NCBI RefSeq assembly: GCF_014062315.1
Contig: NZ_JACGLT010000005.1
Coordinates: 124,001-188,000, forward strand
Reading direction: 5' to 3'
Origin: Gelidibacter maritimus
GTDB lineage: Bacteria > Bacteroidota > Bacteroidia > Flavobacteriales > Flavobacteriaceae
Length of the DNA: 64,000 nt
Below are positions 1-64,000 of the stretch, in pieces. The position numbers and the translations under genes are program-made. Below the pieces are notes generated by a model that saw only the letters and a program-made list of their open reading frames with translations, searched no databases and was not told the origin of the DNA. Numbering within the stretch: the stretch's first letter is position 1; each line of letters begins with the position of its first letter.

Positions 1-447
1 ACCGATAAAACGCTACCCATCAAAGAATTTAACATTAATATGAATGGCTCGGCCAGTTTTATATCCTTAGCAGACAGTGGCGAGGTCCACGCTTTTTCTA
101 TGCAGGGAGACTCTGAAAAAGTTGGAACTCTACATGCCAACGGCGAACTGAAAAACAACGACGGCAAACTACTGGCAACAATTGATGAAGATGGTTTTGT
201 TTATGATGCCGACACTAATAAAATGGTACAGATCAATGACACTGGTGATATTGACAATGGCAGTGGTCAATATCTTTCATGGTCAGATGATGGTAAATTC
301 TCGATGCAACAAGGAGGTGATTTTTTGCAATTAAACCCCAATGATAAAGACCTAAGAAAATCAGCATCTTTTTTAATTTTTGTAATGATGAGCCTCAATT
401 CAGTAACGACAGATATGTCTGATATGAACATTGACGAAAATGATTAA
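1..447 (+). CDS. Hypothetical protein, C-terminal part (5' truncated by window edge)
   Basis: The reading frame is open from base 1, so the gene begins upstream of the window; an in-frame ATG at 40 is probably not the true start. The visible part (about 148 residues) is acidic and polar, with recurring short segments built around Asp, Gly and Asn (for example HANGELKNNDGKLLATIDEDG) that look like extended beta-repeats. The final 35 residues are more hydrophobic and then acidic. No catalytic motif or membrane anchor is visible in this part. I do not recognise the family. It is followed by 284 bases without a convincing gene before the AsmA-like gene. Confidence 0.55.
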   Translation, partial: TDKTLPIKEFNINMNGSASFISLADSGEVHAFSMQGDSEKVGTLHANGELKNNDGKLLATIDEDGFVYDADTNKMVQINDTGDIDNGSGQYLSWSDDGKFSMQQGGDFLQLNPNDKDLRKSASFLIFVMMSLNSVTTDMSDMNIDEND

Positions 448-731
448 ACAGTTGTGATCCTACCATAACTGTGTATTGAAAAATTAACGTTCTGATTTTT
501 AAACTAAGAAGCTTCAGTTTGTCGTATTAAGGACGAATCAAAAAATCAATTGACTGGCGTTGAAAGGTATTGATCTTGATGTGATTCCAGTTTGGAAAAT
601 CATATATTTTTTATCAGCGCAATCCGCCGTGACCATTGCAAATCCAGATTCTCTTGCCTATGTTTAAGAGTATTTTCAACCTAATGTTTTCCAACCCAAA
701 TTTTCTCCTTATTTTTCCATAAATTTCGACT

Positions 732-3700
732 TTGAAAACCCCAATAGGCAAGACCAAAAAATCTACAAAGCGACAATGGCTTAAAAGAATTTCTATAGGC
801 TTAATTGTCCTCATGCTATTGCCTTTTGGTCTCTTTACTATTGGTTGGCTCAATCGGGATAGTGTTATTGACGTACTCCAAGAGTGGTATGCTGAAAACA
901 CTTCAGGAACATTGACCATTGGTAAGGTAAACGCCCGGTTTTTAAGTGGTTTCCCCAATGTCAGTTTTACGCTCAAAGACATCACGCACACCAATAAAGA
1001 TTCAGTTTCCGATCAGGTCTCAAGTCTTCAGATCGATGAAGCTAAGATGGTAATAGGTGCCGGAAAATTATTGAGGGGCCAGATTATTTTTAAAAATATC
1101 GCTATCAAAAATGCCGAATTCCATTCAGAAGTCATCTCAGACAAACCCTTAACATATCACCAGCAATTAAAAAAAGACAAACAACAAGCAAGGCAAAAAG
1201 GTTTTCAATTACCCAGTTGGGTCAATCCTACTGGCGCAAATATCTTATTGGACAATGTCAAATATGTTACCAAGGATAGTGTTTTAAACAAATACTTCAA
1301 TCTTCACATACATAAAATAAAAGGAGCGTTTAAAGGGGATGACTTGAAATTACAAGGAAACTCTGAGATGGATATCACCGTCAATAACTTAGGATTTAAC
1401 ACTACTAAAGGCAGTTTCTTCAACGGTGCCATTGTAAAGGGAGACTATAAATTTACTGTAGATTTAAAAAACAACCGTATAGAGGTTCCAGAATTCCCAC
1501 TCAAAATAGATGACCAGACCTTTCAATTAAGTGCTGACTTTGATCTTTCAGACATCACAGAATACAGGTTTGCACTGCAAAACGCCAATACAGATTTTAA
1601 AGCCCTTAAAGGTTTACTTACGGATAGTATTTCGGCGAAACTCAAAAGTTATGAGATCCAAAATCCCTTTACAACCAATCTCAGGCTATGGGGTAAATTT
1701 GCCTATGGAAATAATCCAGATATCAATGCCGAATTTTCTACCACAAACAACGCGGTGCTCATTGCTGATAAATTCTATTTTAAGCAAACATCCTTTAGTG
1801 GCAACCTGACCAATGATCTCTATAAAACGGATAGTTTAAAACAAGAAAAAAGATCTGTGAAAGACTTTAAAATAAGCTTTGATACAATTAATGCGAAATT
1901 AGAGACCGTACAGGTTGACATCCATAATTCCTATTTTCAAAGTACACCGGAAGCCTTAAATTATATAGACGCCAAAGTACGATTAAATGGACATAACGAA
2001 GATTTAGCAGCCATTATCGAAACCGACAATTTTGATTTTAAGGATGGAAAGTTTCTTTTGGATGCACACTTTTCTGGTGATATCCTCAATCCTTTCGAAT
2101 TTCTAAACAAAGCTACGGGCCTATTCAAACTGGACAATACACGAGTCGTCCTTAAAAAAAACGGACTGCAATTGCCAGTACAGTCTATCACGGTTTTATT
2201 GGAAAGGGAAAACTCTATTCTAAAGGAACTGACTATCAACCTTCCCAACGGTGAGGATTTAGTTTTTAAGGGAAACTTAAAAAACATCGCTGGCATTTTA
2301 TCAAAAGCACCTATAGTTCCTACAACGAGTCAGATTTCATTGAACTCTAAAAACCTAAATATCAATGATGTGATTGCCATGGCGAAAAGATTTGTGCCAA
2401 AGTCAAACACACCGGTGGACGATAGAAGAAATCTCTATGAAACCCTTGACGCTATTTACAGCCAATTTCATCCGCAGTTTAAAATCAACATCGGTTCCTT
2501 AAAGTATGATGATGTGGTTATTACCGATGTAAATTCAAACCTGGAATTGGTCGATTCGGAAACCATTGTATTAGAAAATTTTAATTTCAAATATGATGAG
2601 GCCCTAACCAAATTAAAAGGAAATGTTCGGGTTCACGGTCCACAAAGCAATCTCAAAAATGCTGTATATATGAATGCTGAGGCCAGTTCAAATGGGCCCA
2701 TTTCTGTTTTTAAGGATTTATTCAATATTGAACTTTTCAGAATAGACTCAGGTGATTATAATTTTAACGGACACGTTACCGGCAATGTAAAAGAAATCAG
2801 CGAGCTTCTGAATAATGCCGTAGGTGATCTGACCTTGACTAACACCAGTCTCCATTATGAACCTGCTAAAATGGATATTGGTATTGACTCATTATCTCTC
2901 TTTGTGAATGATTCCAATATTCTGCTAAAAGAATTCAATTTGGAGATTGACGATGTTCACTCCATAAATCTCGATGGAAGCATTAAACAATTTCCGATTT
3001 TTTTATTAGATGATAAGGAAGGGCCAAGCTCAGTGTCTTTGAATCTTACCGCACCGTTTATTGATGGTGACGACTTATTGACAACCATAAATTCATTTAA
3101 AAATGAAGATTCATTAAAGGTTCAAAAAAACAAAAAAGGATTACATCACCTCTTTGAAGATCTTAACAGGTTCAATCCGAAGATAACAATAGCTGTGGAT
3201 TCTTTAAAATATAAGAACTTAATCACTGAAAATATCAAAGCCGAAATACATTTTGAAAATGATTCCATTCTTAAACTTGCCCATTTAGATATGCATTTTA
3301 AAGAAACCGTGGCCAATGTATATGGTCAGGTGAACGCACATGCCAGTCAGATTGAGTTGCGGAAAGACAATCCATTTGATCTCGATTTTTCGGTGAAGGT
3401 CAAAGGGAAATCTGAAGATCTGAATGATTATTTGAAGACCACCAATTTTGTATTTAAATCGGGTGATTTTGAATTTATCGGCAACTACAAAGCAGAGTCC
3501 AAAGAACTGAAACTGTTGAATGCCGAGGGATTTGGAGATCTCAAAATGGCGGGGACTGTTGTAGATTTCAGAGCGGCTGGGCTTCAATTTCCAGTGGATA
3601 GTTTGCATGTTGAAATCAATAACGATATAGCAACGCTAAAAACACTTGATATCCAACTACCAGGAAAAAGTGAGGTCTATTTTTCAGGAACAATTGACAA

Positions 3701-4691
3701 TTTTTCCGGATTTATCAATGGACCACAGGATATCAATCAGCACAGTTCAAGTTTCTCCATTTACGCGCCGTATCTTGACACCGAGCATATTAAGGAATTT
3801 ATTGCAACCTCAAGCCAAAACAATCAACCGACGGATTCTTCTTCGTTTGATTTACAAAAATGGAAGACCACCATGACGGAGATCAACAGTTCATTTTACC
3901 CAGATATAACCATCGTAATTGACACCTTAAAGCACGATAAATTCAATATCACCAATTTTGGTTCAGAACTTCTGTTTGAAGAAAACAATCTAATGATTGA
4001 GGATATGCGGTTCAATAGTTTTGGGGGTACACTAGCATTAGACCTCGCATTGGGAATTGAACATGCCGTGAATACTCCAGTGGCAATCGAAATAAACGTT
4101 GATAATATTCGGCTTCATGAGTTTCTAAAGAGTGTGAATTATTTTAATAACGATGATTTAAAGCAGGCTGATAGCATTAATGGCCTTTTAAATTACACGA
4201 TAAAAGCAACCGTGTTGTTGGATGAAAATGGGCAGCTGAACATGAATTCCATGAATGGCGTTCTTCATTTTGATCTTAAAAACTTAGCACTTTATAATTA
4301 TAAATCCCTCATGGATGCTATTCCGCTGATGCGGGATGAGCGTTTTAAAAACCTGAGATTCCAACCTATTGTCCAAACATTACAGATAAAGCATGGCGAG
4401 GTTATCATTCCGAGAACAGAAATCCAGTCGTCAGCCATCCATTTATTTGCCGAAGGCCGATTAAAACTGAAAGAATATATGAATATCTGGTTATCTGTGC
4501 CGTGGAGAAACCTCAAACATAATGATGGCTTATCTTTACCCCAAAAAACTACTTATGACGATGCGGGAGCCAAATTCTTTTTGCAGTTTATTCAAGACAA
4601 AACTAGTGAAAAGGAGCGAAAGCAAAAGCTGAAAGTAAAATTTAAATTAGGAAATAGGAAATTAAGAAAAATGCGGGAGGACTCAAAGTAA
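732..4691 (+). CDS. AsmA-like inner-membrane-anchored envelope protein
   Basis: This is a protein of 1319 residues with a basic N-terminus, one transmembrane segment at about residues 18-41, and a very long periplasmic region of repeating beta-rich stretches (patterns such as 'F...GDL.L.GNS', 'IDSLSLFVNDS'). That architecture fits the AsmA/TamB-like superfamily, whose large members are thought to bridge the periplasm and help move lipids to the outer membrane. Family membership is read from architecture and composition; the lipid role is known for better studied relatives and only inferred here. The only usable start before the membrane segment is TTG at 732, since the next in-frame ATG lies inside that segment. 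It is a single gene with its own terminator downstream. Confidence 0.75.
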   Translation: MKTPIGKTKKSTKRQWLKRISIGLIVLMLLPFGLFTIGWLNRDSVIDVLQEWYAENTSGTLTIGKVNARFLSGFPNVSFTLKDITHTNKDSVSDQVSSLQIDEAKMVIGAGKLLRGQIIFKNIAIKNAEFHSEVISDKPLTYHQQLKKDKQQARQKGFQLPSWVNPTGANILLDNVKYVTKDSVLNKYFNLHIHKIKGAFKGDDLKLQGNSEMDITVNNLGFNTTKGSFFNGAIVKGDYKFTVDLKNNRIEVPEFPLKIDDQTFQLSADFDLSDITEYRFALQNANTDFKALKGLLTDSISAKLKSYEIQNPFTTNLRLWGKFAYGNNPDINAEFSTTNNAVLIADKFYFKQTSFSGNLTNDLYKTDSLKQEKRSVKDFKISFDTINAKLETVQVDIHNSYFQSTPEALNYIDAKVRLNGHNEDLAAIIETDNFDFKDGKFLLDAHFSGDILNPFEFLNKATGLFKLDNTRVVLKKNGLQLPVQSITVLLERENSILKELTINLPNGEDLVFKGNLKNIAGILSKAPIVPTTSQISLNSKNLNINDVIAMAKRFVPKSNTPVDDRRNLYETLDAIYSQFHPQFKINIGSLKYDDVVITDVNSNLELVDSETIVLENFNFKYDEALTKLKGNVRVHGPQSNLKNAVYMNAEASSNGPISVFKDLFNIELFRIDSGDYNFNGHVTGNVKEISELLNNAVGDLTLTNTSLHYEPAKMDIGIDSLSLFVNDSNILLKEFNLEIDDVHSINLDGSIKQFPIFLLDDKEGPSSVSLNLTAPFIDGDDLLTTINSFKNEDSLKVQKNKKGLHHLFEDLNRFNPKITIAVDSLKYKNLITENIKAEIHFENDSILKLAHLDMHFKETVANVYGQVNAHASQIELRKDNPFDLDFSVKVKGKSEDLNDYLKTTNFVFKSGDFEFIGNYKAESKELKLLNAEGFGDLKMAGTVVDFRAAGLQFPVDSLHVEINNDIATLKTLDIQLPGKSEVYFSGTIDNFSGFINGPQDINQHSSSFSIYAPYLDTEHIKEFIATSSQNNQPTDSSSFDLQKWKTTMTEINSSFYPDITIVIDTLKHDKFNITNFGSELLFEENNLMIEDMRFNSFGGTLALDLALGIEHAVNTPVAIEINVDNIRLHEFLKSVNYFNNDDLKQADSINGLLNYTIKATVLLDENGQLNMNSMNGVLHFDLKNLALYNYKSLMDAIPLMRDERFKNLRFQPIVQTLQIKHGEVIIPRTEIQSSAIHLFAEGRLKLKEYMNIWLSVPWRNLKHNDGLSLPQKTTYDDAGAKFFLQFIQDKTSEKERKQKLKVKFKLGNRKLRKMREDSK

Positions 4692-4702
4692 AATCCGATG
4701 CA

Positions 4703-4748
4703 GCTATTTGGCAGCAGTATTTGAAATTGACCAAATAGCCGATTTTTT
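4703..4748 (+). terminator. Intrinsic terminator after the AsmA-like gene
   Basis: GCTATTTGG (4703-4711) and CCAAATAGC (4731-4739) form a perfect 9-bp stem with a 19-nt loop, followed by six T (4743-4748). It lies 12 bases after the stop codon of the AsmA-like gene. Confidence 0.8.
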
Positions 4749-5018
4749 CCATAAAAATAAAAGCATTTTAAAAATGTTCTATCTTTTTAGAACGATTCTA
4801 AATCAGTCAAAACTGAAGATAAAAAAGACTCATTATTTATCTTTGACAAAATAATTTCCCATCTTAGATACAGAATATTAACCAATTAGAAAATTGAAAG
4901 ACGTTGCAAAAAATAATTGCTTGCTTAACTTTTCAATAATTATTTTCGCTTGAGGGATTTTTCATACATGTTTTTTAATAAAATATGATGAATATCAGTT
5001 AAACGAATAATCTATTTG

Positions 5019-5030
5019 GTTATTTTTAAC
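5019..5030 (+). promoter_or_regulatory. Inverted repeat GTTA-N4-TAAC upstream of nrfH (possible CRP/FNR-type site)
   Basis: The 300-base leader between the terminator and nrfH is AT-rich and holds no gene. A short palindrome GTTATTTTTAAC sits 17 bases before the nrfH ATG. A TATCTTTG box matching the Bacteroidota -7 consensus occurs at 4838-4845, but no TTTG lies at the usual spacing upstream of it. Nitrite ammonification genes are usually oxygen- and nitrogen-regulated by CRP/FNR-family proteins, so the palindrome is a candidate operator. The match is short and could be chance in AT-rich DNA. Confidence 0.3.
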
Positions 5031-5047
5031 ATACAATTCACAATGGT

Positions 5048-5647
5048 ATGAAGTTTAACTTAAAAATACTTCCGGAAAAAGGCTCTTCTTGGCGCACATT
5101 TGCAGTGTTTGCAATTGCTGTTGTAATGGGCATGGGTTTTTTCCTAATGCGTGAAGCTGAAGTGGTCTCTTACCTATCAGACAATCCGCAAGCCTGCGTA
5201 AATTGTCATGTTATGACCCCTGTTTATAACAGTTGGATGCACAGTTCCCACAGAGAATGGGTGTCTTGTAATGGTTGTCACGTGCCGCAGGACAATATTT
5301 TTAACTCCTATTATTTTAAGGCTAAAGATGGTTTGTATCACTCGGCTGTTTTTACGAGCAGGACAGAGCCAGATGTCATTACCATGCGTGAAGCCTCAGA
5401 AGAAGTTGTTCAAAATAACTGCATCAGATGCCACGTACAACAAGTAACAGAAGTTAAGTATGATGGTTGGCTCGATAATCACAGAGAAAATCGTACCGAA
5501 AGAGCCTGTTGGTCCTGTCATCAAGAAGTGCCACACGGCCGTATCCACGGACTATCGACCGTCAAATATAATATCGCTCCATTACCAACTGATCAAGATG
5601 AAATGGTCATCCCCGAATGGTTGGCAAAAGAAATTGAAGCACAATAA
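5048..5647 (+). CDS. nrfH: NrfH, cytochrome c nitrite reductase small subunit (tetraheme quinol dehydrogenase)
   Basis: NrfH takes electrons from the menaquinol pool and passes them to NrfA at the periplasmic face of the inner membrane. The protein is 199 residues long with an N-terminal membrane anchor (about residues 16-34). It has four CxxCH heme-binding motifs at residues 50-54, 74-78, 125-129 and 154-158, the hallmark of the NapC/NirT/NrfH family; the first reads CVNCHVM. nrfA follows after 12 bases, the classic nrfHA order of epsilon-proteobacteria and Bacteroidota. ATG at 5048 is used because the ATG at 5043 runs into a stop after two codons. Confidence 0.95.
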   Translation: MKFNLKILPEKGSSWRTFAVFAIAVVMGMGFFLMREAEVVSYLSDNPQACVNCHVMTPVYNSWMHSSHREWVSCNGCHVPQDNIFNSYYFKAKDGLYHSAVFTSRTEPDVITMREASEEVVQNNCIRCHVQQVTEVKYDGWLDNHRENRTERACWSCHQEVPHGRIHGLSTVKYNIAPLPTDQDEMVIPEWLAKEIEAQ

Positions 5648-5659
5648 ACCGTAATTATT

Positions 5660-7159
5660 ATGAAAAATAAAGTTCTCTTCATCGTCACAATTGTAGTCGT
5701 CTTTTTATTAGGATTACTGGCATCAAGTATTATAAATAGAAAAAGTGAGGCCAAATACAAATATGTGCCAAGTGTAGTCATTGGAAAAAATGAACCTCGA
5801 AATGAAGAATGGGGTAAAAACTATCCAAGAGAGTACCAATCGTATATGAAAACCGCCGATACGTCTTTCCGTTCTTATCAAGGGGGTTCTGCCATGGTTG
5901 ATATGTTGGAAGAAGATCCGAGAATGGTATTACTTTGGGCAGGCTATGCGTTTTCAAAAGATTACAATCAAGGTCGTGGCCACTATTATGCTATTGAAGA
6001 CATCCATAACACTTTACGGACTGCAGCTCCTGAGAACAAAGAAGATGGGCCTATGCCAGCAACTTGTTGGACCTGTAAAGGTCCTGATGTACCGCGTTTA
6101 ATGGATGAGCACGGTGTTGGAGAGTTTTATGCGGGAACTTGGGCAGAAAATGTTTCGGAAGTGGTCAACCCCATAGGATGTGCAGATTGCCATGATCCGA
6201 ACAATATGAAATTGCGCATTACAAGACCGGCATTAGTAGAGGCTTTCCAGGCTATGGGTAAAGACATCAACAAGTCAACCCACCAAGAAATGCGCTCATT
6301 GGTTTGTGCACAATGCCACGTGGAATATTATTTCAACAAAAACAAACCGGGACATGAAGGCACAAATTATCTGACGTTCCCATGGGAAAATGGATTTGCG
6401 GTTGAGGATATGGAGAAATATTATGATGATATTGAATTTTCAGATTGGACACACGCTATTAGTAAAGCGCCAATGCTTAAAGCTCAGCATCCTGATTATG
6501 AAATTTTCCTAACTGGAGTCCACGCCGACCGTGGTGTATCTTGCGCCGATTGTCACATGCCTTATAAGAGTGAAGGTGGTCAAAAGTTTACCGATCACCA
6601 TTTACAATCGCCTTTAAACAATGTTGCCAACTCATGCCAAGTGTGTCATAGAGAAGAAACAGCAAAACTTATTGCCAACGTTTATGACAGGCAACAAAAG
6701 TCCAATGAAAACAGAATCAAGTTAGAAGATGTTTTGGTAAAAGCACATATTGAAGCAGGGAAAGCCTGGGAGCTTGGCGCAACAGAGGAGCAAATGAAAG
6801 ATATCTTGATGAACATTCGTCATGCACAATGGCGTTGGGATTATACAGCTGCTTCTCACGGTGGTTCGTTCCATTCACCTGTAGAAATAGGGCGCGTATT
6901 GGGTAGTGGTCTCGCCGAAGCTCAAGAAGCACGCGTTAAACTGGTACGTCTCTTAGCTACTTTAGGACATAATGAGCCGGTAGCAATGCCGGATATTTCA
7001 ACTAAGGCAAAAGCACAGGAATACATCGGACTCGATATGGATCAATTGAAAAAAGATAAAGAAAATTTCAAATCCAACGCGTTACCAAAATGGCTGGAAG
7101 AGGCAAAAGCCCGAGAAGCTAAAATGGGTTCCGATAAAGTAGTAAGCTCCAAAAATTAA
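5660..7159 (+). CDS. nrfA: NrfA, ammonia-forming pentaheme cytochrome c nitrite reductase
   Basis: NrfA catalyses the six-electron reduction of nitrite to ammonium in the periplasm (DNRA pathway). The 499-residue protein has the diagnostic CxxCK active-site heme motif (CWTCK, residues 136-140) followed by four CxxCH motifs at 174-178, 216-220, 295-299 and 326-330. The N-terminus carries a hydrophobic segment (residues 5-25) without an obvious signal peptidase site, so it may stay membrane-anchored or be exported by the Sec route. The conserved C-terminal helical part contains the WRWDYTAASHGGSFH region typical of NrfA. It is co-transcribed with nrfH upstream and ccsBA downstream (63-base gap). 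Confidence 0.96.
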   Translation: MKNKVLFIVTIVVVFLLGLLASSIINRKSEAKYKYVPSVVIGKNEPRNEEWGKNYPREYQSYMKTADTSFRSYQGGSAMVDMLEEDPRMVLLWAGYAFSKDYNQGRGHYYAIEDIHNTLRTAAPENKEDGPMPATCWTCKGPDVPRLMDEHGVGEFYAGTWAENVSEVVNPIGCADCHDPNNMKLRITRPALVEAFQAMGKDINKSTHQEMRSLVCAQCHVEYYFNKNKPGHEGTNYLTFPWENGFAVEDMEKYYDDIEFSDWTHAISKAPMLKAQHPDYEIFLTGVHADRGVSCADCHMPYKSEGGQKFTDHHLQSPLNNVANSCQVCHREETAKLIANVYDRQQKSNENRIKLEDVLVKAHIEAGKAWELGATEEQMKDILMNIRHAQWRWDYTAASHGGSFHSPVEIGRVLGSGLAEAQEARVKLVRLLATLGHNEPVAMPDISTKAKAQEYIGLDMDQLKKDKENFKSNALPKWLEEAKAREAKMGSDKVVSSKN

Positions 7160-7222
7160 CCATATCCACAAACGGATTAACAAGTTCTATAACGGCTTTT
7201 TTTAAAAGCCATACCATTCCCT

Positions 7223-10200
7223 ATGAAATTTATTTATCGTTTTTTTTCGTCTTCCGTTTTAGCTTTACTTTTACTCTTAATTTTTGCGGTAGCCATGGGT
7301 GCCGCGACGTTTATTGAAAATGATTTTGGCACAGATACCGCTTGGATCAAGGTGTATGATGCGCTTTGGTTTGAATTGGTCATGGTTGGTTTGGCCTTAT
7401 GCTTTCTTGCCAGCACCTTCAAATACAACTTATGGCGAAAGGAAAAATGGGCCATCCTTCTTTTTCATCTCTCCTTCATCATTATCATCATTGGTGCCGG
7501 AATTACACGATATGATTCTTATGGTGGCATCATGCGAATTAGGGAAGGTGAAAGTTCCAACACTATTATTTCAGATAAAAACTATTTACAAGTTCATATT
7601 TCCAACGGCAATAAAACAAGACATCTACAAAAGAAAAAGGAGTTTTCTCCACTAAATGATAATAGCTTCACCATCAATACGGATATTGAAGATACGCCTG
7701 TAGTCATTTCCTTAAAGGAATTTGTTGCAGATGCCTTACCGGAAATTGTTGATGATCCAGAAAATGGTATTCCCTTATTACAAATGGTCACCACTTCCGG
7801 CAACGGTAGAGAGACGCTATTTCTTAACAAAGGAGAGGTAGAGGTCATCGGTCCGCACAAACATAAAGTAGGCTTTGAAGCGCAAGAAGAAGGAATTATT
7901 AATATCACCGAAGATAACGGAGAATTCAAGATTTGGGCACCTCACCCACTCGACTTCTTTGTCATGGCCGATCAAAAAGCTGGCGTTATTAAAGGAGACT
8001 CGCTTCAGCCTATGTCGCTTAGAACTTTATACCGACAGGGCGATTTATCTTTCGTTCCTCTTTCATATCACCCGAATGGTAAAATGAAGTTGACCAGTTC
8101 CTCAGAAAAACCACAGGATAATGATCCAACCAAAGATGATGCCGTCGTGCTAAATGTGACCGTTGGAGATAAAACCGAAGAAGTCATGCTTCTTTACAGA
8201 AAAGGTTTTCTGCCTACCACTCATGAGATTATTATTGACGGGATAAATCTTAGTTTTTCTTATGGCGCCATGCCCATTGAAACCCCCTTCGCCATTAAGT
8301 TAAATGATTTTCAATTGGAGCGTTACCCAGGATCTGAAAGCCCATCGTCTTACGCCAGTGAAGTCACTGTTTTAGACGGTGATACTGAGATGCCATTCCG
8401 AATCTATATGAACAATGTTTTGGACTATGGCGGATTTAGATTTTATCAGGCCAGTTATGACACCGACGAAAAAGGTACTCTGCTCGCCGTAAATCATGAC
8501 GTTTTGGGCACCGCAGTAACCTATATTGGTTATTTTTTACTGATGATTGGCATGTTTTTTACCCTGTTTGGGAAAAGCACCCGCTTTACCATCATCAGCA
8601 AAAAATTAAAAAAACTGAAACAAATTACCTCGATTCTGCTGATTGGTCTATTCAGTTCTTTTACAACATTTGCACAAGCACCGATGCAAAGAGACTCGAT
8701 CCCGTCTGTAACTGACTTGGTGAAAGCTCAAGAAATTGACAAGCAACATTCCGATTTATTCGGACGTATTTTGGTTCAGGACATCGATGGACGAATTAAA
8801 CCTATCAATACCTTAGCTTCAGAGTTTTTACGTAAAATTTATGGTAAGACTACCTTTACCTATAAAACAAGCGAGGAAAAGATTAAATTGGATGCCAATC
8901 AGGTGTTTTTGGCAATGCACGTTTCACCTGGAGCATGGCAGAAAATTCCCGTCATTAAAATAGAAGCCATTAAAGGCGGCGATTTTTTTAAGCCCCTTAA
9001 AATTACAGATGATGGTTATATCTCCTTTGATCATTTGATCAACCCAGAAGGTGATTATGTCTTGGCAAAAATGGCGGAAGATGCGCACGCCAAAAAACCT
9101 GCTGAACAAAATGAATTTGATAAGGAAGTCATTAAAGTTGATGAGCGCTTTAATATACTGTTCAATATTTTCTCTGGAAACTATCTGAATATTTTCCCAA
9201 ATAGTTTAGATGAAACGGATAAGTGGTTCAGTTATACCCACCACTTCAACGACTTCCCTCCAGAAGATGGTAGATTTGTTCAAAATATCACACGGACCTA
9301 CTTTAACGATATTGCCGCTCATAACTGGGCAGGAGCTACCGATAAACTTTCTTATATAGACACCTATCAATCTACTTTGGGGAAAGACATTATCCCTTCC
9401 GAAGAACGAATTGAAGCCGAATTGTGGTATAACCAAATGAATCTTAACTTTTGGCTGTTTCAGACCTTTTTCACTATTGGTTTGATCATGCTGATATTGG
9501 CACTTTCTAAGATATTTGTTCAGAATCGATTTATAAATATCCTTTGGGATATTCTCGTGTTAATTTCATTGATCAGTTTCTTGATATTTACAGGGAACAT
9601 CCTGCTACGTTGGTATATTGCCCAACATCCACCATGGAGCAACGGCTATGAAATGATGGTTTTTGTTGCTTGGGTGCTGATGCTCTGCGGATTGATGACC
9701 TTTAGAAAATCTGATTTCTCACTGCCATTGGCAACCTTATTTACGGGGTCTCTACTATTTGTAAGTTACCTCGATTGGTTAAATCCGGAGATCACCAATT
9801 TAATGCCTGTTTTAAAATCGTCGTTTTGGCTCAAGGTTCACGTGGCGACGATTGTCAGTAGTTATGCACCCTTGGCATTATCAGCCGTATTGGGTTTTAT
9901 GGCCTTGATTTTAATGATTATCAGAACGAAAAAGAGCGCCTATAAAATTGATATCCGCATTAAAGAACTCACCTATATCAATGAAATTTCCATGACCATT
10001 GGCTTGTTTGTATTGACCATCGGAACATTTTTAGGTGGCGTTTGGGCCAACGAATCGTGGGGACGTTACTGGGCATGGGATCCAAAGGAGACTTGGGCAT
10101 TGATTTCAATCATTATCTATGCGATCGTCTTACACTTACGACTCGTTCCGGCACTTAAAAGTCGATTTACCCTAAACGTGGCCAGTGTATTTGCATTCGG

Positions 10201-10375
10201 TTCCATTATAATGACCTCATTTGGGGTGAACTACTATTTAACAGGCTTGCACAGTTATGCTGCGGGCGACCCTATCCCTGTTCCAAAGTTTATTTATATA
10301 CTAACGGCAGTTGTAATTGTGGTATCCATCATAGCTTATATAAGAGTGCGAAAGCCGAAAAAGAAAGTGGGTTAA
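7223..10375 (+). CDS. ccsBA: CcsBA, fused ResB-CcsA cytochrome c heme attachment protein
   Basis: This 1050-residue membrane protein fuses the two System II cytochrome c synthesis components. The N-terminal half is ResB/CcsB-like: paired membrane segments near residues 9-26 and 48-66, another in the 80s, then a large periplasmic domain. The C-terminal half is CcsA-like, with many membrane helices and the tryptophan-rich heme-binding WGRYWAWD motif at about residues 946-953. The family exports heme and ligates it to CxxCH proteins. Directly following nrfHA, it probably matures NrfA and NrfH; the unusual CxxCK site of NrfA is known in some bacteria to need a dedicated synthase. An internal hydrophobic segment near residue 475 marks the fusion joint. 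A terminator follows. Confidence 0.93.
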   Translation: MKFIYRFFSSSVLALLLLLIFAVAMGAATFIENDFGTDTAWIKVYDALWFELVMVGLALCFLASTFKYNLWRKEKWAILLFHLSFIIIIIGAGITRYDSYGGIMRIREGESSNTIISDKNYLQVHISNGNKTRHLQKKKEFSPLNDNSFTINTDIEDTPVVISLKEFVADALPEIVDDPENGIPLLQMVTTSGNGRETLFLNKGEVEVIGPHKHKVGFEAQEEGIINITEDNGEFKIWAPHPLDFFVMADQKAGVIKGDSLQPMSLRTLYRQGDLSFVPLSYHPNGKMKLTSSSEKPQDNDPTKDDAVVLNVTVGDKTEEVMLLYRKGFLPTTHEIIIDGINLSFSYGAMPIETPFAIKLNDFQLERYPGSESPSSYASEVTVLDGDTEMPFRIYMNNVLDYGGFRFYQASYDTDEKGTLLAVNHDVLGTAVTYIGYFLLMIGMFFTLFGKSTRFTIISKKLKKLKQITSILLIGLFSSFTTFAQAPMQRDSIPSVTDLVKAQEIDKQHSDLFGRILVQDIDGRIKPINTLASEFLRKIYGKTTFTYKTSEEKIKLDANQVFLAMHVSPGAWQKIPVIKIEAIKGGDFFKPLKITDDGYISFDHLINPEGDYVLAKMAEDAHAKKPAEQNEFDKEVIKVDERFNILFNIFSGNYLNIFPNSLDETDKWFSYTHHFNDFPPEDGRFVQNITRTYFNDIAAHNWAGATDKLSYIDTYQSTLGKDIIPSEERIEAELWYNQMNLNFWLFQTFFTIGLIMLILALSKIFVQNRFINILWDILVLISLISFLIFTGNILLRWYIAQHPPWSNGYEMMVFVAWVLMLCGLMTFRKSDFSLPLATLFTGSLLFVSYLDWLNPEITNLMPVLKSSFWLKVHVATIVSSYAPLALSAVLGFMALILMIIRTKKSAYKIDIRIKELTYINEISMTIGLFVLTIGTFLGGVWANESWGRYWAWDPKETWALISIIIYAIVLHLRLVPALKSRFTLNVASVFAFGSIIMTSFGVNYYLTGLHSYAAGDPIPVPKFIYILTAVVIVVSIIAYIRVRKPKKKVG

Positions 10376-10395
10376 TGTTAAATAATTGCATAAAA

Positions 10396-10441
10396 AAACC
10401 TCTCAGTCCCGATAGCTATCAGGATGAGAGGTTTCTTTTTT
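10396..10441 (+). terminator. Intrinsic terminator of the nrf operon
   Basis: A long hairpin: AAACCTCTCA (10396-10405) pairs with TGAGAGGTTT (10425-10434), with an inner GATAGCTATC palindrome and one bulged base, and a T-rich run after it. The stem is nearly symmetric and A-rich on its other side, so it may act in both directions. Confidence 0.75.
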
Positions 10442-10602
10442 ATCTAAATTACAGTTCATGTAATTGAGCTTTGACATGTATCGGTAGCAAACCTGTCCAA
10501 ATAAAAATTGGTTATGGGAAATCCCACCTACAACGCTTTTTAGTGTGAAGGATTTTCTATGTATGCAAAGAAGACCTAAGCCATAACTAACACACGTATT
10601 TG

Positions 10603-10761
10603 CTATGCACTTGGCTTAACTCGATCTGGTTTCATTCGTTGTTCTCTAAAGTAGGCAACAATTTCTTCTTTCGTCATTTTGGATAATTTAGCATCCAATT
10701 TGTCCTTAATTTCACGAGCCATTTTGACGGTGTCAAATTTTTTTTCTTTTTTAGTTTCCAT
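10603..10761 (-). CDS. Small basic/acidic helical protein, putative antitoxin partner of the PIN gene
   Basis: A 52-residue reading frame begins METKKEKKFDTVKMAREIKD and ends after KPDRVKPSA. It is charged and predicted helical, with the flavour of small antitoxins found next to PIN-domain genes in Bacteroidota. Its ATG overlaps the last 11 bases of the PIN gene, so the two are translationally coupled, with the toxin gene first; this is the reverse of the usual antitoxin-first order. Identification as an antitoxin is inferred from size, composition and position. Between it and the nrf terminator are about 160 bases with nothing recognisable. Confidence 0.6.
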   Translation of the reverse strand: METKKEKKFDTVKMAREIKDKLDAKLSKMTKEEIVAYFREQRMKPDRVKPSA

Positions 10762-11214
10762 AACTCATTATGTCTCTTGGAGAACGTATCTCCAATGGTT
10801 TGTATCCATTTTTAATATTTATCAAGTTATAACCTCTAATTCGCTGAATATTTACAATATGTTTAAAATTCCAACTAACGAGTAAATCCACTTGATTAAT
10901 TGTAGCCAACGCGATGTGAAGACAATCGGAATAGCTTGTCTTACCAACTACGTTTTCTTTAATATATTCTGCCGCAAGCTCTACAGCTTCATCAGTTTCT
11001 TCAACGAATTCGGTATCTTCGCTTTCGATTCCGCGAACTAATTGACGAACCTTTTCTGGTGCCAACTCTAACTCTCCCTCGAGCATTGTAGAAAAAACAA
11101 TTGTAAATTCCCCTTTATTTAACCTTCAAATAATGGTTTCGTGAACTCTTGAAATTCATCGTCAAAATAGCCACCAAAAACTGATGTGTCCAAATAAATC
11201 CGTTGTCTTTTCAT
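10751..11214 (-). pseudogene. Frameshifted PIN-domain (VapC-like) toxin
   Basis: An ATG at 11214 opens a frame coding MKRQRIYLDTSVFGGYFDDE and stops after 31 codons at 11119. The next frame, readable from about 11125 to 10751, continues the same domain: RLNKGEFTIVFSTMLEGELE and later SDCLHIALA and LVSWNFKHIVN. Together they make a PIN fold of about 153 residues with the expected acidic residues (Asp in LDTS, Glu in LEGEL, Asp in SDCLH) and the WNF motif. A single missing A in the GAAGG stretch near 11123-11127 (GAAAGG expected) would restore one frame. VapC-type PIN proteins are RNases. The reading is either a true inactivation or a sequencing error; no slippery heptamer is evident for programmed frameshifting. 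Confidence 0.8.
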
Positions 11215-11283
11215 TCTATAAATTTACGAAATTCAGTGTGATGTTCAATTTTAGTACAATTTCTATTGCTTCGCGCCTAACTA

Positions 11284-11889
11284 CTAAATATCTTCGGAAG
11301 AAATTATTTGTATGCCCAGATATTCCATCTTCTTTTTTAATTCTTCATGTTTATTTGGATCCAATGGTTGAGAAGCATCTTCAATAAAGAAACAGGCAAA
11401 ACCTTCCTTAAAGGCATCGTAAGTGGAAAAATAAACGCAGATATCGGCTGCGAGTCCGCATAAAAAAAGTTGGGATACGCCTTTCTCTTTTAAATAACCG
11501 GTCAATCCGGTCGACTTTAAATGGCCGTTATCATAAAAGGCACTATAGCTGTCAATTTCCTTATCCGTTCCCTTTCTAAAAATCGCTTCCCATCTTTGAG
11601 TATCAAGATCCTTGTGAAACTTTGCGCCCTCAGTGCCCTGTACACAATGATCTGGCCATAATGTTTGTGGTTTCCCATGAATTTCGATCTCATCAAAATG
11701 GGATTTCCCTGCATGATTGGAGGCAAAACTTACGTGATCTTGCGGGTGCCAATCTTGGGCCGCAACTACCAAATCAAATTTATGTTGGATATTATTGATC
11801 ACCGGAACAATTTTATCGCCATCTGGAACCGCAAGCGATCCTCCAGGCATAAAATCGTTCTGAACATCAATTATAAGAAGTGTTTTCAT
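11284..11889 (-). CDS. pncA: Nicotinamidase PncA
   Basis: PncA hydrolyses nicotinamide to nicotinate and ammonia, the first step of the deamidating NAD salvage route in the cytoplasm. The 201-residue protein has the isochorismatase-like fold. The catalytic triad reads as Asp8 (IIDVQNDF), Lys106 (FRKGTD) and Cys151 (GLAADICVYF); metal ligands are Asp46 and His48 (AQDWHPQDH) and His81 (WPDHCVQGTEG). It follows pncB on the same strand after a 154-base gap, so product and next enzyme are encoded together. Length matches the family. Confidence 0.95.
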   Translation of the reverse strand: MKTLLIIDVQNDFMPGGSLAVPDGDKIVPVINNIQHKFDLVVAAQDWHPQDHVSFASNHAGKSHFDEIEIHGKPQTLWPDHCVQGTEGAKFHKDLDTQRWEAIFRKGTDKEIDSYSAFYDNGHLKSTGLTGYLKEKGVSQLFLCGLAADICVYFSTYDAFKEGFACFFIEDASQPLDPNKHEELKKKMEYLGIQIISSEDI

Positions 11890-12043
11890 GTTTTTATATG
11901 ATTATAAGCTATTTTTCGTAAAGTTAAATAAACCTACTATTTATAACAACCCAAAGGCATTCGTAGTTAGTGAAATGTTTACCTCTAAATTAGTGACCAT
12001 GCATGATCACGATAGCCTTGGGGACGTGTCCAAAAAGTTCGAT

Positions 12044-13441
12044 TCAGAATTTGTGCTTTTGAACCAGGCTATCACGTTCTTTCTTTAGATCTGTGCTCAA
12101 ACCTATTTTGTAAATGTGCGGATTCTGAAATCGTTTGTATTCCTCTGGAAGTTGCTCCAATCGAGATTTTGAATACTCTGCAATCTCACTGACCGTTCGT
12201 GCCGGCATTACTTTTTTACCGTTTTCCATTACCTTCTGAAGTAAAGGTTCGTGTTCAAAACGCGTGAGTTCCAAACTCTTGTTTGCGTCAAATGAATGTT
12301 CCATTCGCGCTACATTTTCCTCATCATACATGGCAACGGCATCTGCACCGTAAAACATGCCATTTTTATCCAACATTCTGTACACCTGTTTTTTTGATGG
12401 TAGGGAAACTTTAATAATGTTTTCAGAAAGCTTGATCCGTGGTTCGCCGTTGTATTCAGACAACTTATAAACGCCATCTATTGCTGCATCAGGCTTTCCG
12501 GTCACCAGGTTTGTTCCCACACCATAGATATCAATAGGTGCGCCCTGTTCTTTTAAACTTTTAATGACATATTCATCCAATTGGTTCGAGGCAACAATTT
12601 TTACATAGTTTAAATCGGCGTCATCCAACATTTTACGTGTTCTTTTTGCGAGATAAGCCAAATCCCCACTATCCAATCGGACACCCAATAACTGCTCTCC
12701 ACTGCTCTCCATTTCCTTGGCCACCGTAATAGCATTTGGCAATCCACTTCTAAGCGTGTTATAGGTATCAATCAGTAGGACGCAATTTTTTGGTCGTATT
12801 TTTGCGAAATCCCGAAACGCCTGTAACTCATCTTCATAACTCTGAATAAAAGAATGCGCCATGGTACCTGAAGAGGGAATGTCGTAATCCTCCGCTGCTT
12901 TCACATTACTTGTACTGTCAAAACCACCAATAATGGCTGCCCGTGACGCATAATAGCCTCCGGTAGCATGGGCGCGGCGTAGCCCCATATCCAAAAGCAT
13001 TTCTGTTTTAGCACTATGGCGAATCCGACTGGCCTTTGTAGCAATTAGAGTCTGAAAATTTAGAATATTCAGCAGCATCGTTTCTATGATCTGTGCTTCT
13101 ATAATATTCGCTTCAACCTGTAGAATGGGACGGTTTGGAAAAACAACATCTCCTTCTAAACTTGATGAGATATTCCCGCGGAATTGAAAATCTTTTAAAT
13201 ACTCCAGAAAACTTTTTTCGAATCCGTGTTGTTCCAGATAGGTCAAATCGGAATCAGAAAATTTTAAGGTTTCAAGGATATTCAAGACATCCTCCAGTCC
13301 CGTAAAAATAGAATATCCGCCGTTAAAGGGATTGTTTCTAAAATAATAGTCGTAGACCGCTCGTCCGTCGGGTTTGGTTTTAAAATAGACCTGAGCCATG
13401 GTCAGTTGATAGAGATCAGTATAAGAAGCTGTAATGTTCAT
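12044..13441 (-). CDS. pncB: Nicotinate phosphoribosyltransferase PncB
   Basis: PncB joins nicotinate with PRPP to make nicotinate mononucleotide, entering the Preiss-Handler pathway. The protein is 465 residues long and begins MNITASYTDLYQLTMAQVYF, the standard start of the family. GLRRAH (153-158), GFDSTSNV (173-180) and the SGTMAHSF segment with the phosphorylatable His196 are all present, as is LLIDTYNTL. The gene lies directly upstream of pncA. It is preceded by a THI-box-like RNA and an intrinsic terminator ending 75 bases before its ATG, which suggests control by premature termination; that regulatory reading is inference. Confidence 0.95.
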   Translation of the reverse strand: MNITASYTDLYQLTMAQVYFKTKPDGRAVYDYYFRNNPFNGGYSIFTGLEDVLNILETLKFSDSDLTYLEQHGFEKSFLEYLKDFQFRGNISSSLEGDVVFPNRPILQVEANIIEAQIIETMLLNILNFQTLIATKASRIRHSAKTEMLLDMGLRRAHATGGYYASRAAIIGGFDSTSNVKAAEDYDIPSSGTMAHSFIQSYEDELQAFRDFAKIRPKNCVLLIDTYNTLRSGLPNAITVAKEMESSGEQLLGVRLDSGDLAYLAKRTRKMLDDADLNYVKIVASNQLDEYVIKSLKEQGAPIDIYGVGTNLVTGKPDAAIDGVYKLSEYNGEPRIKLSENIIKVSLPSKKQVYRMLDKNGMFYGADAVAMYDEENVARMEHSFDANKSLELTRFEHEPLLQKVMENGKKVMPARTVSEIAEYSKSRLEQLPEEYKRFQNPHIYKIGLSTDLKKERDSLVQKHKF

Positions 13442-13516
13442 TAGAATTTGATTTTAATTGAGAAGTTTAGTTGTTAAGATATTTAAAATACGAATGATTT
13501 TCTCATAAGATTTTCG

Positions 13517-13558
13517 AAAAAACAAAGGGAACAAGTTATATAAACATTGTTCCCTTTG
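13517..13558 (-). terminator. Intrinsic terminator between the riboswitch-like RNA and pncB
   Basis: Read on the minus strand, CAAAGGGAACAA (13558-13547) pairs perfectly over 12 bp with TTGTTCCCTTTG (13534-13523) around a 12-nt loop, followed by six T (13522-13517). It begins only two bases after the closing stem of the THI-box-like aptamer, the position expected of a riboswitch expression platform, and ends 75 bases before the pncB start. Confidence 0.88.
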
Positions 13559-13560
13559 CA

Positions 13561-13651
13561 AATCATAATCCTTCTTTTGGCATTAACGCTTTTGAAGTGA
13601 TACGGGTATATTCTCAGCTAATTTTAATAATTTAAGCACCCCGTTATGATT
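13561..13651 (-). promoter_or_regulatory. THI-box (TPP riboswitch)-like aptamer, divergent variant
   Basis: On the minus strand a closing stem P1 is formed by AATCATAA (13651-13644) and TTATGATT (13568-13561), 8 bp perfect. Inside it come the conserved TPP elements in order: CGGGGTGC (13643-13636), the core GCTGAGA (13618-13612) and ATACCCGTATCAC, which matches the E. coli thiM aptamer as I recall it. CGGG/CCCG make P2 and GCT/AGC close P3. The 3' half keeps CTTC/GAAG (P4) and TAATGCC, but the usual CTGAT and CAGCG pyrophosphate-binding strands are replaced by A-rich sequence. An intrinsic terminator follows. No thiamine gene is nearby; the downstream gene is pncB. Confidence 0.75.
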
Positions 13652-13779
13652 GTTTTATAAATATACAAAAAAAATAGATATCTTTAAATACCGATTGAAA
13701 ATTTAACATAAGTTTTTTATATGGTTCCAGAGTCATTCTTCCGCCAAGTAAACTGAATTGTTGTCGGTTTTCTACCTTT

Positions 13780-15318
13780 CTAGTTCTGTAAACTTTTCAA
13801 GTATTGCACGAGCGCCAACCGAATGTCAGATTGAGGATGATCAATAGAGGTTTCAATAGGATAAACTTTAATAATATCAGGGTGATTATCTTTTAGAAAA
13901 TCTAAGTTCGTTTCCATACCAGTAAGCAGGAACCCTAACATAGCAACCCGATAAACCTTTCCATTCTCTATATGATCTTCTCCAACACCCCATTTATTAT
14001 CAATCTTTTTTATGGTTGAATTCCGCAATAAATAGCCGCCACTACCTTTATTACTTTCACCAACTCCTAAAATCTCTTTTAGCAGACTTCCTTTCATGTC
14101 AACTTCTCTAATTTCTCCACCAAAAGGCATAGCTCTTAAGATATCATATTGAGAAACCGGCGCATATAAAATATCATCAACCCGGATTGCTCCCGCATTG
14201 ACAAGTACGACATCAGCCAAAGGCGCAGCAACTTGAACAGCGTTTACCACAAGTTCGGTTAAATTGCTTGGTTCTGACCTGATTATAATCTCCCTACCTT
14301 CAAGAGGCTCACTTTTTTCTATAACAATATCCGTAGCATCAAAACCTAAGGAACTGTAGTTAGCATTGGCAATTCCTTCCCATTTTTCAACTACGGTATT
14401 GGTGTGGGGATCAAGCGGAATGTCTTCATTAATATACCTTAATTTTGGAGACACTTTTAATTCACCTGTATTCTTATTTAATCTCATCGTATTCACATAA
14501 GCCGATTTCGCATTGGCATGGGCCTTGGTAATGTACACATCCCCTACTTTCTCAAACTGCATATCATGTTCATGCCCTCCCATAATCAACCCTAAGGTCG
14601 GAATTTGCTGGGCAAGTTTAATGTCATCCTCAAGATCCAAGTGCGTTAAGGCGACCACCACATCAACAGAATCCTTTAGTTGATTATATAAGTTTTTAGC
14701 AGTTGACATTGGGTCTGTATAATGCACATAAGACGCTTTATTAAAAGGCAAAGTCAACCCGATAATTCCAATTTTGGCCTGAGTACCATCGGCATCTGAT
14801 ACATTTAATATATAGGTTTCTGGAAATGCTGTTGTAGAATTTTTGAAAAAAGGCTGAACCGCATCACCAGTTTTGTGGAACGTATTTGAAGACACCCAGG
14901 TAAACCTGGATTCATCAATTCGCGACTGAAGTTCACTTTCTTTAATATCAAATTCGTGATTGCCAAAAACAACAAAATCCATTTCAGCAGCGTTAAGTGC
15001 TTCTACCATCTGCTTACCACGTATACTCTTTCCTTCATATTTCAAACTATTATAAATGGATGGACTTACAAAATCACCACCCATAACCAGAAATGTATTT
15101 TCATTTTTTGCCTTTTCCTCCTTCTTTAAACTGGCAACACGTGCAATTCCACCTTCCTTCCCTCCAGCTAATGGTGCAATTTCATAAACGTCATTGACTT
15201 GTACAAAAACAATATCGATTATACCATCGTCTTTTAGTGCGGTGTTTTTCTGAACTACTGAACAGGAAGTTCCAAACAATAAGATTACGAGCAACAGTAG
15301 CGAAAGTTCTTTTTTCAT
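13780..15318 (-). CDS. 5'-nucleotidase/metallophosphatase lipoprotein (UshA-like)
   Basis: This 512-residue protein starts with a signal peptide ending in a likely lipoprotein Cys19 (LFGTSC). It has an N-terminal calcineurin-like phosphatase domain with NDVYEI (42-47), GGDF (80-83), GNHEFD (119-124), LTHLD (224-228) and GGHEHD (247-252), then a C-terminal 5'-nucleotidase domain (about 320-510). Such enzymes strip phosphate from extracellular nucleotides, and some act on NMN or NAD, which would feed the neighbouring pnc genes; that link is inference. The first metal motif carries Tyr45 where UshA has a histidine, as in a recognised subgroup of the family. The substrate cannot be told from sequence. 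Confidence 0.88.
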   Translation of the reverse strand: MKKELSLLLLVILLFGTSCSVVQKNTALKDDGIIDIVFVQVNDVYEIAPLAGGKEGGIARVASLKKEEKAKNENTFLVMGGDFVSPSIYNSLKYEGKSIRGKQMVEALNAAEMDFVVFGNHEFDIKESELQSRIDESRFTWVSSNTFHKTGDAVQPFFKNSTTAFPETYILNVSDADGTQAKIGIIGLTLPFNKASYVHYTDPMSTAKNLYNQLKDSVDVVVALTHLDLEDDIKLAQQIPTLGLIMGGHEHDMQFEKVGDVYITKAHANAKSAYVNTMRLNKNTGELKVSPKLRYINEDIPLDPHTNTVVEKWEGIANANYSSLGFDATDIVIEKSEPLEGREIIIRSEPSNLTELVVNAVQVAAPLADVVLVNAGAIRVDDILYAPVSQYDILRAMPFGGEIREVDMKGSLLKEILGVGESNKGSGGYLLRNSTIKKIDNKWGVGEDHIENGKVYRVAMLGFLLTGMETNLDFLKDNHPDIIKVYPIETSIDHPQSDIRLALVQYLKSLQN

Positions 15319-15558
15319 GAGAGTATAGTTTTATGCAAAATAAGCATTTACATTGTTAATCAAAAACTTAGAAGTCAACCCAGACTTATAAATGAGAAAT
15401 AAAGATTCATAAAGCAACGAACATAAGGTCATTAAAAACCCAATAGTGTGATAAAAACAAAGTCTTGTAACAAAAAATCTTTAGATAGATTTAACATTCC
15501 TAGCATACTATTTGCATTTTAACACGTTCTTACTAGATAACCTATAAAGTTTAAAACT

Positions 15559-16257
15559 ATGAATGTATTAAAAAAAATGAAATTTGGCGTTGTTGCACTT
15601 TCCATGGCAACTGTATTTACCGCCTGTTCATCAGATGATGATTCAACAAACGTCCCTAATCAAGGTCACTTAAAAATTGCTGCTAAAGCAAGTTATAGCC
15701 CCGTGGCTTCTCGCGGCGTAAATAGCGTAAATCTCGGAGAATTCTTAGTGAACTTCAAAGAAATTGAACTGGAACTTCAAGATGGTTTTTACGATAGCGA
15801 TGATGACATTGAATTGAAAGGTCCTTTTGAAATTGATCTTTTTTCCGGAAACAGCGTCCAATTGGTAGACATCGAAATCCCAAATGGCATCTACGAAGAA
15901 ATTGAATTTGAATTTGATAAAAGCGAAAACCCTAACTCTGACTTGTTTGGGAGAAGCATGCAAATGACCGGTGAAATTAACGGACAAGCTTTTATTTTTT
16001 GGCATGATTTTGAAGATGAGATCGAAATTGACTACGAAGACAGTGAGCAGAAGCTCGTAATCAATAATGACACTAAAGAAGTGGTTATCAACTTTGATCT
16101 CAATGCTGTACTGGGCATGGTTGATCTTTCTACCGCTACCGATGGTGATGGTGATGGAGTAATTGTAATTAGTCCAGAAGATATGGATGGCAATAATGAT
16201 TTGGCAGAAGCAATAAAGGAAGCTTTTAAAGTACAAATTGATTTATTGGATGATTAA
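15559..16257 (+). CDS. DUF4382-type lipoprotein
   Basis: A 232-residue protein with a signal peptide and lipobox ending at Cys23 (VFTACSSDDD), so it is probably an outer-membrane or periplasmic lipoprotein; the Ser-Asp-Asp tail after the cysteine resembles the Bacteroidota surface-export signal. The body (HLKIAAKASYSPVA... VNLGEFLVNFKEIEL) matches the pattern of DUF4382 domains, which are beta-sandwich-like and of unknown function. The chain is markedly acidic, with a DGDGDGV segment that could bind calcium. A second ATG at codon 7 is an alternative start. It stands alone, ending in a clear terminator. Confidence 0.7.
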   Translation: MNVLKKMKFGVVALSMATVFTACSSDDDSTNVPNQGHLKIAAKASYSPVASRGVNSVNLGEFLVNFKEIELELQDGFYDSDDDIELKGPFEIDLFSGNSVQLVDIEIPNGIYEEIEFEFDKSENPNSDLFGRSMQMTGEINGQAFIFWHDFEDEIEIDYEDSEQKLVINNDTKEVVINFDLNAVLGMVDLSTATDGDGDGVIVISPEDMDGNNDLAEAIKEAFKVQIDLLDD

Positions 16258-16285
16258 GAATCAGTAATCACGTATTAATAATAAC

Positions 16286-16329
16286 AACTGCTCGGAAAGC
16301 TTATAAAGCTGCTTTCGAGCAGTTTTTTT
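16286..16329 (+). terminator. Intrinsic terminator after the DUF4382 gene
   Basis: AACTGCTCGGAAAGC (16286-16300) pairs with GCTTTCGAGCAGTT (16311-16324) with one bulged G, followed by a run of seven T. Confidence 0.88.
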
Positions 16330-16493
16330 GTTTAATAGATGTAGAGAACTGATTTTCGAGTGATGACCAATGTCATTTTAACTTTCTTTTTAAAAAATAA
16401 GAGCAACTTTCCATAAAACAACGTTAAGTACTTTAATGAGCAATCTTTTATAATTATATTTATGCCAAGTTTCAAATCCATGATCCCTTATTT

Positions 16494-17069
16494 ATGAACA
16501 AGTTTCTAAAACGTCTATTGATTATCCTTGCCTTTGTAGCAGTGGGTTTATTTCTATATTCCTACTTTGTTGAAGATATTTTCTCCAAACGAATGAGTCC
16601 AAAAGATGTCGTAAAATTTGAATTAAATGACACCAAATTGGAAGTGCTCTATAACAGGCCTTATAAAAAAGGTCGAGAGGTGTTTGGCGCTTTGGTGCCA
16701 TATAACCAAGTTTGGCGTACGGGAGCTAATGAGGCCACTACTTTTACTACCAATAAAACGCTAATCGTCGACGGTATTTCTGTGCCTAAGGGTGTTTATA
16801 CGCTTTGGACTGTACCTAACGACAGTATTTGGAAAGTTTATTTCAATACCAAGCAATATCCGTGGGGTGTTGATGAACAAATGCGACCGATGCGCGAACC
16901 AAAATATGATCTTTTGGAAGTTGATGTTCCTGTTATTGATATTGACAGTACGGTGGAACAATTCACGATTGCTTTTGACAACACCGTAGATGTTCTAAAA
17001 ATGACCATGGCATGGGACCACACTAAAATTGAAGTTCCTATAGAAATCAGCAAAGAGCAACCGCAATAG
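16494..17069 (+). CDS. DUF2911 domain protein, membrane-anchored
   Basis: The 191-residue protein has an N-terminal hydrophobic anchor (about residues 6-26) followed by a DUF2911 domain, recognised by VWRTGANEAT (73-82), the preceding YNRP...GREVFG segment and the later YTLWTVPN. The family is widespread in Bacteroidota as small periplasmic beta-sandwich proteins of unknown function. It is followed by the meaB gene after 17 bases, so the two probably share a transcript, though no functional link is known. Confidence 0.8.
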   Translation: MNKFLKRLLIILAFVAVGLFLYSYFVEDIFSKRMSPKDVVKFELNDTKLEVLYNRPYKKGREVFGALVPYNQVWRTGANEATTFTTNKTLIVDGISVPKGVYTLWTVPNDSIWKVYFNTKQYPWGVDEQMRPMREPKYDLLEVDVPVIDIDSTVEQFTIAFDNTVDVLKMTMAWDHTKIEVPIEISKEQPQ

Positions 17070-17086
17070 GCTAAATATCATCTATT

Positions 17087-18163
17087 TTGACCAAGAAAGG
17101 CAAAACCTCAGCACTGCATGAAAACGAAGGTGTTTCTGAACCGGAAGCGACCAACAAAAGTGCTATTGCCGCCATTAAAAACAGACGCCAAAAACAACCT
17201 TCTGTAGCCGAACTGGTCAAAGGTATATTAGCCCAGGATCGTACAGCGCTCAGTAGGTCAATAACTTTGGTGGAAAGCACCAACCCGCAGCATTTAAAGA
17301 AAGCCAATGCAATCATCCAACAGTGTCTCCCTTATGCCAACACATCCATTAGGATTGGCATTACTGGGGTTCCAGGGGTTGGGAAAAGCACTTTTATTGA
17401 AACTTTTGGAACTTATTTGACTTCTAAAGGAAAGCAAATTGCTGTTTTGGCCGTTGATCCGAGCAGTACTGTGAGTCGCGGTTCTATCCTGGGCGATAAA
17501 ACCCGAATGGAAGATTTGGTCAAGACCGACAACGCCTTTATCCGACCCTCTCCTTCAGGCACTTCACTTGGTGGCGTGGCTCGAAAAAGCAGGGAAATTA
17601 TTATTCTTTGTGAAGCCGCTGGATTTGATACCATCCTTATAGAAACCGTTGGCGTTGGACAAAGTGAAACGGCAGTCCACAGCATGGTAGATTTCTTTTT
17701 ATTATTGAAATTGGCCGGTGCAGGTGATGAATTACAAGGCATTAAACGAGGCATCATGGAAATGGCTGATGCGATCGTAATCAATAAAGCAGATGGCGAT
17801 AATCTTAAAAACGCCAAAACCGCCAAGGTTGAATTCAATAGGGCGCTCCACCTCTACCCACCTAAAGATTCTGGATGGCAACCCAAAGTCTTACTTGCAA
17901 GTGCCCTTAAAAATGAAGGTATCCCAGAGGTATGGCAGTTGATTGAAGACTATCTGAAGTTAGTAAAAGAAAATCAGTTTTTTAATTATACCCGGAACGA
18001 ACAAAACAAATTTTGGCTGCTCCAAACTATTGAAGACCGACTGAAAACGGACTTTTACAATAACCCTTCCATTAAAAAAGAATTGAAACACCAATTGGAA
18101 TGTATTGAAAATGGTGAAACCACACCATTCGCTGCTGCAGAACTCTTGCTGGGCTTAAAGTAA
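17087..18163 (+). CDS. meaB: MeaB/ArgK-family G3E GTPase, methylmalonyl-CoA mutase chaperone
   Basis: MeaB guards and reloads adenosylcobalamin in methylmalonyl-CoA mutase. The 358-residue protein shows the P-loop GVPGVGKS (94-101), then [28 protein letters not shown] and the base-recognition segment NKADGD, all typical of the MeaB branch of G3E GTPases. The N-terminus carries about 35 extra polar residues ahead of the conserved helical region. The start is taken as TTG at 17087, 17 bases after the DUF2911 stop; no ATG occurs before the conserved core. The mutase itself is not in this window. Confidence 0.93.
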
Positions 18164-18373
18164 ATCTCCACGAATGTTTTAACGGATTTCTCTGTAAGCT
18201 TGATGGTGGGTTGTGGATTGTAGTGGATTGACGGTGCATAATTCCTCTCCCTACTTAATTGGATAAGAGATTAGAGCAAACCTAAATAATGAAATCAGTT
18301 TATTCTTCTAATTGCGCCTGCGGTGATCTGCCTGAAGCTCTAACAGTAAATAACGGACAGCCTCTCAATAATT

Positions 18374-18437
18374 CTTCGAATTCAATTTCAACTTCGATTT
18401 CGATTTCAATTTCAATTTCAAATTCAATTTTAATTTC
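18374..18437. repeat. Degenerate hexamer array (TTCRAY-type) in an intergenic repeat region
   Basis: The 442-base gap between meaB and the acyl-CoA dehydrogenase gene contains about ten imperfect copies of TTCGAT/TTCAAT/TTCAAC in tandem. Directly after it is a CTGCCCG...GACGGGC inverted motif, then more TTCAAGTTCGACTTC. The same pairing of hexamer array and CCCGCC/CTGCCCG module recurs at 52738-52808. A reading frame through it would give Ser-Ile dipeptides on one strand and Glu-Ile on the other, which is the mark of low-complexity DNA rather than a gene. Confidence 0.8.
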
Positions 18438-18605
18438 CTGCCCGACTCCGTCAGTAAGACGGGCGACTTCAAGTTCGACTTCTCCCGATACCCAACGGGA
18501 TTCAACCTCCCACATTAAATTCTAAATAAATCTCCATAAGGTCATATTATATTCAATCAAAAATGCCTAACTTTTCAACAACTAATTTTAAATCCGCAGC
18601 GCTCT

Positions 18606-19967
18606 ATGACATTATTCAGGAAAATTAAGTCCATCATCAATTTGATGAAAGAAGTGGACTTTGAAGATCTCAGTAGAATTTCAGAAAAAATAGACTTGCC
18701 TAAAATCATGAAAACTGTGGGTGAACTGGATGAGAATCAACTTAACGGACTCATGAAAATGCTCTCCGAAAAAAGTAAAAAAGGCCAGCATCAACTCCCT
18801 CCAATTGATGGCGATTTTTACGATCTCGATTTGAAGTTGACACAAGAACAACGTGCAATCCAAATGAAAGTCCGCAATTTTATGGAGGATGAAATTGAAC
18901 CCATTGCCAATGCATATTGGAACAAGGCCGAATTTCCAATGGAAATCATCCCAAAATTAGCAGCACTCAATATTTGCGGCGTGGCTTACAAAGGGTACGG
19001 TTGTCCTGATCTTCCTTTTATTATGGAAGGCATTATTGCTGAAGAGTTGGCACGTGTAGATGTCTCAATCTCAACGTTTTTTGGAGTACATAGCGGACTT
19101 GCAATGGGCTCAATTTATCTCTGCGGCAGCGAGGAACAAAAGGAAGAATGGCTACCAAAAATGCAAAAAATGGAATTGATAGGTGCTTTTGGCCTAACCG
19201 AACCCAATGTTGGAAGTGCCGTAGCGGGCGGGATGGAAACCACCTGTAGACTTGAAGGCGACGAGTGGATATTGAATGGCCAAAAGAAATGGATTGGTAA
19301 TGCAACATTTGCCGATGTTACAATTATCTGGGCAAGAGACGAGGTAACCAACAAAGTAAAAGGTTTTTTAGTGAGAAAGGACACCCCAGGATTCACCTCT
19401 GAAACAATAGAAGATAAAATGGCTCTTAGAACCGTTCAGAACGCCATTATCACTTTAAGTGATTGTAGGGTTGCTGAAAACGATCGACTCCAAAACGCCA
19501 ACTCCTTCCGTGATACAGCCAAGGTGCTAAGGATGACCAGAGCGGGAGTGGCATGGCAAGCCGTGGGTTGCGCAAGAGGCGCATACGAGAATGCACTTAA
19601 ATACACCAAAAAACGTGAACAGTTTGGGAAACCGATTGCATCGTTTCAATTGATTCAGAATCATTTGGTGGAAATGTTATCCAATTTAACGGCGATGAAA
19701 ACTATGGTCTATCGACTTTCTGAATTACAAGATCAAGGTCTGCTTACAGATGAACACGCATCCTTAGCAAAGGTGTTTTGCTCACTACGAACTCGCGACG
19801 TGGTCAGTCAGGCACGTGAGGTTATGGGTGGCAATGGCATCTTATTGGAGTACAAAGTGGCCCGTTTTGTAGCCGATGCTGAAGCTATTTATTCTTATGA
19901 AGGCACCAAAGAAATCAATACGCTTATTGTGGGTAGAGCCATTACTGGGTATAGCGCATTTGTATAA
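18606..19967 (+). CDS. Acyl-CoA dehydrogenase, glutaryl-CoA dehydrogenase-like
   Basis: An FAD flavoenzyme that introduces a double bond into an acyl-CoA thioester and passes electrons to ETF. The 453-residue chain has an extra N-terminal helical stretch of about 65 residues, then the standard three-domain fold: FGLTEPNVGS in the FAD/substrate domain, WILNGQKKWIGNA, and near the end REVMGGNGIL and the catalytic base within SYEGTKEIN. EPNVGS, KKWIGNA and the position of the base place it close to glutaryl-CoA dehydrogenases and short-chain acyl-CoA oxidases. The exact substrate is undetermined. It is not in an operon. Confidence 0.85.
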   Translation: MTLFRKIKSIINLMKEVDFEDLSRISEKIDLPKIMKTVGELDENQLNGLMKMLSEKSKKGQHQLPPIDGDFYDLDLKLTQEQRAIQMKVRNFMEDEIEPIANAYWNKAEFPMEIIPKLAALNICGVAYKGYGCPDLPFIMEGIIAEELARVDVSISTFFGVHSGLAMGSIYLCGSEEQKEEWLPKMQKMELIGAFGLTEPNVGSAVAGGMETTCRLEGDEWILNGQKKWIGNATFADVTIIWARDEVTNKVKGFLVRKDTPGFTSETIEDKMALRTVQNAIITLSDCRVAENDRLQNANSFRDTAKVLRMTRAGVAWQAVGCARGAYENALKYTKKREQFGKPIASFQLIQNHLVEMLSNLTAMKTMVYRLSELQDQGLLTDEHASLAKVFCSLRTRDVVSQAREVMGGNGILLEYKVARFVADAEAIYSYEGTKEINTLIVGRAITGYSAFV

Positions 19968-20329
19968 TATCTAACCGAACAACAAATTATACTATTTGTT
20001 AATCTACGCGCTCAAACGAGACGCAACCGCATGGTATAATCATCCCAAATCTTATGATTAGATGACCAACAACTACTGAGGTGCAGGCCTGGTAAATTTT
20101 CATTCCTTAAAATTTCCATAAACTATTTATGAAAATCGATTTCTTTGAGCCACTTTTCAGACTTTTGTCCAAGAATTCATAGTTCAACAAATTTAGTTGC
20201 AGAATTGGCTTCTCAGTCGTTTTATAATATAATATCTTGAGACGCACCTATTAAATATACAAGCAGTTGTTTTGATTGAGCCAGGCCACGAAGTATAGAA
20301 GCTAACAGGTTGGAATAGAAGAAGATTAT
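19968..20329. other. Intergenic stretch without recognisable features
   Basis: 362 bases between the acyl-CoA dehydrogenase and lipid kinase genes. AT-rich, with stop codons in all frames. I see no hairpin terminator, promoter with both boxes, or repeat. Confidence 0.6.
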
Positions 20330-21211
20330 TTGAAACATATACATTTTATAGTGAACCCTGTATCAGGTTCTGGAACCCAGCCAATCCATCAGAAATTTTT
20401 GAAACGATTTTTTGATGAGAAACATTACGTGGTTGTCGTGAAATATTCCGATTATAAAAAACACGCAATTGGTTTGACCAAATCATCCATTGCTGAAGGT
20501 GCGGATATCATAGTGGCTTGCGGTGGAGACGGCACGATAAATGAAGTGGCTTCTTGTTTGGTTAATACGACTATTGTTTTAGGTATTATCCCGCTAGGGT
20601 CCGGCAACGGATTGGCTTCCAATTTAAAGATTCCGATACGAATTGAACATGCCATTGACCTTATTAAAACAGCATCTGTCAAAACGATAGACGTTGGTTG
20701 CGTCAATGAACATTATTTTTTCAGCAATACGGGCATCGGTATTGACGCACAAGTGATTAGGCACTATGAAAACTCCAATGAGAGAAAGTTATTTAGTTAC
20801 CTAAAATCGTCGTTTAAAGCGTTAAAGAGCTTAAAATATAAAAACAAAATAACGGTTGAAATCAACGGAGAAAAAATTCAGACCTATCCGTTTCTGCTTT
20901 TTATTTCCAACTCCAACGAAATGGGGTATAAAATCAGCCTAACACCAATGGCAAGTTTACATGATGGTCTGTTGGATGTTTTAATTGTTCCAAAAATGAC
21001 TTTTTTAAAGGTCTTCTACTTCGGTTTTTTGATTTTGCTTAAAAAACCCCATCTGATAAAGGAGGCTAAACGTTATCAATCAAAATCCATCAGAATTCAC
21101 CAAGCAGATGACACTGTTTATGAAAGTCAAATAGATGGTGAATTTTATAGTATCAAGAGTGACACCATCAACATCACGCTATTAAAAAAATCACTACACG
21201 TTATTTACTGA
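20330..21211 (+). CDS. Diacylglycerol kinase-family lipid kinase (YegS/DagK-like)
   Basis: The 293-residue protein begins KHIHFIVNPVSGSG and has the phosphate-binding GGDGT motif (65-69) and PLGSGNG, the signature of the DAGK catalytic domain, followed by the C-terminal beta-sandwich (FFSNTGIGIDAQV... HDGLLDV). Members phosphorylate diacylglycerol, phosphatidylglycerol, or sphingoid lipids in Bacteroidota; the substrate is not decided here. The start is TTG at 20330, right in front of the conserved first strand. It converges on a PAP2 phosphatase gene with only 5 bases between stop codons, so kinase and candidate lipid phosphatase are adjacent. Confidence 0.9.
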   Translation: MKHIHFIVNPVSGSGTQPIHQKFLKRFFDEKHYVVVVKYSDYKKHAIGLTKSSIAEGADIIVACGGDGTINEVASCLVNTTIVLGIIPLGSGNGLASNLKIPIRIEHAIDLIKTASVKTIDVGCVNEHYFFSNTGIGIDAQVIRHYENSNERKLFSYLKSSFKALKSLKYKNKITVEINGEKIQTYPFLLFISNSNEMGYKISLTPMASLHDGLLDVLIVPKMTFLKVFYFGFLILLKKPHLIKEAKRYQSKSIRIHQADDTVYESQIDGEFYSIKSDTINITLLKKSLHVIY

Positions 21212-21216
21212 CCTCT

Positions 21217-21789
21217 TTAATCGGCCTTAAAATGTTGAATAGCGTAACGGTTGATTTTATAGAATCCAGTTCCAGTAATAAGACCAAACAACCCTCCCAA
21301 TAGTACATCTAAAGGATAATGAACACCAATGTAGATGCGACTATATCCCATTAAAAGAGCCCAAGAAATCAGAAGGTAAATAAGGTATTTAAATCGTTTT
21401 TTCAAGGTCAATCCAATAAATATAGCTACGGCCATGGTATTGGAAGCATGCCCCGAGAAGAACCCGTATTGACCACCACAACTCGATTTTACGAGTCGCA
21501 TTCCATCAATCAATTCGGCCAAATGACAAGGTCTCAATCTGTGAAATCCATTCTTAAAGAGATTGGTCACCTGATCAGTGACCAAAATCATTAGAGCCAC
21601 TACTAAAAGGGTAATTAATACCGCTTTTAACCGCATTTGTCTAAACATTAAATACAGCAGCAATGCATAGAGTGGAATCCAGTTGAACTTAGAAGTATAA
21701 GCCATCCAAAAAGGATCCCAGGTTTTGGTACCGAGGCTGTTTAAATAAATGAAAACGTCAGTATCTAATTGTAAAAGCTGATCAATCAT
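21217..21789 (-). CDS. PAP2-family membrane phosphatase
   Basis: A 190-residue integral membrane protein with the three-part acid phosphatase signature: K79-x6-RP (KNGFHRLRP, 79-87), SGH (112-114) and SR-x5-H-x3-D (SRIYIGVHYPLD, 150-161). Five or six membrane helices surround it. Such enzymes dephosphorylate phosphatidate, undecaprenyl pyrophosphate or similar lipid phosphates at the outer face of the inner membrane. Its start codon overlaps by one base the stop of the small gene upstream (TAATG), indicating translational coupling. It faces the lipid kinase gene tail to tail. Confidence 0.9.
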   Translation of the reverse strand: MIDQLLQLDTDVFIYLNSLGTKTWDPFWMAYTSKFNWIPLYALLLYLMFRQMRLKAVLITLLVVALMILVTDQVTNLFKNGFHRLRPCHLAELIDGMRLVKSSCGGQYGFFSGHASNTMAVAIFIGLTLKKRFKYLIYLLISWALLMGYSRIYIGVHYPLDVLLGGLFGLITGTGFYKINRYAIQHFKAD

Positions 21790-22016
21790 TAGGCATTGTA
21801 TCTTTCAATTTCACGATCGTAGAAGTCGGTAGCCTGCTGAATCAAATTCTCAGTCTCAGATTCAATTTCCTTTTCATCGTGCTGATCAAACTCTTCCAGC
21901 CATTCCACCTCGTCATCTTCTAAATTTAAAATAAATCGTGGAAATTCAGTGTGAATAATATATATGGCATCAGGATGATCTGTATTGTCGCCTAGTATAA
22001 ATTTTGGTAGTTCCAT
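21789..22016 (-). CDS. Small acidic conserved-type hypothetical protein
   Basis: 75 residues, strongly acidic, starting MELPKFILGDNTDHPDAIYI and ending in a Glu-rich helix (DEKEIESETENLIQQATDFY). No signal peptide, membrane segment or known motif. It shares a TAATG junction with the PAP2 gene and so is probably translated with it. It reads like a soluble cytoplasmic accessory protein of flavobacteria; the function is unknown. Confidence 0.75.
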   Translation of the reverse strand: MELPKFILGDNTDHPDAIYIIHTEFPRFILNLEDDEVEWLEEFDQHDEKEIESETENLIQQATDFYDREIERYNA

Positions 22017-22404
22017 ATTGTAAAGTTAATAAATTTAGAGAATCTAAATATTTGAAAAGCTTTTGAGTAAAGTTTTATTAGACTGTAAAAATATCAAATT
22101 TTATCCAGTATTTAGCCTATTACTTATTCGCAATTGAAGCAGAATAATCAAAAGCTATCTGGCATTCATTCTACATTTTTACAACACGTCTTTGTTGTTG
22201 GTGAAGCAGCAGATAAATTTCTCATGTGGGCTACACTTTGCCATGTCCGTTTTTATAATATAGCCGCAAATTATTTTTTTGCCGTCTTCTTTAGCATCAA
22301 TTATAGCATATCACCATGCCAGACTTACGAATTTTTCAGACCTCATTATTGAGTTTTATAGACATGGAACAAATTCTCACTTTTAAACGCTCCCTACTAA
22401 AACC
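22017..22404. other. Intergenic stretch without recognisable features
   Basis: 388 bases between the MATE gene and the small acidic gene, both on the minus strand. A 72-codon frame starting with TTG crosses it on the plus strand but lacks domain-like character. No strong hairpin or two-box promoter is visible. Confidence 0.55.
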
Positions 22405-23796
22405 TTAAACACTAACTGTAGGCACTTCCAATCTTATCAATTTCTTAGTCAGATAATTAAATCTGATAAACAGTAAAATGGCCGCGCAGGTCAATCCCGC
22501 TATGAGTCCAATCCAGATTCCAACACTTCCGAAAACCTCTTCTTTTCCTAAATAAAAACTGATTGGAAATCCGATGATCCAATAAGATATAAACGTGATT
22601 ATGGTTGGAATTTTTACATCCTGTAAGCCTCTAAGCGCGCCCAAGGCCACTACTTGTAAACTATCACTTATCTGAAAAACAGCTGACACCAAGAGTAAGG
22701 TGGACGCAATGGCCACAACTTCTCTGGTATCAATGGCATTCAAAGGATCATCCAAATCCACATAAATAGTGGGGAGCACTTTATGCAAAAGCACAAAGCC
22801 TAAAGCAAATATAAAGGCCAACACAACCCCCAAATAGAAGATGGATATGGCAATACGTCGTAGTTCTGTATAATTTCTAAGGCCTTTTTGATTGCCCACC
22901 CTTACCATGGCTGCCACACTCAAACCACTTGCCACCATAAAGGTCATGGATGACAGGTTCAAGGCAATTTGATTGGCTGCCTGCGGATTCTGGCCCAAAG
23001 TACCGCTGAGCCAGATAGCCGAAGTGAATATACCCACTTCAAAAAACATTTGCATCGCACTTGGAAACCCAATATTAATGACCTTTTTAATCATGGCCGA
23101 TTCCAGTACAAAAATTTTGATATTGGTGACATAGGCTTTCGATTTATCTCGAGCTTTTAAAACCCACCATATAAAAAACACCATCACAACCCTTGAAATC
23201 AAGGTGCCGATAGCTGCGCCAACGATACCCATTTCAGGAAACCCAAATTTCCCGAAAATCAACAAATAATTGAGCACCACATTAATCACATTAGCTATAA
23301 GCGTGGCGTACATTGGGTATTTTGTAAGCGAAAGTCCATCACTAAACTGTTTAAAAGCCTGAAAAACAATCAACGGAATCAATGAAAATGCCACCAGGTC
23401 TAAATAAGGAATGGCCAAGACCACAACGTCCTCCGGCTGATCCATGACATACATTAGAGGCTTGGCGATTAAAAGGAGTAAAAACAGAACACTTCCTAAA
23501 GCCGTACATAGAAACAAGCCATGTTTTAATGCCGATTTCCCTTTTTTAAAATTGTTTTCAGTGTCAGCTTCTGCTACTAAAGGCGTAATTGCTGTTGAAA
23601 AACCTATTCCGATGGACATGGCAATAAAAACAAAACTATTGCCCAAAGACACCGCAGCAAGTTCTGCAGCCCCCAATTGTCCCACCATGATATTGTCCAC
23701 AAGACTCACAAAAGTATGACCCAACATGCCCAACATGACAGGTGCAGCCAAGTTTAAGTTGTACTTAAATTCTTTAGTATATTGAGATAAAACCAC
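22405..23796 (-). CDS. MATE-family multidrug efflux transporter
   Basis: A 463-residue membrane protein with twelve predicted helices in two halves, the first beginning NLAAPVMLGMLGHTFVSLVDNIMVGQLGAAELAAVSL, written here only as an outline of the first repeat. These features (P in helix 1, the DNIMVG segment, ALGTL-like second half) are typical of NorM-type MATE exporters, which expel cationic drugs in exchange for Na+ or H+. It is a single gene; a TACCTTTG box (23822-23815, minus) lies just upstream of the start but lacks a spaced -33 element. Substrates are unknown. Confidence 0.9.
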   Translation of the reverse strand: MVLSQYTKEFKYNLNLAAPVMLGMLGHTFVSLVDNIMVGQLGAAELAAVSLGNSFVFIAMSIGIGFSTAITPLVAEADTENNFKKGKSALKHGLFLCTALGSVLFLLLLIAKPLMYVMDQPEDVVVLAIPYLDLVAFSLIPLIVFQAFKQFSDGLSLTKYPMYATLIANVINVVLNYLLIFGKFGFPEMGIVGAAIGTLISRVVMVFFIWWVLKARDKSKAYVTNIKIFVLESAMIKKVINIGFPSAMQMFFEVGIFTSAIWLSGTLGQNPQAANQIALNLSSMTFMVASGLSVAAMVRVGNQKGLRNYTELRRIAISIFYLGVVLAFIFALGFVLLHKVLPTIYVDLDDPLNAIDTREVVAIASTLLLVSAVFQISDSLQVVALGALRGLQDVKIPTIITFISYWIIGFPISFYLGKEEVFGSVGIWIGLIAGLTCAAILLFIRFNYLTKKLIRLEVPTVSV

Positions 23797-24357
23797 CTTA
23801 AATTTTTAAAGATGCAAAGGTAGTTGATTGATTGTCCTTATGCCTATTTTTATGATTAAATTTCCGATACTATTCACCCATTTATAATGCACAAAAAAAC
23901 TTATTAACAATTTTTAAGTTGCTGAACGGAATTTATAGACTTTGTCTATCGAAGGAATACAGACTGTTTAGCGCGTTTTCAGTTAACAGACATCTAAAAA
24001 ACGAAAGCAACTAATTGATAGTTATTAACTTACATCGATATATTGTTAATAAATTACTTCAATATAATTGCTCTAAATAATGATATCCGCTATTTTTACA
24101 TTACTATATTGATTGGTATCAATTGTTTCTGTTTCATTAATGATCTTTACTATATCAAACTGAAGGTTTTAGCTTATTATTTTAGAGGGATTTAAAAATA
24201 TTGTTGTTAAAACGTTTCAAATCGCAAAAGGGGAGACTTTCCCCTTTTCGCTTTTCACAAACTTTGGACACATTGCATCTGTCGTGTTTTTAGTTCATCT
24301 GTCGCTAACTTCTTTTTAGCAATATGATGAAATTTGACAGTTATATAAACTTCGAAA
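23797..24357. other. Long AT-rich intergenic stretch with one hairpin
   Basis: 561 bases between the MATE gene and the nitronate monooxygenase gene. The one structured element is AAAAGGGGA (24226-24234) with TCCCCTTTT (24240-24248), a 9-bp stem with a 5-nt loop, about 110 bases after the monooxygenase stop. It may be a weak terminator for that operon on the minus strand. The rest shows no gene, repeat or promoter that I can support. Confidence 0.45.
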
Positions 24358-25302
24358 TTAAAACAGTGATCTTACATGCTGTTTCGCCTCTTCATATTCG
24401 TGAAGCATATCTTCCACAATTTTTTGGGTTGGTTTTATATCGTGGATCAATCCTGAAATCTGTCCAATTTCCAATTCACCTTCTTCCAAATCGCCTTCAA
24501 ACATACCCCGCTTTGCTCTTGCCCTTCCCAACAAGTTTTTAAGATCTTGTAGTGATGGCGATGTTTTATACAATTCGACAATATCATTATAGAACTTATT
24601 TTTAATCAACCGTACAGGGGCAAGTTCTTTTAAGGTCAAGTGCGTATCTCCTTCCTGAGAGTTAATAACCACTTCTTTGAAGGCGTGATGCGCTGAACTT
24701 TCTTCACTGGCAACAAATCTGCTCCCCACCTGAACTCCATCTGCACCCAACACCATCACTGCCAACATGCCCTGTCCTGTGGCAATTCCGCCCGCTGCAA
24801 TAAGCGGAATGTCCAAAGCTTCTTTGACCATAGGAATTAAGGTTAAGGTAGTTGTTTCTTCTCTTCCATTATGACCTCCAGCTTCAAATCCTTCAGCAAC
24901 AACGGCATCAACCCCCGCTTCTTGTGCTTTTAACGCAAACTTTACACTACTCACCACATGTACCACAGTAACCCCACGTTCTTTTAACCAAGTAGTCCAA
25001 GTTTTAGGATTTCCTGCGGAAGTGAACACGATCTTTACCCCTTCATCTACAATAATATTCATGATCTCCTCAATATTTGGATAAAGCATGGGTACATTTA
25101 CTCCAAAAGGTTTATCGGTGGCCTTTTTACATTTTTGGATATGCTCTCTCAAAACATCCGGATACATGGATCCAGCACCAATTAGTCCAAGAATTCCGGA
25201 ATTACTTGACGCTGATGCCAAACGCCAGCCGCTGTTCCAAATCATTCCTGCTTGGATGATTGGGTATTTAATATTGAAAAGTTCTGTGATTTTATTTGAC
25301 AT
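24358..25302 (-). CDS. Nitronate monooxygenase-family FMN protein
   Basis: A TIM-barrel flavoprotein of 314 residues. The start IKYPIIQAGM, the catalytic-type His144 in AGGHNG, and the FMN phosphate segments AAGGIATG and GADGVQVGSRF mark the 2-nitropropane dioxygenase/NMO family, which also includes FabK enoyl reductases. The enzymes detoxify alkyl nitronates such as propionate 3-nitronate. The ATG overlaps the stop of the subtilase gene by one base (TAATG), so it is the last gene of an mnmA-subtilase-NMO transcript. Activity (NMO or reductase) cannot be separated by eye. Confidence 0.85.
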   Translation of the reverse strand: MSNKITELFNIKYPIIQAGMIWNSGWRLASASSNSGILGLIGAGSMYPDVLREHIQKCKKATDKPFGVNVPMLYPNIEEIMNIIVDEGVKIVFTSAGNPKTWTTWLKERGVTVVHVVSSVKFALKAQEAGVDAVVAEGFEAGGHNGREETTTLTLIPMVKEALDIPLIAAGGIATGQGMLAVMVLGADGVQVGSRFVASEESSAHHAFKEVVINSQEGDTHLTLKELAPVRLIKNKFYNDIVELYKTSPSLQDLKNLLGRARAKRGMFEGDLEEGELEIGQISGLIHDIKPTQKIVEDMLHEYEEAKQHVRSLF

Positions 25303-26921
25303 TAAGATTTTATGAATTTAAAATTGAGTGATTTACTATTTGAAATGATATGAAGCATGTATAATCCTGAATTTAGGTACGACACATCAATATTGGAAGG
25401 GGCATTGGAATACACCTGTTCACTTATGAGCTTACCAAGGGCATCATAAATCCTTAGAATTCCCTCCTCTCTACTTGTTGGCATCTGAATATGAAGCCGA
25501 TTTGAAACAGGGTTTGGATAGATCTTAAATTCTCTGACCTCGTTTCCCGGCACTGAAAGCGCTAAAGAAAATGCCAATTGAAAATTCGGAATACCATAAC
25601 CTATAAAATAATCCGGTGCGGTGTATTGCGAAGCTGACAATCGTACATATTGCTTAATCTGCTCGGCATTAGCGTTTGGTAATGCTTGCCATAAACATGC
25701 AATCCCACCTGCTAAAATGGGCGAACTAAGAGATGTGCCATTATTTGCTACGACAGCATCCATTTCATCAACCACCATAGCCCCTAAACCTTGCGCTACA
25801 ACATCTGGTTTTTGGGTAGTTTGTGAACTGTTTCCTTTTGAGCTGAATGAGACATACAAACCTGCATCATTTACGGCACCAACGGTAAAAACACCAGAGG
25901 CATCTGCAGGAGCAGTGACAATGCCCCATGGTTTGTTACCTGAGTTTCCAGCCGAATTAACGACTAAAATTCCCTTTTCAGAAGCTATATTCGCACCTTT
26001 ACTGATAAAGGCAGTCGTACCATTCATATCCGATGGTGTGTAATTATAATTGGCGTTATCAAACGTATTATAGCCTAATGAAGAATTGATAATATGAACG
26101 CCCAAGCTATCGGCACGCTCAGCAGCTTCCACCCAATAACTTTCCTCTACCGGGTTTTCAAAAGCTGCATCTTCGGTACGGAACAAATAATAGGATGCAT
26201 CAGGCGCGGTACCAACAAATTCATTCTCAATATAACCTGCCATGGTACTCAACACTTTAGTACCGTGTGAACTGCCAGTATAGTCATAAATAGCTGAAGT
26301 TCTATCTACAAAATCATAACCACCCAATAACCGATTATTAGAACGCAACCTACTGAATGCAGCCATAGTATTCACATTGGGGAAACCAGCATCAATTACG
26401 GCAATCACAATGCCTTCTCCAGTGTAGTTTTTGAGGTGAAGCGCATCTACATGAATCATGTCCACTTGGTTTTGGGTACTTCCATAATGAAAATCTTCCA
26501 GTCCAGTCTCAACAGAAAATTTTTCATTTTGGACAGTTGGCCGAGCTAAACTGGCCAAGTTTTTATTCGCAAACTGAATGCTACTCACAAATTCCAAATC
26601 AAAAAGTGCCGTAATATCCGAAACTTCACCTCTGACGTGAACTGCATTCATCCACTTTGATTTTGCTAAAACACTGATGCCATTAGCAGATTTAAGAAGA
26701 GAAATATAAGATTCATTGACAGGCACATCTCTGGCATCAATAGGAATTTGATGCGTATTTTTTCTAATAATGGCTTGTTGAGTAAGAATAGAGATGGGAT
26801 TTTGAATCGAAGCTTCTACATTTTCCTTATCCATCAAATACACCCATGCATCTTGTTGTGCGAAGACCACATGAGAAACGCATAGTATTAGAAACAGGAA
26901 AACGTTTACTTTCATCAGCAA
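25302..26921 (-). CDS. Secreted subtilisin-like (S8) protease with T9SS sorting domain
   Basis: 539 residues: a signal peptide (to about residue 22), a prodomain, and an S8 catalytic domain with Asp177 (IAVIDAGFP), His219 (GSSHGTKV), oxyanion Asn326 (NSAGNSG) and Ser397 (NGTSLSSP). The last 80 residues form a type A C-terminal sorting domain (KIYPNPVSNRLHIQMP ... LNSGLYMLHI), which sends proteins through the type IX secretion system to the surface or medium. The better start is probably the ATG at codon 3. It follows mnmA by 25 bases and is coupled to the NMO gene. Confidence 0.92.
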   Translation of the reverse strand: MLMKVNVFLFLILCVSHVVFAQQDAWVYLMDKENVEASIQNPISILTQQAIIRKNTHQIPIDARDVPVNESYISLLKSANGISVLAKSKWMNAVHVRGEVSDITALFDLEFVSSIQFANKNLASLARPTVQNEKFSVETGLEDFHYGSTQNQVDMIHVDALHLKNYTGEGIVIAVIDAGFPNVNTMAAFSRLRSNNRLLGGYDFVDRTSAIYDYTGSSHGTKVLSTMAGYIENEFVGTAPDASYYLFRTEDAAFENPVEESYWVEAAERADSLGVHIINSSLGYNTFDNANYNYTPSDMNGTTAFISKGANIASEKGILVVNSAGNSGNKPWGIVTAPADASGVFTVGAVNDAGLYVSFSSKGNSSQTTQKPDVVAQGLGAMVVDEMDAVVANNGTSLSSPILAGGIACLWQALPNANAEQIKQYVRLSASQYTAPDYFIGYGIPNFQLAFSLALSVPGNEVREFKIYPNPVSNRLHIQMPTSREEGILRIYDALGKLISEQVYSNAPSNIDVSYLNSGLYMLHIISNSKSLNFKFIKS

Positions 26922-26946
26922 TAATTAACTAAATTATTACTGCAAT

Positions 26947-28134
26947 TTAAGAAATTACTCCCGAACCAACTAATTCGTCATTGAGGTACCATGCCACAAA
27001 TTGGCCTTCGGTAATGGCCGATTGTAATTCTTCAAAAACCACATAAAGTCCGCTATCCACTTGATGTAAGGTTGCATTTTGAAGCGGTTGACGGTATCTG
27101 ATCCGTGCCTTCACCTCCATGGTTTGGTCCAAAGCCAATTTTAAATCCTCACGAATCCAATGTAGCTCATCATTAGAAACAAATAAGGCTTTTTTGAGCA
27201 ACCCTGGATGTTCTTTCCCCTGACCCGTATAAATGACATTTTCTTCAACGTCGGTCTCAATTACAAAAAGCGGTTCAACAGTACCACCTACAGCAAGGCC
27301 TTTTCGCTGGCCTTTAGTAAAATAATGCGCACCTTGATGTTTGCCCACCACTTTTCCGTCTGTAATTTGGTAATCAATTTTTCGGGTCATATAGGCGAGA
27401 TGGTCCTCTTCGGAAGTAAAGTCTGGTTCCAACTGAGTGTATAGATTTTGCTCCGACGGAATTTCAACAATCAGCCCTTCTTTAGGCTGTAATTTTTGCT
27501 GTAAAAACTCGGGAAGCCTAACTTTTCCTATAAAACAAAGACCCTGGGAGTCTTTCTTGTCGGCAGTTATCAGATTTTGCTCCGTGGCAATCCTCCTAAC
27601 TTCAGGTTTGGTCAATTCGCCAATAGGGAATAATGCCTTTGCCAATTGGGCTTGTGATAATTGGCACAAAAAATAAGACTGATCCTTGTTATTATCAACT
27701 CCAGCAAGCAATTGATAGATTTCCTTTCCGTCTTTGTCTAAAGTTCCTTTTCGGCAATAATGGCCGGTGGCTACAAAATCAGCACCCAAATCGAGAGCGA
27801 TTTTCATGAACACATCAAACTTGATTTCGCGGTTGCAGAGCACATCGGGGTTTGGTGTTCTACCTTTTTGGTATTCGTCAAACATATAATCGACAATGCG
27901 TTCTTTATATTGTTCGCTCAAATCGACCGTTTGAAACGGAATTCCTAATTTATCGGCCACTAACATGGCGTCATTACTATCGTCCAACCACGGACATTCA
28001 TCAGAAATAGTCACAGAATCATCATGCCAGTTTTTCATAAACAAGCCAATAACCTCATAGCCTTGCTCCTTTAATAAATAAGCAGCAACACTTGAATCAA
28101 CACCTCCAGAAAGTCCTACAATAACTCTTTTCAT
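26947..28134 (-). CDS. mnmA: tRNA-specific 2-thiouridylase MnmA
   Basis: MnmA installs the 2-thio group on U34 of tRNA-Lys, -Glu and -Gln. The protein is 395 residues with the PP-loop SGGVDSS (9-15), the catalytic Cys100 in [12 protein letters not shown] and the second catalytic Cys200 in GLCFIG, plus DQSYFL (151-156). The C-terminal beta-barrel domain ends in [15 protein letters not shown]. The length fits the family. A TAATTTTG box (28146-28139, minus) lies five bases before the start codon; a -33 box is not evident. Confidence 0.96.
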
Positions 28135-28392
28135 TTTGCAAAATTACGAAGTTTATTGCAGATATGGAATTGACGTTGATATTGAAAATTTGATGGATAA
28201 TTTTGTCTAAGAATTATTTCAAAGACATTTCATAAAAACAATTGAGTTTCACGGGTAAATCCGTTAATCATCTTGCATTTTACAGATGAAACAATACGTT
28301 TAAAATGTGCATTTCCGTCCTTCAATTGTTAGTGCTTCTCAGAAACATTTGTATCTGGAATATCAACTGCTGATTGTTGAAAGGAATTCGAA

Positions 28393-29628
28393 CTAATCAA
28401 ATCGCATCGCTTTTACTGGAGAAATTTTGGTAATAATAACCGAAGGAATTAAAAGCATCAACAAACACACAATGAAAGTTCCTAAATTAAGTAGCAAAAT
28501 ATAATCTAAATTGAGATAAACCGGAGCTTCTGAAACATAATACACTTCCGGATTTAATGGCACCAATCCAAAATACTTTTGTGCCAGCAACATTCCCAAT
28601 CCGATTAAATTTCCCCAAAACAATCCCAATCCAATCAAATAAGTCGCATTATATAAAAACACTTTTCTGATACTCCAATTGTTACTGCCCAAAGCTTTCA
28701 AAATGCCAATCATTTGGGTACGCTCCAATATGAGCACCAATAAGGCGGTAATCATGTTGATACCCGCCACAAGAATCATGATTCCAATAATGCCATAAGT
28801 ATTATTGTCAAAAATACTGATCCATTCAAAAATGGTCATATATTTTTGTTCCACCGTTGTTGCGTCAAGATCGGATGGAATATTCTCGTAAATTTCCATT
28901 CCTTTGACATCAATCTGTTTAAAATCGTCAATGAACACCTCGAAATTTCCAACTTGATCTTCATCCCACTTATTGAGACGTTGTACGTGACGAATATCTC
29001 CGATTACAAATTTCTCATCCAATTCCTTAAAACCCGAATTATAGATGCCAACAATCTTAAACGCCCGTAAAAACGGCATCTGATCAATGCTTTCCTTTTT
29101 AAAAACGGTTTGAAAGTTTTCGTCTAATTTAAACTGTAATCGGTTGGCCAAATATTGAGATATCAGGACTTCATTGCTCATTTCATCAGAATAGTCTGGC
29201 AATCTCCCTTCCATTAGAAATTCTTCAAAATAGCGCCAATCGTAGTCCGAACCGACACCTTTAAGCACAACACCTTCAAAATCAGTTTCTGTCCGGATAA
29301 CCCCAAATTTAGTAGCGGTTGCCTGGACATGTCTGATACCGTCTATATTTTTAAATTCCGGATAAAATTCTTGGTTTTTACTAATTGGAATTTCAGATTC
29401 ATCAGACACGTTACTATCAAAATTAGTAATGGTTACGTGGCCATTGAACGCCACCACCTTATCCCTTATCTTTTGCTGAAGCCCAATTCCCGTAGCAATA
29501 GCAATGAGCATCACCACAATACCAATAGCAATGGCAGCAATACCAATTTTTATTATCGGTGCTGAAACACTACTTTTATACGCTTTACTGCCTATAATTC
29601 GTTTAGCTATAAAAAACTCGTAATTCAA
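28393..29628 (-). CDS. LolC/LolE-type ABC transporter permease
   Basis: 411 residues with four membrane helices: one at about 24-48, then a large periplasmic MacB-like domain, then three helices at about 275-300, 320-345 and 370-400. This arrangement, with the start YEFFIAKRIIGSK and the end ISPVKAMRFD, is that of the FtsX-like permeases of lipoprotein release (LolC/E). The family pulls lipoproteins out of the inner membrane with the ATPase LolD, which is not next to it here. It is transcribed alone and divergently from the NamZ-like gene (6 bases apart). Confidence 0.85.
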   Translation of the reverse strand: MNYEFFIAKRIIGSKAYKSSVSAPIIKIGIAAIAIGIVVMLIAIATGIGLQQKIRDKVVAFNGHVTITNFDSNVSDESEIPISKNQEFYPEFKNIDGIRHVQATATKFGVIRTETDFEGVVLKGVGSDYDWRYFEEFLMEGRLPDYSDEMSNEVLISQYLANRLQFKLDENFQTVFKKESIDQMPFLRAFKIVGIYNSGFKELDEKFVIGDIRHVQRLNKWDEDQVGNFEVFIDDFKQIDVKGMEIYENIPSDLDATTVEQKYMTIFEWISIFDNNTYGIIGIMILVAGINMITALLVLILERTQMIGILKALGSNNWSIRKVFLYNATYLIGLGLFWGNLIGLGMLLAQKYFGLVPLNPEVYYVSEAPVYLNLDYILLLNLGTFIVCLLMLLIPSVIITKISPVKAMRFD

Positions 29629-29634
29629 AATTTT

Positions 29635-30897
29635 ATGATGCGATTAAAGATGCTCAAAAATACATTATTCTCGATAATAATATCGGTTGTTTTAGTATTG
29701 ATTTCTTGTGGGAATGGAACTAAAAACAAAAAGACCGAAGACGGGAGACCGATGACGGAAGACGTTTCTCTAAAATCAATAACAGTTGGCGCCAATCAAA
29801 CAGAAAATTATCTGAAACTATTAGAACACAAGCAAGTTGGCGTTGTTGGAAATCAATCGAGTGTGATTTTTAAGGACAAAAAACGAAAAAATGATCATGG
29901 CGATTACACGCACCTCGTCGATTCTTTATTGAGCTTAAACATCAACGTAAAAAAGGTGTTTTCACCAGAACATGGGTTTAGAGGTACCGCTGATGCTGGC
30001 GAGAAAATTAAAGACGGTCTTGACGCCAAGACAGGGCTGCCCATTATTTCACTTTATGGCGATAATAAAAAACCAAAACCAGGACAGCTTAAAGGATTAG
30101 ATGTTTTAATATTTGACATTCAAGATGTGGGGGTGCGTTTTTACACCTATATCTCCACTTTGCATTATGTCATGGAGGCTTGTGCGGAGGCTAATATTCC
30201 ACTCATTATATTGGATAGACCCAACCCAAATGGCCATTATGTGGATGGACCAATTTTAGAAAAGGAGAACTCCAGTTTTGTGGGCATGCACCCTATACCA
30301 ATTGCCCATGGAATGACCATTGGTGAATATGCGAAAATGATCAATGGTGAAAAGTGGCTGAAAAATGGGAGGCAGTGTACATTGACCGTTGTTTCTATGG
30401 TTAATTACACACACCAAACAAGTTATAGCCTACCAATTAAGCCTTCACCCAATTTACCAAATGACCAATCGATTGCCTTATATCCAAGTCTGTGTTTTTT
30501 TGAGGGCACCAATGTCAGCGTTGGTCGCGGTACCGATAAGCAATTCCAAGTTTTTGGCAGCCCTGACTTAGACAAGAGCCACTTTCCATTTAATTTTATA
30601 CCACAACCAAATGAAGGTGCAAAAACGCCACCTCAACAAGGAAAAAAATGTCATGGCAAAGATTTAACCCAAGTTAAAGTCCAGCCAGGAATAAATTTAA
30701 AATATCTAATTGACGCCTATGCACATACAACGGATAAAGCTAAATTCTTCAATTCATTTTTTATGAAATTGGCAGGTACAACAAAACTTCAAGAACAAAT
30801 TCAAAATGGACTTTCTGAAAAAGAGATTAAAGCCACTTGGTCACAGGAACTTGAGGATTTCAAAAAGATTCGGAATAAATATAAGCTCTATCCTTAA
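29635..30897 (+). CDS. namZ: NamZ-like exo-beta-N-acetylmuramidase lipoprotein (DUF1343)
   Basis: 420 residues with a lipoprotein signal (lipobox ending at Cys25, LISCGNG). The body carries the DUF1343 signature: VGVVGNQSS, FSPEHGFRG, LDVLIFDIQDVGVRFYTY, LDRPNPNG, and ALYPSLCFFEGTNVSVGRGTD. Proteins of this family include NamZ, which removes terminal MurNAc from peptidoglycan fragments, so a role in cell-wall recycling is likely. Residues 34-43 (TEDGRPMTED) lie in a linker encoded by a short repeat-like stretch (29733-29764). Alternative in-frame ATGs exist at codons 2 and 6. Confidence 0.87.
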   Translation: MMRLKMLKNTLFSIIISVVLVLISCGNGTKNKKTEDGRPMTEDVSLKSITVGANQTENYLKLLEHKQVGVVGNQSSVIFKDKKRKNDHGDYTHLVDSLLSLNINVKKVFSPEHGFRGTADAGEKIKDGLDAKTGLPIISLYGDNKKPKPGQLKGLDVLIFDIQDVGVRFYTYISTLHYVMEACAEANIPLIILDRPNPNGHYVDGPILEKENSSFVGMHPIPIAHGMTIGEYAKMINGEKWLKNGRQCTLTVVSMVNYTHQTSYSLPIKPSPNLPNDQSIALYPSLCFFEGTNVSVGRGTDKQFQVFGSPDLDKSHFPFNFIPQPNEGAKTPPQQGKKCHGKDLTQVKVQPGINLKYLIDAYAHTTDKAKFFNSFFMKLAGTTKLQEQIQNGLSEKEIKATWSQELEDFKKIRNKYKLYP

Positions 30898-30955
30898 TCA
30901 GGATAAAACCTTAAGTTAAACTGCTTTTCTGATTTGGAAAATAATTTTAAACGCG

Positions 30956-31861
30956 CTATAAATGAAGATTAGCAATCAATTCAGCTTTTCTTAGGTTGAC
31001 TAAAGACACCTTACCTTTCCATAATCCCGCATTTTTTTCGTCTTTTCTAAGTTCATAAGCTGTATAATAGAGAAAAGCAAGCTGTGACGCCGTAGTTTCA
31101 TCAATTTCTGAAGTGTCAAATCTTTTCAATAATCTAAGCACTTTTTTGGGTCTATTTTGAAGCAGGTATTGTGACCATCTCAATAAGCTGATCTTATCCG
31201 CAAAATGCTTCTTACCATTGATATCATCGGTAATTAAATATCTTTCGGCATCGTCTAAATATCTCAGACTTAAGCTCACAATATCTTGTCTCGTTTTGCG
31301 GTTAACCAAAATTGCAAAATCCATATATTTTGAAGCCAACCGATAAGCAGTTCCAAAATTTTTGTGCTCGGCATAATTACGCAATTCAGCATTTAAATAA
31401 GATGTATTTAAACCATAATTGGTTATGAATTGGGATAAATTAAAATAAGCTTCAGGAGAAAATGAAGTATTGACAATATTTAAATTGGGGTCCATAATCT
31501 TAATATTGTCATCTTCAAATTGAAGCATATAACTTCTGCTTTTCGTGTCTTTAATCTCATCGTATAATTCGCCATAAAGATTTTCGTCTACTTTTACAGG
31601 CACAAAATATTTCCAAATAATCCGATTGATTTCTTCATTTTGAAACAAGTCGTCAAACAATATCTCATTCCCATTTGTATCATTCATAATGACAGGATAT
31701 GGTATCGAAGCTGCTTCTTCCCACATCATGAACAGAAATTTATCCTGAACTAAGGCCGTACGTTTTGCAGCTTCCAAAGAAGTCATCCATTCTTGAGAAA
31801 AACAAATATTGGATGTTAACATGGTTAACAGTAAAATTAAAACGTCTCTTTTTAAATTCAT
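30956..31861 (-). CDS. Exported hypothetical protein, possibly thioredoxin-fold
   Basis: 301 residues with a clear signal peptide ending near CFSQ (residue 23). The first 130 residues (EWMTSLEAAKRTALVQDKFLFMMW... FVPVKVDE... QFEDDNIKIMDPN) have the layout of a thioredoxin-like domain of the periplasmic kind, but the CxxC is absent: EEAAS stands at the expected place. The rest is helical, with TPR-like spacing. I do not recognise a named family. It converges on the NamZ-like gene. Confidence 0.6.
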   Translation of the reverse strand: MNLKRDVLILLLTMLTSNICFSQEWMTSLEAAKRTALVQDKFLFMMWEEAASIPYPVIMNDTNGNEILFDDLFQNEEINRIIWKYFVPVKVDENLYGELYDEIKDTKSRSYMLQFEDDNIKIMDPNLNIVNTSFSPEAYFNLSQFITNYGLNTSYLNAELRNYAEHKNFGTAYRLASKYMDFAILVNRKTRQDIVSLSLRYLDDAERYLITDDINGKKHFADKISLLRWSQYLLQNRPKKVLRLLKRFDTSEIDETTASQLAFLYYTAYELRKDEKNAGLWKGKVSLVNLRKAELIANLHL

Positions 31862-32097
31862 ATTTCATATTTTTTTAGGCTGCTGCACTTCCACTATAGT
31901 ATTGAATAATTATGACAAATCAGCACTATTTTTTTCGTAAAAATCTTACAGAGTTGGTATTTCTATTTCAAGTTTAATATAAGGTTTTTACGAGCTTTTA
32001 ACTCGACTGAATGATCGAAGTGATGATTGAAGAATTTTCAAAATAAGTCTTCTTTGATTTTCGTCTATTTGATCAAAGTTTTCATTTTCCTTATATG

Positions 32098-32105
32098 TAT
32101 CTTTG
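32098..32105 (+). promoter_or_regulatory. TATCTTTG -7-type box before the methyltransferase gene
   Basis: In the 343-base gap between two divergent genes, TATCTTTG followed by CCCCGC lies 100 bases before the methyltransferase ATG. It matches the Bacteroidota -7 consensus TAnnTTTG; no TTTG is found at the 19-base spacing, so the promoter is only probable. Nothing else is recognised in the gap. Confidence 0.4.
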
Positions 32106-32204
32106 CCCCGCTCTATGAGATTCTTGCTGCAATCTTATAAAGTGTAAAAATAACATATTTTGAACTTAATATTTCCAGTTATATGGAAATGAAATGAACT
32201 TGCT

Positions 32205-32900
32205 ATGAGAGATATATTTGGAAAAGCATTATTGGATTATTATAACGGAAATTATACTGAAGACGTTTTTACAGCGACAAATATATCTGATGAAGATGCA
32301 TTGCCACTGCCCTTCCTCTTTAGGAATTATGATGAAATGCCAATATTGGAAAAGAAGTCCATGGAACTTGCTAAAGGAAGAGTGTTGGATGTGGGCTGCG
32401 GCGCAGGAAGTCACGGTTTGTATCTTCAGGAACAAGGTTTTGAGGTCAAGGCTATTGACGTTTCTAAAGGTGCCATAGAAGTTTCACGAAAACGCGGACT
32501 CAAAAATGCCGAAGTGATTGCTCTTTTAGATGAAACCGAAAAATTTGATACCATTTTATTATTGATGAATGGTAGTGGAATTTTTCAAGAACTCTCTAAA
32601 GTACCAATGTATTTAAATCATCTTAAATCGCTTTTAAATCCTGGAGGTCAAATATTACTCGACTCCACAGATATTATATATATGTATGAAGATGAAGATG
32701 GCGGAATTTGGCAGGATTTGAACGCCAATTACTACGGCGAACTCGATTATCTTGTGAGTTATAAAGGCGAATCAGAACCGCTTACCACGTGGCTCTACAT
32801 GGATTTTGAAACTTTAGCAACGGCTTGCCATTCGGTGGGATTAGAGTGTGAATTGGTGATGAAAGGAGAGCATTACGATTATTTGGCGCGAGTTTATTAA
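32205..32900 (+). CDS. Class I SAM-dependent methyltransferase
   Basis: 231 residues. Motif I VLDVGCGAGSHG (59-70) binds S-adenosylmethionine, AIDVS follows as the acidic ribose-binding strand, and LLLMNGSGIFQEL takes the place of motif IV. The C-terminal half (LLDSTDIIYMYEDEDGG) is typical of small Rossmann methyltransferases of Bacteroidota with unknown substrates. No partner gene indicates the substrate. It is transcribed as a single gene. Confidence 0.82.
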   Translation: MRDIFGKALLDYYNGNYTEDVFTATNISDEDALPLPFLFRNYDEMPILEKKSMELAKGRVLDVGCGAGSHGLYLQEQGFEVKAIDVSKGAIEVSRKRGLKNAEVIALLDETEKFDTILLLMNGSGIFQELSKVPMYLNHLKSLLNPGGQILLDSTDIIYMYEDEDGGIWQDLNANYYGELDYLVSYKGESEPLTTWLYMDFETLATACHSVGLECELVMKGEHYDYLARVY

Positions 32901-32918
32901 AGGTTAAAGTAGGATATG

Positions 32919-32995
32919 GTTACACAAAAGGCACGAAGAAGCCACAAAAAACACGAAGAAAAACTTTGTGAAACTTTGTGCTTTCTTTGTGTAAC
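32919..32995. repeat. Imperfect 77-bp palindrome upstream of the GxxExxY gene
   Basis: GTTACACAAA (32919-32928) and TTTGTGTAAC (32986-32995) are perfectly inverted. Between them are CACGAAG/CTTTGTG-type words in both orientations (GCACGAAGAAG, CACAAAAAACACGAAG, then CTTTGTGAAACTTTGTGC), so the whole element can fold into an imperfect hairpin. It ends 30 bases before the GxxExxY start. Confidence 0.75.
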
Positions 32996-33025
32996 TTAGT
33001 GTCACAACTTTCAATCCTCTAATTT

Positions 33026-33400
33026 ATGATTATCGAAAACAATCTATCGAACAAGATAATTGGTTGTGCAATTGAAGTTCACAAACAACTCGGTCCTGGC
33101 CTATTAGAATCTGCATATAAAGAATGTTTATTTCATGAACTTTCACTAATTGGACTTAGCACCAAAAAAGAACTGGCGTTACCTATTGTTTATAAAGACA
33201 TAAAATTAGATCATGGTTATAGAATTGATTTACTGGTAGAAAACAAAGTCGTTATAGAAATCAAAACAGTCGAAAACTTTACAGATGTACATCTCGCTCA
33301 AGTTTTAACTTACCTTAAGCTTGGAAATTATAAATTAGGTTTATTGCTAAACTTTCATGTGACAACTTTAAGAAGCGGTATAAAAAGAATTGTGTTATAA
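33026..33400 (+). CDS. GxxExxY protein (PD-(D/E)xK nuclease-like)
   Basis: 124 residues with the family motif in LGPGLLESAYKECL: Gly25, Glu28, Tyr31. A nuclease-like acidic triad is visible as Glu28, Asp68 (YRIDLLVE) and Glu78-x-Lys80 (VVIEIKTVE), fitting the restriction-endonuclease fold assigned to this family. The function is unestablished. The gene is solitary and preceded by a palindromic CACGAAG/CTTTGTG repeat, a combination I recall as common around such genes in Bacteroidota. It converges closely on the amidohydrolase gene (4 bases apart). Confidence 0.88.
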   Translation: MIIENNLSNKIIGCAIEVHKQLGPGLLESAYKECLFHELSLIGLSTKKELALPIVYKDIKLDHGYRIDLLVENKVVIEIKTVENFTDVHLAQVLTYLKLGNYKLGLLLNFHVTTLRSGIKRIVL

Positions 33401-33404
33401 TTTG

Positions 33405-35021
33405 TTACTGCTTCTCCCCACCAACAAAGGTTCCCTCTACTTTAATATTCGGGATCTCATGAACCTCAACGTTCATAATATCTTTATCAAGGATGATAAA
33501 ATCGGCAAATTTGCCCTTTTCGATACTTCCTTTTTCGTTTTCCTCAAAATTGGAATACGCCGCCCAAAGGGTCATGCCTTTTAAGGTTTCCTCGCGGGTC
33601 AATGCATTCTCCATTTGGTAACCACCTTCTGGAAAAGAATCCAAATCCTGACGCGCTACGGCGGCATAGAAAGTTAAAAACGGACTCACCTGCTCCACCG
33701 GGAAATCAGTTCCCAAAGCGACTTTTCCGTAAGCGTCCAATAACTGTTTGTAAGCGTAAGCACCTTTGATGCGTTCTGATCCCAAGCGGTCTTCTGCCCA
33801 ATACATATCCGAAGTGGCATGTGTTGGTTGAATTGATGGCAGGACGTTTTTATAAAGCTCAAAATCTCCAGGTGATACGATCTGCGCATGTTCCACACGC
33901 CAGCGTCTATCCGATTGATCTTTTAATACCTTGTTATAGGTCTGTAAAACCGCATGATTAGCAGAATCGCCAATGGCATGGGTATTCATCTGAAATTCAG
34001 AATTGGCAATCCGTTGTGCAGCATCATTAAAAGTTTCCAAATCCGTTACCATCAATCCAAAATGATTTGGTTTATCGCTGTACGGCGCCCTTAACATTGC
34101 TCCTCTTGAACCTAAAGCGCCATCGGCATAAAACTTAAAACTGCTCACGTTGAGCTTATCGTTCTTGCTGATACCTTTGTTCAAGTAATAATCCACATTT
34201 TCCTTTGATCCGGAAACCATCGCATAGATTCGCATTTTCAAATCGCCCGATTGCTGTAAACTATCAATAAGTTCAATAGCTTGTCGTGACAAACCCGCAT
34301 CATCCACAGTGGTCAATCCGTAATCGAAGCAGATTTTCTGAGCGTCCAAAAGTGCGTTGATCAGTTCCTTTTTAGAGGATCTGGGCCAATGTGCCATCAC
34401 CAAATTCTCAGCGTTATCCACCAAAACACCAGTCAACTCACCCTTTTCAATCACCACTTCTCCTCCCTCAACCTTGCTGTCAACAGTCACATTGCCTAAA
34501 TCCAAGGCCGCTTGATTGGCCAATATGGCATGACCGTCAATACGCGTCAAAACAATCGGTGTATCAGGATATAAGGCGTCCAATAAGGCTTTATTGGGAA
34601 ATTCCTTAACCTCCCAATTATTTTGATCCCAGCCGCGACCTTGAATGAAATCAAGATTTTTTTCATTTTGAAATTCGCTGATGCGCTGTACAATTTCTTC
34701 AAAGCTTTTAGTGCCTACCAAGTCGACAGATTGTTGATTTAATCCCAATCCCAAAAAATGGCAATGTGCATCGATAAATCCCGGAACAATGGTTTTTCCG
34801 TGAACATCGATGATAGTGTTGGAAGCATACTTGTCCTGAATAGCTTTGGAACTTCCTATTTCAAGAAATTTCCCATCTTTAACGGCGAAGGCTTCGGCTT
34901 TGTCCGAATGGTCATTAACCGTATAAATATTGGCATTGATAATGATTGAATCGACTTCAGTTTTTTCGCTTTCACAAGAAAAAATAAAGGCTAAAACAAG
35001 GAAAACTAATAATTTTTTCAT
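33405..35021 (-). CDS. Amidohydrolase family 3 (YtcJ-like) lipoprotein
   Basis: 538 residues from the chosen ATG at 35021, which gives a lipoprotein signal MKKLLVFLVLAFIFSCESEK with Cys16; a longer frame adds 20 residues without signal character. The metal-dependent hydrolase pattern is present: VPGFIDAHCHF for the HxH pair, KFYADGALGSRGA, NTHAIGD, RVEHAQIV and ALGTDFPVE with the catalytic Asp, then the closing beta-domain KGKFADFIILD. YtcJ-like enzymes act on N-acyl or formamide bonds; the substrate is unknown here. It probably faces the periplasm. Confidence 0.87.
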   Translation of the reverse strand: MKKLLVFLVLAFIFSCESEKTEVDSIIINANIYTVNDHSDKAEAFAVKDGKFLEIGSSKAIQDKYASNTIIDVHGKTIVPGFIDAHCHFLGLGLNQQSVDLVGTKSFEEIVQRISEFQNEKNLDFIQGRGWDQNNWEVKEFPNKALLDALYPDTPIVLTRIDGHAILANQAALDLGNVTVDSKVEGGEVVIEKGELTGVLVDNAENLVMAHWPRSSKKELINALLDAQKICFDYGLTTVDDAGLSRQAIELIDSLQQSGDLKMRIYAMVSGSKENVDYYLNKGISKNDKLNVSSFKFYADGALGSRGAMLRAPYSDKPNHFGLMVTDLETFNDAAQRIANSEFQMNTHAIGDSANHAVLQTYNKVLKDQSDRRWRVEHAQIVSPGDFELYKNVLPSIQPTHATSDMYWAEDRLGSERIKGAYAYKQLLDAYGKVALGTDFPVEQVSPFLTFYAAVARQDLDSFPEGGYQMENALTREETLKGMTLWAAYSNFEENEKGSIEKGKFADFIILDKDIMNVEVHEIPNIKVEGTFVGGEKQ

Positions 35022-35067
35022 CTTAATAATTGGTTTCAGTTGAATTTTGGTTGTCTTGTAAAAATAA

Positions 35068-35095
35068 GAAAAGCATTCCAATTGAAATGCTTTTC
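35068..35095 (-). terminator. Intrinsic terminator after the Fic gene
   Basis: GAAAAGCATT (35068-35077) and AATGCTTTTC (35086-35095) form a perfect 10-bp stem with an 8-nt loop, six bases beyond the Fic stop. On the minus strand it is followed by TTATTTTTAC. Confidence 0.75.
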
Positions 35096-35100
35096 AAAAC

Positions 35101-36054
35101 TTATCTCTTACGCTTTCTGTTTTTCACGTAATCATCAATTGCTTCCTTAGTTGTAAGCCAGTTTCTGCCTTCCTTATAGGCATCTATCTTTCCGGTACGG
35201 GCCAACAGACTTATATATTCCTGACCATAGGGAAGATTTTCCTCCTCTACCAAATTTGAGATCTCTGTATATTCCAAGGTGTTCCCTGGCAAAGCATTAA
35301 GATAAATATTTAAGGTACGCTCTATGGCCTGCGACATAAGAAGCATCAACTTTCCATAACGCCCTTTATTGGCGTCATTTAACGCCGTATAATATTTTAT
35401 CCGATCATTGGTCAAAATGATAGCCGGTGGAAAACCATGGGTCATCAACAATAAATTCATGGCCAACCGCACGGTCCGGCCATTACCATCAAAAAATGGA
35501 TGGATCCAAACAAACCGATGATGAAATACAGCAGAGAGTTCAATAACATTCAAATTTAAAGGATTCTCTTTCGTAAATATTAAAAGATCATCCATCAAAG
35601 CAGATACTTTTACGGCATTTGGAGGCACAAAATTCGCTCCTGAAATACGCACACCGCCATTGCGAAGTCTTCCAGCGAATTCCTCTTCTATGGAATTCAT
35701 TACGAGCCCATGCAAAGAAAGGACCTCATGAATGGAAAGCGGTTCACGACGTTCGACCAATTTATAAAGGAGATTTATGGCCCGCTCATGGTTTTTTGCT
35801 TCAAAATGCTCCCGAAGTGATTTCCCTTTTATAGTAATACCATCTTGCAAAACCATTTGGGTTTCTCTTAAACTTAAAGTGTTCCCTTCTATACTATTGG
35901 AATTATAGGTCCACTCAACGGTCAAAGCCTCTCTTATTTTATTTAAGGCCATAGAAGGTAAAGGCCGGTGCTTTTTTAATTGCTCCAGCTTCATTTCAAG
36001 ACGCTCAAAAATAGGCGTCATTTCTTCGCGATAGGTTAAATCTAAATTTCTCAC
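35101..36054 (-). CDS. Fic-domain AMPylase with built-in inhibitory helix
   Basis: 317 residues. The Fic core HPFFDGNGRT (185-194) is fully canonical (His185 catalytic, Asp189, Asn191, Arg193), so AMP transfer from ATP to a protein hydroxyl is likely. The N-terminal motif S52-NSI-E56-G57-N58 is the class II inhibitory helix whose glutamate blocks ATP binding. The C-terminus (YISLLARTGKIDAYKEGRNW, then LTTKEAIDDYVKNRKRKR) resembles a MerR/excisionase-like winged helix and could bind DNA. The frame starts with GTG at 36054 or possibly ATG at 36021, because the predicted promoter abuts the GTG. The target is unknown. Confidence 0.92.
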   Translation of the reverse strand: MRNLDLTYREEMTPIFERLEMKLEQLKKHRPLPSMALNKIREALTVEWTYNSNSIEGNTLSLRETQMVLQDGITIKGKSLREHFEAKNHERAINLLYKLVERREPLSIHEVLSLHGLVMNSIEEEFAGRLRNGGVRISGANFVPPNAVKVSALMDDLLIFTKENPLNLNVIELSAVFHHRFVWIHPFFDGNGRTVRLAMNLLLMTHGFPPAIILTNDRIKYYTALNDANKGRYGKLMLLMSQAIERTLNIYLNALPGNTLEYTEISNLVEEENLPYGQEYISLLARTGKIDAYKEGRNWLTTKEAIDDYVKNRKRKR

Positions 36055-36058
36055 CCCA

Positions 36059-36107
36059 CAAAGATAGTTATTTTATCGGATACCTCAATAAATTAAGCTA
36101 TCCGATA
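36059..36107 (-). promoter_or_regulatory. Promoter with overlapping 9-bp inverted repeat (operator) of the Fic gene
   Basis: On the minus strand TTG (36088-36086), a 19-base spacer and TATCTTTG (36066-36059) form a good Bacteroidota promoter. TATCGGATA (36074-36082) and its exact complement TATCCGATA (36099-36107) make a perfect 9-bp inverted repeat with 16 bases between, one arm inside the promoter spacer and one just upstream of the -33 element. Transcription would start at or within a few bases of the GTG. Confidence 0.7.
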
Positions 36108-36162
36108 TTAAGCGCATTATATATGTTCAGAATCCATTTTAATTCATGGTATGCAAAAATGT

Positions 36163-36189
36163 AAAAAGCACCCTCAATTTGGGTGCTTT
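36163..36189 (-). terminator. Intrinsic terminator after the outer membrane barrel gene
   Basis: AAAGCACCC (36165-36173) pairs with GGGTGCTTT (36181-36189) over 9 bp. On the minus strand the stem is followed by TTTTTAC, 75 bases beyond the barrel gene's stop. Confidence 0.85.
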
Positions 36190-36262
36190 AGATGTTTTAT
36201 GATAATCTGAAAAACAAAATTTCACTTCTCATCATGAAATCCCTGCCTTTGCAGCGATGCAG

Positions 36263-37999
36263 TTAAAAGTCAAATTGATAAGTGGCTCCAACCAAAAACT
36301 GGATGCCCTGAACTGGCGTATTTATCCAGCGTTCATATTTCTTGTCCGCAATATTATTGGCCTTTACATAAAATGATAATTGGTCGTCAAAACGATAGCC
36401 CACATGGGCGTTGGCATCAAAATAACTATCCAATGTTTTGGTTCCCTGTATAGACGTTATGTCTTGAATATAACTATATTGCAGAAACTGATCTTTACGT
36501 TCGCCCACATAAAACATCCCTGCTCCAGCAAACCAGTTTTCATCAATTTGATAATCCATAAATAATGATCCTTTCAGATCTGGAAGATTCCAAGCTTCTG
36601 CTTCAGCAATAGTGCTATAAGAGAAATATTCGACTTTGGCACCCAATTTAAAATTTCGGTTAACATCAACGTTTAATTCACCAGCAAAAGACAAGGTTTT
36701 GACATCATCGTGGATCAATCCAAAGGAGTTTCCATATTGGTAATCTTCAGTAGCTTCAACAAAAACAGGATTTGAAGTGTACAAGGCTTTATTAAATTCA
36801 TTCATATAGCGGCCGCTCACGTTATAGCTAATGCTATTGGACAATTTCCCCTTTAAACCCACTGACAAATTATATTTTTGATCGGTGGGACTGATACGAA
36901 GTGTCGGCGAAACGAATGGATTTTCTTGGGCAAAATCATAGTATGAATGTTGGTGGAATCCACCTTCGAGACCGCCATAGGCAATCATCAACTCGTCCAC
37001 CACTCTCAAAGACGCCGTAATATTCGGATATATATGCAATTTACTCGCTCCGAAATCGCCCGTATTATTTTTGTAGACCAAATTCACTCCTAAATTAAGT
37101 GTTAAGTTATCTTGGGTCAATTGATAACTTGGTGCAATTCCGAAACTTACGTTACCGTAGTTTAATTTATTATCCGTATAAAAATTTCTATCAAAAGTTC
37201 CGTTGATATAATCAATGGTAATTTGTGTAGAAATCAATTCATCCTGAATTGGAACATCCGCCGATGCTTTTACCACAAAACGGTTTTCACCAGAACCTTG
37301 GTTGTCGCCAAATCTTCGATAGTAAGCACTTGCATCCTTAAATAGATAATCGTGGAACTTCACTTTTCCACCAACGTTTCCGCCATAAAATTGATGGCCT
37401 ACATTAAGAGTGTCAGCTGTTGTCTCATCAAAATAAGGCTGCGGCAATCCGTACCAATTGTATTTTTGAAATAAACCACCAGCTTCTATAGACCATGAAA
37501 GATCTCTAAGGCGCTGGCTGTAATTTACATTCAACTTAGTGTCAATAAAATCATCGTCCAAAAGCACCCCATCAATACCGCCGCTTGAGGAATGGTGCGT
37601 AAAATATCCGCCAACATTTTCTCCTCTACCCAACTCATGATTTAAATAGACCTCCCCTAATATTGTGGTATAAGTGCCGACTCCCAAAGACGCATAGTTA
37701 TCATATAATTTAACGGCTTTGGGTCTATTGACTGTGGCCGCTTTTCCTTTTGCCGGGGTAAAGGTGGACGCTACAGGTATTGAAAAAATATTGTATTTAA
37801 TCTCTTTTTTAGAGGTATTAACATCATCATCCAACACCGGGGTTTCCTTTATTTTGAAGGCATCAGCAACCGTCGGCGTATAAGGTTTGACAACATTGAC
37901 CACTTCAGAATCTAAAGTATCTTTTGTGCGTTCTTGGGCAAAAGATGCAGTACTTATAAGGACTGCAATGAGGGAGATATATTTAATTTGTTTTAGCAT
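36263..37999 (-). CDS. TonB-receptor-like outer membrane beta-barrel without plug
   Basis: 578 residues with a signal peptide (to SFAQ, about residue 22), a proline-rich N-terminal linker, and then alternating aromatic beta-strands through to the C-terminal FLVGATYQFDF, ending in Phe as outer membrane barrels do. The last strands (ADKKYERWINTPVQG) look like TonB-dependent receptor barrels, but the plug domain is missing. It lies 102 bases downstream of a giant TPR gene on the same strand, and the two are likely one operon. The role may be an outer membrane partner of the TPR protein; that is inference from adjacency. Confidence 0.75.
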   Translation of the reverse strand: MLKQIKYISLIAVLISTASFAQERTKDTLDSEVVNVVKPYTPTVADAFKIKETPVLDDDVNTSKKEIKYNIFSIPVASTFTPAKGKAATVNRPKAVKLYDNYASLGVGTYTTILGEVYLNHELGRGENVGGYFTHHSSSGGIDGVLLDDDFIDTKLNVNYSQRLRDLSWSIEAGGLFQKYNWYGLPQPYFDETTADTLNVGHQFYGGNVGGKVKFHDYLFKDASAYYRRFGDNQGSGENRFVVKASADVPIQDELISTQITIDYINGTFDRNFYTDNKLNYGNVSFGIAPSYQLTQDNLTLNLGVNLVYKNNTGDFGASKLHIYPNITASLRVVDELMIAYGGLEGGFHQHSYYDFAQENPFVSPTLRISPTDQKYNLSVGLKGKLSNSISYNVSGRYMNEFNKALYTSNPVFVEATEDYQYGNSFGLIHDDVKTLSFAGELNVDVNRNFKLGAKVEYFSYSTIAEAEAWNLPDLKGSLFMDYQIDENWFAGAGMFYVGERKDQFLQYSYIQDITSIQGTKTLDSYFDANAHVGYRFDDQLSFYVKANNIADKKYERWINTPVQGIQFLVGATYQFDF

Positions 38000-38101
38000 T
38001 GTTTATTTCGTGTTAATTTCCAAAAATAAAATTCCAAATTCCATTCTTTACTGGCATTCATCATCGTGCAATACTTCAGAAAATAAAGCCTTGACAGGAA
38101 T

Positions 38102-41100
38102 TTAGTTATCGGTGGTGATTGATGAGTTTGTTTTTGCTTCCTGTGCTTTTATGGTACTGAGTTGTGCCTGCGCTTCCTGAACCACATCTTTAAATTCCGG
38201 GAAGTTTGAAATCACACTTTCCAAAATATAAGTGGCTTGAAATGCATCTTTAAGAGCATAAAAATTCTTTGCCATAAGCACTAAGCCTTTAGCACTGAAA
38301 TACTTGTAACTACCATAATCTTTTGCCAATTTTTGAGCGGTTGCGTTTGATGCTTCGTAACTACCATCCTTGTTTTTGAAGTAGGCATTATAATACAGCG
38401 CTTCAGCGGCCAATGCTCCAGTGGCTATTTTTTCAACCGTGGCATAAGCTGATTTTGCTTTAGATTCATTTCCAGTCTTAATGGCAGATCGCGCAATAAT
38501 AATCTGCGCATCACTTCTTACCTTATTGTCCAATTTGGATCCTGACAGCACCTTTTCAGCATAACTTTCGGCATCTTTATATTTTTCTTGCTGGTAATAG
38601 GCATTCATCAGGTTAGATTGTGCATAAATGATATTCTGCGGATAATTGGCTTCTATTTCTAATTGCTTTAAGAGCGGAATAGCCCTGTTCCATTGCGAAC
38701 TGTTCAAATAAATCTCTGATAGTTTAACAATAGCCTGCTCTGAATATTCACTTTTAGGTTTATCAACTACATATTCATAGTGGGGCTGTGCAGTTTCCGG
38801 CAAGGATTTTTTAGTGTATAATTCGCCCAAATAAAAATGCGATTTTAAAGAATGCATCCCATTCGGAAATTGATTTAAATACCCGTTAAATTGCTTAATG
38901 GCATCATCAGTCTTGTTTTCCAAATATTGCTTTTCTGCCGCTAAATATGTGGTATTGTCCAATTCAGCATCCGTCACCTCAACATAATCCAAGGTTTTCA
39001 CCCAAGCCGCATATTCGTCAACCCTTCCCGTATCAATATATATCAATCTGGAAGTAGAAACCGCCTGAACGGCTTCTTCGCTACTTGGGTAGTTTCTGGC
39101 AACATTTTTAAACTTGTTCAAGGCTTGTTCATTCTGACCTGCGTTATAATAGATGAGTCCCTGTCTTAAAATGGACCTCGAAATAAATACGGAATTTTTA
39201 TACTCTGAATTCAATCGGTCATACATGGCAATTGCCATATCGTTCTGATTGGCTTTGACATAAGAATTTGCCAGTTCATACATCGCATCATCTCTTAATG
39301 ACGATTTGCTGTATCTGTTTATAAAACTGTTCAGTTCTTGAATTTTGGTTTTATCCTGTCCGATATAGCCATAACTCATTGCTTTCTGAAAATCGGCATA
39401 ATCAGGTTCAATTTGTTTTAAAGCGATGGCTTTGTCATAAGCATCAATCGCGTCACGATAATCTGATGACACAAAATAGCCATCCGCCAATCTTAAATAA
39501 GCGTCGTTCAATCGTAACTTGTCTTCTTTACGTTGGTTGACAAAATTTTTAAAATGTTCGGTCGATTTTGAATAATTTCTTTGCTTAAAATACGTATAGC
39601 CCAGATTGTAATCAATATTGGTCATCTCTGGTGTTGATGCGGCTTCACTTTGTTGCTTAAACTGTCTAAATCCGATTAACGCTTCATCATAATTACCAAT
39701 ATTATAATCGGATTCTGCTTTCCAAAAAGTAGCTCTGGCCGTGAATTTTGAATCTCGTGGCTCTTTCAAGGATTTTTCAAACAAGTTTTTTGCTGTTCTA
39801 TAGTCGCCTTCGTTATACACTTCAATACCTCTATAGAAAGCCACTTTTTGATATGCGACTTTATTTTCAAAGCTGGTTTTACCCTCCAATAACCGTAAAG
39901 CTTCCTTATAGTTTTTTGAGGTGATATAGGAGTCGATTAACAAGGTCTCAATTTCAGTTTTATTTGCCGTTTTAGGATACTTCTCCAAATAACTGGTGAG
40001 TACTTGTGGCACCGATTGATAGGGATTTCCTATTTCATAACTGAGTTTTGCATAATTCAACCAGGCATCTTCCTGAATTTTAAGATCATAATCCATTTGT
40101 GATGCATTCCTAAAAGCATTCAATGCTTCCTGCTTTTTATCTAAGTTCACATAACTTTCGCCCAAATGATAATAGGCATTTTGTGCCACGCTATCATTCC
40201 CCCCAATAATTTTATTGAATTCGGAAATAGCTTTCTCAAAATCATTTTGCTGGTAATAAGCATATCCCAATTGGTAATAATCGGTATTGTTCCATTTTCC
40301 TCTTTTACCTTTATATGCGGTTAAATATGGAATGGCTTCCTTATACTTTTTAAGGTTGAAATAACTTTCGCCAATAATTTTAGACAATTCTGATCTTTCA
40401 GTCGGATTGCTCTTTTTCATTTGTGCTTCAGCAAGTTTTATGGCCTCTTCAAATTTGCCGAGCTTAAAGTTCAAATCGGCTTGGTAATATGAAAGTTTCT
40501 CTTGATACTTTTCATTATCACTGACTTGCTCAAAATATTCGTTGGCCCTATCATAATCATCACCTTCATAAGCCATAAAGCCAATATAATACTTGGCTTG
40601 TGAGCCATATTCCTTCGAGTTCACAACGCGATTAAAATATTTCTGCGCCTCCACCTGATCTTTTGTTGAATATAGGCTGTATCCGTAATTGAACGCAAAC
40701 CGATCGCGCTCAGAAACACCGATATTCCGTTCATCAACTTTCTCGTACCATTTTCTGGCATAGGAATACCTTCCGTTATCAAAGTAATAATCAGCGACAT
40801 CCATAAAGGCCGAATTTCGCTTGGTACTTGTAGGATAGGTTTCAACAAAATCTTCAATGAGAGCATCAGCGTTGATCTGATTGAGTCGCACCGCACAATT
40901 AGCGTAGTAATAGGTGCAATCCGCAATCAACTGTTCATTGTCAGTGGCATCTTTTATTTTATCAAATAAGCTCTGTGCTGCTTGATACTGTTTGTTGTTA
41001 TATAAAGTCAGTGCTTTTTGATAATCGACCAAATCATTGGTGTACGTAGCCGATTGTTGTGCGTAAGTATGCCCTATTAGCAATAGGAAACCTACAAAAA

Positions 41101-41122
41101 GTGAGAGTTTTTTATTAAGCAT
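38102..41122 (-). CDS. Giant periplasmic tetratricopeptide repeat protein
   Basis: 1006 residues with a signal peptide (ending THTYAQQ; cleavage about residue 21) and some 20 TPR-type helix pairs throughout, with repeated Tyr-x2-A/G patterns such as YYQLGYAYYQQNDFEKAISE and NDAYLRLADGYFVSSDYRDA. It probably acts as a periplasmic scaffold. The downstream gene encodes a barrel protein, suggesting a shared envelope complex, which I infer and cannot name. A TATCTTTG box lies 23 bases before the start. Confidence 0.85.
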   Translation of the reverse strand: MLNKKLSLFVGFLLLIGHTYAQQSATYTNDLVDYQKALTLYNNKQYQAAQSLFDKIKDATDNEQLIADCTYYYANCAVRLNQINADALIEDFVETYPTSTKRNSAFMDVADYYFDNGRYSYARKWYEKVDERNIGVSERDRFAFNYGYSLYSTKDQVEAQKYFNRVVNSKEYGSQAKYYIGFMAYEGDDYDRANEYFEQVSDNEKYQEKLSYYQADLNFKLGKFEEAIKLAEAQMKKSNPTERSELSKIIGESYFNLKKYKEAIPYLTAYKGKRGKWNNTDYYQLGYAYYQQNDFEKAISEFNKIIGGNDSVAQNAYYHLGESYVNLDKKQEALNAFRNASQMDYDLKIQEDAWLNYAKLSYEIGNPYQSVPQVLTSYLEKYPKTANKTEIETLLIDSYITSKNYKEALRLLEGKTSFENKVAYQKVAFYRGIEVYNEGDYRTAKNLFEKSLKEPRDSKFTARATFWKAESDYNIGNYDEALIGFRQFKQQSEAASTPEMTNIDYNLGYTYFKQRNYSKSTEHFKNFVNQRKEDKLRLNDAYLRLADGYFVSSDYRDAIDAYDKAIALKQIEPDYADFQKAMSYGYIGQDKTKIQELNSFINRYSKSSLRDDAMYELANSYVKANQNDMAIAMYDRLNSEYKNSVFISRSILRQGLIYYNAGQNEQALNKFKNVARNYPSSEEAVQAVSTSRLIYIDTGRVDEYAAWVKTLDYVEVTDAELDNTTYLAAEKQYLENKTDDAIKQFNGYLNQFPNGMHSLKSHFYLGELYTKKSLPETAQPHYEYVVDKPKSEYSEQAIVKLSEIYLNSSQWNRAIPLLKQLEIEANYPQNIIYAQSNLMNAYYQQEKYKDAESYAEKVLSGSKLDNKVRSDAQIIIARSAIKTGNESKAKSAYATVEKIATGALAAEALYYNAYFKNKDGSYEASNATAQKLAKDYGSYKYFSAKGLVLMAKNFYALKDAFQATYILESVISNFPEFKDVVQEAQAQLSTIKAQEAKTNSSITTDN

Positions 41123-41144
41123 TAAGTTTGATTTTTTTGACGAC

Positions 41145-41152
41145 CAAAGATA
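41145..41152 (-). promoter_or_regulatory. TATCTTTG -7-type box before the TPR gene
   Basis: TATCTTTG on the minus strand, 22 bases upstream of the TPR ATG. A TTTG at the -33 position is lacking, so this is only a partial promoter match. Confidence 0.4.
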
Positions 41153-41230
41153 CTTGAATCTTAAATCTATAACGAAGGATTTATTTTTTAATTATACACG
41201 GAGTTATTAAAAAAGAAATGAGCGGTATTT

Positions 41231-41313
41231 AGTGGGTAGTGAGTGATTTTAGAGGGTAGTGGGTGGTTTTTAGAGGGTAGTGGGTGGTATATAGAGGGTA
41301 GTGAGAGGTTTTC
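41231..41313. repeat. 21-bp tandem repeat (AGAGGGTAGTGGGTGG-type), about four copies
   Basis: Three 21-bp units start at 41251, 41272 and 41293 (AGAGGGTAGTGGGTGG plus a variable tail), with a divergent 20-bp copy before them at 41231. It occupies the first part of a 683-base gene-free gap between the TPR gene and lplA. A minus-strand frame through it reads as repeated THYPL, which I take as low-complexity DNA. Confidence 0.85.
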
Positions 41314-41530
41314 GGTCGACATTTGACAGGCAAAAATGTCAATTCAAAAAAACAAAACAGAAATTCCTTAAATAACAACCTGAAAATTTTCTGTAGCTTT
41401 CGAAGACTAAGACAGACATTTGGCGACCAGTTCAGAATCATCCATCATAAATATTCCTTTTAAGACAGCCTAAGATACTTCCGATTTTAAGCTGGAAACC
41501 ATCTACGACAAACCACAGACTGAAAACCAC

Positions 41531-41664
41531 CTGCCCCTCCGCCTGCCCGTCCGTAGTGAAGGCGGGTAGTTTTTACGAAGGCGGGCCTGCCCGTCCACCT
41601 GCCCGTCCGCAGCGAAGCGAAGGCGGGTAGCGAAGCGAAGGTGGGTAGCGAAGCGAAGGCGGGA
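41531..41664. repeat. CTGCCCGTCCG module and 18-bp tandem repeat
   Basis: The second part of the same gap. GC-rich words CCTGCCCGTCCG and GAAGGCGGG alternate, then three exact or near-exact 18-bp units AGCGAAGCGAAGGYGGGT begin at 41611, 41629 and 41647. TAGTTTTTACGAAGGCGGG (41567-41585) is the exact reverse complement of 52777-52795. The stretch to 41800 adds CTGAGGACT-type strings and a CCCGCCCG...CGGGCGGG inverted pair. The base composition is far more GC-rich than the flanking genes. Confidence 0.85.
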
Positions 41665-41805
41665 TGACCGTGCACTGCGAACTGCCGACTGCCAACTGAG
41701 GACTACTAACTGAGGACCCGCCCGAACGTACCTTTTTCTTCTTGAATTAGTTCAGACGAGCGGTACGGGCGGGCTGCCAACTGAGGACTGAATATTGCCA
41801 ACTTC

Positions 41806-42807
41806 TCACTCATCCTCTCCATAAATCAAATCGATGAACTCTTCTTTTGGAATATCTCCAAAGTATTCAATAATATTAAAATCCTTTAATACGTCTGAAA
41901 TATCTGCCCGATCATAACGCGATCCAATCAACAATTGTTCAAGCTTTTCTACCGGCTCTTTTCCAAAGAAATCTCCAAAAACCTTAAATTCTGTAATATG
42001 GCCTTTTTCAACAAAAATCCGAAGATCAATCTCTCCAACAGGAAAACGTTTGCTCCGTTGAATATTGAACTTTGGAGAACGCCCATAGTTCCAGTCCCAA
42101 GTGTCATATTTTTCTTGTTTTAATTGGTGGACTGCTTTCCATTCTTCTGAAGTGAGGTGATAGCTTTCAAAAGCATCACTTTCATCATAGAGGCCTTCCA
42201 GCAATAATTGTCGGAAATCCTCAATTTTCATAGACTTGTTTAAAAATTCGGAAATATTGGCCACACGACTGCGCACCGATTTATGACCTTTAGACTGAAT
42301 TTTACTCATTTTTACGTTCAATGCATTGACAACTTCGCCTAAATCTGTGTCGTATAATAAGGTACCGTGACTAACCATCCGCTTGCCTGTAGAAAACTGA
42401 GCCGTGCCGGATATTTTCTTATCATCCACCTCAATATCGTTCCGACCTTTCAATTCGGCATTCAATCCCAAACTGTTCAAGACCTTGATAACCGGTGCTG
42501 TAAACTTCTTAAAATTACTCAAACTTTTCACATCGTGATTGGTAATAAAACTGAAGTTGAGATTTCCAAAATCGTGATATACCGCGCCCCCACCTGAGAT
42601 TCGTCTTACAATATGGATGTTATTTTCTTCCACATAATTGTGGTTGATCTCCTCCAAAGTGTTTTGATTGCGCCCTATAATAATAGATGGTTCATTAATG
42701 TAAAACAACAGGTAGTCATTCTCAACACTAAAATTTCGCAGTATGTATTCTTCCAACGCTAAGTTTAACTTCGGATTGGTATGGCCTTCATTTTCTATAA
42801 AAATCAT
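41806..42807 (-). CDS. lplA: Lipoate-protein ligase A
   Basis: LplA activates free lipoate with ATP and attaches it to the lysine of lipoyl domains in 2-oxoacid dehydrogenases and the glycine cleavage H protein. The 333-residue protein has the IIIGRNQN segment, RRISGGGAVYHD (68-79), the catalytic Lys131 in KISGTAQ and the short C-terminal accessory domain (from about 245). The start IENEGHTNPKLNLALEEY is typical. It is a single gene; a TATCTTTG box sits 20 bases upstream. Both flanks are repeat-filled. Confidence 0.93.
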   Translation of the reverse strand: MIFIENEGHTNPKLNLALEEYILRNFSVENDYLLFYINEPSIIIGRNQNTLEEINHNYVEENNIHIVRRISGGGAVYHDFGNLNFSFITNHDVKSLSNFKKFTAPVIKVLNSLGLNAELKGRNDIEVDDKKISGTAQFSTGKRMVSHGTLLYDTDLGEVVNALNVKMSKIQSKGHKSVRSRVANISEFLNKSMKIEDFRQLLLEGLYDESDAFESYHLTSEEWKAVHQLKQEKYDTWDWNYGRSPKFNIQRSKRFPVGEIDLRIFVEKGHITEFKVFGDFFGKEPVEKLEQLLIGSRYDRADISDVLKDFNIIEYFGDIPKEEFIDLIYGEDE

Positions 42808-42826
42808 GATAATGGATTGTTTTATA

Positions 42827-42834
42827 CAAAGATA
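42827..42834 (-). promoter_or_regulatory. TATCTTTG -7-type box of lplA
   Basis: TATCTTTG on the minus strand, with the predicted start of transcription about 15 bases before the lplA ATG. No clear -33 TTTG. The rest of the 298-base gap (42808-43105) holds 'CTGAAATCTGCAA' and 'TTTGAATTTGAAACTCTGAAC' style low-complexity text. Confidence 0.4.
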
Positions 42835-43105
42835 ATTAATTGTTGGGAGGAAATGGGATGAAGGATTAGAGATTAGCCTGCAGTTGGCAGTTTTCAGGTT
42901 TCAGTAGTCAGCGGTCGGCAACCGGCAGAACAACTATGTAAGATATCTTGACCTTTAAAGCTTATCTGAAGGTTAAAACTTCCAACTAAAATTTTTAAAA
43001 CCCTGAACTCAAGATCTGAAATCTGCAATTTTTGAAATTTGAATTTGAAACTCTGAACTTGGAACTTCAATCCGATAAGCTTAGTTTTACAAAAAATTTA
43101 AGTCT

Positions 43106-43561
43106 ATGAAATTTTCGATTAACAAGTTAAAAGCTGCTTTTGGGACCAATAAAACTAATAACGGACAAGACAATAGCGCCTATACCAATGAGATCATTAA
43201 TGCTGTTGAAGGCGAACCGTTTGCTTTATCTGAAACCAATGTCATGTATGCCGGAATGAGTGAGTTGGCTGGGTACCATTATTTTAAAACCATCATAATT
43301 GGCACATTTAAAATCAAAACTTTTAAAGGGGCAAAACTCATTATTAATGGAGAAAATTTTAAACTGGAATTGCCATCGGATATGCTCGAATTAAACTCTG
43401 AGACCGCTCCAAACCGAAATATCACGGCTATTGATTTTGAAATTGATAAAAAAGACCTCCCAAAAATTGGTAGATCTAAAATTCAATCACTTGAACTTTC
43501 AGCCAAAAAAGAAAAGATAGTTTTCAATATTATAGAAATTACAAAAGACGAGGAAGAATAA
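43106..43561 (+). CDS. Hypothetical protein, flavobacterial type
   Basis: 151 residues, no signal peptide or membrane segment. Beta-rich central part (FKTIIIGTFKIKTFKGAKLI) between a polar N-terminus and a charged C-terminus (KEKIVFNIIEITKDEEE). It reads like a soluble cytoplasmic protein. No motif is recognised. It is the only gene between two repeat-rich gaps and has no operon partner. Confidence 0.65.
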   Translation: MKFSINKLKAAFGTNKTNNGQDNSAYTNEIINAVEGEPFALSETNVMYAGMSELAGYHYFKTIIIGTFKIKTFKGAKLIINGENFKLELPSDMLELNSETAPNRNITAIDFEIDKKDLPKIGRSKIQSLELSAKKEKIVFNIIEITKDEEE

Positions 43562-43867
43562 TTTTTTATCGCGGAGTCGCCAAGTTTAAGGAGCGATGAG
43601 AAAGGACAGTTAACCGACGATCATCAACAATTGCATCCCGACTGCTGTATAAAGATTGCTCGACAGCTGTAGGGACAATAAATTCAATTTGAAATGGGAG
43701 AATATGAACGTCTTTCTCGAAATTAACATTCATATGTTCCACAGATGATTTTAGCTTTTCGGCTATTTTGATGCTTTAAGAGTGTGACTTTTATATTGAA
43801 AAACTGATAACCACCAACTACTCTTTAAAAACTGTCGAGTGTTGACTGATGACAGCCAACTGCCATA
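43562..43867. other. Intergenic stretch without recognisable features
   Basis: 306 bases between the convergent hypothetical gene and recQ. Some short 'GACTGATGACAGCCAACTGCC' type text near the recQ end, in the style of the repeat gaps, but no terminator hairpin with a U-tract that I can support. Confidence 0.5.
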
Positions 43868-46069
43868 TCAATTCGCCACTTCACTAATAAATTTAATTCG
43901 GTATAAACGTAATTCTTCATCGTCGTAATCGCCGTCAAATTCATCTATGGCCACATCAATTTTATCGGTTGTTGATTCCATAAAATAATCATGGATCTCT
44001 TCTTGTTGATCTTCATCTAAAATATCGTCGATCCAGTAATTAATATTCAATTTCGTCCCCGAATAAACAATAGCCTCCAATTCCTTTATGAAATCCTTCA
44101 TACTCATTCCTTTGGCTGAAGCAATATCATCCAAAGGTAATTTACGGTCCACATTCTGTATGATATAAAGTTTTAAAGCCGAATTGCTACCCGTACTCTT
44201 GACCACTAAGTCGTCTGGTCTAATAATATCATTTTCCTCAACATACGTTTCTATAAGGGCAATAAAATCCTTACCATATTTTTTTGCTTTTCCATCGCCT
44301 ACGCCATGCACATTACTCAATTCTTCTAAGGTAATAGGATATTTTAGAGCCATATCTTCTAAAGAAGGATCCTGAAAAATGACAAATGGAGGCACTCCTA
44401 GTTTTTTGGCATTTCGCTTTCTTAAATCTTTAAGCATGGCCATAAGTTGTACATCAGCCACGGCAGCTTCACCTTTTGAGGCGGTAATGATCCCATCTTC
44501 CGTAGTTTCATCAAACACATGGTCTTCTGACATCATAAATGAGGTGGGCGATTTTAGAAACGCCTTACCACTGTCCATTAATCGTAGGACACCATAAGTT
44601 TCGATATCTTTTTTCAATAACCCCGCCACCAGTACCTGACGGATCAATGCCATCCAATACCGCTTATCCTTATCTTTTCCAACACCAAAAAAGGGCATGG
44701 TGTCAGTTTTATGAGATGCAATCAATGCGTTTGATTTTCCGGTAATGACATGTACCAAATCTTTCGATTTATATTTATCATTGGTCTGTTTGACGGTTTC
44801 CAGTAAAATTACAACATCATCCTTTGCCTCAAATTGTTTTTTAGGATAGCGTACATTATCATCCATATCACCACCTTCGCCGGTTTCGTTGTCAAACTCT
44901 TCGCCAAAATAATGAAGTATAAATTTTCGTCGTGACAAAGAGCTTTCTGCAAATGCCACTACCTCTTGAAGCAAGGCATGTCCAATTTCTTGCTCTGCCA
45001 CTGGCTTGCCTGCCATAAACTTCTCCAATTTCTCAATATCCTTATAGGCATAAAATGCCAAACAATGACCTTCGCCACCATCGCGTCCTGCACGACCTGT
45101 TTCCTGATAATAACTTTCAATACTTTTAGGAATATCATGATGAATTACAAAACGTACGTCAGGTTTATCGATACCCATCCCGAAGGCGATTGTAGCAACT
45201 ACCACATCAACATCTTCCATCAAAAACATATCTTGATGTTTCACTCTGGTCTTGGCATCCAGTCCGGCGTGATAAGGCACGGCCTTAATGCCATTAACTT
45301 GTAAAACCTGAGCTAATTCTTCAACACGTTTACGACTCAAACAATAAACAATTCCAGATTTCCCTTCGTTTTGCTTGATAAATCTGATAATATCAGAATC
45401 TACATTTTTTGTTTTTGGTCGGACCTCGTAATAAAGATTAGGACGGTTGAAAGAAGCTTTAAAAGTATTCGCACCTGTAATATCCAAACTTTTGAGAATA
45501 TCTTCTTGGACTTTAGGCGTGGCCGTGGCAGTCAATCCAATAATAGGAATGTTGTCACCAATACGTTTTATAATATGTCTGAGGTTTCTATATTCAGGTC
45601 TAAAGTCATGGCCCCATTCACTTATACAATGGGCTTCATCAACAGCCATGAAGGAAATAGGTACCGACCTCAAAAACTCAACATTCTCTTCTTTGGTCAA
45701 TGACTCTGGAGCTACATAAAGCAATTTTGTGATCCCGCTTTTAATGTCCTCTTTAACCTGTTTTATTTCAGTTTTATTCAAAGATGAATTCAGCACATGG
45801 GCAACACCCTCGTGCTGAGATACAGCTCTAATAGCGTCCACCTGATTTTTCATCAGTGCAATTAAAGGCGATACAATAATTGCGGTGCCTTCTTTTATCA
45901 ATGCCGGTAATTGATAGCACAACGATTTACCGCCTCCTGTTGGCATGATAACAAATGTATCATCCCCTCTAACTAAACTCCTAATAACGCTTTCCTGAAG
46001 ACCTTTGAATTTAGAAAATCCAAAGTATTTTTTTAGTTCTGCATGTAAGTCAATTTCTTCTTTACTCAT
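43868..46069 (-). CDS. recQ: ATP-dependent DNA helicase RecQ
   Basis: A 3'-5' superfamily 2 helicase of 733 residues that resolves recombination and replication intermediates. TGGGKS (44-49), DEAH (144-147) and SATATP-type motif III (GLTATATP) belong to the helicase core; QETGRAGRDG is motif VI. The RQC winged-helix region and an HRDC domain (ITLEELSNVHGVGDGKAKKY) follow, with an extra helical tail of about 100 residues. The zinc site of the E. coli protein is absent: the CRR start of the zinc region is SRR, and the CxxC pair is replaced by GEGGDMDD. Many Bacteroidota RecQ proteins seem to share this; I state that from memory. Confidence 0.94.
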   Translation of the reverse strand: MSKEEIDLHAELKKYFGFSKFKGLQESVIRSLVRGDDTFVIMPTGGGKSLCYQLPALIKEGTAIIVSPLIALMKNQVDAIRAVSQHEGVAHVLNSSLNKTEIKQVKEDIKSGITKLLYVAPESLTKEENVEFLRSVPISFMAVDEAHCISEWGHDFRPEYRNLRHIIKRIGDNIPIIGLTATATPKVQEDILKSLDITGANTFKASFNRPNLYYEVRPKTKNVDSDIIRFIKQNEGKSGIVYCLSRKRVEELAQVLQVNGIKAVPYHAGLDAKTRVKHQDMFLMEDVDVVVATIAFGMGIDKPDVRFVIHHDIPKSIESYYQETGRAGRDGGEGHCLAFYAYKDIEKLEKFMAGKPVAEQEIGHALLQEVVAFAESSLSRRKFILHYFGEEFDNETGEGGDMDDNVRYPKKQFEAKDDVVILLETVKQTNDKYKSKDLVHVITGKSNALIASHKTDTMPFFGVGKDKDKRYWMALIRQVLVAGLLKKDIETYGVLRLMDSGKAFLKSPTSFMMSEDHVFDETTEDGIITASKGEAAVADVQLMAMLKDLRKRNAKKLGVPPFVIFQDPSLEDMALKYPITLEELSNVHGVGDGKAKKYGKDFIALIETYVEENDIIRPDDLVVKSTGSNSALKLYIIQNVDRKLPLDDIASAKGMSMKDFIKELEAIVYSGTKLNINYWIDDILDEDQQEEIHDYFMESTTDKIDVAIDEFDGDYDDEELRLYRIKFISEVAN

Positions 46070-46157
46070 TAATCCCTATTAGTATTTTATATACATTTGC
46101 ATTGGATTAAAGATACTAAAATTCTTTAGATGCATCAAACCCAAAAATCAATAAATT

Positions 46158-47123
46158 TTGAATATTAAAAATTCGATCCTAAGCGTTGCACGAAAAACCA
46201 TTGACTTAGAGAGTTCTGCTATCTCCAACCTGGCCAATTTATTGACTGACGACTTCGCCGATGCCGTAGAGCTTATTTACAACTCGAAAGGAAGGGTCAT
46301 TATTACAGGTATAGGAAAAAGTGCCATTATTGCCAATAAAATTGTGGCCACGTTAAACTCCACCGGTACACCCGCTGTTTTTATGCATGCGGCAGATGCC
46401 ATCCATGGCGATTTAGGACTTGTCTTGGAGGATGATGTGGTTATTTGCATATCTAAAAGTGGGAATACACCAGAAATCAAGGTTTTAATCCCCTTATTGA
46501 AAAGTGCCAACAATAAAATGATTGCCATAACCGGGAACATCACATCTTATTTAGGCCAGCAAGCAGACTATGTTTTAAACACACACGTTGAGCAGGAAGC
46601 CTGTCCAAATAATCTAGCACCCACAACCAGTACCACTGCACAATTGGTAATAGGTGATGCTATTGCAATTTGCTTAGTGGAATTAAGAGGATTTTCTAGT
46701 AAGGATTTTGCCAAATACCATCCTGGCGGTGCCTTGGGCAAACGCTTGTATTTACGAGTGAGCGACCTATCATCAGTGAATGAAAAACCTCAAGTAGGTT
46801 TAGACACCAATGTAAAACAGGTCATTGTTGAAATATCCGAGAAGATGCTGGGGGTGACTGCGGTTGTTGAAGATGAAAAGATTATTGGCATCATTACAGA
46901 TGGCGATTTAAGACGAATGCTCACTAAAAGTGACGCCTTCATTCATTTAACCGCAAAAGACATCATGAGCGTCAACCCAAAACGAATTGATGAAAATGCC
47001 ATGGCGGTAGAAGCCTTGGAACTTATGGAAAACAATGAAATCACCCAGCTTCTGGTAGAAAATAAAGGCAAGTATGCTGGTGTAGTGCATCTGCATGATC
47101 TCATAAAAGAAGGAATTATCTAA
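46158..47123 (+). CDS. kdsD: Arabinose-5-phosphate isomerase KdsD/KpsF
   Basis: KdsD converts ribulose-5-phosphate to arabinose-5-phosphate, the first step of Kdo synthesis for lipopolysaccharide. The 321-residue protein has an N-terminal SIS domain (GIGKSAIIANKIVATLNSTG, HGDLG, ISKSGNTPE, and the HPGGALGKRL signature) and two C-terminal CBS domains (GIITDGDLRR). The start is TTG at 46158, the only one just ahead of the conserved N-terminus. tatC begins within its stop codon (TAATG), and lptB lies further downstream in the same run. Confidence 0.93.
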   Translation: MNIKNSILSVARKTIDLESSAISNLANLLTDDFADAVELIYNSKGRVIITGIGKSAIIANKIVATLNSTGTPAVFMHAADAIHGDLGLVLEDDVVICISKSGNTPEIKVLIPLLKSANNKMIAITGNITSYLGQQADYVLNTHVEQEACPNNLAPTTSTTAQLVIGDAIAICLVELRGFSSKDFAKYHPGGALGKRLYLRVSDLSSVNEKPQVGLDTNVKQVIVEISEKMLGVTAVVEDEKIIGIITDGDLRRMLTKSDAFIHLTAKDIMSVNPKRIDENAMAVEALELMENNEITQLLVENKGKYAGVVHLHDLIKEGII

Positions 47124-47959
47124 TGGCAAAATCAACTTCCAATGAGATGTCCTTTTTAGACCATCTCGAAGACTTACGCTGGCACCTCATCCGGATTACC
47201 TTAAGCATTGTTATTGCAGGCTCAGTGGCATTCATTTTTTCACGATGGATTTTTGATGTCATTATATTTGGTCCGAAAAGCATGGATTTCCCAACATACA
47301 AATATCTATGTAAGCTATCAACGTTTTTAAATATTGACTCTACGTTTTGTGCGGATGCATTTCCATTCACCATCCAAAGTAGAACCATGGGCGGTCAATT
47401 TTCTGCCGATATATGGACCTCAATTTTTGCTGGATTCATCATTGCTTTTCCGTATATCATTTATCAACTTTGGAGTTTTATAAGTCCGGGACTTTTGGAG
47501 AATGAACGTAAAAACTCCCGTGGCTTCATTGTCGTATCCTCTTTATTGTTTTTTCTGGGTGTCTTGTTTGGTTATTACGTCATTACACCACTCTCTATCA
47601 ACTTTTTGGGCACCTATTCCGTGAGCAGTGAAATTACAAACCAATTTGATATCAGTTCTTATATTAGCTTAGTACGCTCCTCCTCTATTGCGGCAGGTTT
47701 TGTATTTGAATTGCCCATCATCATCTATTTCCTTACCAAGGTTGGCCTCGTCACGCCACAGATACTTAAAAAGTACAGAAAATATGCTTTGGTTGGCGTA
47801 CTTATCATTTCAGCGGTTATCACACCTCCTGATGTGGCTAGTCAGGTGATCGTTGCCATTCCTATTTTAATTTTGTACCAAGTAAGCATCTATATTTCTG
47901 CCATTGTGGTAAGAAACCAAAAGCGACAAGAAAAACGAAAAAACAAGAAACATGTCTGA
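47123..47959 (+). CDS. tatC: Twin-arginine translocase subunit TatC
   Basis: TatC is the receptor for twin-arginine signal peptides in the inner membrane. The 278-residue protein starts MSFLDHLEDLRWHLIR after a short tail, the typical motif with the signal-binding Glu, and has six membrane helices. FELPIIIYFLTKVGLV is the conserved helix-4 segment. The periplasmic loop between helices 1 and 2 is expanded and holds two cysteines (YLCKLS, STFCAD), which could form a disulfide. No tatA/B is nearby. It overlaps the AhpD-like gene by eight bases. Confidence 0.95.
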   Translation: MAKSTSNEMSFLDHLEDLRWHLIRITLSIVIAGSVAFIFSRWIFDVIIFGPKSMDFPTYKYLCKLSTFLNIDSTFCADAFPFTIQSRTMGGQFSADIWTSIFAGFIIAFPYIIYQLWSFISPGLLENERKNSRGFIVVSSLLFFLGVLFGYYVITPLSINFLGTYSVSSEITNQFDISSYISLVRSSSIAAGFVFELPIIIYFLTKVGLVTPQILKKYRKYALVGVLIISAVITPPDVASQVIVAIPILILYQVSIYISAIVVRNQKRQEKRKNKKHV

Positions 47960-48302
47960 TATTGTAAAAGAGTTTAATGACTATCGCACCAAAATGAATG
48001 ATAAAATCTTGGGCGACGGCAATAATAAAATCATCAAGCGAATTTTCAATCTCGATACCAACGCCTATACAGAAGGCGCATTGGACGTCAAAACCAAAGA
48101 ACTTTTAGGGTTGGTGGCCTCTGCCGTGTTGCGTTGTGATGATTGTATTAAGTATCACTTAGAAACCAGCTACAAACAAGGTCTTTCCAAAGCAGAAATC
48201 AGCGAAGCGCTTGGCATTGCTACCTTAGTTGGTGGCACCATTGTGATTCCGCATCTCCGTAAGGCCTATGAGTTTTGGGAAGCTTTAGAAGCTCAAGGTT
48301 AA
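47952..48302 (+). CDS. AhpD-like carboxymuconolactone decarboxylase-family protein
   Basis: 116 residues in the alkylhydroperoxidase-D fold. The redox motif Cys62-x2-Cys65-x3-His69 (RCDDCIKYH) is intact, so a thiol peroxidase-like or thiol-relay function is likely; the family also has members with other activities. The start overlaps the end of tatC by eight bases, implying translational coupling. lptB follows after 74 bases. Why it sits in this envelope cluster is unknown. Confidence 0.85.
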   Translation: MSDIVKEFNDYRTKMNDKILGDGNNKIIKRIFNLDTNAYTEGALDVKTKELLGLVASAVLRCDDCIKYHLETSYKQGLSKAEISEALGIATLVGGTIVIPHLRKAYEFWEALEAQG

Positions 48303-48376
48303 AATTTTTATAAAAATAAATTGTATAATTAGGTGTCCTCTAAGATTTTACTATTTTTAGACTTACAATTAAAATT

Positions 48377-49117
48377 ATGAAGTTAAGCGCAACAAATTTA
48401 ATGAAGTCCTACGGTGGGCGACAAGTGGTCAAAAATGTTTCTTTGGAAGTCAACCAGGGAGAGATTGTAGGTTTGCTCGGCCCGAATGGTGCTGGTAAAA
48501 CGACCTCTTTTTATATGATTGTTGGTTTAATCAAGCCCAATGGAGGCAAAATCTTTTTGGACAATATGGAAATCACAAAATTTCCTATGTACAAACGAGC
48601 CCAACACGGGATTGGTTACTTGGCACAAGAAGCTTCCGTTTTTAGAAAGTTGAGCATTGAAGACAATATTTTAAGCGTATTGCAAATGACAAAACTCTCC
48701 AAAAAGGAGCAACTTGAGAAAATGGAGTCGCTGATTGACGAATTTGGATTGGGACACATCCGGAAAAGTAGAGGCGATTTGCTATCCGGTGGTGAACGGC
48801 GCCGAACCGAAATTGCGCGTGCCTTAGCTACCAACCCTAACTTTATTTTATTGGACGAACCCTTTGCCGGTGTGGATCCAGTGGCGGTAGAAGACATTCA
48901 GCGGATTGTGGCCCAATTGACCAAAAAGAATATTGGTATTTTAATCACCGATCATAACGTACAAGAAACACTCGCCATTACAGACCGAACCTATTTGATG
49001 TTTGAAGGTAATATTCTTAAAGCTGGGGTGCCTGAAGAATTAGCTGCCGATGAAATGGTACGAAAAGTATATTTAGGCCAGAACTTCGAATTGCGTAAGA
49101 AAAAGATTCTTTTTTAA
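48377..49117 (+). CDS. lptB: LPS export ABC transporter ATPase LptB
   Basis: LptB powers the Lpt bridge that carries LPS from the inner to the outer membrane. The 246-residue ATPase has Walker A GPNGAGKT (35-42), the Q-loop GYLAQEASVFRKLSIEDN segment, the ABC signature LLSGGERRR, Walker B FILLDEPFAGVDP and the DHNVQETL switch with His. The EASVFRKLS and DHNVQETLAI segments distinguish LptB from other ATPases. kdsD upstream adds Kdo synthesis to the same cluster. The permease genes lptF/G are not in the window. Confidence 0.95.
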   Translation: MKLSATNLMKSYGGRQVVKNVSLEVNQGEIVGLLGPNGAGKTTSFYMIVGLIKPNGGKIFLDNMEITKFPMYKRAQHGIGYLAQEASVFRKLSIEDNILSVLQMTKLSKKEQLEKMESLIDEFGLGHIRKSRGDLLSGGERRRTEIARALATNPNFILLDEPFAGVDPVAVEDIQRIVAQLTKKNIGILITDHNVQETLAITDRTYLMFEGNILKAGVPEELAADEMVRKVYLGQNFELRKKKILF

Positions 49118-49226
49118 CACTTGAAGTTCTCTTTATTGGATTTTGCCACTTGAATTTTGGTAGGTATTAAAAACTGGTTTTGCTTAGGACATTCATGATA
49201 TTTTCCACTAACAATCCGTGTAACCA

Positions 49227-50102
49227 TCACTTCTTCAATAAACCTATCAGCATCTTTATCCCATTAAAAACCAACAAGGCTACGAATCCAAAAATGACAC
49301 CCACAATAAATTCTCGAAGAAGCGATGGCCAATTTTCTAAAAAGTGATGGAAGAAATCTAAATTATGTACAAAAATCCCACCGGCCACAAGCAATAAGGC
49401 AATCGTACCAATAACACCCAAACTCCGTATTACCCACGGCAAGGCATTGACAAGGAAATGACCAAAGAAGTCGGAGATGCTTTTATCTTTGTCGTTGAAA
49501 TTTATCAGGCTGTAACCAAAATCGTCCATTCTGACAATAAGTGCCACAATGCCATATACCCCAACTGTTGCAATAAGTGCTACAATGGAGACCACCAAAA
49601 TCTGATTTAAAAGCGGAAGCCCCATAACAGTACCCAAGGCAATGATGACAATTTCTACGGATAAAATAAAGTCGGTTATAATGGCCGATTTGATCTTAGA
49701 TTTCTCAAGTTCCACAATCTCCTGGGAACTCATACCTCCTTTCTCTTCAACAGTTGAAGGTTTATGGTGCGGCACCAAATATTCATACACCTTCTCCGCA
49801 CCTTCGTATGCTAAATAAATTCCGCCTAATACCAATATGACTGTGACTGCAACAGGGAAAAATGCACTTAATAAAAAAGCTACCGGTAGAATAATAAGTT
49901 TGTTTATAAATGAGCCTTTGGTAATGGCCCATAATACAGGAATTTCTCGTGAAGCGACAAATCCGGATGCCTTTTCAGCATTTACTGCCAAATCATCACC
50001 AAGAATACCAGCTGTTTTTCTGGTGGAAATTTTAGCCATAGAAGCCACATCATCCATTAAAACGCCAATATCATCTAAAAGTGCAAAAAAACCAGATCCC
50101 AT
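49227..50102 (-). CDS. DUF808/YedI-family membrane protein
   Basis: 291 residues; starts GSGFFALLDDIGVLMDDVAS and continues KISTRKTAGILGDDLAVNAEKASG, the diagnostic N-terminus of DUF808 (YedI). About six membrane helices follow. The family is widespread and has no established function. The gene is 59 bases downstream of pssA on the same strand, so it may be co-transcribed with phospholipid synthesis. Its 3' end faces lptB. Confidence 0.87.
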   Translation of the reverse strand: MGSGFFALLDDIGVLMDDVASMAKISTRKTAGILGDDLAVNAEKASGFVASREIPVLWAITKGSFINKLIILPVAFLLSAFFPVAVTVILVLGGIYLAYEGAEKVYEYLVPHHKPSTVEEKGGMSSQEIVELEKSKIKSAIITDFILSVEIVIIALGTVMGLPLLNQILVVSIVALIATVGVYGIVALIVRMDDFGYSLINFNDKDKSISDFFGHFLVNALPWVIRSLGVIGTIALLLVAGGIFVHNLDFFHHFLENWPSLLREFIVGVIFGFVALLVFNGIKMLIGLLKK

Positions 50103-50161
50103 TTGTATTGAAAATTTTAGTTATAGCGATTTACTATTGATTAGTGTAAAAAAGACGGTTT

Positions 50162-50923
50162 TTATGTAGTTAGCGATTTTGAAAACAATGACAGTAAAAC
50201 ATAAAATATAATGATCAGCGGTATGGCCAGGAACTTAAAAAGAACGATAAATATGATGCTCATTATGATGAAAATATACCGGACGCCATTGGATTTAAAA
50301 CTCCAATCCTTAAACTTCAAGGCAAACAGATTTATTCCAGAGTTCAGCAAATAACAACTTAAAATTGTAACACCAATTAAGAACCACGGATTCAAGATGA
50401 TGGTATTTATGGTGTCATTATTTTGAAACTCCATGATAAGCGGTAATGAAATAATCATAAGCGCATTTGCAGGCGTTGGCAACCCCTTAAAAGCGGCCTG
50501 CTGCTCAATGTCAAGATTAAATGTTGCCAACCGATAGGCAGAAGCCAAGGTGATGAAAAACCCAATAAAAGCCCAAGGTGAATAATGGTGCAGACCTTCA
50601 AATATATTTGAGGCGTCCCAAAGTGTCTCATCATTTTCTATCACCGGATGACCAATGGCCCAATTCAGTAACTTAAACATTACAATACCTGGTACCAAAC
50701 CACTGGTGACCATATCCGCTAAAGAGTCCAATTGTAGCCCCAATTCGCTCTGAACATCTAGTTTCCTTGCCACTAGGCCATCAAAGAAATCAAAAAATAT
50801 TCCAAGAAACATAAATAAAGCTGCAGCCACAAAATGGTTTTGCACAGCTAATACAACCGCAATGCTACCTGAAAACAAATTGAGTAGCGTTATGATATTT
50901 GGTAGGTGTCTTTTTATGGCCAT
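50162..50923 (-). CDS. pssA: CDP-diacylglycerol-serine O-phosphatidyltransferase
   Basis: PssA makes phosphatidylserine, the precursor of phosphatidylethanolamine. The 253-residue membrane enzyme carries the CDP-alcohol phosphatidyltransferase motif DG-x2-AR-x8-G-x3-D-x3-D at residues 48-70 (D48, G49, A52, R53, G62, D66, D70), all residues present. It begins MAIKRHLPNIITLLNLFSGS and has about eight membrane helices. The next gene is the DUF808 protein. No decarboxylase (psd) gene lies nearby in the window. Confidence 0.93.
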   Translation of the reverse strand: MAIKRHLPNIITLLNLFSGSIAVVLAVQNHFVAAALFMFLGIFFDFFDGLVARKLDVQSELGLQLDSLADMVTSGLVPGIVMFKLLNWAIGHPVIENDETLWDASNIFEGLHHYSPWAFIGFFITLASAYRLATFNLDIEQQAAFKGLPTPANALMIISLPLIMEFQNNDTINTIILNPWFLIGVTILSCYLLNSGINLFALKFKDWSFKSNGVRYIFIIMSIIFIVLFKFLAIPLIIIFYVLLSLFSKSLTT

Positions 50924-51236
50924 GAGATAAGTTTGTGTAAAAATAACAAACTATTTTTATAAGAATATGCTCATAAGCGAATATTGAAAACTTAAATGCT
51001 GAAAATTTGGGCATCATCGGAGACATGACCCTCGGGTATCAACATTGATTGTTAGGATGTCATAAAAATTCAATGCGCCAAATCGTTGAGAAACACAATA
51101 TCTACAAAAATATTTAGTTTAAATAAAAGAAGTTACTATGCAAATTCGTACTTAATTGTCGAAGTTCTAAACTTGAGATCCCACCAAAAAACCGAATTAA
51201 TTCAACTTTTTGTGCATCTTTGTAAAAATTTTGCGA
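50924..51236. other. Divergent intergenic region before the PorV/PorQ-like gene
   Basis: 313 bases between divergent pssA and the barrel gene. CATCTTTG at 51213-51220 differs by one base from the -7 consensus and lies 17 bases before the favoured TTG start. No other signal is seen. Confidence 0.4.
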
Positions 51237-52307
51237 TTGAAAACGAATTTAGTTGTTGCGCTCTTCCTGTCGACTCTGCTTGCCTACGGTCAAAGTACCC
51301 GTAAATACTCCAATGAGTTCATGAATATTGGGGTTGACGCTGCTGCTTTAGGAATGAGCAATGCCGTGGTATCGCAATCTTCAGATGTGAATTCAGGCTA
51401 TTGGAATCCCGCGGGATTGGTTGAGCTTGAAGACAATCAAATTGCTTTAATGCACTCCAGTTATTTTGCCAACATAGCCAATTATAATTATGCCGCTTTT
51501 GCAATGCCTCTTGATGATAGAAGTGCGGTTGGAATATCATTGATCCGCTTTGGTGTGGATGACATTTTAGACACGACACAGTTAATTGATGCACAGGGAA
51601 ATATTAATTATGATCGCGTCAGCTTGTTTTCAGCGGCTGATTATGGATTGACGTTTTCATACGCTCGTAAAATCCCTTTAGATGGGTTTAGCTATGGGGT
51701 CAATGCAAAAGTCATCCGCAGGATTATTGGCGATTTTGCTTCTTCCTGGGGGTTTGGATTGGATTTAGGCATTCAATTCCAATCACAGAACAATTGGAAA
51801 TTCGGATTGATGGCTCGGGATATTACGACCACGTTTAACGCGTGGACTTTTGACAAGGACAAACTGGCGGACATTCAAGATGCTGTAGAAGGTCAAAATC
51901 AAGACGTCCCAGAATCCACTGAATTAACCATCCCAAAATTACAATTGGGGCTGTCAAAAAAGTTTATTTTCCATTATGACTATTCCTTGGTAACTGCGTT
52001 GGATCTCAATGTCCGATTTGAGCAAAACAATGATGTTATCTCTACTTCTTTTGCAAGTGTTACACCATCCTTGGGTTTTGAATTTGGCTATACTGATGTA
52101 GTATTCTTAAGAGCTGGCGTTGGTAATTTCCAAAATGAACTCCAACTTGACAATTCTGAAAACCTCACCTTTCAACCTAATTTTGGCGTCGGATTTAAAT
52201 ATCGAGGCATACAGATAGATTATGCCTTTACAGATATTGGCGATCAAAGCGCTGCTCTGTATTCGAACGTGTTTTCCTTAAAATTGGATTTCAGTATTTT
52301 CAGGTAA
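51237..52307 (+). CDS. PorV/PorQ-family outer membrane protein
   Basis: 356 residues from the TTG at 51237, which gives a clean signal peptide (KTNLVVALFLSTLLAYGQ); a longer frame begins at 51210 without a signal. The mature protein starts RKYSNEFMNIGVDAAALGMSNA and has DVNSGYWNPAGLV, the FadL/PorV-type motif, followed by amphipathic strands ending in FSLKLDFSIF. PorV helps T9SS cargo reach the surface; PorQ-like relatives have related roles. Which of these it is cannot be settled by eye. It is a single gene. Confidence 0.8.
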   Translation: MKTNLVVALFLSTLLAYGQSTRKYSNEFMNIGVDAAALGMSNAVVSQSSDVNSGYWNPAGLVELEDNQIALMHSSYFANIANYNYAAFAMPLDDRSAVGISLIRFGVDDILDTTQLIDAQGNINYDRVSLFSAADYGLTFSYARKIPLDGFSYGVNAKVIRRIIGDFASSWGFGLDLGIQFQSQNNWKFGLMARDITTTFNAWTFDKDKLADIQDAVEGQNQDVPESTELTIPKLQLGLSKKFIFHYDYSLVTALDLNVRFEQNNDVISTSFASVTPSLGFEFGYTDVVFLRAGVGNFQNELQLDNSENLTFQPNFGVGFKYRGIQIDYAFTDIGDQSAALYSNVFSLKLDFSIFR

Positions 52308-52345
52308 ATGAGGTTTCCAGTCTTCACTGCATTGCGAAAGGGCAA

Positions 52346-52449
52346 GCTTGTTTCGGCTTTATCTTTCAGGTTTGGGTCATTTACACCTTCTTATTGGATA
52401 CTGAGTACTGAACACTGAATACTGAATCCTGAAATGTCTCTTGATCTTG
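52346..52449. repeat. Direct repeat, copy 1, in intergenic repeat block
   Basis: A 59-bp segment (52346-52404, starting GCTTGTTTCGGCTTT) recurs with two mismatches at 52807-52865. It is followed by short GAACACTGAATACTGAA text and then ACTGAATCCTGAAATGTCTC at 52421, which also recurs at 52931. The block lies in a 794-base gene-free gap between the PorV-like gene and lnt. Confidence 0.9.
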
Positions 52450-52737
52450 ACATCTTGGTTCTTAGTTCTTAATTTTTGTTTCTTGTTCCCCACCTCCGCC
52501 TCACTGTGAACGGGAAGGCTTGTTTCAAGTTTTCGGCAATAACTACCAGCCTTCGCAAATACATTACATATAGACGTTATTGAAGTTGCTTGTTCCATAA
52601 TTCCATTGATTATTACAAATCATTCATCCAACTTGGTTCATCCGTCCCTAATAACTTCTCACGATCATATTTCAACAACCCACTCATACCTAAAAAGTAA
52701 CGTTCGGGCAGGTCGTTAATCGTTAATCATTAGTTAG

Positions 52738-52960
52738 CTTCGATTTCAACTTCAATTTCGATTTCGATTTCGATTTCCCGCCTTCGTAAAAACTACGGAC
52801 GGACAGGCTTGTTTCGGCTTTCTCTTTCAGGTTTGGGTCATTTACACCTTCTTATTGAATACTGAATAATGAATAATGAACTCTGAATACTGAATCTTGA
52901 ACTCTGAATCGTGAACTCTGAATACTGAATACTGAATCCTGAAAATGTCTCTTGATCTTG
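52738..52960. repeat. Hexamer array, CCCGCCTTCG module and expanded direct repeat, copy 2
   Basis: From 52738 a TTCGAT/TTCAAC hexamer array (about seven copies) runs into CCCGCCTTCGTAAAAACTA (52777-52795), exact reverse complement of 41567-41585. Then the 59-bp direct repeat (52807-52865) is followed by an 'ACTGAATAATGAATAATGAA' and 'TGAACTCTGAATACTGAAT' array of about 65 bp, longer than in copy 1, before the shared ACTGAATCCTGAA ending (52931-52960). The difference in length suggests slippage of the short repeat between the two copies. Confidence 0.85.
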
Positions 52961-53101
52961 GCGTCTTGACTCCTGATTCTTGACTCATTATTCTTTATTC
53001 CATTCTCTCAATTCTATTTCCTATTTTCCTACCCTATATTCTTTCGTCTTTGTTATAAGCACAAACTACTTATTTATTAAATTTGTTCGTAAATTTCCCC
53101 A

Positions 53102-54691
53102 ATGAAAAATTTCCTTTTAGCCATACTCTCAGGGTTACTTTTAGCCTTTGCTTGGCCCACCTACGGTTTTCCAGTGCTACTTTTTATAGGCTTTGTGCCA
53201 ATATTACTGGTGGAGCGTCATGTTCGACTTTCGACTTTCAAATGGAAAAAATTATCCGTTTTTGGGTTTAGTTACCTCAGTTTTGTCATCTGGAATTTCA
53301 TCACCACCAATTGGCTTCAATATGCCGATGAATTTGGCGCCAGTTTTGCTGTTTTAGTAAATTCTATGCTTATGGCAATCCTTATGGTCATTTATCATAG
53401 CATTGCCAAACGTGCCACGGTCAACATCAGTCTTTTATTTTTAATGTGTTTATGGATGGCTTTTGAAAAGCTGCATTTAGGATGGGATTTTTCCTGGCCA
53501 TGGCTGAATTTAGGAAATGGGTTTTCAGAATATTTCACTTGGATCCAATGGTATGAATACACTGGGACTTTTGGTGGTACGCTATGGGTTTGGCTTGTGA
53601 ATATCTTGATTTATAAATTGGCTGTAAAATATCACCTTCAAAAATCCATTAAAAGCGTTAAATCAGACGGTCTTATTATTTTAGCGCTTATCATATTACC
53701 TATTATAATCTCCTTAACCATCTATCACACCTATAAGATTGAAGGTGAACAGATGAATGTTATTGCGCTACAACCCAATATTGATCCGTATTCCGAAAAA
53801 TACAATGTGTCCAACGAGGAAATTGCCGATATGTTGCTGAAATTGACCGATACTGAAATCAATGCAGAAACAGATCTTGTGGTTGCTCCGGAAACGGTAT
53901 TTGCTGACAATGTTAAAATCACGCAGTTGGAAAATGCTTATTTTAAAAGAAAACTGGATGTCTATCTTTCCCAACACCCCAATATAAATATTTTAACAGG
54001 GATTTCATTTATCAATTTTATCACGGATAAATCACTGGTCAAAAAACAATCCAATTACCACAAAAACGGATTTTGGTATGACGATTATAATTCGGCCATG
54101 ATGCTCAATGGGGGTGACGATGTACAGCTTTATCACAAATCGAAATTGGTGGTTGGTGTAGAAACGCTGCCTTATCAAACCATTATAAAACCCTTAATTG
54201 GTGATTTTATGATTGATTTGGGTGGGACTTTGGCCATGAAAACAACCCAAGAAGAGCGCACTGCGTTTACAACATCCAATCCACAACTAAAGGTTGCTCC
54301 AATTATCTGTTATGAATCAGTTTACGGGGAATTTGTAACTGGGTACATTAGAAATGGAGCCTCGGTTTTAGCCATTATCACCAACGATGCCTGGTGGGGC
54401 GAAACACAGGGTCATAAGCAACATTTAAGTTACGCAAGACTTCGCGCCATAGAAACCCGAAGGGATATTGTAAGAAGTGCCAATACAGGTATTTCTGCAT
54501 TGATCAATGCTAAGGGGGACATTACTTCGTCATTAGCCTATAATACCCAAGGAGCCTTGTCAGGTACCGTCACCACCAACGAAGAAACAACTTTTTACGT
54601 TTGGGCTGGCGATTATATTGCGAGGATTGCAATATTCATTGCACTTTTCGTGTTTTTGATTACCATGTTCAGGAAAAGTAGAGTGTCCTAG
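53102..54691 (+). CDS. lnt: Apolipoprotein N-acyltransferase
   Basis: Lnt adds the third acyl chain to the N-terminal cysteine of lipoproteins. The 529-residue protein has an N-terminal set of membrane helices and a C-terminal nitrilase-like domain with catalytic Glu264 (VVAPETVF), Lys346 (YHKSKLVVG) and Cys403 (IICYESVYG). WPWLNLGN in the membrane part is also typical. The many lipoproteins in the window would be its substrates. It is a single gene; no terminator is obvious in the 250-base gap downstream. Confidence 0.95.
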   Translation: MKNFLLAILSGLLLAFAWPTYGFPVLLFIGFVPILLVERHVRLSTFKWKKLSVFGFSYLSFVIWNFITTNWLQYADEFGASFAVLVNSMLMAILMVIYHSIAKRATVNISLLFLMCLWMAFEKLHLGWDFSWPWLNLGNGFSEYFTWIQWYEYTGTFGGTLWVWLVNILIYKLAVKYHLQKSIKSVKSDGLIILALIILPIIISLTIYHTYKIEGEQMNVIALQPNIDPYSEKYNVSNEEIADMLLKLTDTEINAETDLVVAPETVFADNVKITQLENAYFKRKLDVYLSQHPNINILTGISFINFITDKSLVKKQSNYHKNGFWYDDYNSAMMLNGGDDVQLYHKSKLVVGVETLPYQTIIKPLIGDFMIDLGGTLAMKTTQEERTAFTTSNPQLKVAPIICYESVYGEFVTGYIRNGASVLAIITNDAWWGETQGHKQHLSYARLRAIETRRDIVRSANTGISALINAKGDITSSLAYNTQGALSGTVTTNEETTFYVWAGDYIARIAIFIALFVFLITMFRKSRVS

Positions 54692-54882
54692 TTTTGATAT
54701 AAATTTGTGACCAAGCTCAAGACTTCTTCCGAATTTGATCTAAACTTACGGACGGCATCCATTAATCAATTAACAGCCAAACAATTAAAATCATATCGCA
54801 TACAGAGCATCTGACCATCAACTGGAATCCTTTAAACACTATATGATTTAGGGTGTTTTTGAAAAAAAATGATACGAATGAT

Positions 54883-54913
54883 TTTGCTATCCTATAAATA
54901 GCAGTTAATTTTG
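54883..54913 (+). promoter_or_regulatory. Bacteroidota-type promoter of the azurin gene
   Basis: TTTG (54883-54886), a spacer of exactly 19 bases, and TAATTTTG (54906-54913) match the flavobacterial TTTG-N19-TAnnTTTG consensus at every defined position. The predicted leader is about 24 nt before the ATG. Confidence 0.85.
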
Positions 54914-54942
54914 CAATAAATAAATTTAAATTCTAAATAACA

Positions 54943-55449
54943 ATGAAAAAGTTAATCTTAGTATTTTTAGTAGCCTTAGCATTTAGCTGTGGCGACAAGA
55001 AAAAAGAAACACCTGCAGCTACAACGACAACTGATACAAAAGTTGAGAAAAAAGCACCTGCTGAAGATCCAAATGTGGCCGTTTTGACCATAGAGGGTAA
55101 TGACCAAATGCAATTTAACAAAAAAGAACTTAAAGTTAAAGCAGGTCAAAAAGTAAAACTTACTTTAAAGCACGTAGGTAAAATGGATATACAAGTTATG
55201 GGTCATAACTGGGCTTTACTAACCCAAGATGCTGATGTGGCTACTGTTGGAAATGCTGCTGCTTTGGCCAAGGACAACGATTATATCCCTGCTGATATGA
55301 CCGACAAGTTTATTGTCCATACAAAAATGATTGGTGGTGGAGAAACTACTACTATTGAATTTGACGCTCCTGCTCCAGGAACCTACACGTATATGTGTAC
55401 ATTCCCAGGGCACTACGCTTTGATGCAAGGTAAACTTATCGTGGAATAA
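54943..55449 (+). CDS. Azurin-type blue copper lipoprotein
   Basis: A single-electron carrier of the periplasm or outer membrane. 168 residues: lipoprotein signal with Cys16 (LAFSCGDKKK), a low-complexity Thr/Lys/Glu linker to about residue 42, then the cupredoxin domain. Copper ligands His88 (MGHNWAL), Cys152 and His157 (MCTFPGHYALM) and axial Met161 are all in place. The neighbouring nrf operon is far away, so its redox partner is open. It has an ideal promoter and its own terminator. Confidence 0.93.
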   Translation: MKKLILVFLVALAFSCGDKKKETPAATTTTDTKVEKKAPAEDPNVAVLTIEGNDQMQFNKKELKVKAGQKVKLTLKHVGKMDIQVMGHNWALLTQDADVATVGNAAALAKDNDYIPADMTDKFIVHTKMIGGGETTTIEFDAPAPGTYTYMCTFPGHYALMQGKLIVE

Positions 55450-55540
55450 TTAAGCACGATTTTTTAGGAATCAAGTAGTGCACTTGAAGTTCTAAAAAAA
55501 GAATGAAAACTAAAGTGTCTTTAAAGGCCTTTATTTTAAA

Positions 55541-55571
55541 AAAGCTGCAAACTTATTGCAGCTTTTTTTTT
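55541..55571 (+). terminator. Intrinsic terminator after the azurin gene
   Basis: AAAGCTGCAA (55541-55550) with TTGCAGCTTT (55556-55565), a perfect 10-bp stem with a 5-nt loop and a run of nine T from 55563. Confidence 0.92.
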
Positions 55572-55727
55572 ATTTTTAGTTTTGCTTTTCTATTCTTGCA
55601 AGGTCTGAATGATTTAGGAACAATTGCTAAAAATGCAACTATTACTAACCACCTTCACATTTTAAAATATTTGATATTTGACTATTTTAACAATACATTT
55701 ACAACTCTTTAAAACCGTATAAAAATA

Positions 55728-56411
55728 ATGGCTGAAACTATTTTAGAATTAAAGGATGTCTCCATATATCAAGGTGACAGCATGGTGTTATCTGAAGTCA
55801 ACGTTGAAATGAAAAAAGGCGATTTTGTCTATCTTATAGGAAAAACGGGAAGCGGGAAAAGTAGTTTTATGAAAACACTTTATGGCGATTTGGAATTAAA
55901 CACTGGTGAAGGTCATGTGGTAGACTTCAATTTACGAACTCTTAAGGAAAAAGATATTCCGTTTTTAAGACGTAAATTGGGCATTGTTTTTCAAGATTTT
56001 AAATTGTTACCGGACAGAACGGTGAATGGCAATTTAGAATTTGTATTAAAAGCAACTGGTTGGAAAGATAAAACGAAGATTAAGGAACGGGTTGAAAAAG
56101 TTCTTGATAAAGTGGCCATGAAAACCAAAGGGTTTAAGTTTCCCCATGAGCTTTCGGGTGGGGAACAACAACGTATTGCTATTGCAAGAGCCTTATTGAA
56201 TGATCCTGAACTTATTTTAGCCGATGAGCCCACCGGGAATTTAGATCCGCAGACCAGTATTGAAGTCATGGAAGTCTTACGAGAAATCAATAAAAATGGC
56301 AATACCATCTTAATGGCCACTCATGATTATGCACTTCTATTGCGATATCCAAGCAAAACTCTGAAGTGTGATGAAAATAAGGTCTTTGAGGTTGTGCAGC
56401 GTAAAGGTTAA
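55728..56411 (+). CDS. ftsE: FtsE-like cell division ABC ATPase
   Basis: 227 residues. Walker A GKTGSGKS (38-45), Q-loop VFQDFKLLPDRTVNGNLEF, signature LSGGEQQR, Walker B LILADEPTGNLDP and the switch His in MATHDY fit FtsE, which with FtsX opens peptidoglycan hydrolases during division. FQDFKLLPDRTV and the lack of a membrane partner nearby are as in flavobacterial FtsE. The 3' end overlaps the convergent beta-helix gene by four bases. Confidence 0.85.
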   Translation: MAETILELKDVSIYQGDSMVLSEVNVEMKKGDFVYLIGKTGSGKSSFMKTLYGDLELNTGEGHVVDFNLRTLKEKDIPFLRRKLGIVFQDFKLLPDRTVNGNLEFVLKATGWKDKTKIKERVEKVLDKVAMKTKGFKFPHELSGGEQQRIAIARALLNDPELILADEPTGNLDPQTSIEVMEVLREINKNGNTILMATHDYALLLRYPSKTLKCDENKVFEVVQRKG

Positions 56412-58000
56412 ATCCCAAACCACTCAAATAACCGTTTAAACAATGGTGGCTTAGCGTCAACATCTTTTATACCTTGGAACTCAACGATGAACACGCCAAA
56501 ATTTGTAGCCGATTTTTGAGCGAGAGTATTATGCAACGGGTATTCCAGTTCTTTCAATCCGAGGGGGAAATTAATTTGCCCAGATGCACCTATTATCCCT
56601 GAACGAATAATTTTACTTGGGTTTTCCGCATCATAAATTTTATAGGCCATCCGCTTTTTAAGTGAATATTTCGCAAAATCAATAGCTATCTCGGTTGCCG
56701 TCTTATCCATCAAAACAACTTTATAGGTATTGGCACGATTGGCATAGGCTACAATATTTTTATATGGTTTGACCTCGGCATTTTTAATAAAGCTCCACGT
56801 ACTGTTAGCATCCAACTGAAAGTTCTTTTGCCAATCGGCCATTCTGTAATCTTTATGCTTGAGGACTCTAAAGCCATCCGAGCGCCGGGTGTAGTATGTG
56901 TTGTAATCAAAGTCCCAGTTTTTATGGTTTTCCAAAATATTAGAATATAAATGCACATTTCCAGTGTAAACAATATTATTTTTAAAAGTCAAAGACTGAG
57001 CGTACAAAATATTTAACCCGTTATTTTTACCAACAATCAGATTATTTTCAATAACAACATTATTTACTGGCGCATTTTTATTCCATCCCAAATGTAGAGA
57101 CGTGCCATCTCCAAAATTATTTTTATCTGCAAAATCAATATTATGATAGAGCACATTATTTCTTAAAGTAATGTTTTTTGCCACATTTATTCCATCATTA
57201 TCATCTGAAGCAATAATCACATTCCCTTTAAACGTCTTAGACGGCGAGCCATTGTTAAAAACGACATTATCTGTCATTTGCACGTTTTTTACGAACTCAA
57301 ATTTGGAGCCTGAGGTTGCCGACCAGATTTCGACCCCCTTGTAGTAGTTGTTAAAAATAATATTATTGGTGATCTCTCTAATCTTTTCACTTTGATTTTG
57401 AACATACAAACCTACTCCACTGCCCCTCGATTTAGACATATAACCATTGTTATAAATCATGCACCCTTCTATCTTTGTTCCTCCCGTCATTTTCCACGAT
57501 CCCATACCAGACCCAGGTATATTGTAGATTTTGAGATTGATAAATTGGCAGTCTTCACCAGAAATATGGTTGATGCCGGTAATTCCATTAAAATTCTCAT
57601 CCGTGCTATCTCTTGAAAAGTCACCGAGGCAAGTCACATCAAAATTCTTAAAGATGACTTGTTTTCCCCTCACCTCCAACACATAACCTTTATTATTTGG
57701 AATGTTCCCATTCAAAACCACCTTATCTGTTTTAAAAGCAGCTACAGTTATAAACGATTGCGGAATTGTACTTTCTAAAGTACTTATAAATTGTCCTTCG
57801 TAGATCCCTTCATGCAACCAAATCGTGTCGCCACCGTTGACAGTATTTGTTTTTTGAGTCAAGGCCGTTTGTAAATCCCACGGATTTAAAAGACTTCCGT
57901 TTCCGGAAGATTTTCCAGTTGGAAATACGTGAAATTCCCTTTGGGCATTGACCAATGAAATAGATAGAAGTCCGAAAAGTAAGAGGAATATATTTTTCAT
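56408..58000 (-). CDS. Secreted right-handed beta-helix protein
   Basis: 530 residues from the ATG at 58000, which gives a signal peptide ending SLVNAQ; the longer frame adds 15 residues with no signal character. REFHVFPTGKSSGNGSLLNPWDLQTAL at the N-terminus (typical of pectate-lyase-like proteins) is followed by repeated Asn-rich turns such as ITNNIIFNNYYKGVEIW and NITLRNNVLYHNIDF, the coils of a parallel beta-helix, then a compact C-terminal domain. The family includes polysaccharide lyases and epimerases; no catalytic residues are certain. It lies beside the surface-sugar locus. Confidence 0.8.
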   Translation of the reverse strand: MKNIFLLLFGLLSISLVNAQREFHVFPTGKSSGNGSLLNPWDLQTALTQKTNTVNGGDTIWLHEGIYEGQFISTLESTIPQSFITVAAFKTDKVVLNGNIPNNKGYVLEVRGKQVIFKNFDVTCLGDFSRDSTDENFNGITGINHISGEDCQFINLKIYNIPGSGMGSWKMTGGTKIEGCMIYNNGYMSKSRGSGVGLYVQNQSEKIREITNNIIFNNYYKGVEIWSATSGSKFEFVKNVQMTDNVVFNNGSPSKTFKGNVIIASDDNDGINVAKNITLRNNVLYHNIDFADKNNFGDGTSLHLGWNKNAPVNNVVIENNLIVGKNNGLNILYAQSLTFKNNIVYTGNVHLYSNILENHKNWDFDYNTYYTRRSDGFRVLKHKDYRMADWQKNFQLDANSTWSFIKNAEVKPYKNIVAYANRANTYKVVLMDKTATEIAIDFAKYSLKKRMAYKIYDAENPSKIIRSGIIGASGQINFPLGLKELEYPLHNTLAQKSATNFGVFIVEFQGIKDVDAKPPLFKRLFEWFGI

Positions 58001-58231
58001 AAAACAGAAAATACAATTACTATACCATATCAGAGGAATGGACAATTAACAGTTCATTTCAATTAATTTTCGTCATTCAATCATCTTTCGCATATAAGAG
58101 GCTAGTGAGCACGTATAAAATTGGATAATTGGAACTTAGACGTCGATTTCCTTGTCACAAATTTAAACCAATGTAATCAAAGCCATTATTTTGACCATAA
58201 AAAAATGTATTTTTAAATTTTAATCTTAGAA

Positions 58232-59128
58232 ATGATTTCGGTTTTAATTCCTGTATATAATCACCATATTGTAGCTCTTGTAAAAGAACTCCATCAACAA
58301 CTTATGTCTTCAGGGAAAACCTTCGAAATTATTGTTATGGATGATTTTTCAGAAAGCCAAATCATCATTGAAAATTCAGTGATTGATAGTTTATCGCATA
58401 CCCATCTGCATAAATCAAGTAAAAACTACGGAAGAGTCCAAACCCGCCAACGTCTAAGCGACAAAGCCAACTACGAATGGCTGCTCTTTTTAGATGCTGA
58501 TGTTATGCCTGAATCTCCTAACTTTATTCAGAATTACATCAACTTGATTGTTAAAGATCATGATGCTATTTACGGAGGATTCTCCTACTCTAAGACTGCT
58601 CCGGAAGCCGATCGTGTGTTGCGTTGGGAATATGGCAGAAAGCAAGAAGAAGTCGATGCCAAAATCAGAAATACAAAGCCTTATAAAATTGTTATATCTG
58701 CTAATTTCTTGATCAAAAAGAGTGTATTTAATAGCATTAATTCTAAAATCACAACTCATGGCTATGGTTATGACAATTATTTCGGAGCACTTTTAAAACA
58801 AAATAGAATAGACGTTTTCCATATCAACAATCCCGTTCAGCATTTAGGAATTGAGCCAAGTGCTGTTTTTTTACATAAGACAGAGGAAGCTGTAGACACC
58901 TTGTTAAAACTCTATCAAGATGATAAAATGAAGGATCATGAAAACGGTTTGCTCTCATTTTTTATAACCTTAAAAAAATACAGGTTACACCACGTGTTTT
59001 CTTATATTTACAAAGCATTTGATGCACAAATGCGCAAGAATCTACTGGACAAAAAACCCTCAATACCCTTACTACAGCTCTATCGTCTCTCTTATATGTG
59101 CTATAAGTCTAACCTAAATAGAAAATAA
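58232..59128 (+). CDS. Family 2 glycosyltransferase
   Basis: 298 residues with the GT-A start ISVLIPVYNH, the acidic MDDFSES strand and the DxD motif LDAD (88-90). The C-terminal half has basic helices and no membrane segment. It transfers a sugar from a nucleotide donor to a surface-polysaccharide intermediate; donor and acceptor are unknown. The next glycosyltransferase starts on its stop codon (AATGA-type junction), so the two form a transcript. Confidence 0.88.
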   Translation: MISVLIPVYNHHIVALVKELHQQLMSSGKTFEIIVMDDFSESQIIIENSVIDSLSHTHLHKSSKNYGRVQTRQRLSDKANYEWLLFLDADVMPESPNFIQNYINLIVKDHDAIYGGFSYSKTAPEADRVLRWEYGRKQEEVDAKIRNTKPYKIVISANFLIKKSVFNSINSKITTHGYGYDNYFGALLKQNRIDVFHINNPVQHLGIEPSAVFLHKTEEAVDTLLKLYQDDKMKDHENGLLSFFITLKKYRLHHVFSYIYKAFDAQMRKNLLDKKPSIPLLQLYRLSYMCYKSNLNRK

Positions 59129-60060
59129 TGACGCCTTTCTTTTCCGTTTTGATATCGCTATATAACAAAGAAGGTTTTATCAAAACCACTATTGAAAGTG
59201 TACTGTCTCAGACATTTCAGGACTTTGAAATTATAGTGGTCAATGACGGCTCAACAGATGCCAGTGAAACTATGGTCAATTCAATTTTGGACCATAGAAT
59301 AAAGTATTTTAAACAAGACAATAAAGGCGCCTCCGCAGGAAGAAATGCGGCCATCTCTAAGGCAAGTGGCCAATACCTTGCACTTTTGGATGCTGACGAC
59401 ATTTGGCAAGAAAACTATCTTGAAACTATAAATCAGCTTATTACATTTCATCCGGAGCAAGCTGTTTTTGCGACCGCAGTAACTATAGAAACTTCAAATG
59501 GCCTTGTTCGCTCCATGTACTCCATTAATAATATTAAGGACAAAGAAATTTATATTGTTGATTATTTTAAGTCAAGTTATATCAATACCGTGCTGACCAG
59601 CTCAAGTACTGTTGTCCACCAGAATGTTTTCGATAAAATTGGAACTTACGATACTTCTCTAAAAAGCGGTCAAGACACCGACTTGTGGATTCGTATTGGT
59701 CTTCAATACAAGGTTGTTTTTATTAATGATGCGCTTGTCACCTATCGCTACGAAAAAAAGAGCCTCTCCAACAGAACTAAGCGATCGGATAAGCCGAAAT
59801 ATGACAATTATCTAAAGTTTGAAGCAACCAATCCGGGCTTGAAAAAATTTATAGACTTGAATCGATTTTCGATGGCCATATTATCAAAATTAGAAAATGA
59901 TCGCAGCAGTTTCAAAAGATTCGAAAAAGAAATCGATTATAACAATTTGAATAAAAAGCAGCAGTTTTTATTAAAACAACCCACCAGTGTGATTCGGTGT
60001 TTACATTTTTTCAAAAAACGAATGCAGCATTTTGGGATTCACTTAAGTGCTTTTAAATGA
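59128..60060 (+). CDS. Family 2 glycosyltransferase
   Basis: 310 residues. PFFSVLISLYNKEGFIKTTI, VVNDGSTDAS and LLDADDIW (88-93) form the standard GT2 core; GYDTS-like SGQDTDLWIRI supplies the second acidic site. Such enzymes build capsule or O-antigen repeats. Its start overlaps the preceding gene by one base. Its 3' end overlaps the convergent FdtA-like gene by 18 bases. Confidence 0.9.
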   Translation: MTPFFSVLISLYNKEGFIKTTIESVLSQTFQDFEIIVVNDGSTDASETMVNSILDHRIKYFKQDNKGASAGRNAAISKASGQYLALLDADDIWQENYLETINQLITFHPEQAVFATAVTIETSNGLVRSMYSINNIKDKEIYIVDYFKSSYINTVLTSSSTVVHQNVFDKIGTYDTSLKSGQDTDLWIRIGLQYKVVFINDALVTYRYEKKSLSNRTKRSDKPKYDNYLKFEATNPGLKKFIDLNRFSMAILSKLENDRSSFKRFEKEIDYNNLNKKQQFLLKQPTSVIRCLHFFKKRMQHFGIHLSAFK

Positions 60061-60441
60061 TTTAAAATCATCATAATCCCTGATATAATCATCTTCATCA
60101 AACTTATCAGACGCCAATACCAAACAGACGGCTCCAGAGGAAAAATTATCGAGTTCACGCCACATCATCGTAGGAACGAGCAGGCCTTTATTGGGTTGGT
60201 TCAACATGATTCGTCGATTTTCAAAACCATCGTCCAAAACCACTTCAAAACTGCCGCTCAGGGCAATCAAAAATTCGGTCTGCTCTTTATGGGCGTGCGC
60301 TCCCCGATAGGCCCCAGTTGGCACATCGTATAAATAATACACTCGTTTTATGTCGAACGGAATACACTCTTTTTCTATAACGGCGAGATTTCCTCTTGTA
60401 TCTTCAATTTTGGGGATGGTTATCAGTTCTACTCTTTTCAT
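60043..60441 (-). CDS. FdtA/QdtA-type sugar 3,4-ketoisomerase
   Basis: 132 residues in a cupin fold. The start is placed at the ATG at 60441, where ATGA overlaps the stop of the upstream glycosyltransferase gene; a longer frame adds seven residues. VELITIPKIEDTRGNL and RGAHAHKEQ (46-54) with His49 and His51 are the catalytic pattern of the dTDP-4-keto-6-deoxyglucose 3,4-isomerases, which lead to Fuc3NAc or Qui3NAc. The partner aminotransferase and acetyltransferase are not complete here. It points to a 3-amino-3,6-dideoxyhexose in the surface glycan. Confidence 0.88.
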   Translation of the reverse strand: MKRVELITIPKIEDTRGNLAVIEKECIPFDIKRVYYLYDVPTGAYRGAHAHKEQTEFLIALSGSFEVVLDDGFENRRIMLNQPNKGLLVPTMMWRELDNFSSGAVCLVLASDKFDEDDYIRDYDDFKSFKST

Positions 60442-61541
60442 GACTTTAAGATATTTGACCATTGCGCTCCAATGATTTTTTGATTCAGATGGGCTACGCT
60501 TTGTTTGCTGTTTGACTTACAGGTGTTGTATATATTCGGATCCAACAAAAACCGGTCAAAAGCTTGCGCTAGAGCTTTAGGGTTATGATTTTCTACTAAT
60601 AGTCCGTTTTTTTCGTGATCAATGATTTCTGATGGTCCACTTTTACAGTTTACTGAAATGGTCGGCGTTCCCACAGAAAGCGCTTCTATCAAAACCATCG
60701 GAAATCCTTCATATCGACTGGTCAATACCAAAAATAAGCTGTCTTTTAACATGTAATAAATGTTTGCCGTAAAAGGAAGTATTTTAATCTGATCTTGCAG
60801 GGTATATGAATTGATTTTTTGCTGCACTAAATCCTTGTCATCCCCATCTCCTACTATATAAAGTCGAACCCCATTATCGGACAATTGTGATTGATTATAC
60901 GCCGCAATCAACAATGATAAATTCTTCACTTTTTCATCTATTCGACCCAAAAAAAGAATATAAGGTTTTTGAATTTCAATTCCATTTTGTTGCTTTTTGA
61001 AACTCTCAACTGAATTATAAATGGTTAGTGCTTTTTGTGTCTTAAATTCTGAATTGATTCTTTTGGTAATGGCCTTAGATACTCCAATCATTTTATGGGA
61101 TTTTTTAATCATTGATTTTGCCATCCAATTGGACTTGGTTAGGTAATTTTCAAGTTTCCAACTGTGAACGAGATAAATAAATTTCAGGTTGAGATAGACA
61201 TAATTTAAATATAGCCATTCTATCACTACTGAACGTCTCGCTCGGGTATCAATGATATAGTCGAAATTTTCTTTTATTAGATATTTTCTTAATTTTTGAG
61301 TCCGACGAAGCCGTTTCCATGGATTATCTGAACCTTTTTTATCCAATCCTAAATTAAAAAGTTTCCCTTTAAATTCATAGTCGATAACATCGTTGAGCAA
61401 CACCACATGCACCTCAAAACCCGCGTCATGGAGCATCTTGGTTAAAATGGCAGTCGAACGCTCAGCTCCTCCTTTAGCTAAAGAAATAGACACCAAACAT
61501 ATTTTTAAATTAGGTTCTGCCAAAGAATCCATTGCTAACAA
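60438..61541 (-). CDS. Family 4 glycosyltransferase
   Basis: 367 residues, GT-B fold: ICLVSISLAKGGAERSTAIL at the N-terminus, FLGRIDEKVKNLSLLI in the middle, and the E-x7-E motif EGFPMVLIE (278-286) with SVGTP after it. It transfers a sugar with retention of configuration, most likely in polysaccharide synthesis. Codons 1-10 may be extra: other in-frame ATG codons lie close by, and the opposite-strand gene starts nearby. It is coupled to the FdtA-like gene. Confidence 0.9.
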   Translation of the reverse strand: MLAMDSLAEPNLKICLVSISLAKGGAERSTAILTKMLHDAGFEVHVVLLNDVIDYEFKGKLFNLGLDKKGSDNPWKRLRRTQKLRKYLIKENFDYIIDTRARRSVVIEWLYLNYVYLNLKFIYLVHSWKLENYLTKSNWMAKSMIKKSHKMIGVSKAITKRINSEFKTQKALTIYNSVESFKKQQNGIEIQKPYILFLGRIDEKVKNLSLLIAAYNQSQLSDNGVRLYIVGDGDDKDLVQQKINSYTLQDQIKILPFTANIYYMLKDSLFLVLTSRYEGFPMVLIEALSVGTPTISVNCKSGPSEIIDHEKNGLLVENHNPKALAQAFDRFLLDPNIYNTCKSNSKQSVAHLNQKIIGAQWSNILKS

Positions 61542-61585
61542 CTACCTTTATTTTGATTAAGTTTACAAAATCAAATATACAATTA

Positions 61586-62725
61586 ATGAACATTCTTTTA
61601 ATTGGTGAATACAGCCGTTTGCACAATTCCTTAAAAGAAGGATTGATAAAACTAGGCCATAACGTTATACTAGTTGGTACAGAGGATGGATTCAAACAGT
61701 TTCCTGTCGATTACAATTACGGCGCATCATTTTTTTCTCGGTCTAAATTAAAATCATTCTCAATTCTGATCAACCGACTGACAAGCTTAAATTTACCACA
61801 AATTGAGTCTGCTATTAGGTTTTACAGGCTATTACCTAAGTTAAAAGAATTTGACACCGTCCAGTTGATTAACGAAAACAGCATTAAAACAAATTCGACG
61901 CTCGAAATTTGGTTACTTAAAAAGATCATTAAAAACAATAAAAAAATATTCTTACTTTCGTGCGGAATAGATCATTTAAGTGTTAAATATGCCTATGATA
62001 AGAAGTTCAAATATTCAATCTTAACACCATATCATGAAAATCAAAATTTAAAGGACTATTATAAATTCATTCTTTTGAAACTTCAGAGACCTGCCATCAA
62101 ACTACATGATTTTATTTTCAAACATATAAACGGCGTTCTTGCTTCAGATATTGACTACCACTTACCATTACTCAACCATCCGAAATATTTGGGATTGATT
62201 CCAAATCCAATAAATTACAACAAAATAGAATTCATCCCTTTGTCTATTACTAATAAAATCATCATTTTTCATGGGGTCAATTCTCAAAACTACATTAAAA
62301 AAGGAAATGTGTTCTTTGACGAGGCCCTTGAGATCATTAAAAATAAATTCCCCGATAAAGTCAAAGTAATAAGAACCGAAGATATTCCATATAATGATTA
62401 TATAAAGGTTTATGATGCCTGTCATATTCTATTAGATCAGGTTTATGCTTATGATCAAGGTTATAATGCATTAGAGGCCATGGCAAAGGGCAAGGTAGTA
62501 TTTACTGGTGCTGAACAAGAATGGTTAGACTATTACAATATTGAAGCTGATACTGTTGCAATCAATGCATTGCCGGACGCAAATAAAATTTCAGCAAAAT
62601 TGGAGTGGCTGATTTTAAATCCTGAAAACATATTGAATATATCAAGTAATGCTCGCGCATTTATCGAAAAGGAACATGATTATATTACCATTGCCCAAAA
62701 GTATCTTGAAGTTTGGAAACATTAA
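61586..62725 (+). CDS. GT-B-type glycosyltransferase, surface polysaccharide
   Basis: 379 residues from the ATG at 61586; a frame from 61532 would add 18 residues overlapping the divergent gene. NILLIGEYSRLHNSLKEGLI begins the GT-B first domain; the later GYNALEAMAKGKVVFTGAE is the donor-binding segment with the conserved Glu, as in GT4-like families. Its C-terminus (AKLEWLILNPENILNISSNA) is mirrored in a decayed fragment at 63813-63938. The specificity is unknown. The rhamnosyltransferase-like gene follows after 12 bases. Confidence 0.82.
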   Translation: MNILLIGEYSRLHNSLKEGLIKLGHNVILVGTEDGFKQFPVDYNYGASFFSRSKLKSFSILINRLTSLNLPQIESAIRFYRLLPKLKEFDTVQLINENSIKTNSTLEIWLLKKIIKNNKKIFLLSCGIDHLSVKYAYDKKFKYSILTPYHENQNLKDYYKFILLKLQRPAIKLHDFIFKHINGVLASDIDYHLPLLNHPKYLGLIPNPINYNKIEFIPLSITNKIIIFHGVNSQNYIKKGNVFFDEALEIIKNKFPDKVKVIRTEDIPYNDYIKVYDACHILLDQVYAYDQGYNALEAMAKGKVVFTGAEQEWLDYYNIEADTVAINALPDANKISAKLEWLILNPENILNISSNARAFIEKEHDYITIAQKYLEVWKH

Positions 62726-62737
62726 TTAAAAATCAAA

Positions 62738-63571
62738 ATGAAGCATTTTTTAATCACACGTTTCAATCTTAAAAACGAACAGTGGCAACACACCAAAAGT
62801 GGTCAACAGGTCATTACGGAAGAGTGGCTCAATGAGCGCTTCAGACTATTTGAAACCTACTGCTTCCCCTCTGTAGAAAAACAAACAAATCAAAAGTTTT
62901 ATTGGTGCATCCTTTTTGATACTCAAACCCCTTCTATCTATAAGGAAAAAATTGAGCACCTAGCAACGAAAGGCAATAATATATATCCACTATTTATTGA
63001 CGGATTTAAATCTTTACAAAGCGCATTGGTTGAATTTATAACCTCACAGCTAAATAAAAACGATAAGTATATCATCACCACACGATTGGACAATGATGAC
63101 ATCATCCATAAGGGTTTTATTGAAACGATCCAATCCTTGTCAGTGGAAAAAAATAAAACCATTATCGATTTAATTGAAGGCTATCAGGTCAGTATTAATG
63201 ATAAAGCGACGGATTTGAGAGCTTACAGGTCACACTATAACCCGTTTATAAGCTTGGTGGAGTCAGTTGAAGATTTTCAAACGGTGATTTCAAAAAATCA
63301 TAATGATTGGAAATCACTTCATAAAATTAAGTATGACTCTAAGCCTATGTGGATACAATTAATCCATAAGGGAAATCTCACCAATGATAAAATAAAAGCT
63401 CTAAAAAAAGTTTCTCACCTAAATATAGAAGAATTTGGATTAGATAATATGACGTTTTACAACTCCAAGAACTCCAAGAACTCTATTATACTTTACAATA
63501 CCTTGATGATGCCCTATCGAATTTATTATCGAACTAAAATCTTTTTAAAAGGGATATTACTCGGTAAATAA
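62738..63571 (+). CDS. Putative rhamnosyltransferase-family glycosyltransferase
   Basis: 277 residues; KHFLITRFNL, the RFRLFETYCFPSVEKQTNQ segment and TTRLDNDDIIHKGF (DNDD at 118-121) match the putative rhamnosyltransferase family (PF11316-type). It is probably a GT-A enzyme using a nucleotide sugar for capsule or O-antigen. Near the end a 9-bp tandem (AACTCCAAG, from 63461) encodes NSKNSKNS. It is the last intact gene of the plus-strand run. Confidence 0.82.
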   Translation: MKHFLITRFNLKNEQWQHTKSGQQVITEEWLNERFRLFETYCFPSVEKQTNQKFYWCILFDTQTPSIYKEKIEHLATKGNNIYPLFIDGFKSLQSALVEFITSQLNKNDKYIITTRLDNDDIIHKGFIETIQSLSVEKNKTIIDLIEGYQVSINDKATDLRAYRSHYNPFISLVESVEDFQTVISKNHNDWKSLHKIKYDSKPMWIQLIHKGNLTNDKIKALKKVSHLNIEEFGLDNMTFYNSKNSKNSIILYNTLMMPYRIYYRTKIFLKGILLGK

Positions 63572-63812
63572 TTTTTATCCATCAGTTATACATCACTTGG
63601 AGCCATAACTTTTCGAACAATAAAACACGACACAATCATTTAATGTAAGAGTTGGATGATAACCTATTCCAATGAAGTTCAACATGGACGTCTTAGCTAA
63701 TAATAATAATATAAACCTTTCCAATCTCCAACCACATCGTTATTGAATCTGCCATACTAAATTGTAAGAAGGCACCCTTTTTATATACGTCTTACCTAAT
63801 GTGGATTATTAA

Positions 63813-63938
63813 TCACGAAAATTAGGTTGGCTGATTGAACATCCTGAAAAGATTATGGAGATTTCTAAAAATGCAAGAATGTTTAGCGAACGGAGACCTG
63901 ATTATAAAAATAATGCAAAACAGCATCGTGACATCTAA
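63813..63938 (+). pseudogene. Decayed C-terminal fragment of a glycosyltransferase paralog
   Basis: An open stretch of 41 codons ending in TAA reads SRKLGWLIEHPEKIMEISKN and then ARMFSERRPDY. It aligns with the C-terminus of the intact gene at 61586-62725 (SAKLEWLILNPENILNISSN, then ARAFIEKEHDY), but nothing upstream encodes the rest of such a protein and a stop precedes it. The 240 bases before it (63572-63812) show no recognisable gene. Confidence 0.8.
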
Positions 63939-63946
63939 TACAAATA

Positions 63947-64000
63947 CTAAGCGAGGTCTCTTATTATTTTTGCAGGAGAACCACCAATGACCACATTGGC
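63947..64000 (-). CDS. Hexapeptide-repeat acyltransferase, C-terminal end (truncated by window edge)
   Basis: The minus strand from 64000 reads ANVVIGGSPAKIIRDLA and stops at 63947. VIGGSPAKIIR is the usual ending of left-handed beta-helix (hexapeptide) acetyltransferases such as the sugar O- or N-acetyltransferases of polysaccharide loci. Only 17 residues are inside the window, but the match to the family ending is characteristic. In this locus it could acetylate a glycan, in line with the FdtA-type amino sugar pathway; this is inference. Confidence 0.7.
   Translation of the reverse strand, partial: ANVVIGGSPAKIIRDLA

Follow-up and report, generated by a model that had tools for sequence, protein, structure and literature searches.

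Work on riboswitches nearly always treats them as leaders of the genes that they control. Trans-acting riboswitch RNAs are already known: SreA and Rli55 are so described in PMC8079631, and EutX in PMC5821096. Barrick and Breaker (PMC2258182) noted that a handful of aptamers do not lie next to cognate genes, and suggested either trans-acting RNAs or orphaning to account for them. In the TPP aptamer, as a partial text of PMC7824784 has it, the pyrimidine is held by G42/A43 and G40/G19, and the pyrophosphate by C77/G78 together with two Mg ions.

We analysed the window, the whole stretch of 64,000 nucleotides from Gelidibacter maritimus, whose minus strand carries an element that, judged from its sequence, is very probably a free-standing small RNA gene with a TPP aptamer as its ancestor. 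The element resembles the TPP riboswitch (RF00059) in its P1-P5 topology, its GGGGTGC / GCTGAGA / ACCC core and its L5 loop, and is homologous to it by covariance score; unlike the riboswitch, it rarely keeps both C77 and G78 across its family, has short and variable J4/5 and J5/4, bears its own terminator, and at 34 of 49 loci has no same-strand next gene. Read from its alignment and placement, the element is without the cis-regulatory position and the pyrophosphate contacts of the RF00059 family. Like SreA and SreB, the SAM-riboswitch RNAs of Listeria (PMC8079631, in excerpt), it would be a terminated riboswitch RNA, with trans action known for SreA/SreB and proposed here; unlike SreA, which the same excerpt also presents as the cis leader of a transporter operon, it mostly has no gene to lead. 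With the B12-riboswitch RNA EutX/Rli55 (excerpts of PMC5821096 and PMC8079631), it would share a riboswitch placed in a noncoding RNA with its own promoter, trans action being again our proposal. It differs in that EutX has a protein-binding part after the aptamer, which is cut off by ligand (PMC5821096, same excerpt), whereas the element has only a terminator. No published description of this free-standing TPP-like RNA family was found in the open PMC literature, which does not prove that there is none.

A TPP-type aptamer and a terminator on the minus strand

Positions 13517-13653 of the minus strand were recognised as a TPP-type aptamer followed by a terminator, both by reading the letters and with Infernal and Rfam. 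An earlier, sequence-only reading had placed a TPP-type core in front of pncB on this strand, and every part that it named is there: CGGGGTGC, GCTGAGA, ATACCCGTATCAC, TTAATGCC and the P4 stem, with strands CTTC/GAAG. The terminator with six T that it put directly after the aptamer is also present, with a stem of 13 pairs of which the outermost is G-U. From 13665 down to 13517, the order is a putative -7 box, P1, CGGGGTGC, GCTGAGA, ATACCCG, the P4/L5/P5 arm, and the terminator with its T6 (Table 1). The -7 box is of the type given as the Bacteroidota consensus, TAnnTTTG, in an excerpt of PMC7366714.

Table 1. Positions of the element, its parts and the neighbouring gene in the window
Feature	Position	Strand	Evidence or remark
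Whole element	13518..13656	-	Match to model R2, 127.8 bits (G000:C45:137518-137656); this copy is among the sequences that built R2
Putative -7 promoter box TATATTT, Bacteroidota TAnnTTTG type	13659..13665	-	TAnnTTT in 45/49 members vs 9.9% background
P1 5' strand ATCATAA	13644..13650	-	Pairs with 13562-13568; both-side changes in 6/7 P1 pairs, 37 sequences
P2 5' strand CGGG, inside CGGGGTGC	13640..13643	-	Pairs with CCCG 13603-13606
P3 arm and J3/2 (GCT...AGCTGAGA)	13612..13637	-	GCTGAGA exact in 46/49 members
P2 3' strand CCCG	13603..13606	-	Covariation across 37 sequences
P4/P5 arm	13571..13597	-	P4 CTTC 13594-13597 / GAAG 13571-13574, L5 TTAAT; Rfam alignment
P1 3' strand TTATGAT	13562..13568	-	Partner of 13644-13650
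Intrinsic terminator	13517..13559	-	Stem GCAAAGGGAACAA / TTGTTCCCTTTGT, 13 pairs, outermost G-U, T6 13522-13517
Promoter-like box of pncB, TATCTTA	13475..13481	-	Downstream of the terminator; cross-species alignment
pncB, nicotinate phosphoribosyltransferase	12044..13441	-	PF17767, PF17956, PF04095; neighbour, outside the RNA unit

The Infernal search proposed in the sequence-only reading gave a match to RF00059 over the full length of the model (positions 1-105) at 42.1 bits, E 9e-7 for 801 bases; this is far past chance, yet under the gathering score of 54.3, and a scan of the whole window with Rfam at gathering thresholds found no family. The Rfam library includes models for NAD-related riboswitch families and for the HMP-PP (thiS) riboswitch, all of which were absent from the six Rfam matches up to E 10 in 13200-14000. 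The window copy has A-U at one P1 pair where the other 10 of 11 sequences have U-A, and its P5 is weak, with a C.C mismatch at one of two model pairs.

Two simpler identities were rejected. The palindrome AAAGGGAA...TTCCCTTT is present at just 2 sites of the own genome, of which the second is an ordinary terminator between convergent genes, which argues against a generic repeated terminator; a closed ORF of at least 20 codons lies inside the element in only 6 of 37 sequences, which argues against a hidden short coding gene.

A conserved family in the Flavobacteriaceae

Custom covariance models, as the sequence-only reading had recommended, recovered the same module in other genomes. Model R1 was made from 11 sequences, with 20 pairs holding in 99.1% of cells, and model R2 covers aptamer and terminator; the genome-scale searches with both, at the levels of family, order and phylum, used stricter filters, at which weak matches are lost. 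R1 returned the module with its terminator from many genera among 397 Flavobacteriaceae genomes. With R2, the element, comprising -7 box, aptamer and terminator, was found in at least 36 of the 397 genomes and 25 of 237 genera, at 60.8-143.4 bits, these hits including the sequences that built R2. The count is a lower bound, as it takes copies down to 60.8 bits with a visible terminator, leaves out five hits at 57-70 bits (L145, L224, L226, L227 and L228), and leaves most weaker hits uninspected. R2 scores overlap at the low end, where an ordinary TonB leader, L224, reached 70.1 bits. All nine Gelidibacter genomes carry the element, at differing places. Two genomes hold two diverged copies each (L142 and L223 in G231; L220 and L231 in G287).

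Outside the family, the best hits scored 61.7 bits in an order sample of 196 genomes and 60.0 bits in a phylum sample of 247, both samples consisting partly of own-family genomes. Among 22 extra-family loci, 21 were readable, and 20 of these stand before a same-strand ORF like ordinary leaders, the other being L216. ThiC is absent from the own genome and from 32 of the 35 further element-bearing genomes, suggesting that the genomes without it probably depend on imported thiamine or precursors. A tie between the element and thiamine synthesis was discarded, since ThiC occurs in 3 of the 36 genomes with the element vs 79 of the 361 others, which is not significant (Fisher p 0.08).

The check on covariation, also called for by the sequence-only reading, came out in favour of a conserved structure. 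In the A4 alignment of 37 sequences, 96.9% of cells are paired and 17 of 29 pairs have changed on both sides; such changes occur in all six helices, including 4 of the 9 modelled pairs of the terminator stem, and the first pair of P2 is C-G in 17 and U-A in 16 of the 37. The covariation measure was 0.209 vs 0.116 in shuffles, of which 0/500 were as high, and at most 0.085 in slid controls; the shuffles ignore the relatedness of the sequences, so that this figure is support and not a probability. Unaided, RNAalifold predicted P2, P3, P5 and the terminator, but not P1 and P4. In a thinned set of 20 sequences, conservation lies in the aptamer core and the terminator, and no conserved seed or target was found.

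The family analysed below has 49 members, namely the 37 sequences of A4 and twelve further copies. In a tree of 80 aptamers over 87 columns, the 49 members fall into one 55-row branch together with five TonB-type leaders and L107, and the free-standing family (class C) is therefore not established as one clade; its single origin was not rejected (p-AU 0.395), with few columns and many forks unresolved.

The HMP side of the pocket is kept and the pyrophosphate side is changed

The sequence-only reading had the side that faces the HMP ring intact, which is borne out: UGAGA at 13612-13616 (minus strand), the counterpart of the HMP-ring pocket in TPP aptamers, is kept in the window, and GCTGAGA is exact in 46 of the 49 members. 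It was equally right about an A-rich pyrophosphate half, as J5/4, following GCC, has changed to AAAA (13575-13578, minus strand), with A/A in the Rfam alignment at the positions of thiM C77/G78. We take E. coli thiM to read A75 G76 C77 G78 at the four bases after GCC.

Both C77 and G78 (CG) are kept in 13 of 13 thi-gene leaders vs 3 of 48 members of the free-standing family, in which C77 alone is kept in 26/48 and G78 in 7/48; these counts refer to fixed positions anchored on L5 by hand, with hand-copied letters, and are without L106, L148 and L152 (class A) and L229 (class C). The C77-G78 pair is also absent at the canonical place in 14 of 16 TonB-type leaders, so that the loss also occurs outside the free-standing RNAs. 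RF00059 matched all of 20 relatives at 34.3-65.0 bits, and 6 of them lie above its cut-off, so that some may still bind TPP ordinarily; going by score, all six would be annotated as ordinary TPP riboswitches. Because so few members keep both C77 and G78, the ligand could be thiamine without phosphate or HMP, or else TPP held in a different manner, and we read the pyrophosphate pocket of the element as relaxed or altered. It seems moderately likely that the RNA has retained ligand binding.

The best of the alternatives is a structural or protein-binding small RNA, which would have kept the TPP-aptamer fold as a scaffold and lost small-molecule binding. The near-disappearance of the C77/G78 contacts is in line with such an RNA, as is the clustering of conserved positions in the aptamer core and the terminator and not in an exposed seed, and the exact UGAGA pocket in 46/49 members speaks against it, albeit weakly, because UGAGA is also structural. 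On balance we consider a mere scaffold unlikely.

The element stands apart from its neighbours

The next downstream gene is convergent in 34 of the 49 loci and on the same strand in 15, the directions being mechanical longest-ORF calls: L134 was scored convergent on a 66-aa ORF where a 70-aa floor gave a same-strand ORF, and L016 was scored same-strand on a 341-aa ORF with an opposing 74-aa ORF nearer. Inspection by eye of the next genes at the 49 loci revealed no thiamine gene, and the neighbourhoods vary by lineage (prfB, hisIE, a racemase, a chloride channel and others). As a control, all of 32 ordinary leaders stand before a same-strand gene, 16/16 of thi genes (class A) and 16/16 of TonB-receptor-like genes (class B), where the genes are what we take them to be by eye from their translations.

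Eight convergent loci, from six genera, also have an upstream gene pointing away (L127, L128, L129, L133, L136, L137, L150 and L231). Flanked in this way, the element leads no mRNA at these loci. Pfam, run for 29 proteins only, supports both neighbours at L129 (beta-lactamase fold / HisIE), L133 (OsmC / NAD-binding), L136 (redoxin / M28 peptidase), L137 (PD40 / RecG) and L231 (DUF892 / OEP), and one neighbour only at L127, L128 and L150.

TAnnTTT is found near the element start in 45 of the 49 members, with the box at -3 to -9 in 43, compared with 214 of 2166 upstream background windows (9.9%). By motif and position, the element thus appears to be a noncoding unit with its own putative promoter. 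At the other end, the terminator forms in 37/37 predicted folds, in 30 of them together with P1, and when the 3' terminator strand is removed, the 5' strand is mostly unpaired (median 75%, by thermodynamics only, without ligand or tertiary structure). No antiterminator was seen in the free-energy folds predicted for the 37 sequences, likewise without ligand or tertiary structure. In these predictions, aptamer and terminator are compatible. A same-strand next gene follows in 15 of the 49 loci, including pncB in Gelidibacter, and read-through control is possible there.

Control of pncB and plain decay are improbable

As the sequence-only reading stated, the genes downstream of the element in the window are not thiamine genes. 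They are pncB (PF17767, PF17956) and, after it, an isochorismatase-family gene (PF00857) consistent with nicotinamidase. Among named organisms, the best relatives of this pncB are from Gelidibacter. A short ORF beyond the latter (10751-11086, minus strand) presumably resembles part of a PIN-domain protein.

That reading went on to put pncB under the control of the element, and a cis-acting riboswitch for pncB (and pncA) with ligand-dependent termination would suit the local layout: in the window, as in G. pelagius, G. gilvus and G. japonicus, pncB has the same orientation as the element and begins 75-85 nt past the terminator, and an aptamer followed by a terminator is the order of a transcription-attenuating riboswitch. 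We nevertheless hold such a switch to be improbable. The collection of pncB upstream regions that the reading had asked for, made by a pncB protein search that leaves the own genome outside its 80 loci (eight of them with less than 4 kb of upstream sequence), did contain the element at 10 loci, but the other 70 are without it. The 10 belong to G. pelagius, G. gilvus, G. japonicus and G. mesophilus and to six members of the Aequorivita group (L046 and L049-L053), and in seven of them the element is 1.4-3.4 kb from pncB. In G. mesophilus, pncB comes 1.4 kb on, with a 341-aa threonine-aldolase-like gene (named by eye) between; the Aequorivita-group loci have about 2.3-3.4 kb between element and pncB, and in 5 of the 6 a prfB-like gene in opposing orientation comes directly past the terminator. 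Moreover, pncB has a separate promoter-like box (GGATATCTTnA type) past the terminator, which can be aligned across species whether or not they have the element, and the predicted folds contain no antiterminator. A link between thiamine and NAD status through a TPP switch, another suggestion of the sequence-only reading, found no comparative support, as in most genera the element stands before an opposing gene.

A GGATATCTTnA-type box upstream of pncB is common to several Flavobacteriaceae genera, other Gelidibacter included. At the place before pncB that the element occupies in Gelidibacter, two species have possible remnants: in Bizionia myxarmorum, a terminator that shares the stem but lacks the aptamer, and in Subsaximicrobium wynnwilliamsii, nothing more than the 3' half of a stem of this kind (L017 and L018, some 70-140 bases upstream of pncB).

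In the four remaining Gelidibacter genomes that were searched, the element lies at other places (L160 in G001, L158 in G002, L153 in G005 and L159 in G006). In the tree, those Gelidibacter copies that lie near pncB cluster with the ones from Aequorivita, and the remaining Gelidibacter copies fall with genus g112; the unit may have been transferred or relocated. A decayed TPP riboswitch, also entertained by the sequence-only reading, might be an ordinary aptamer that rearrangements have left without its gene. This would account for neighbourhoods that differ between lineages and for variable pyrophosphate-contact positions, but plain decay has little probability, because the aptamer is kept in relatives with compensatory changes in all six helices, terminator included, which argues for selection, and because its retention in 9/9 Gelidibacter genomes at different places and the -7 box attached in 45/49 members argue for selection on a moving unit.

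A proposed role for the RNA

We favour, with some reserve, a TPP-riboswitch-derived free-standing RNA gene that has an altered pyrophosphate pocket and probably acts in trans. The gene, descended from a TPP riboswitch, would yield an RNA of about 135-140 nt, transcribed from a Bacteroidota-type promoter with a start just before P1. The RNA would take the TPP-type aptamer fold, with P1-P5, the UGAGA pocket and the L5 loop, and would end at its own constitutive terminator, without a visible expression platform and mostly without a gene to lead. With conservation lying in the aptamer core and terminator, and no antiterminator, we think that the fold itself is the working part. It may sense or hold a pyrimidine-bearing B1 compound, which could be thiamine, TMP, TPP or HMP, and the ligand state may gate contact with an mRNA or a protein in trans; for such ligand-gated action in trans, we put the chance at slightly under even. 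This proposal draws on what the sequences themselves show: homology and conservation, covariation, elements resembling a promoter and a terminator, neighbourhoods that change, and convergent genes.

The fullest version is more tentative, and we offer it as a conjecture: an independent gene family of aptamer plus terminator without expression platform, whose ligand would have shifted from TPP to thiamine or HMP and which would act in trans as a metabolite-gated regulator or a metabolite-holding RNA, in hosts mostly without thiamine synthesis.

The family hints that a riboswitch can turn into its own gene. Aptamers that exist as separate RNA genes, some of them above the TPP cut-off, suggest that automatic annotation hides trans-acting or ligand-holding RNAs. 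As natural variants with replaced pyrophosphate contacts, they make the evolution of ligand specificity directly testable, and they offer a whole conserved family for testing the trans-acting and orphaning ideas of Barrick and Breaker (PMC2258182, as excerpted).

Related TPP-like elements

The class B leaders, linked to TonB receptors, share the pocket change with the element: 14 of 16 are without C77-G78 at the canonical place (L108 and L110 keep it), and 9 of 10 copies scored with RF00059 fall under its cut-off. Unlike the element, they lie on the strand of the TonB-receptor-like gene and have no attached terminator module. Thirteen leaders were assigned to the class partly on their sequence, and L108, L110 and L122 bring it to 16; its members include L001 in the own genome (G000:C12:92322-92405, minus strand), L111, L113-L117, L119, L121-L123, L146, L147 and L149. 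These TPP-like leaders of TonB-receptor-like genes, widespread in Flavobacteriaceae, may be thiamine-receptor leaders with altered phosphate sensing.

In another Bacteroidota family, f37, 11 of the 14 hits are leaders of same-strand genes and three have a convergent next gene: L216 and L240 (G656:C1) and L243 (G717:C1). At these three, P1 is a GC-rich hairpin that runs into T7-8 and so itself serves as the terminator, and J5/4 lacks CG in L216 and L243 and keeps it in L240. By eye, they look like another kind of free-standing TPP-like RNA, put together separately from the first; if this is true, the change from riboswitch to gene happened more than once.

At L107 / L145 (G053:C1:627272-627352, minus strand), a TPP-like aptamer with GTGT as J5/4 is followed by a different terminator and then by an opposing gene; near the free-standing family in the tree, it may be an intermediate or a separate orphan.
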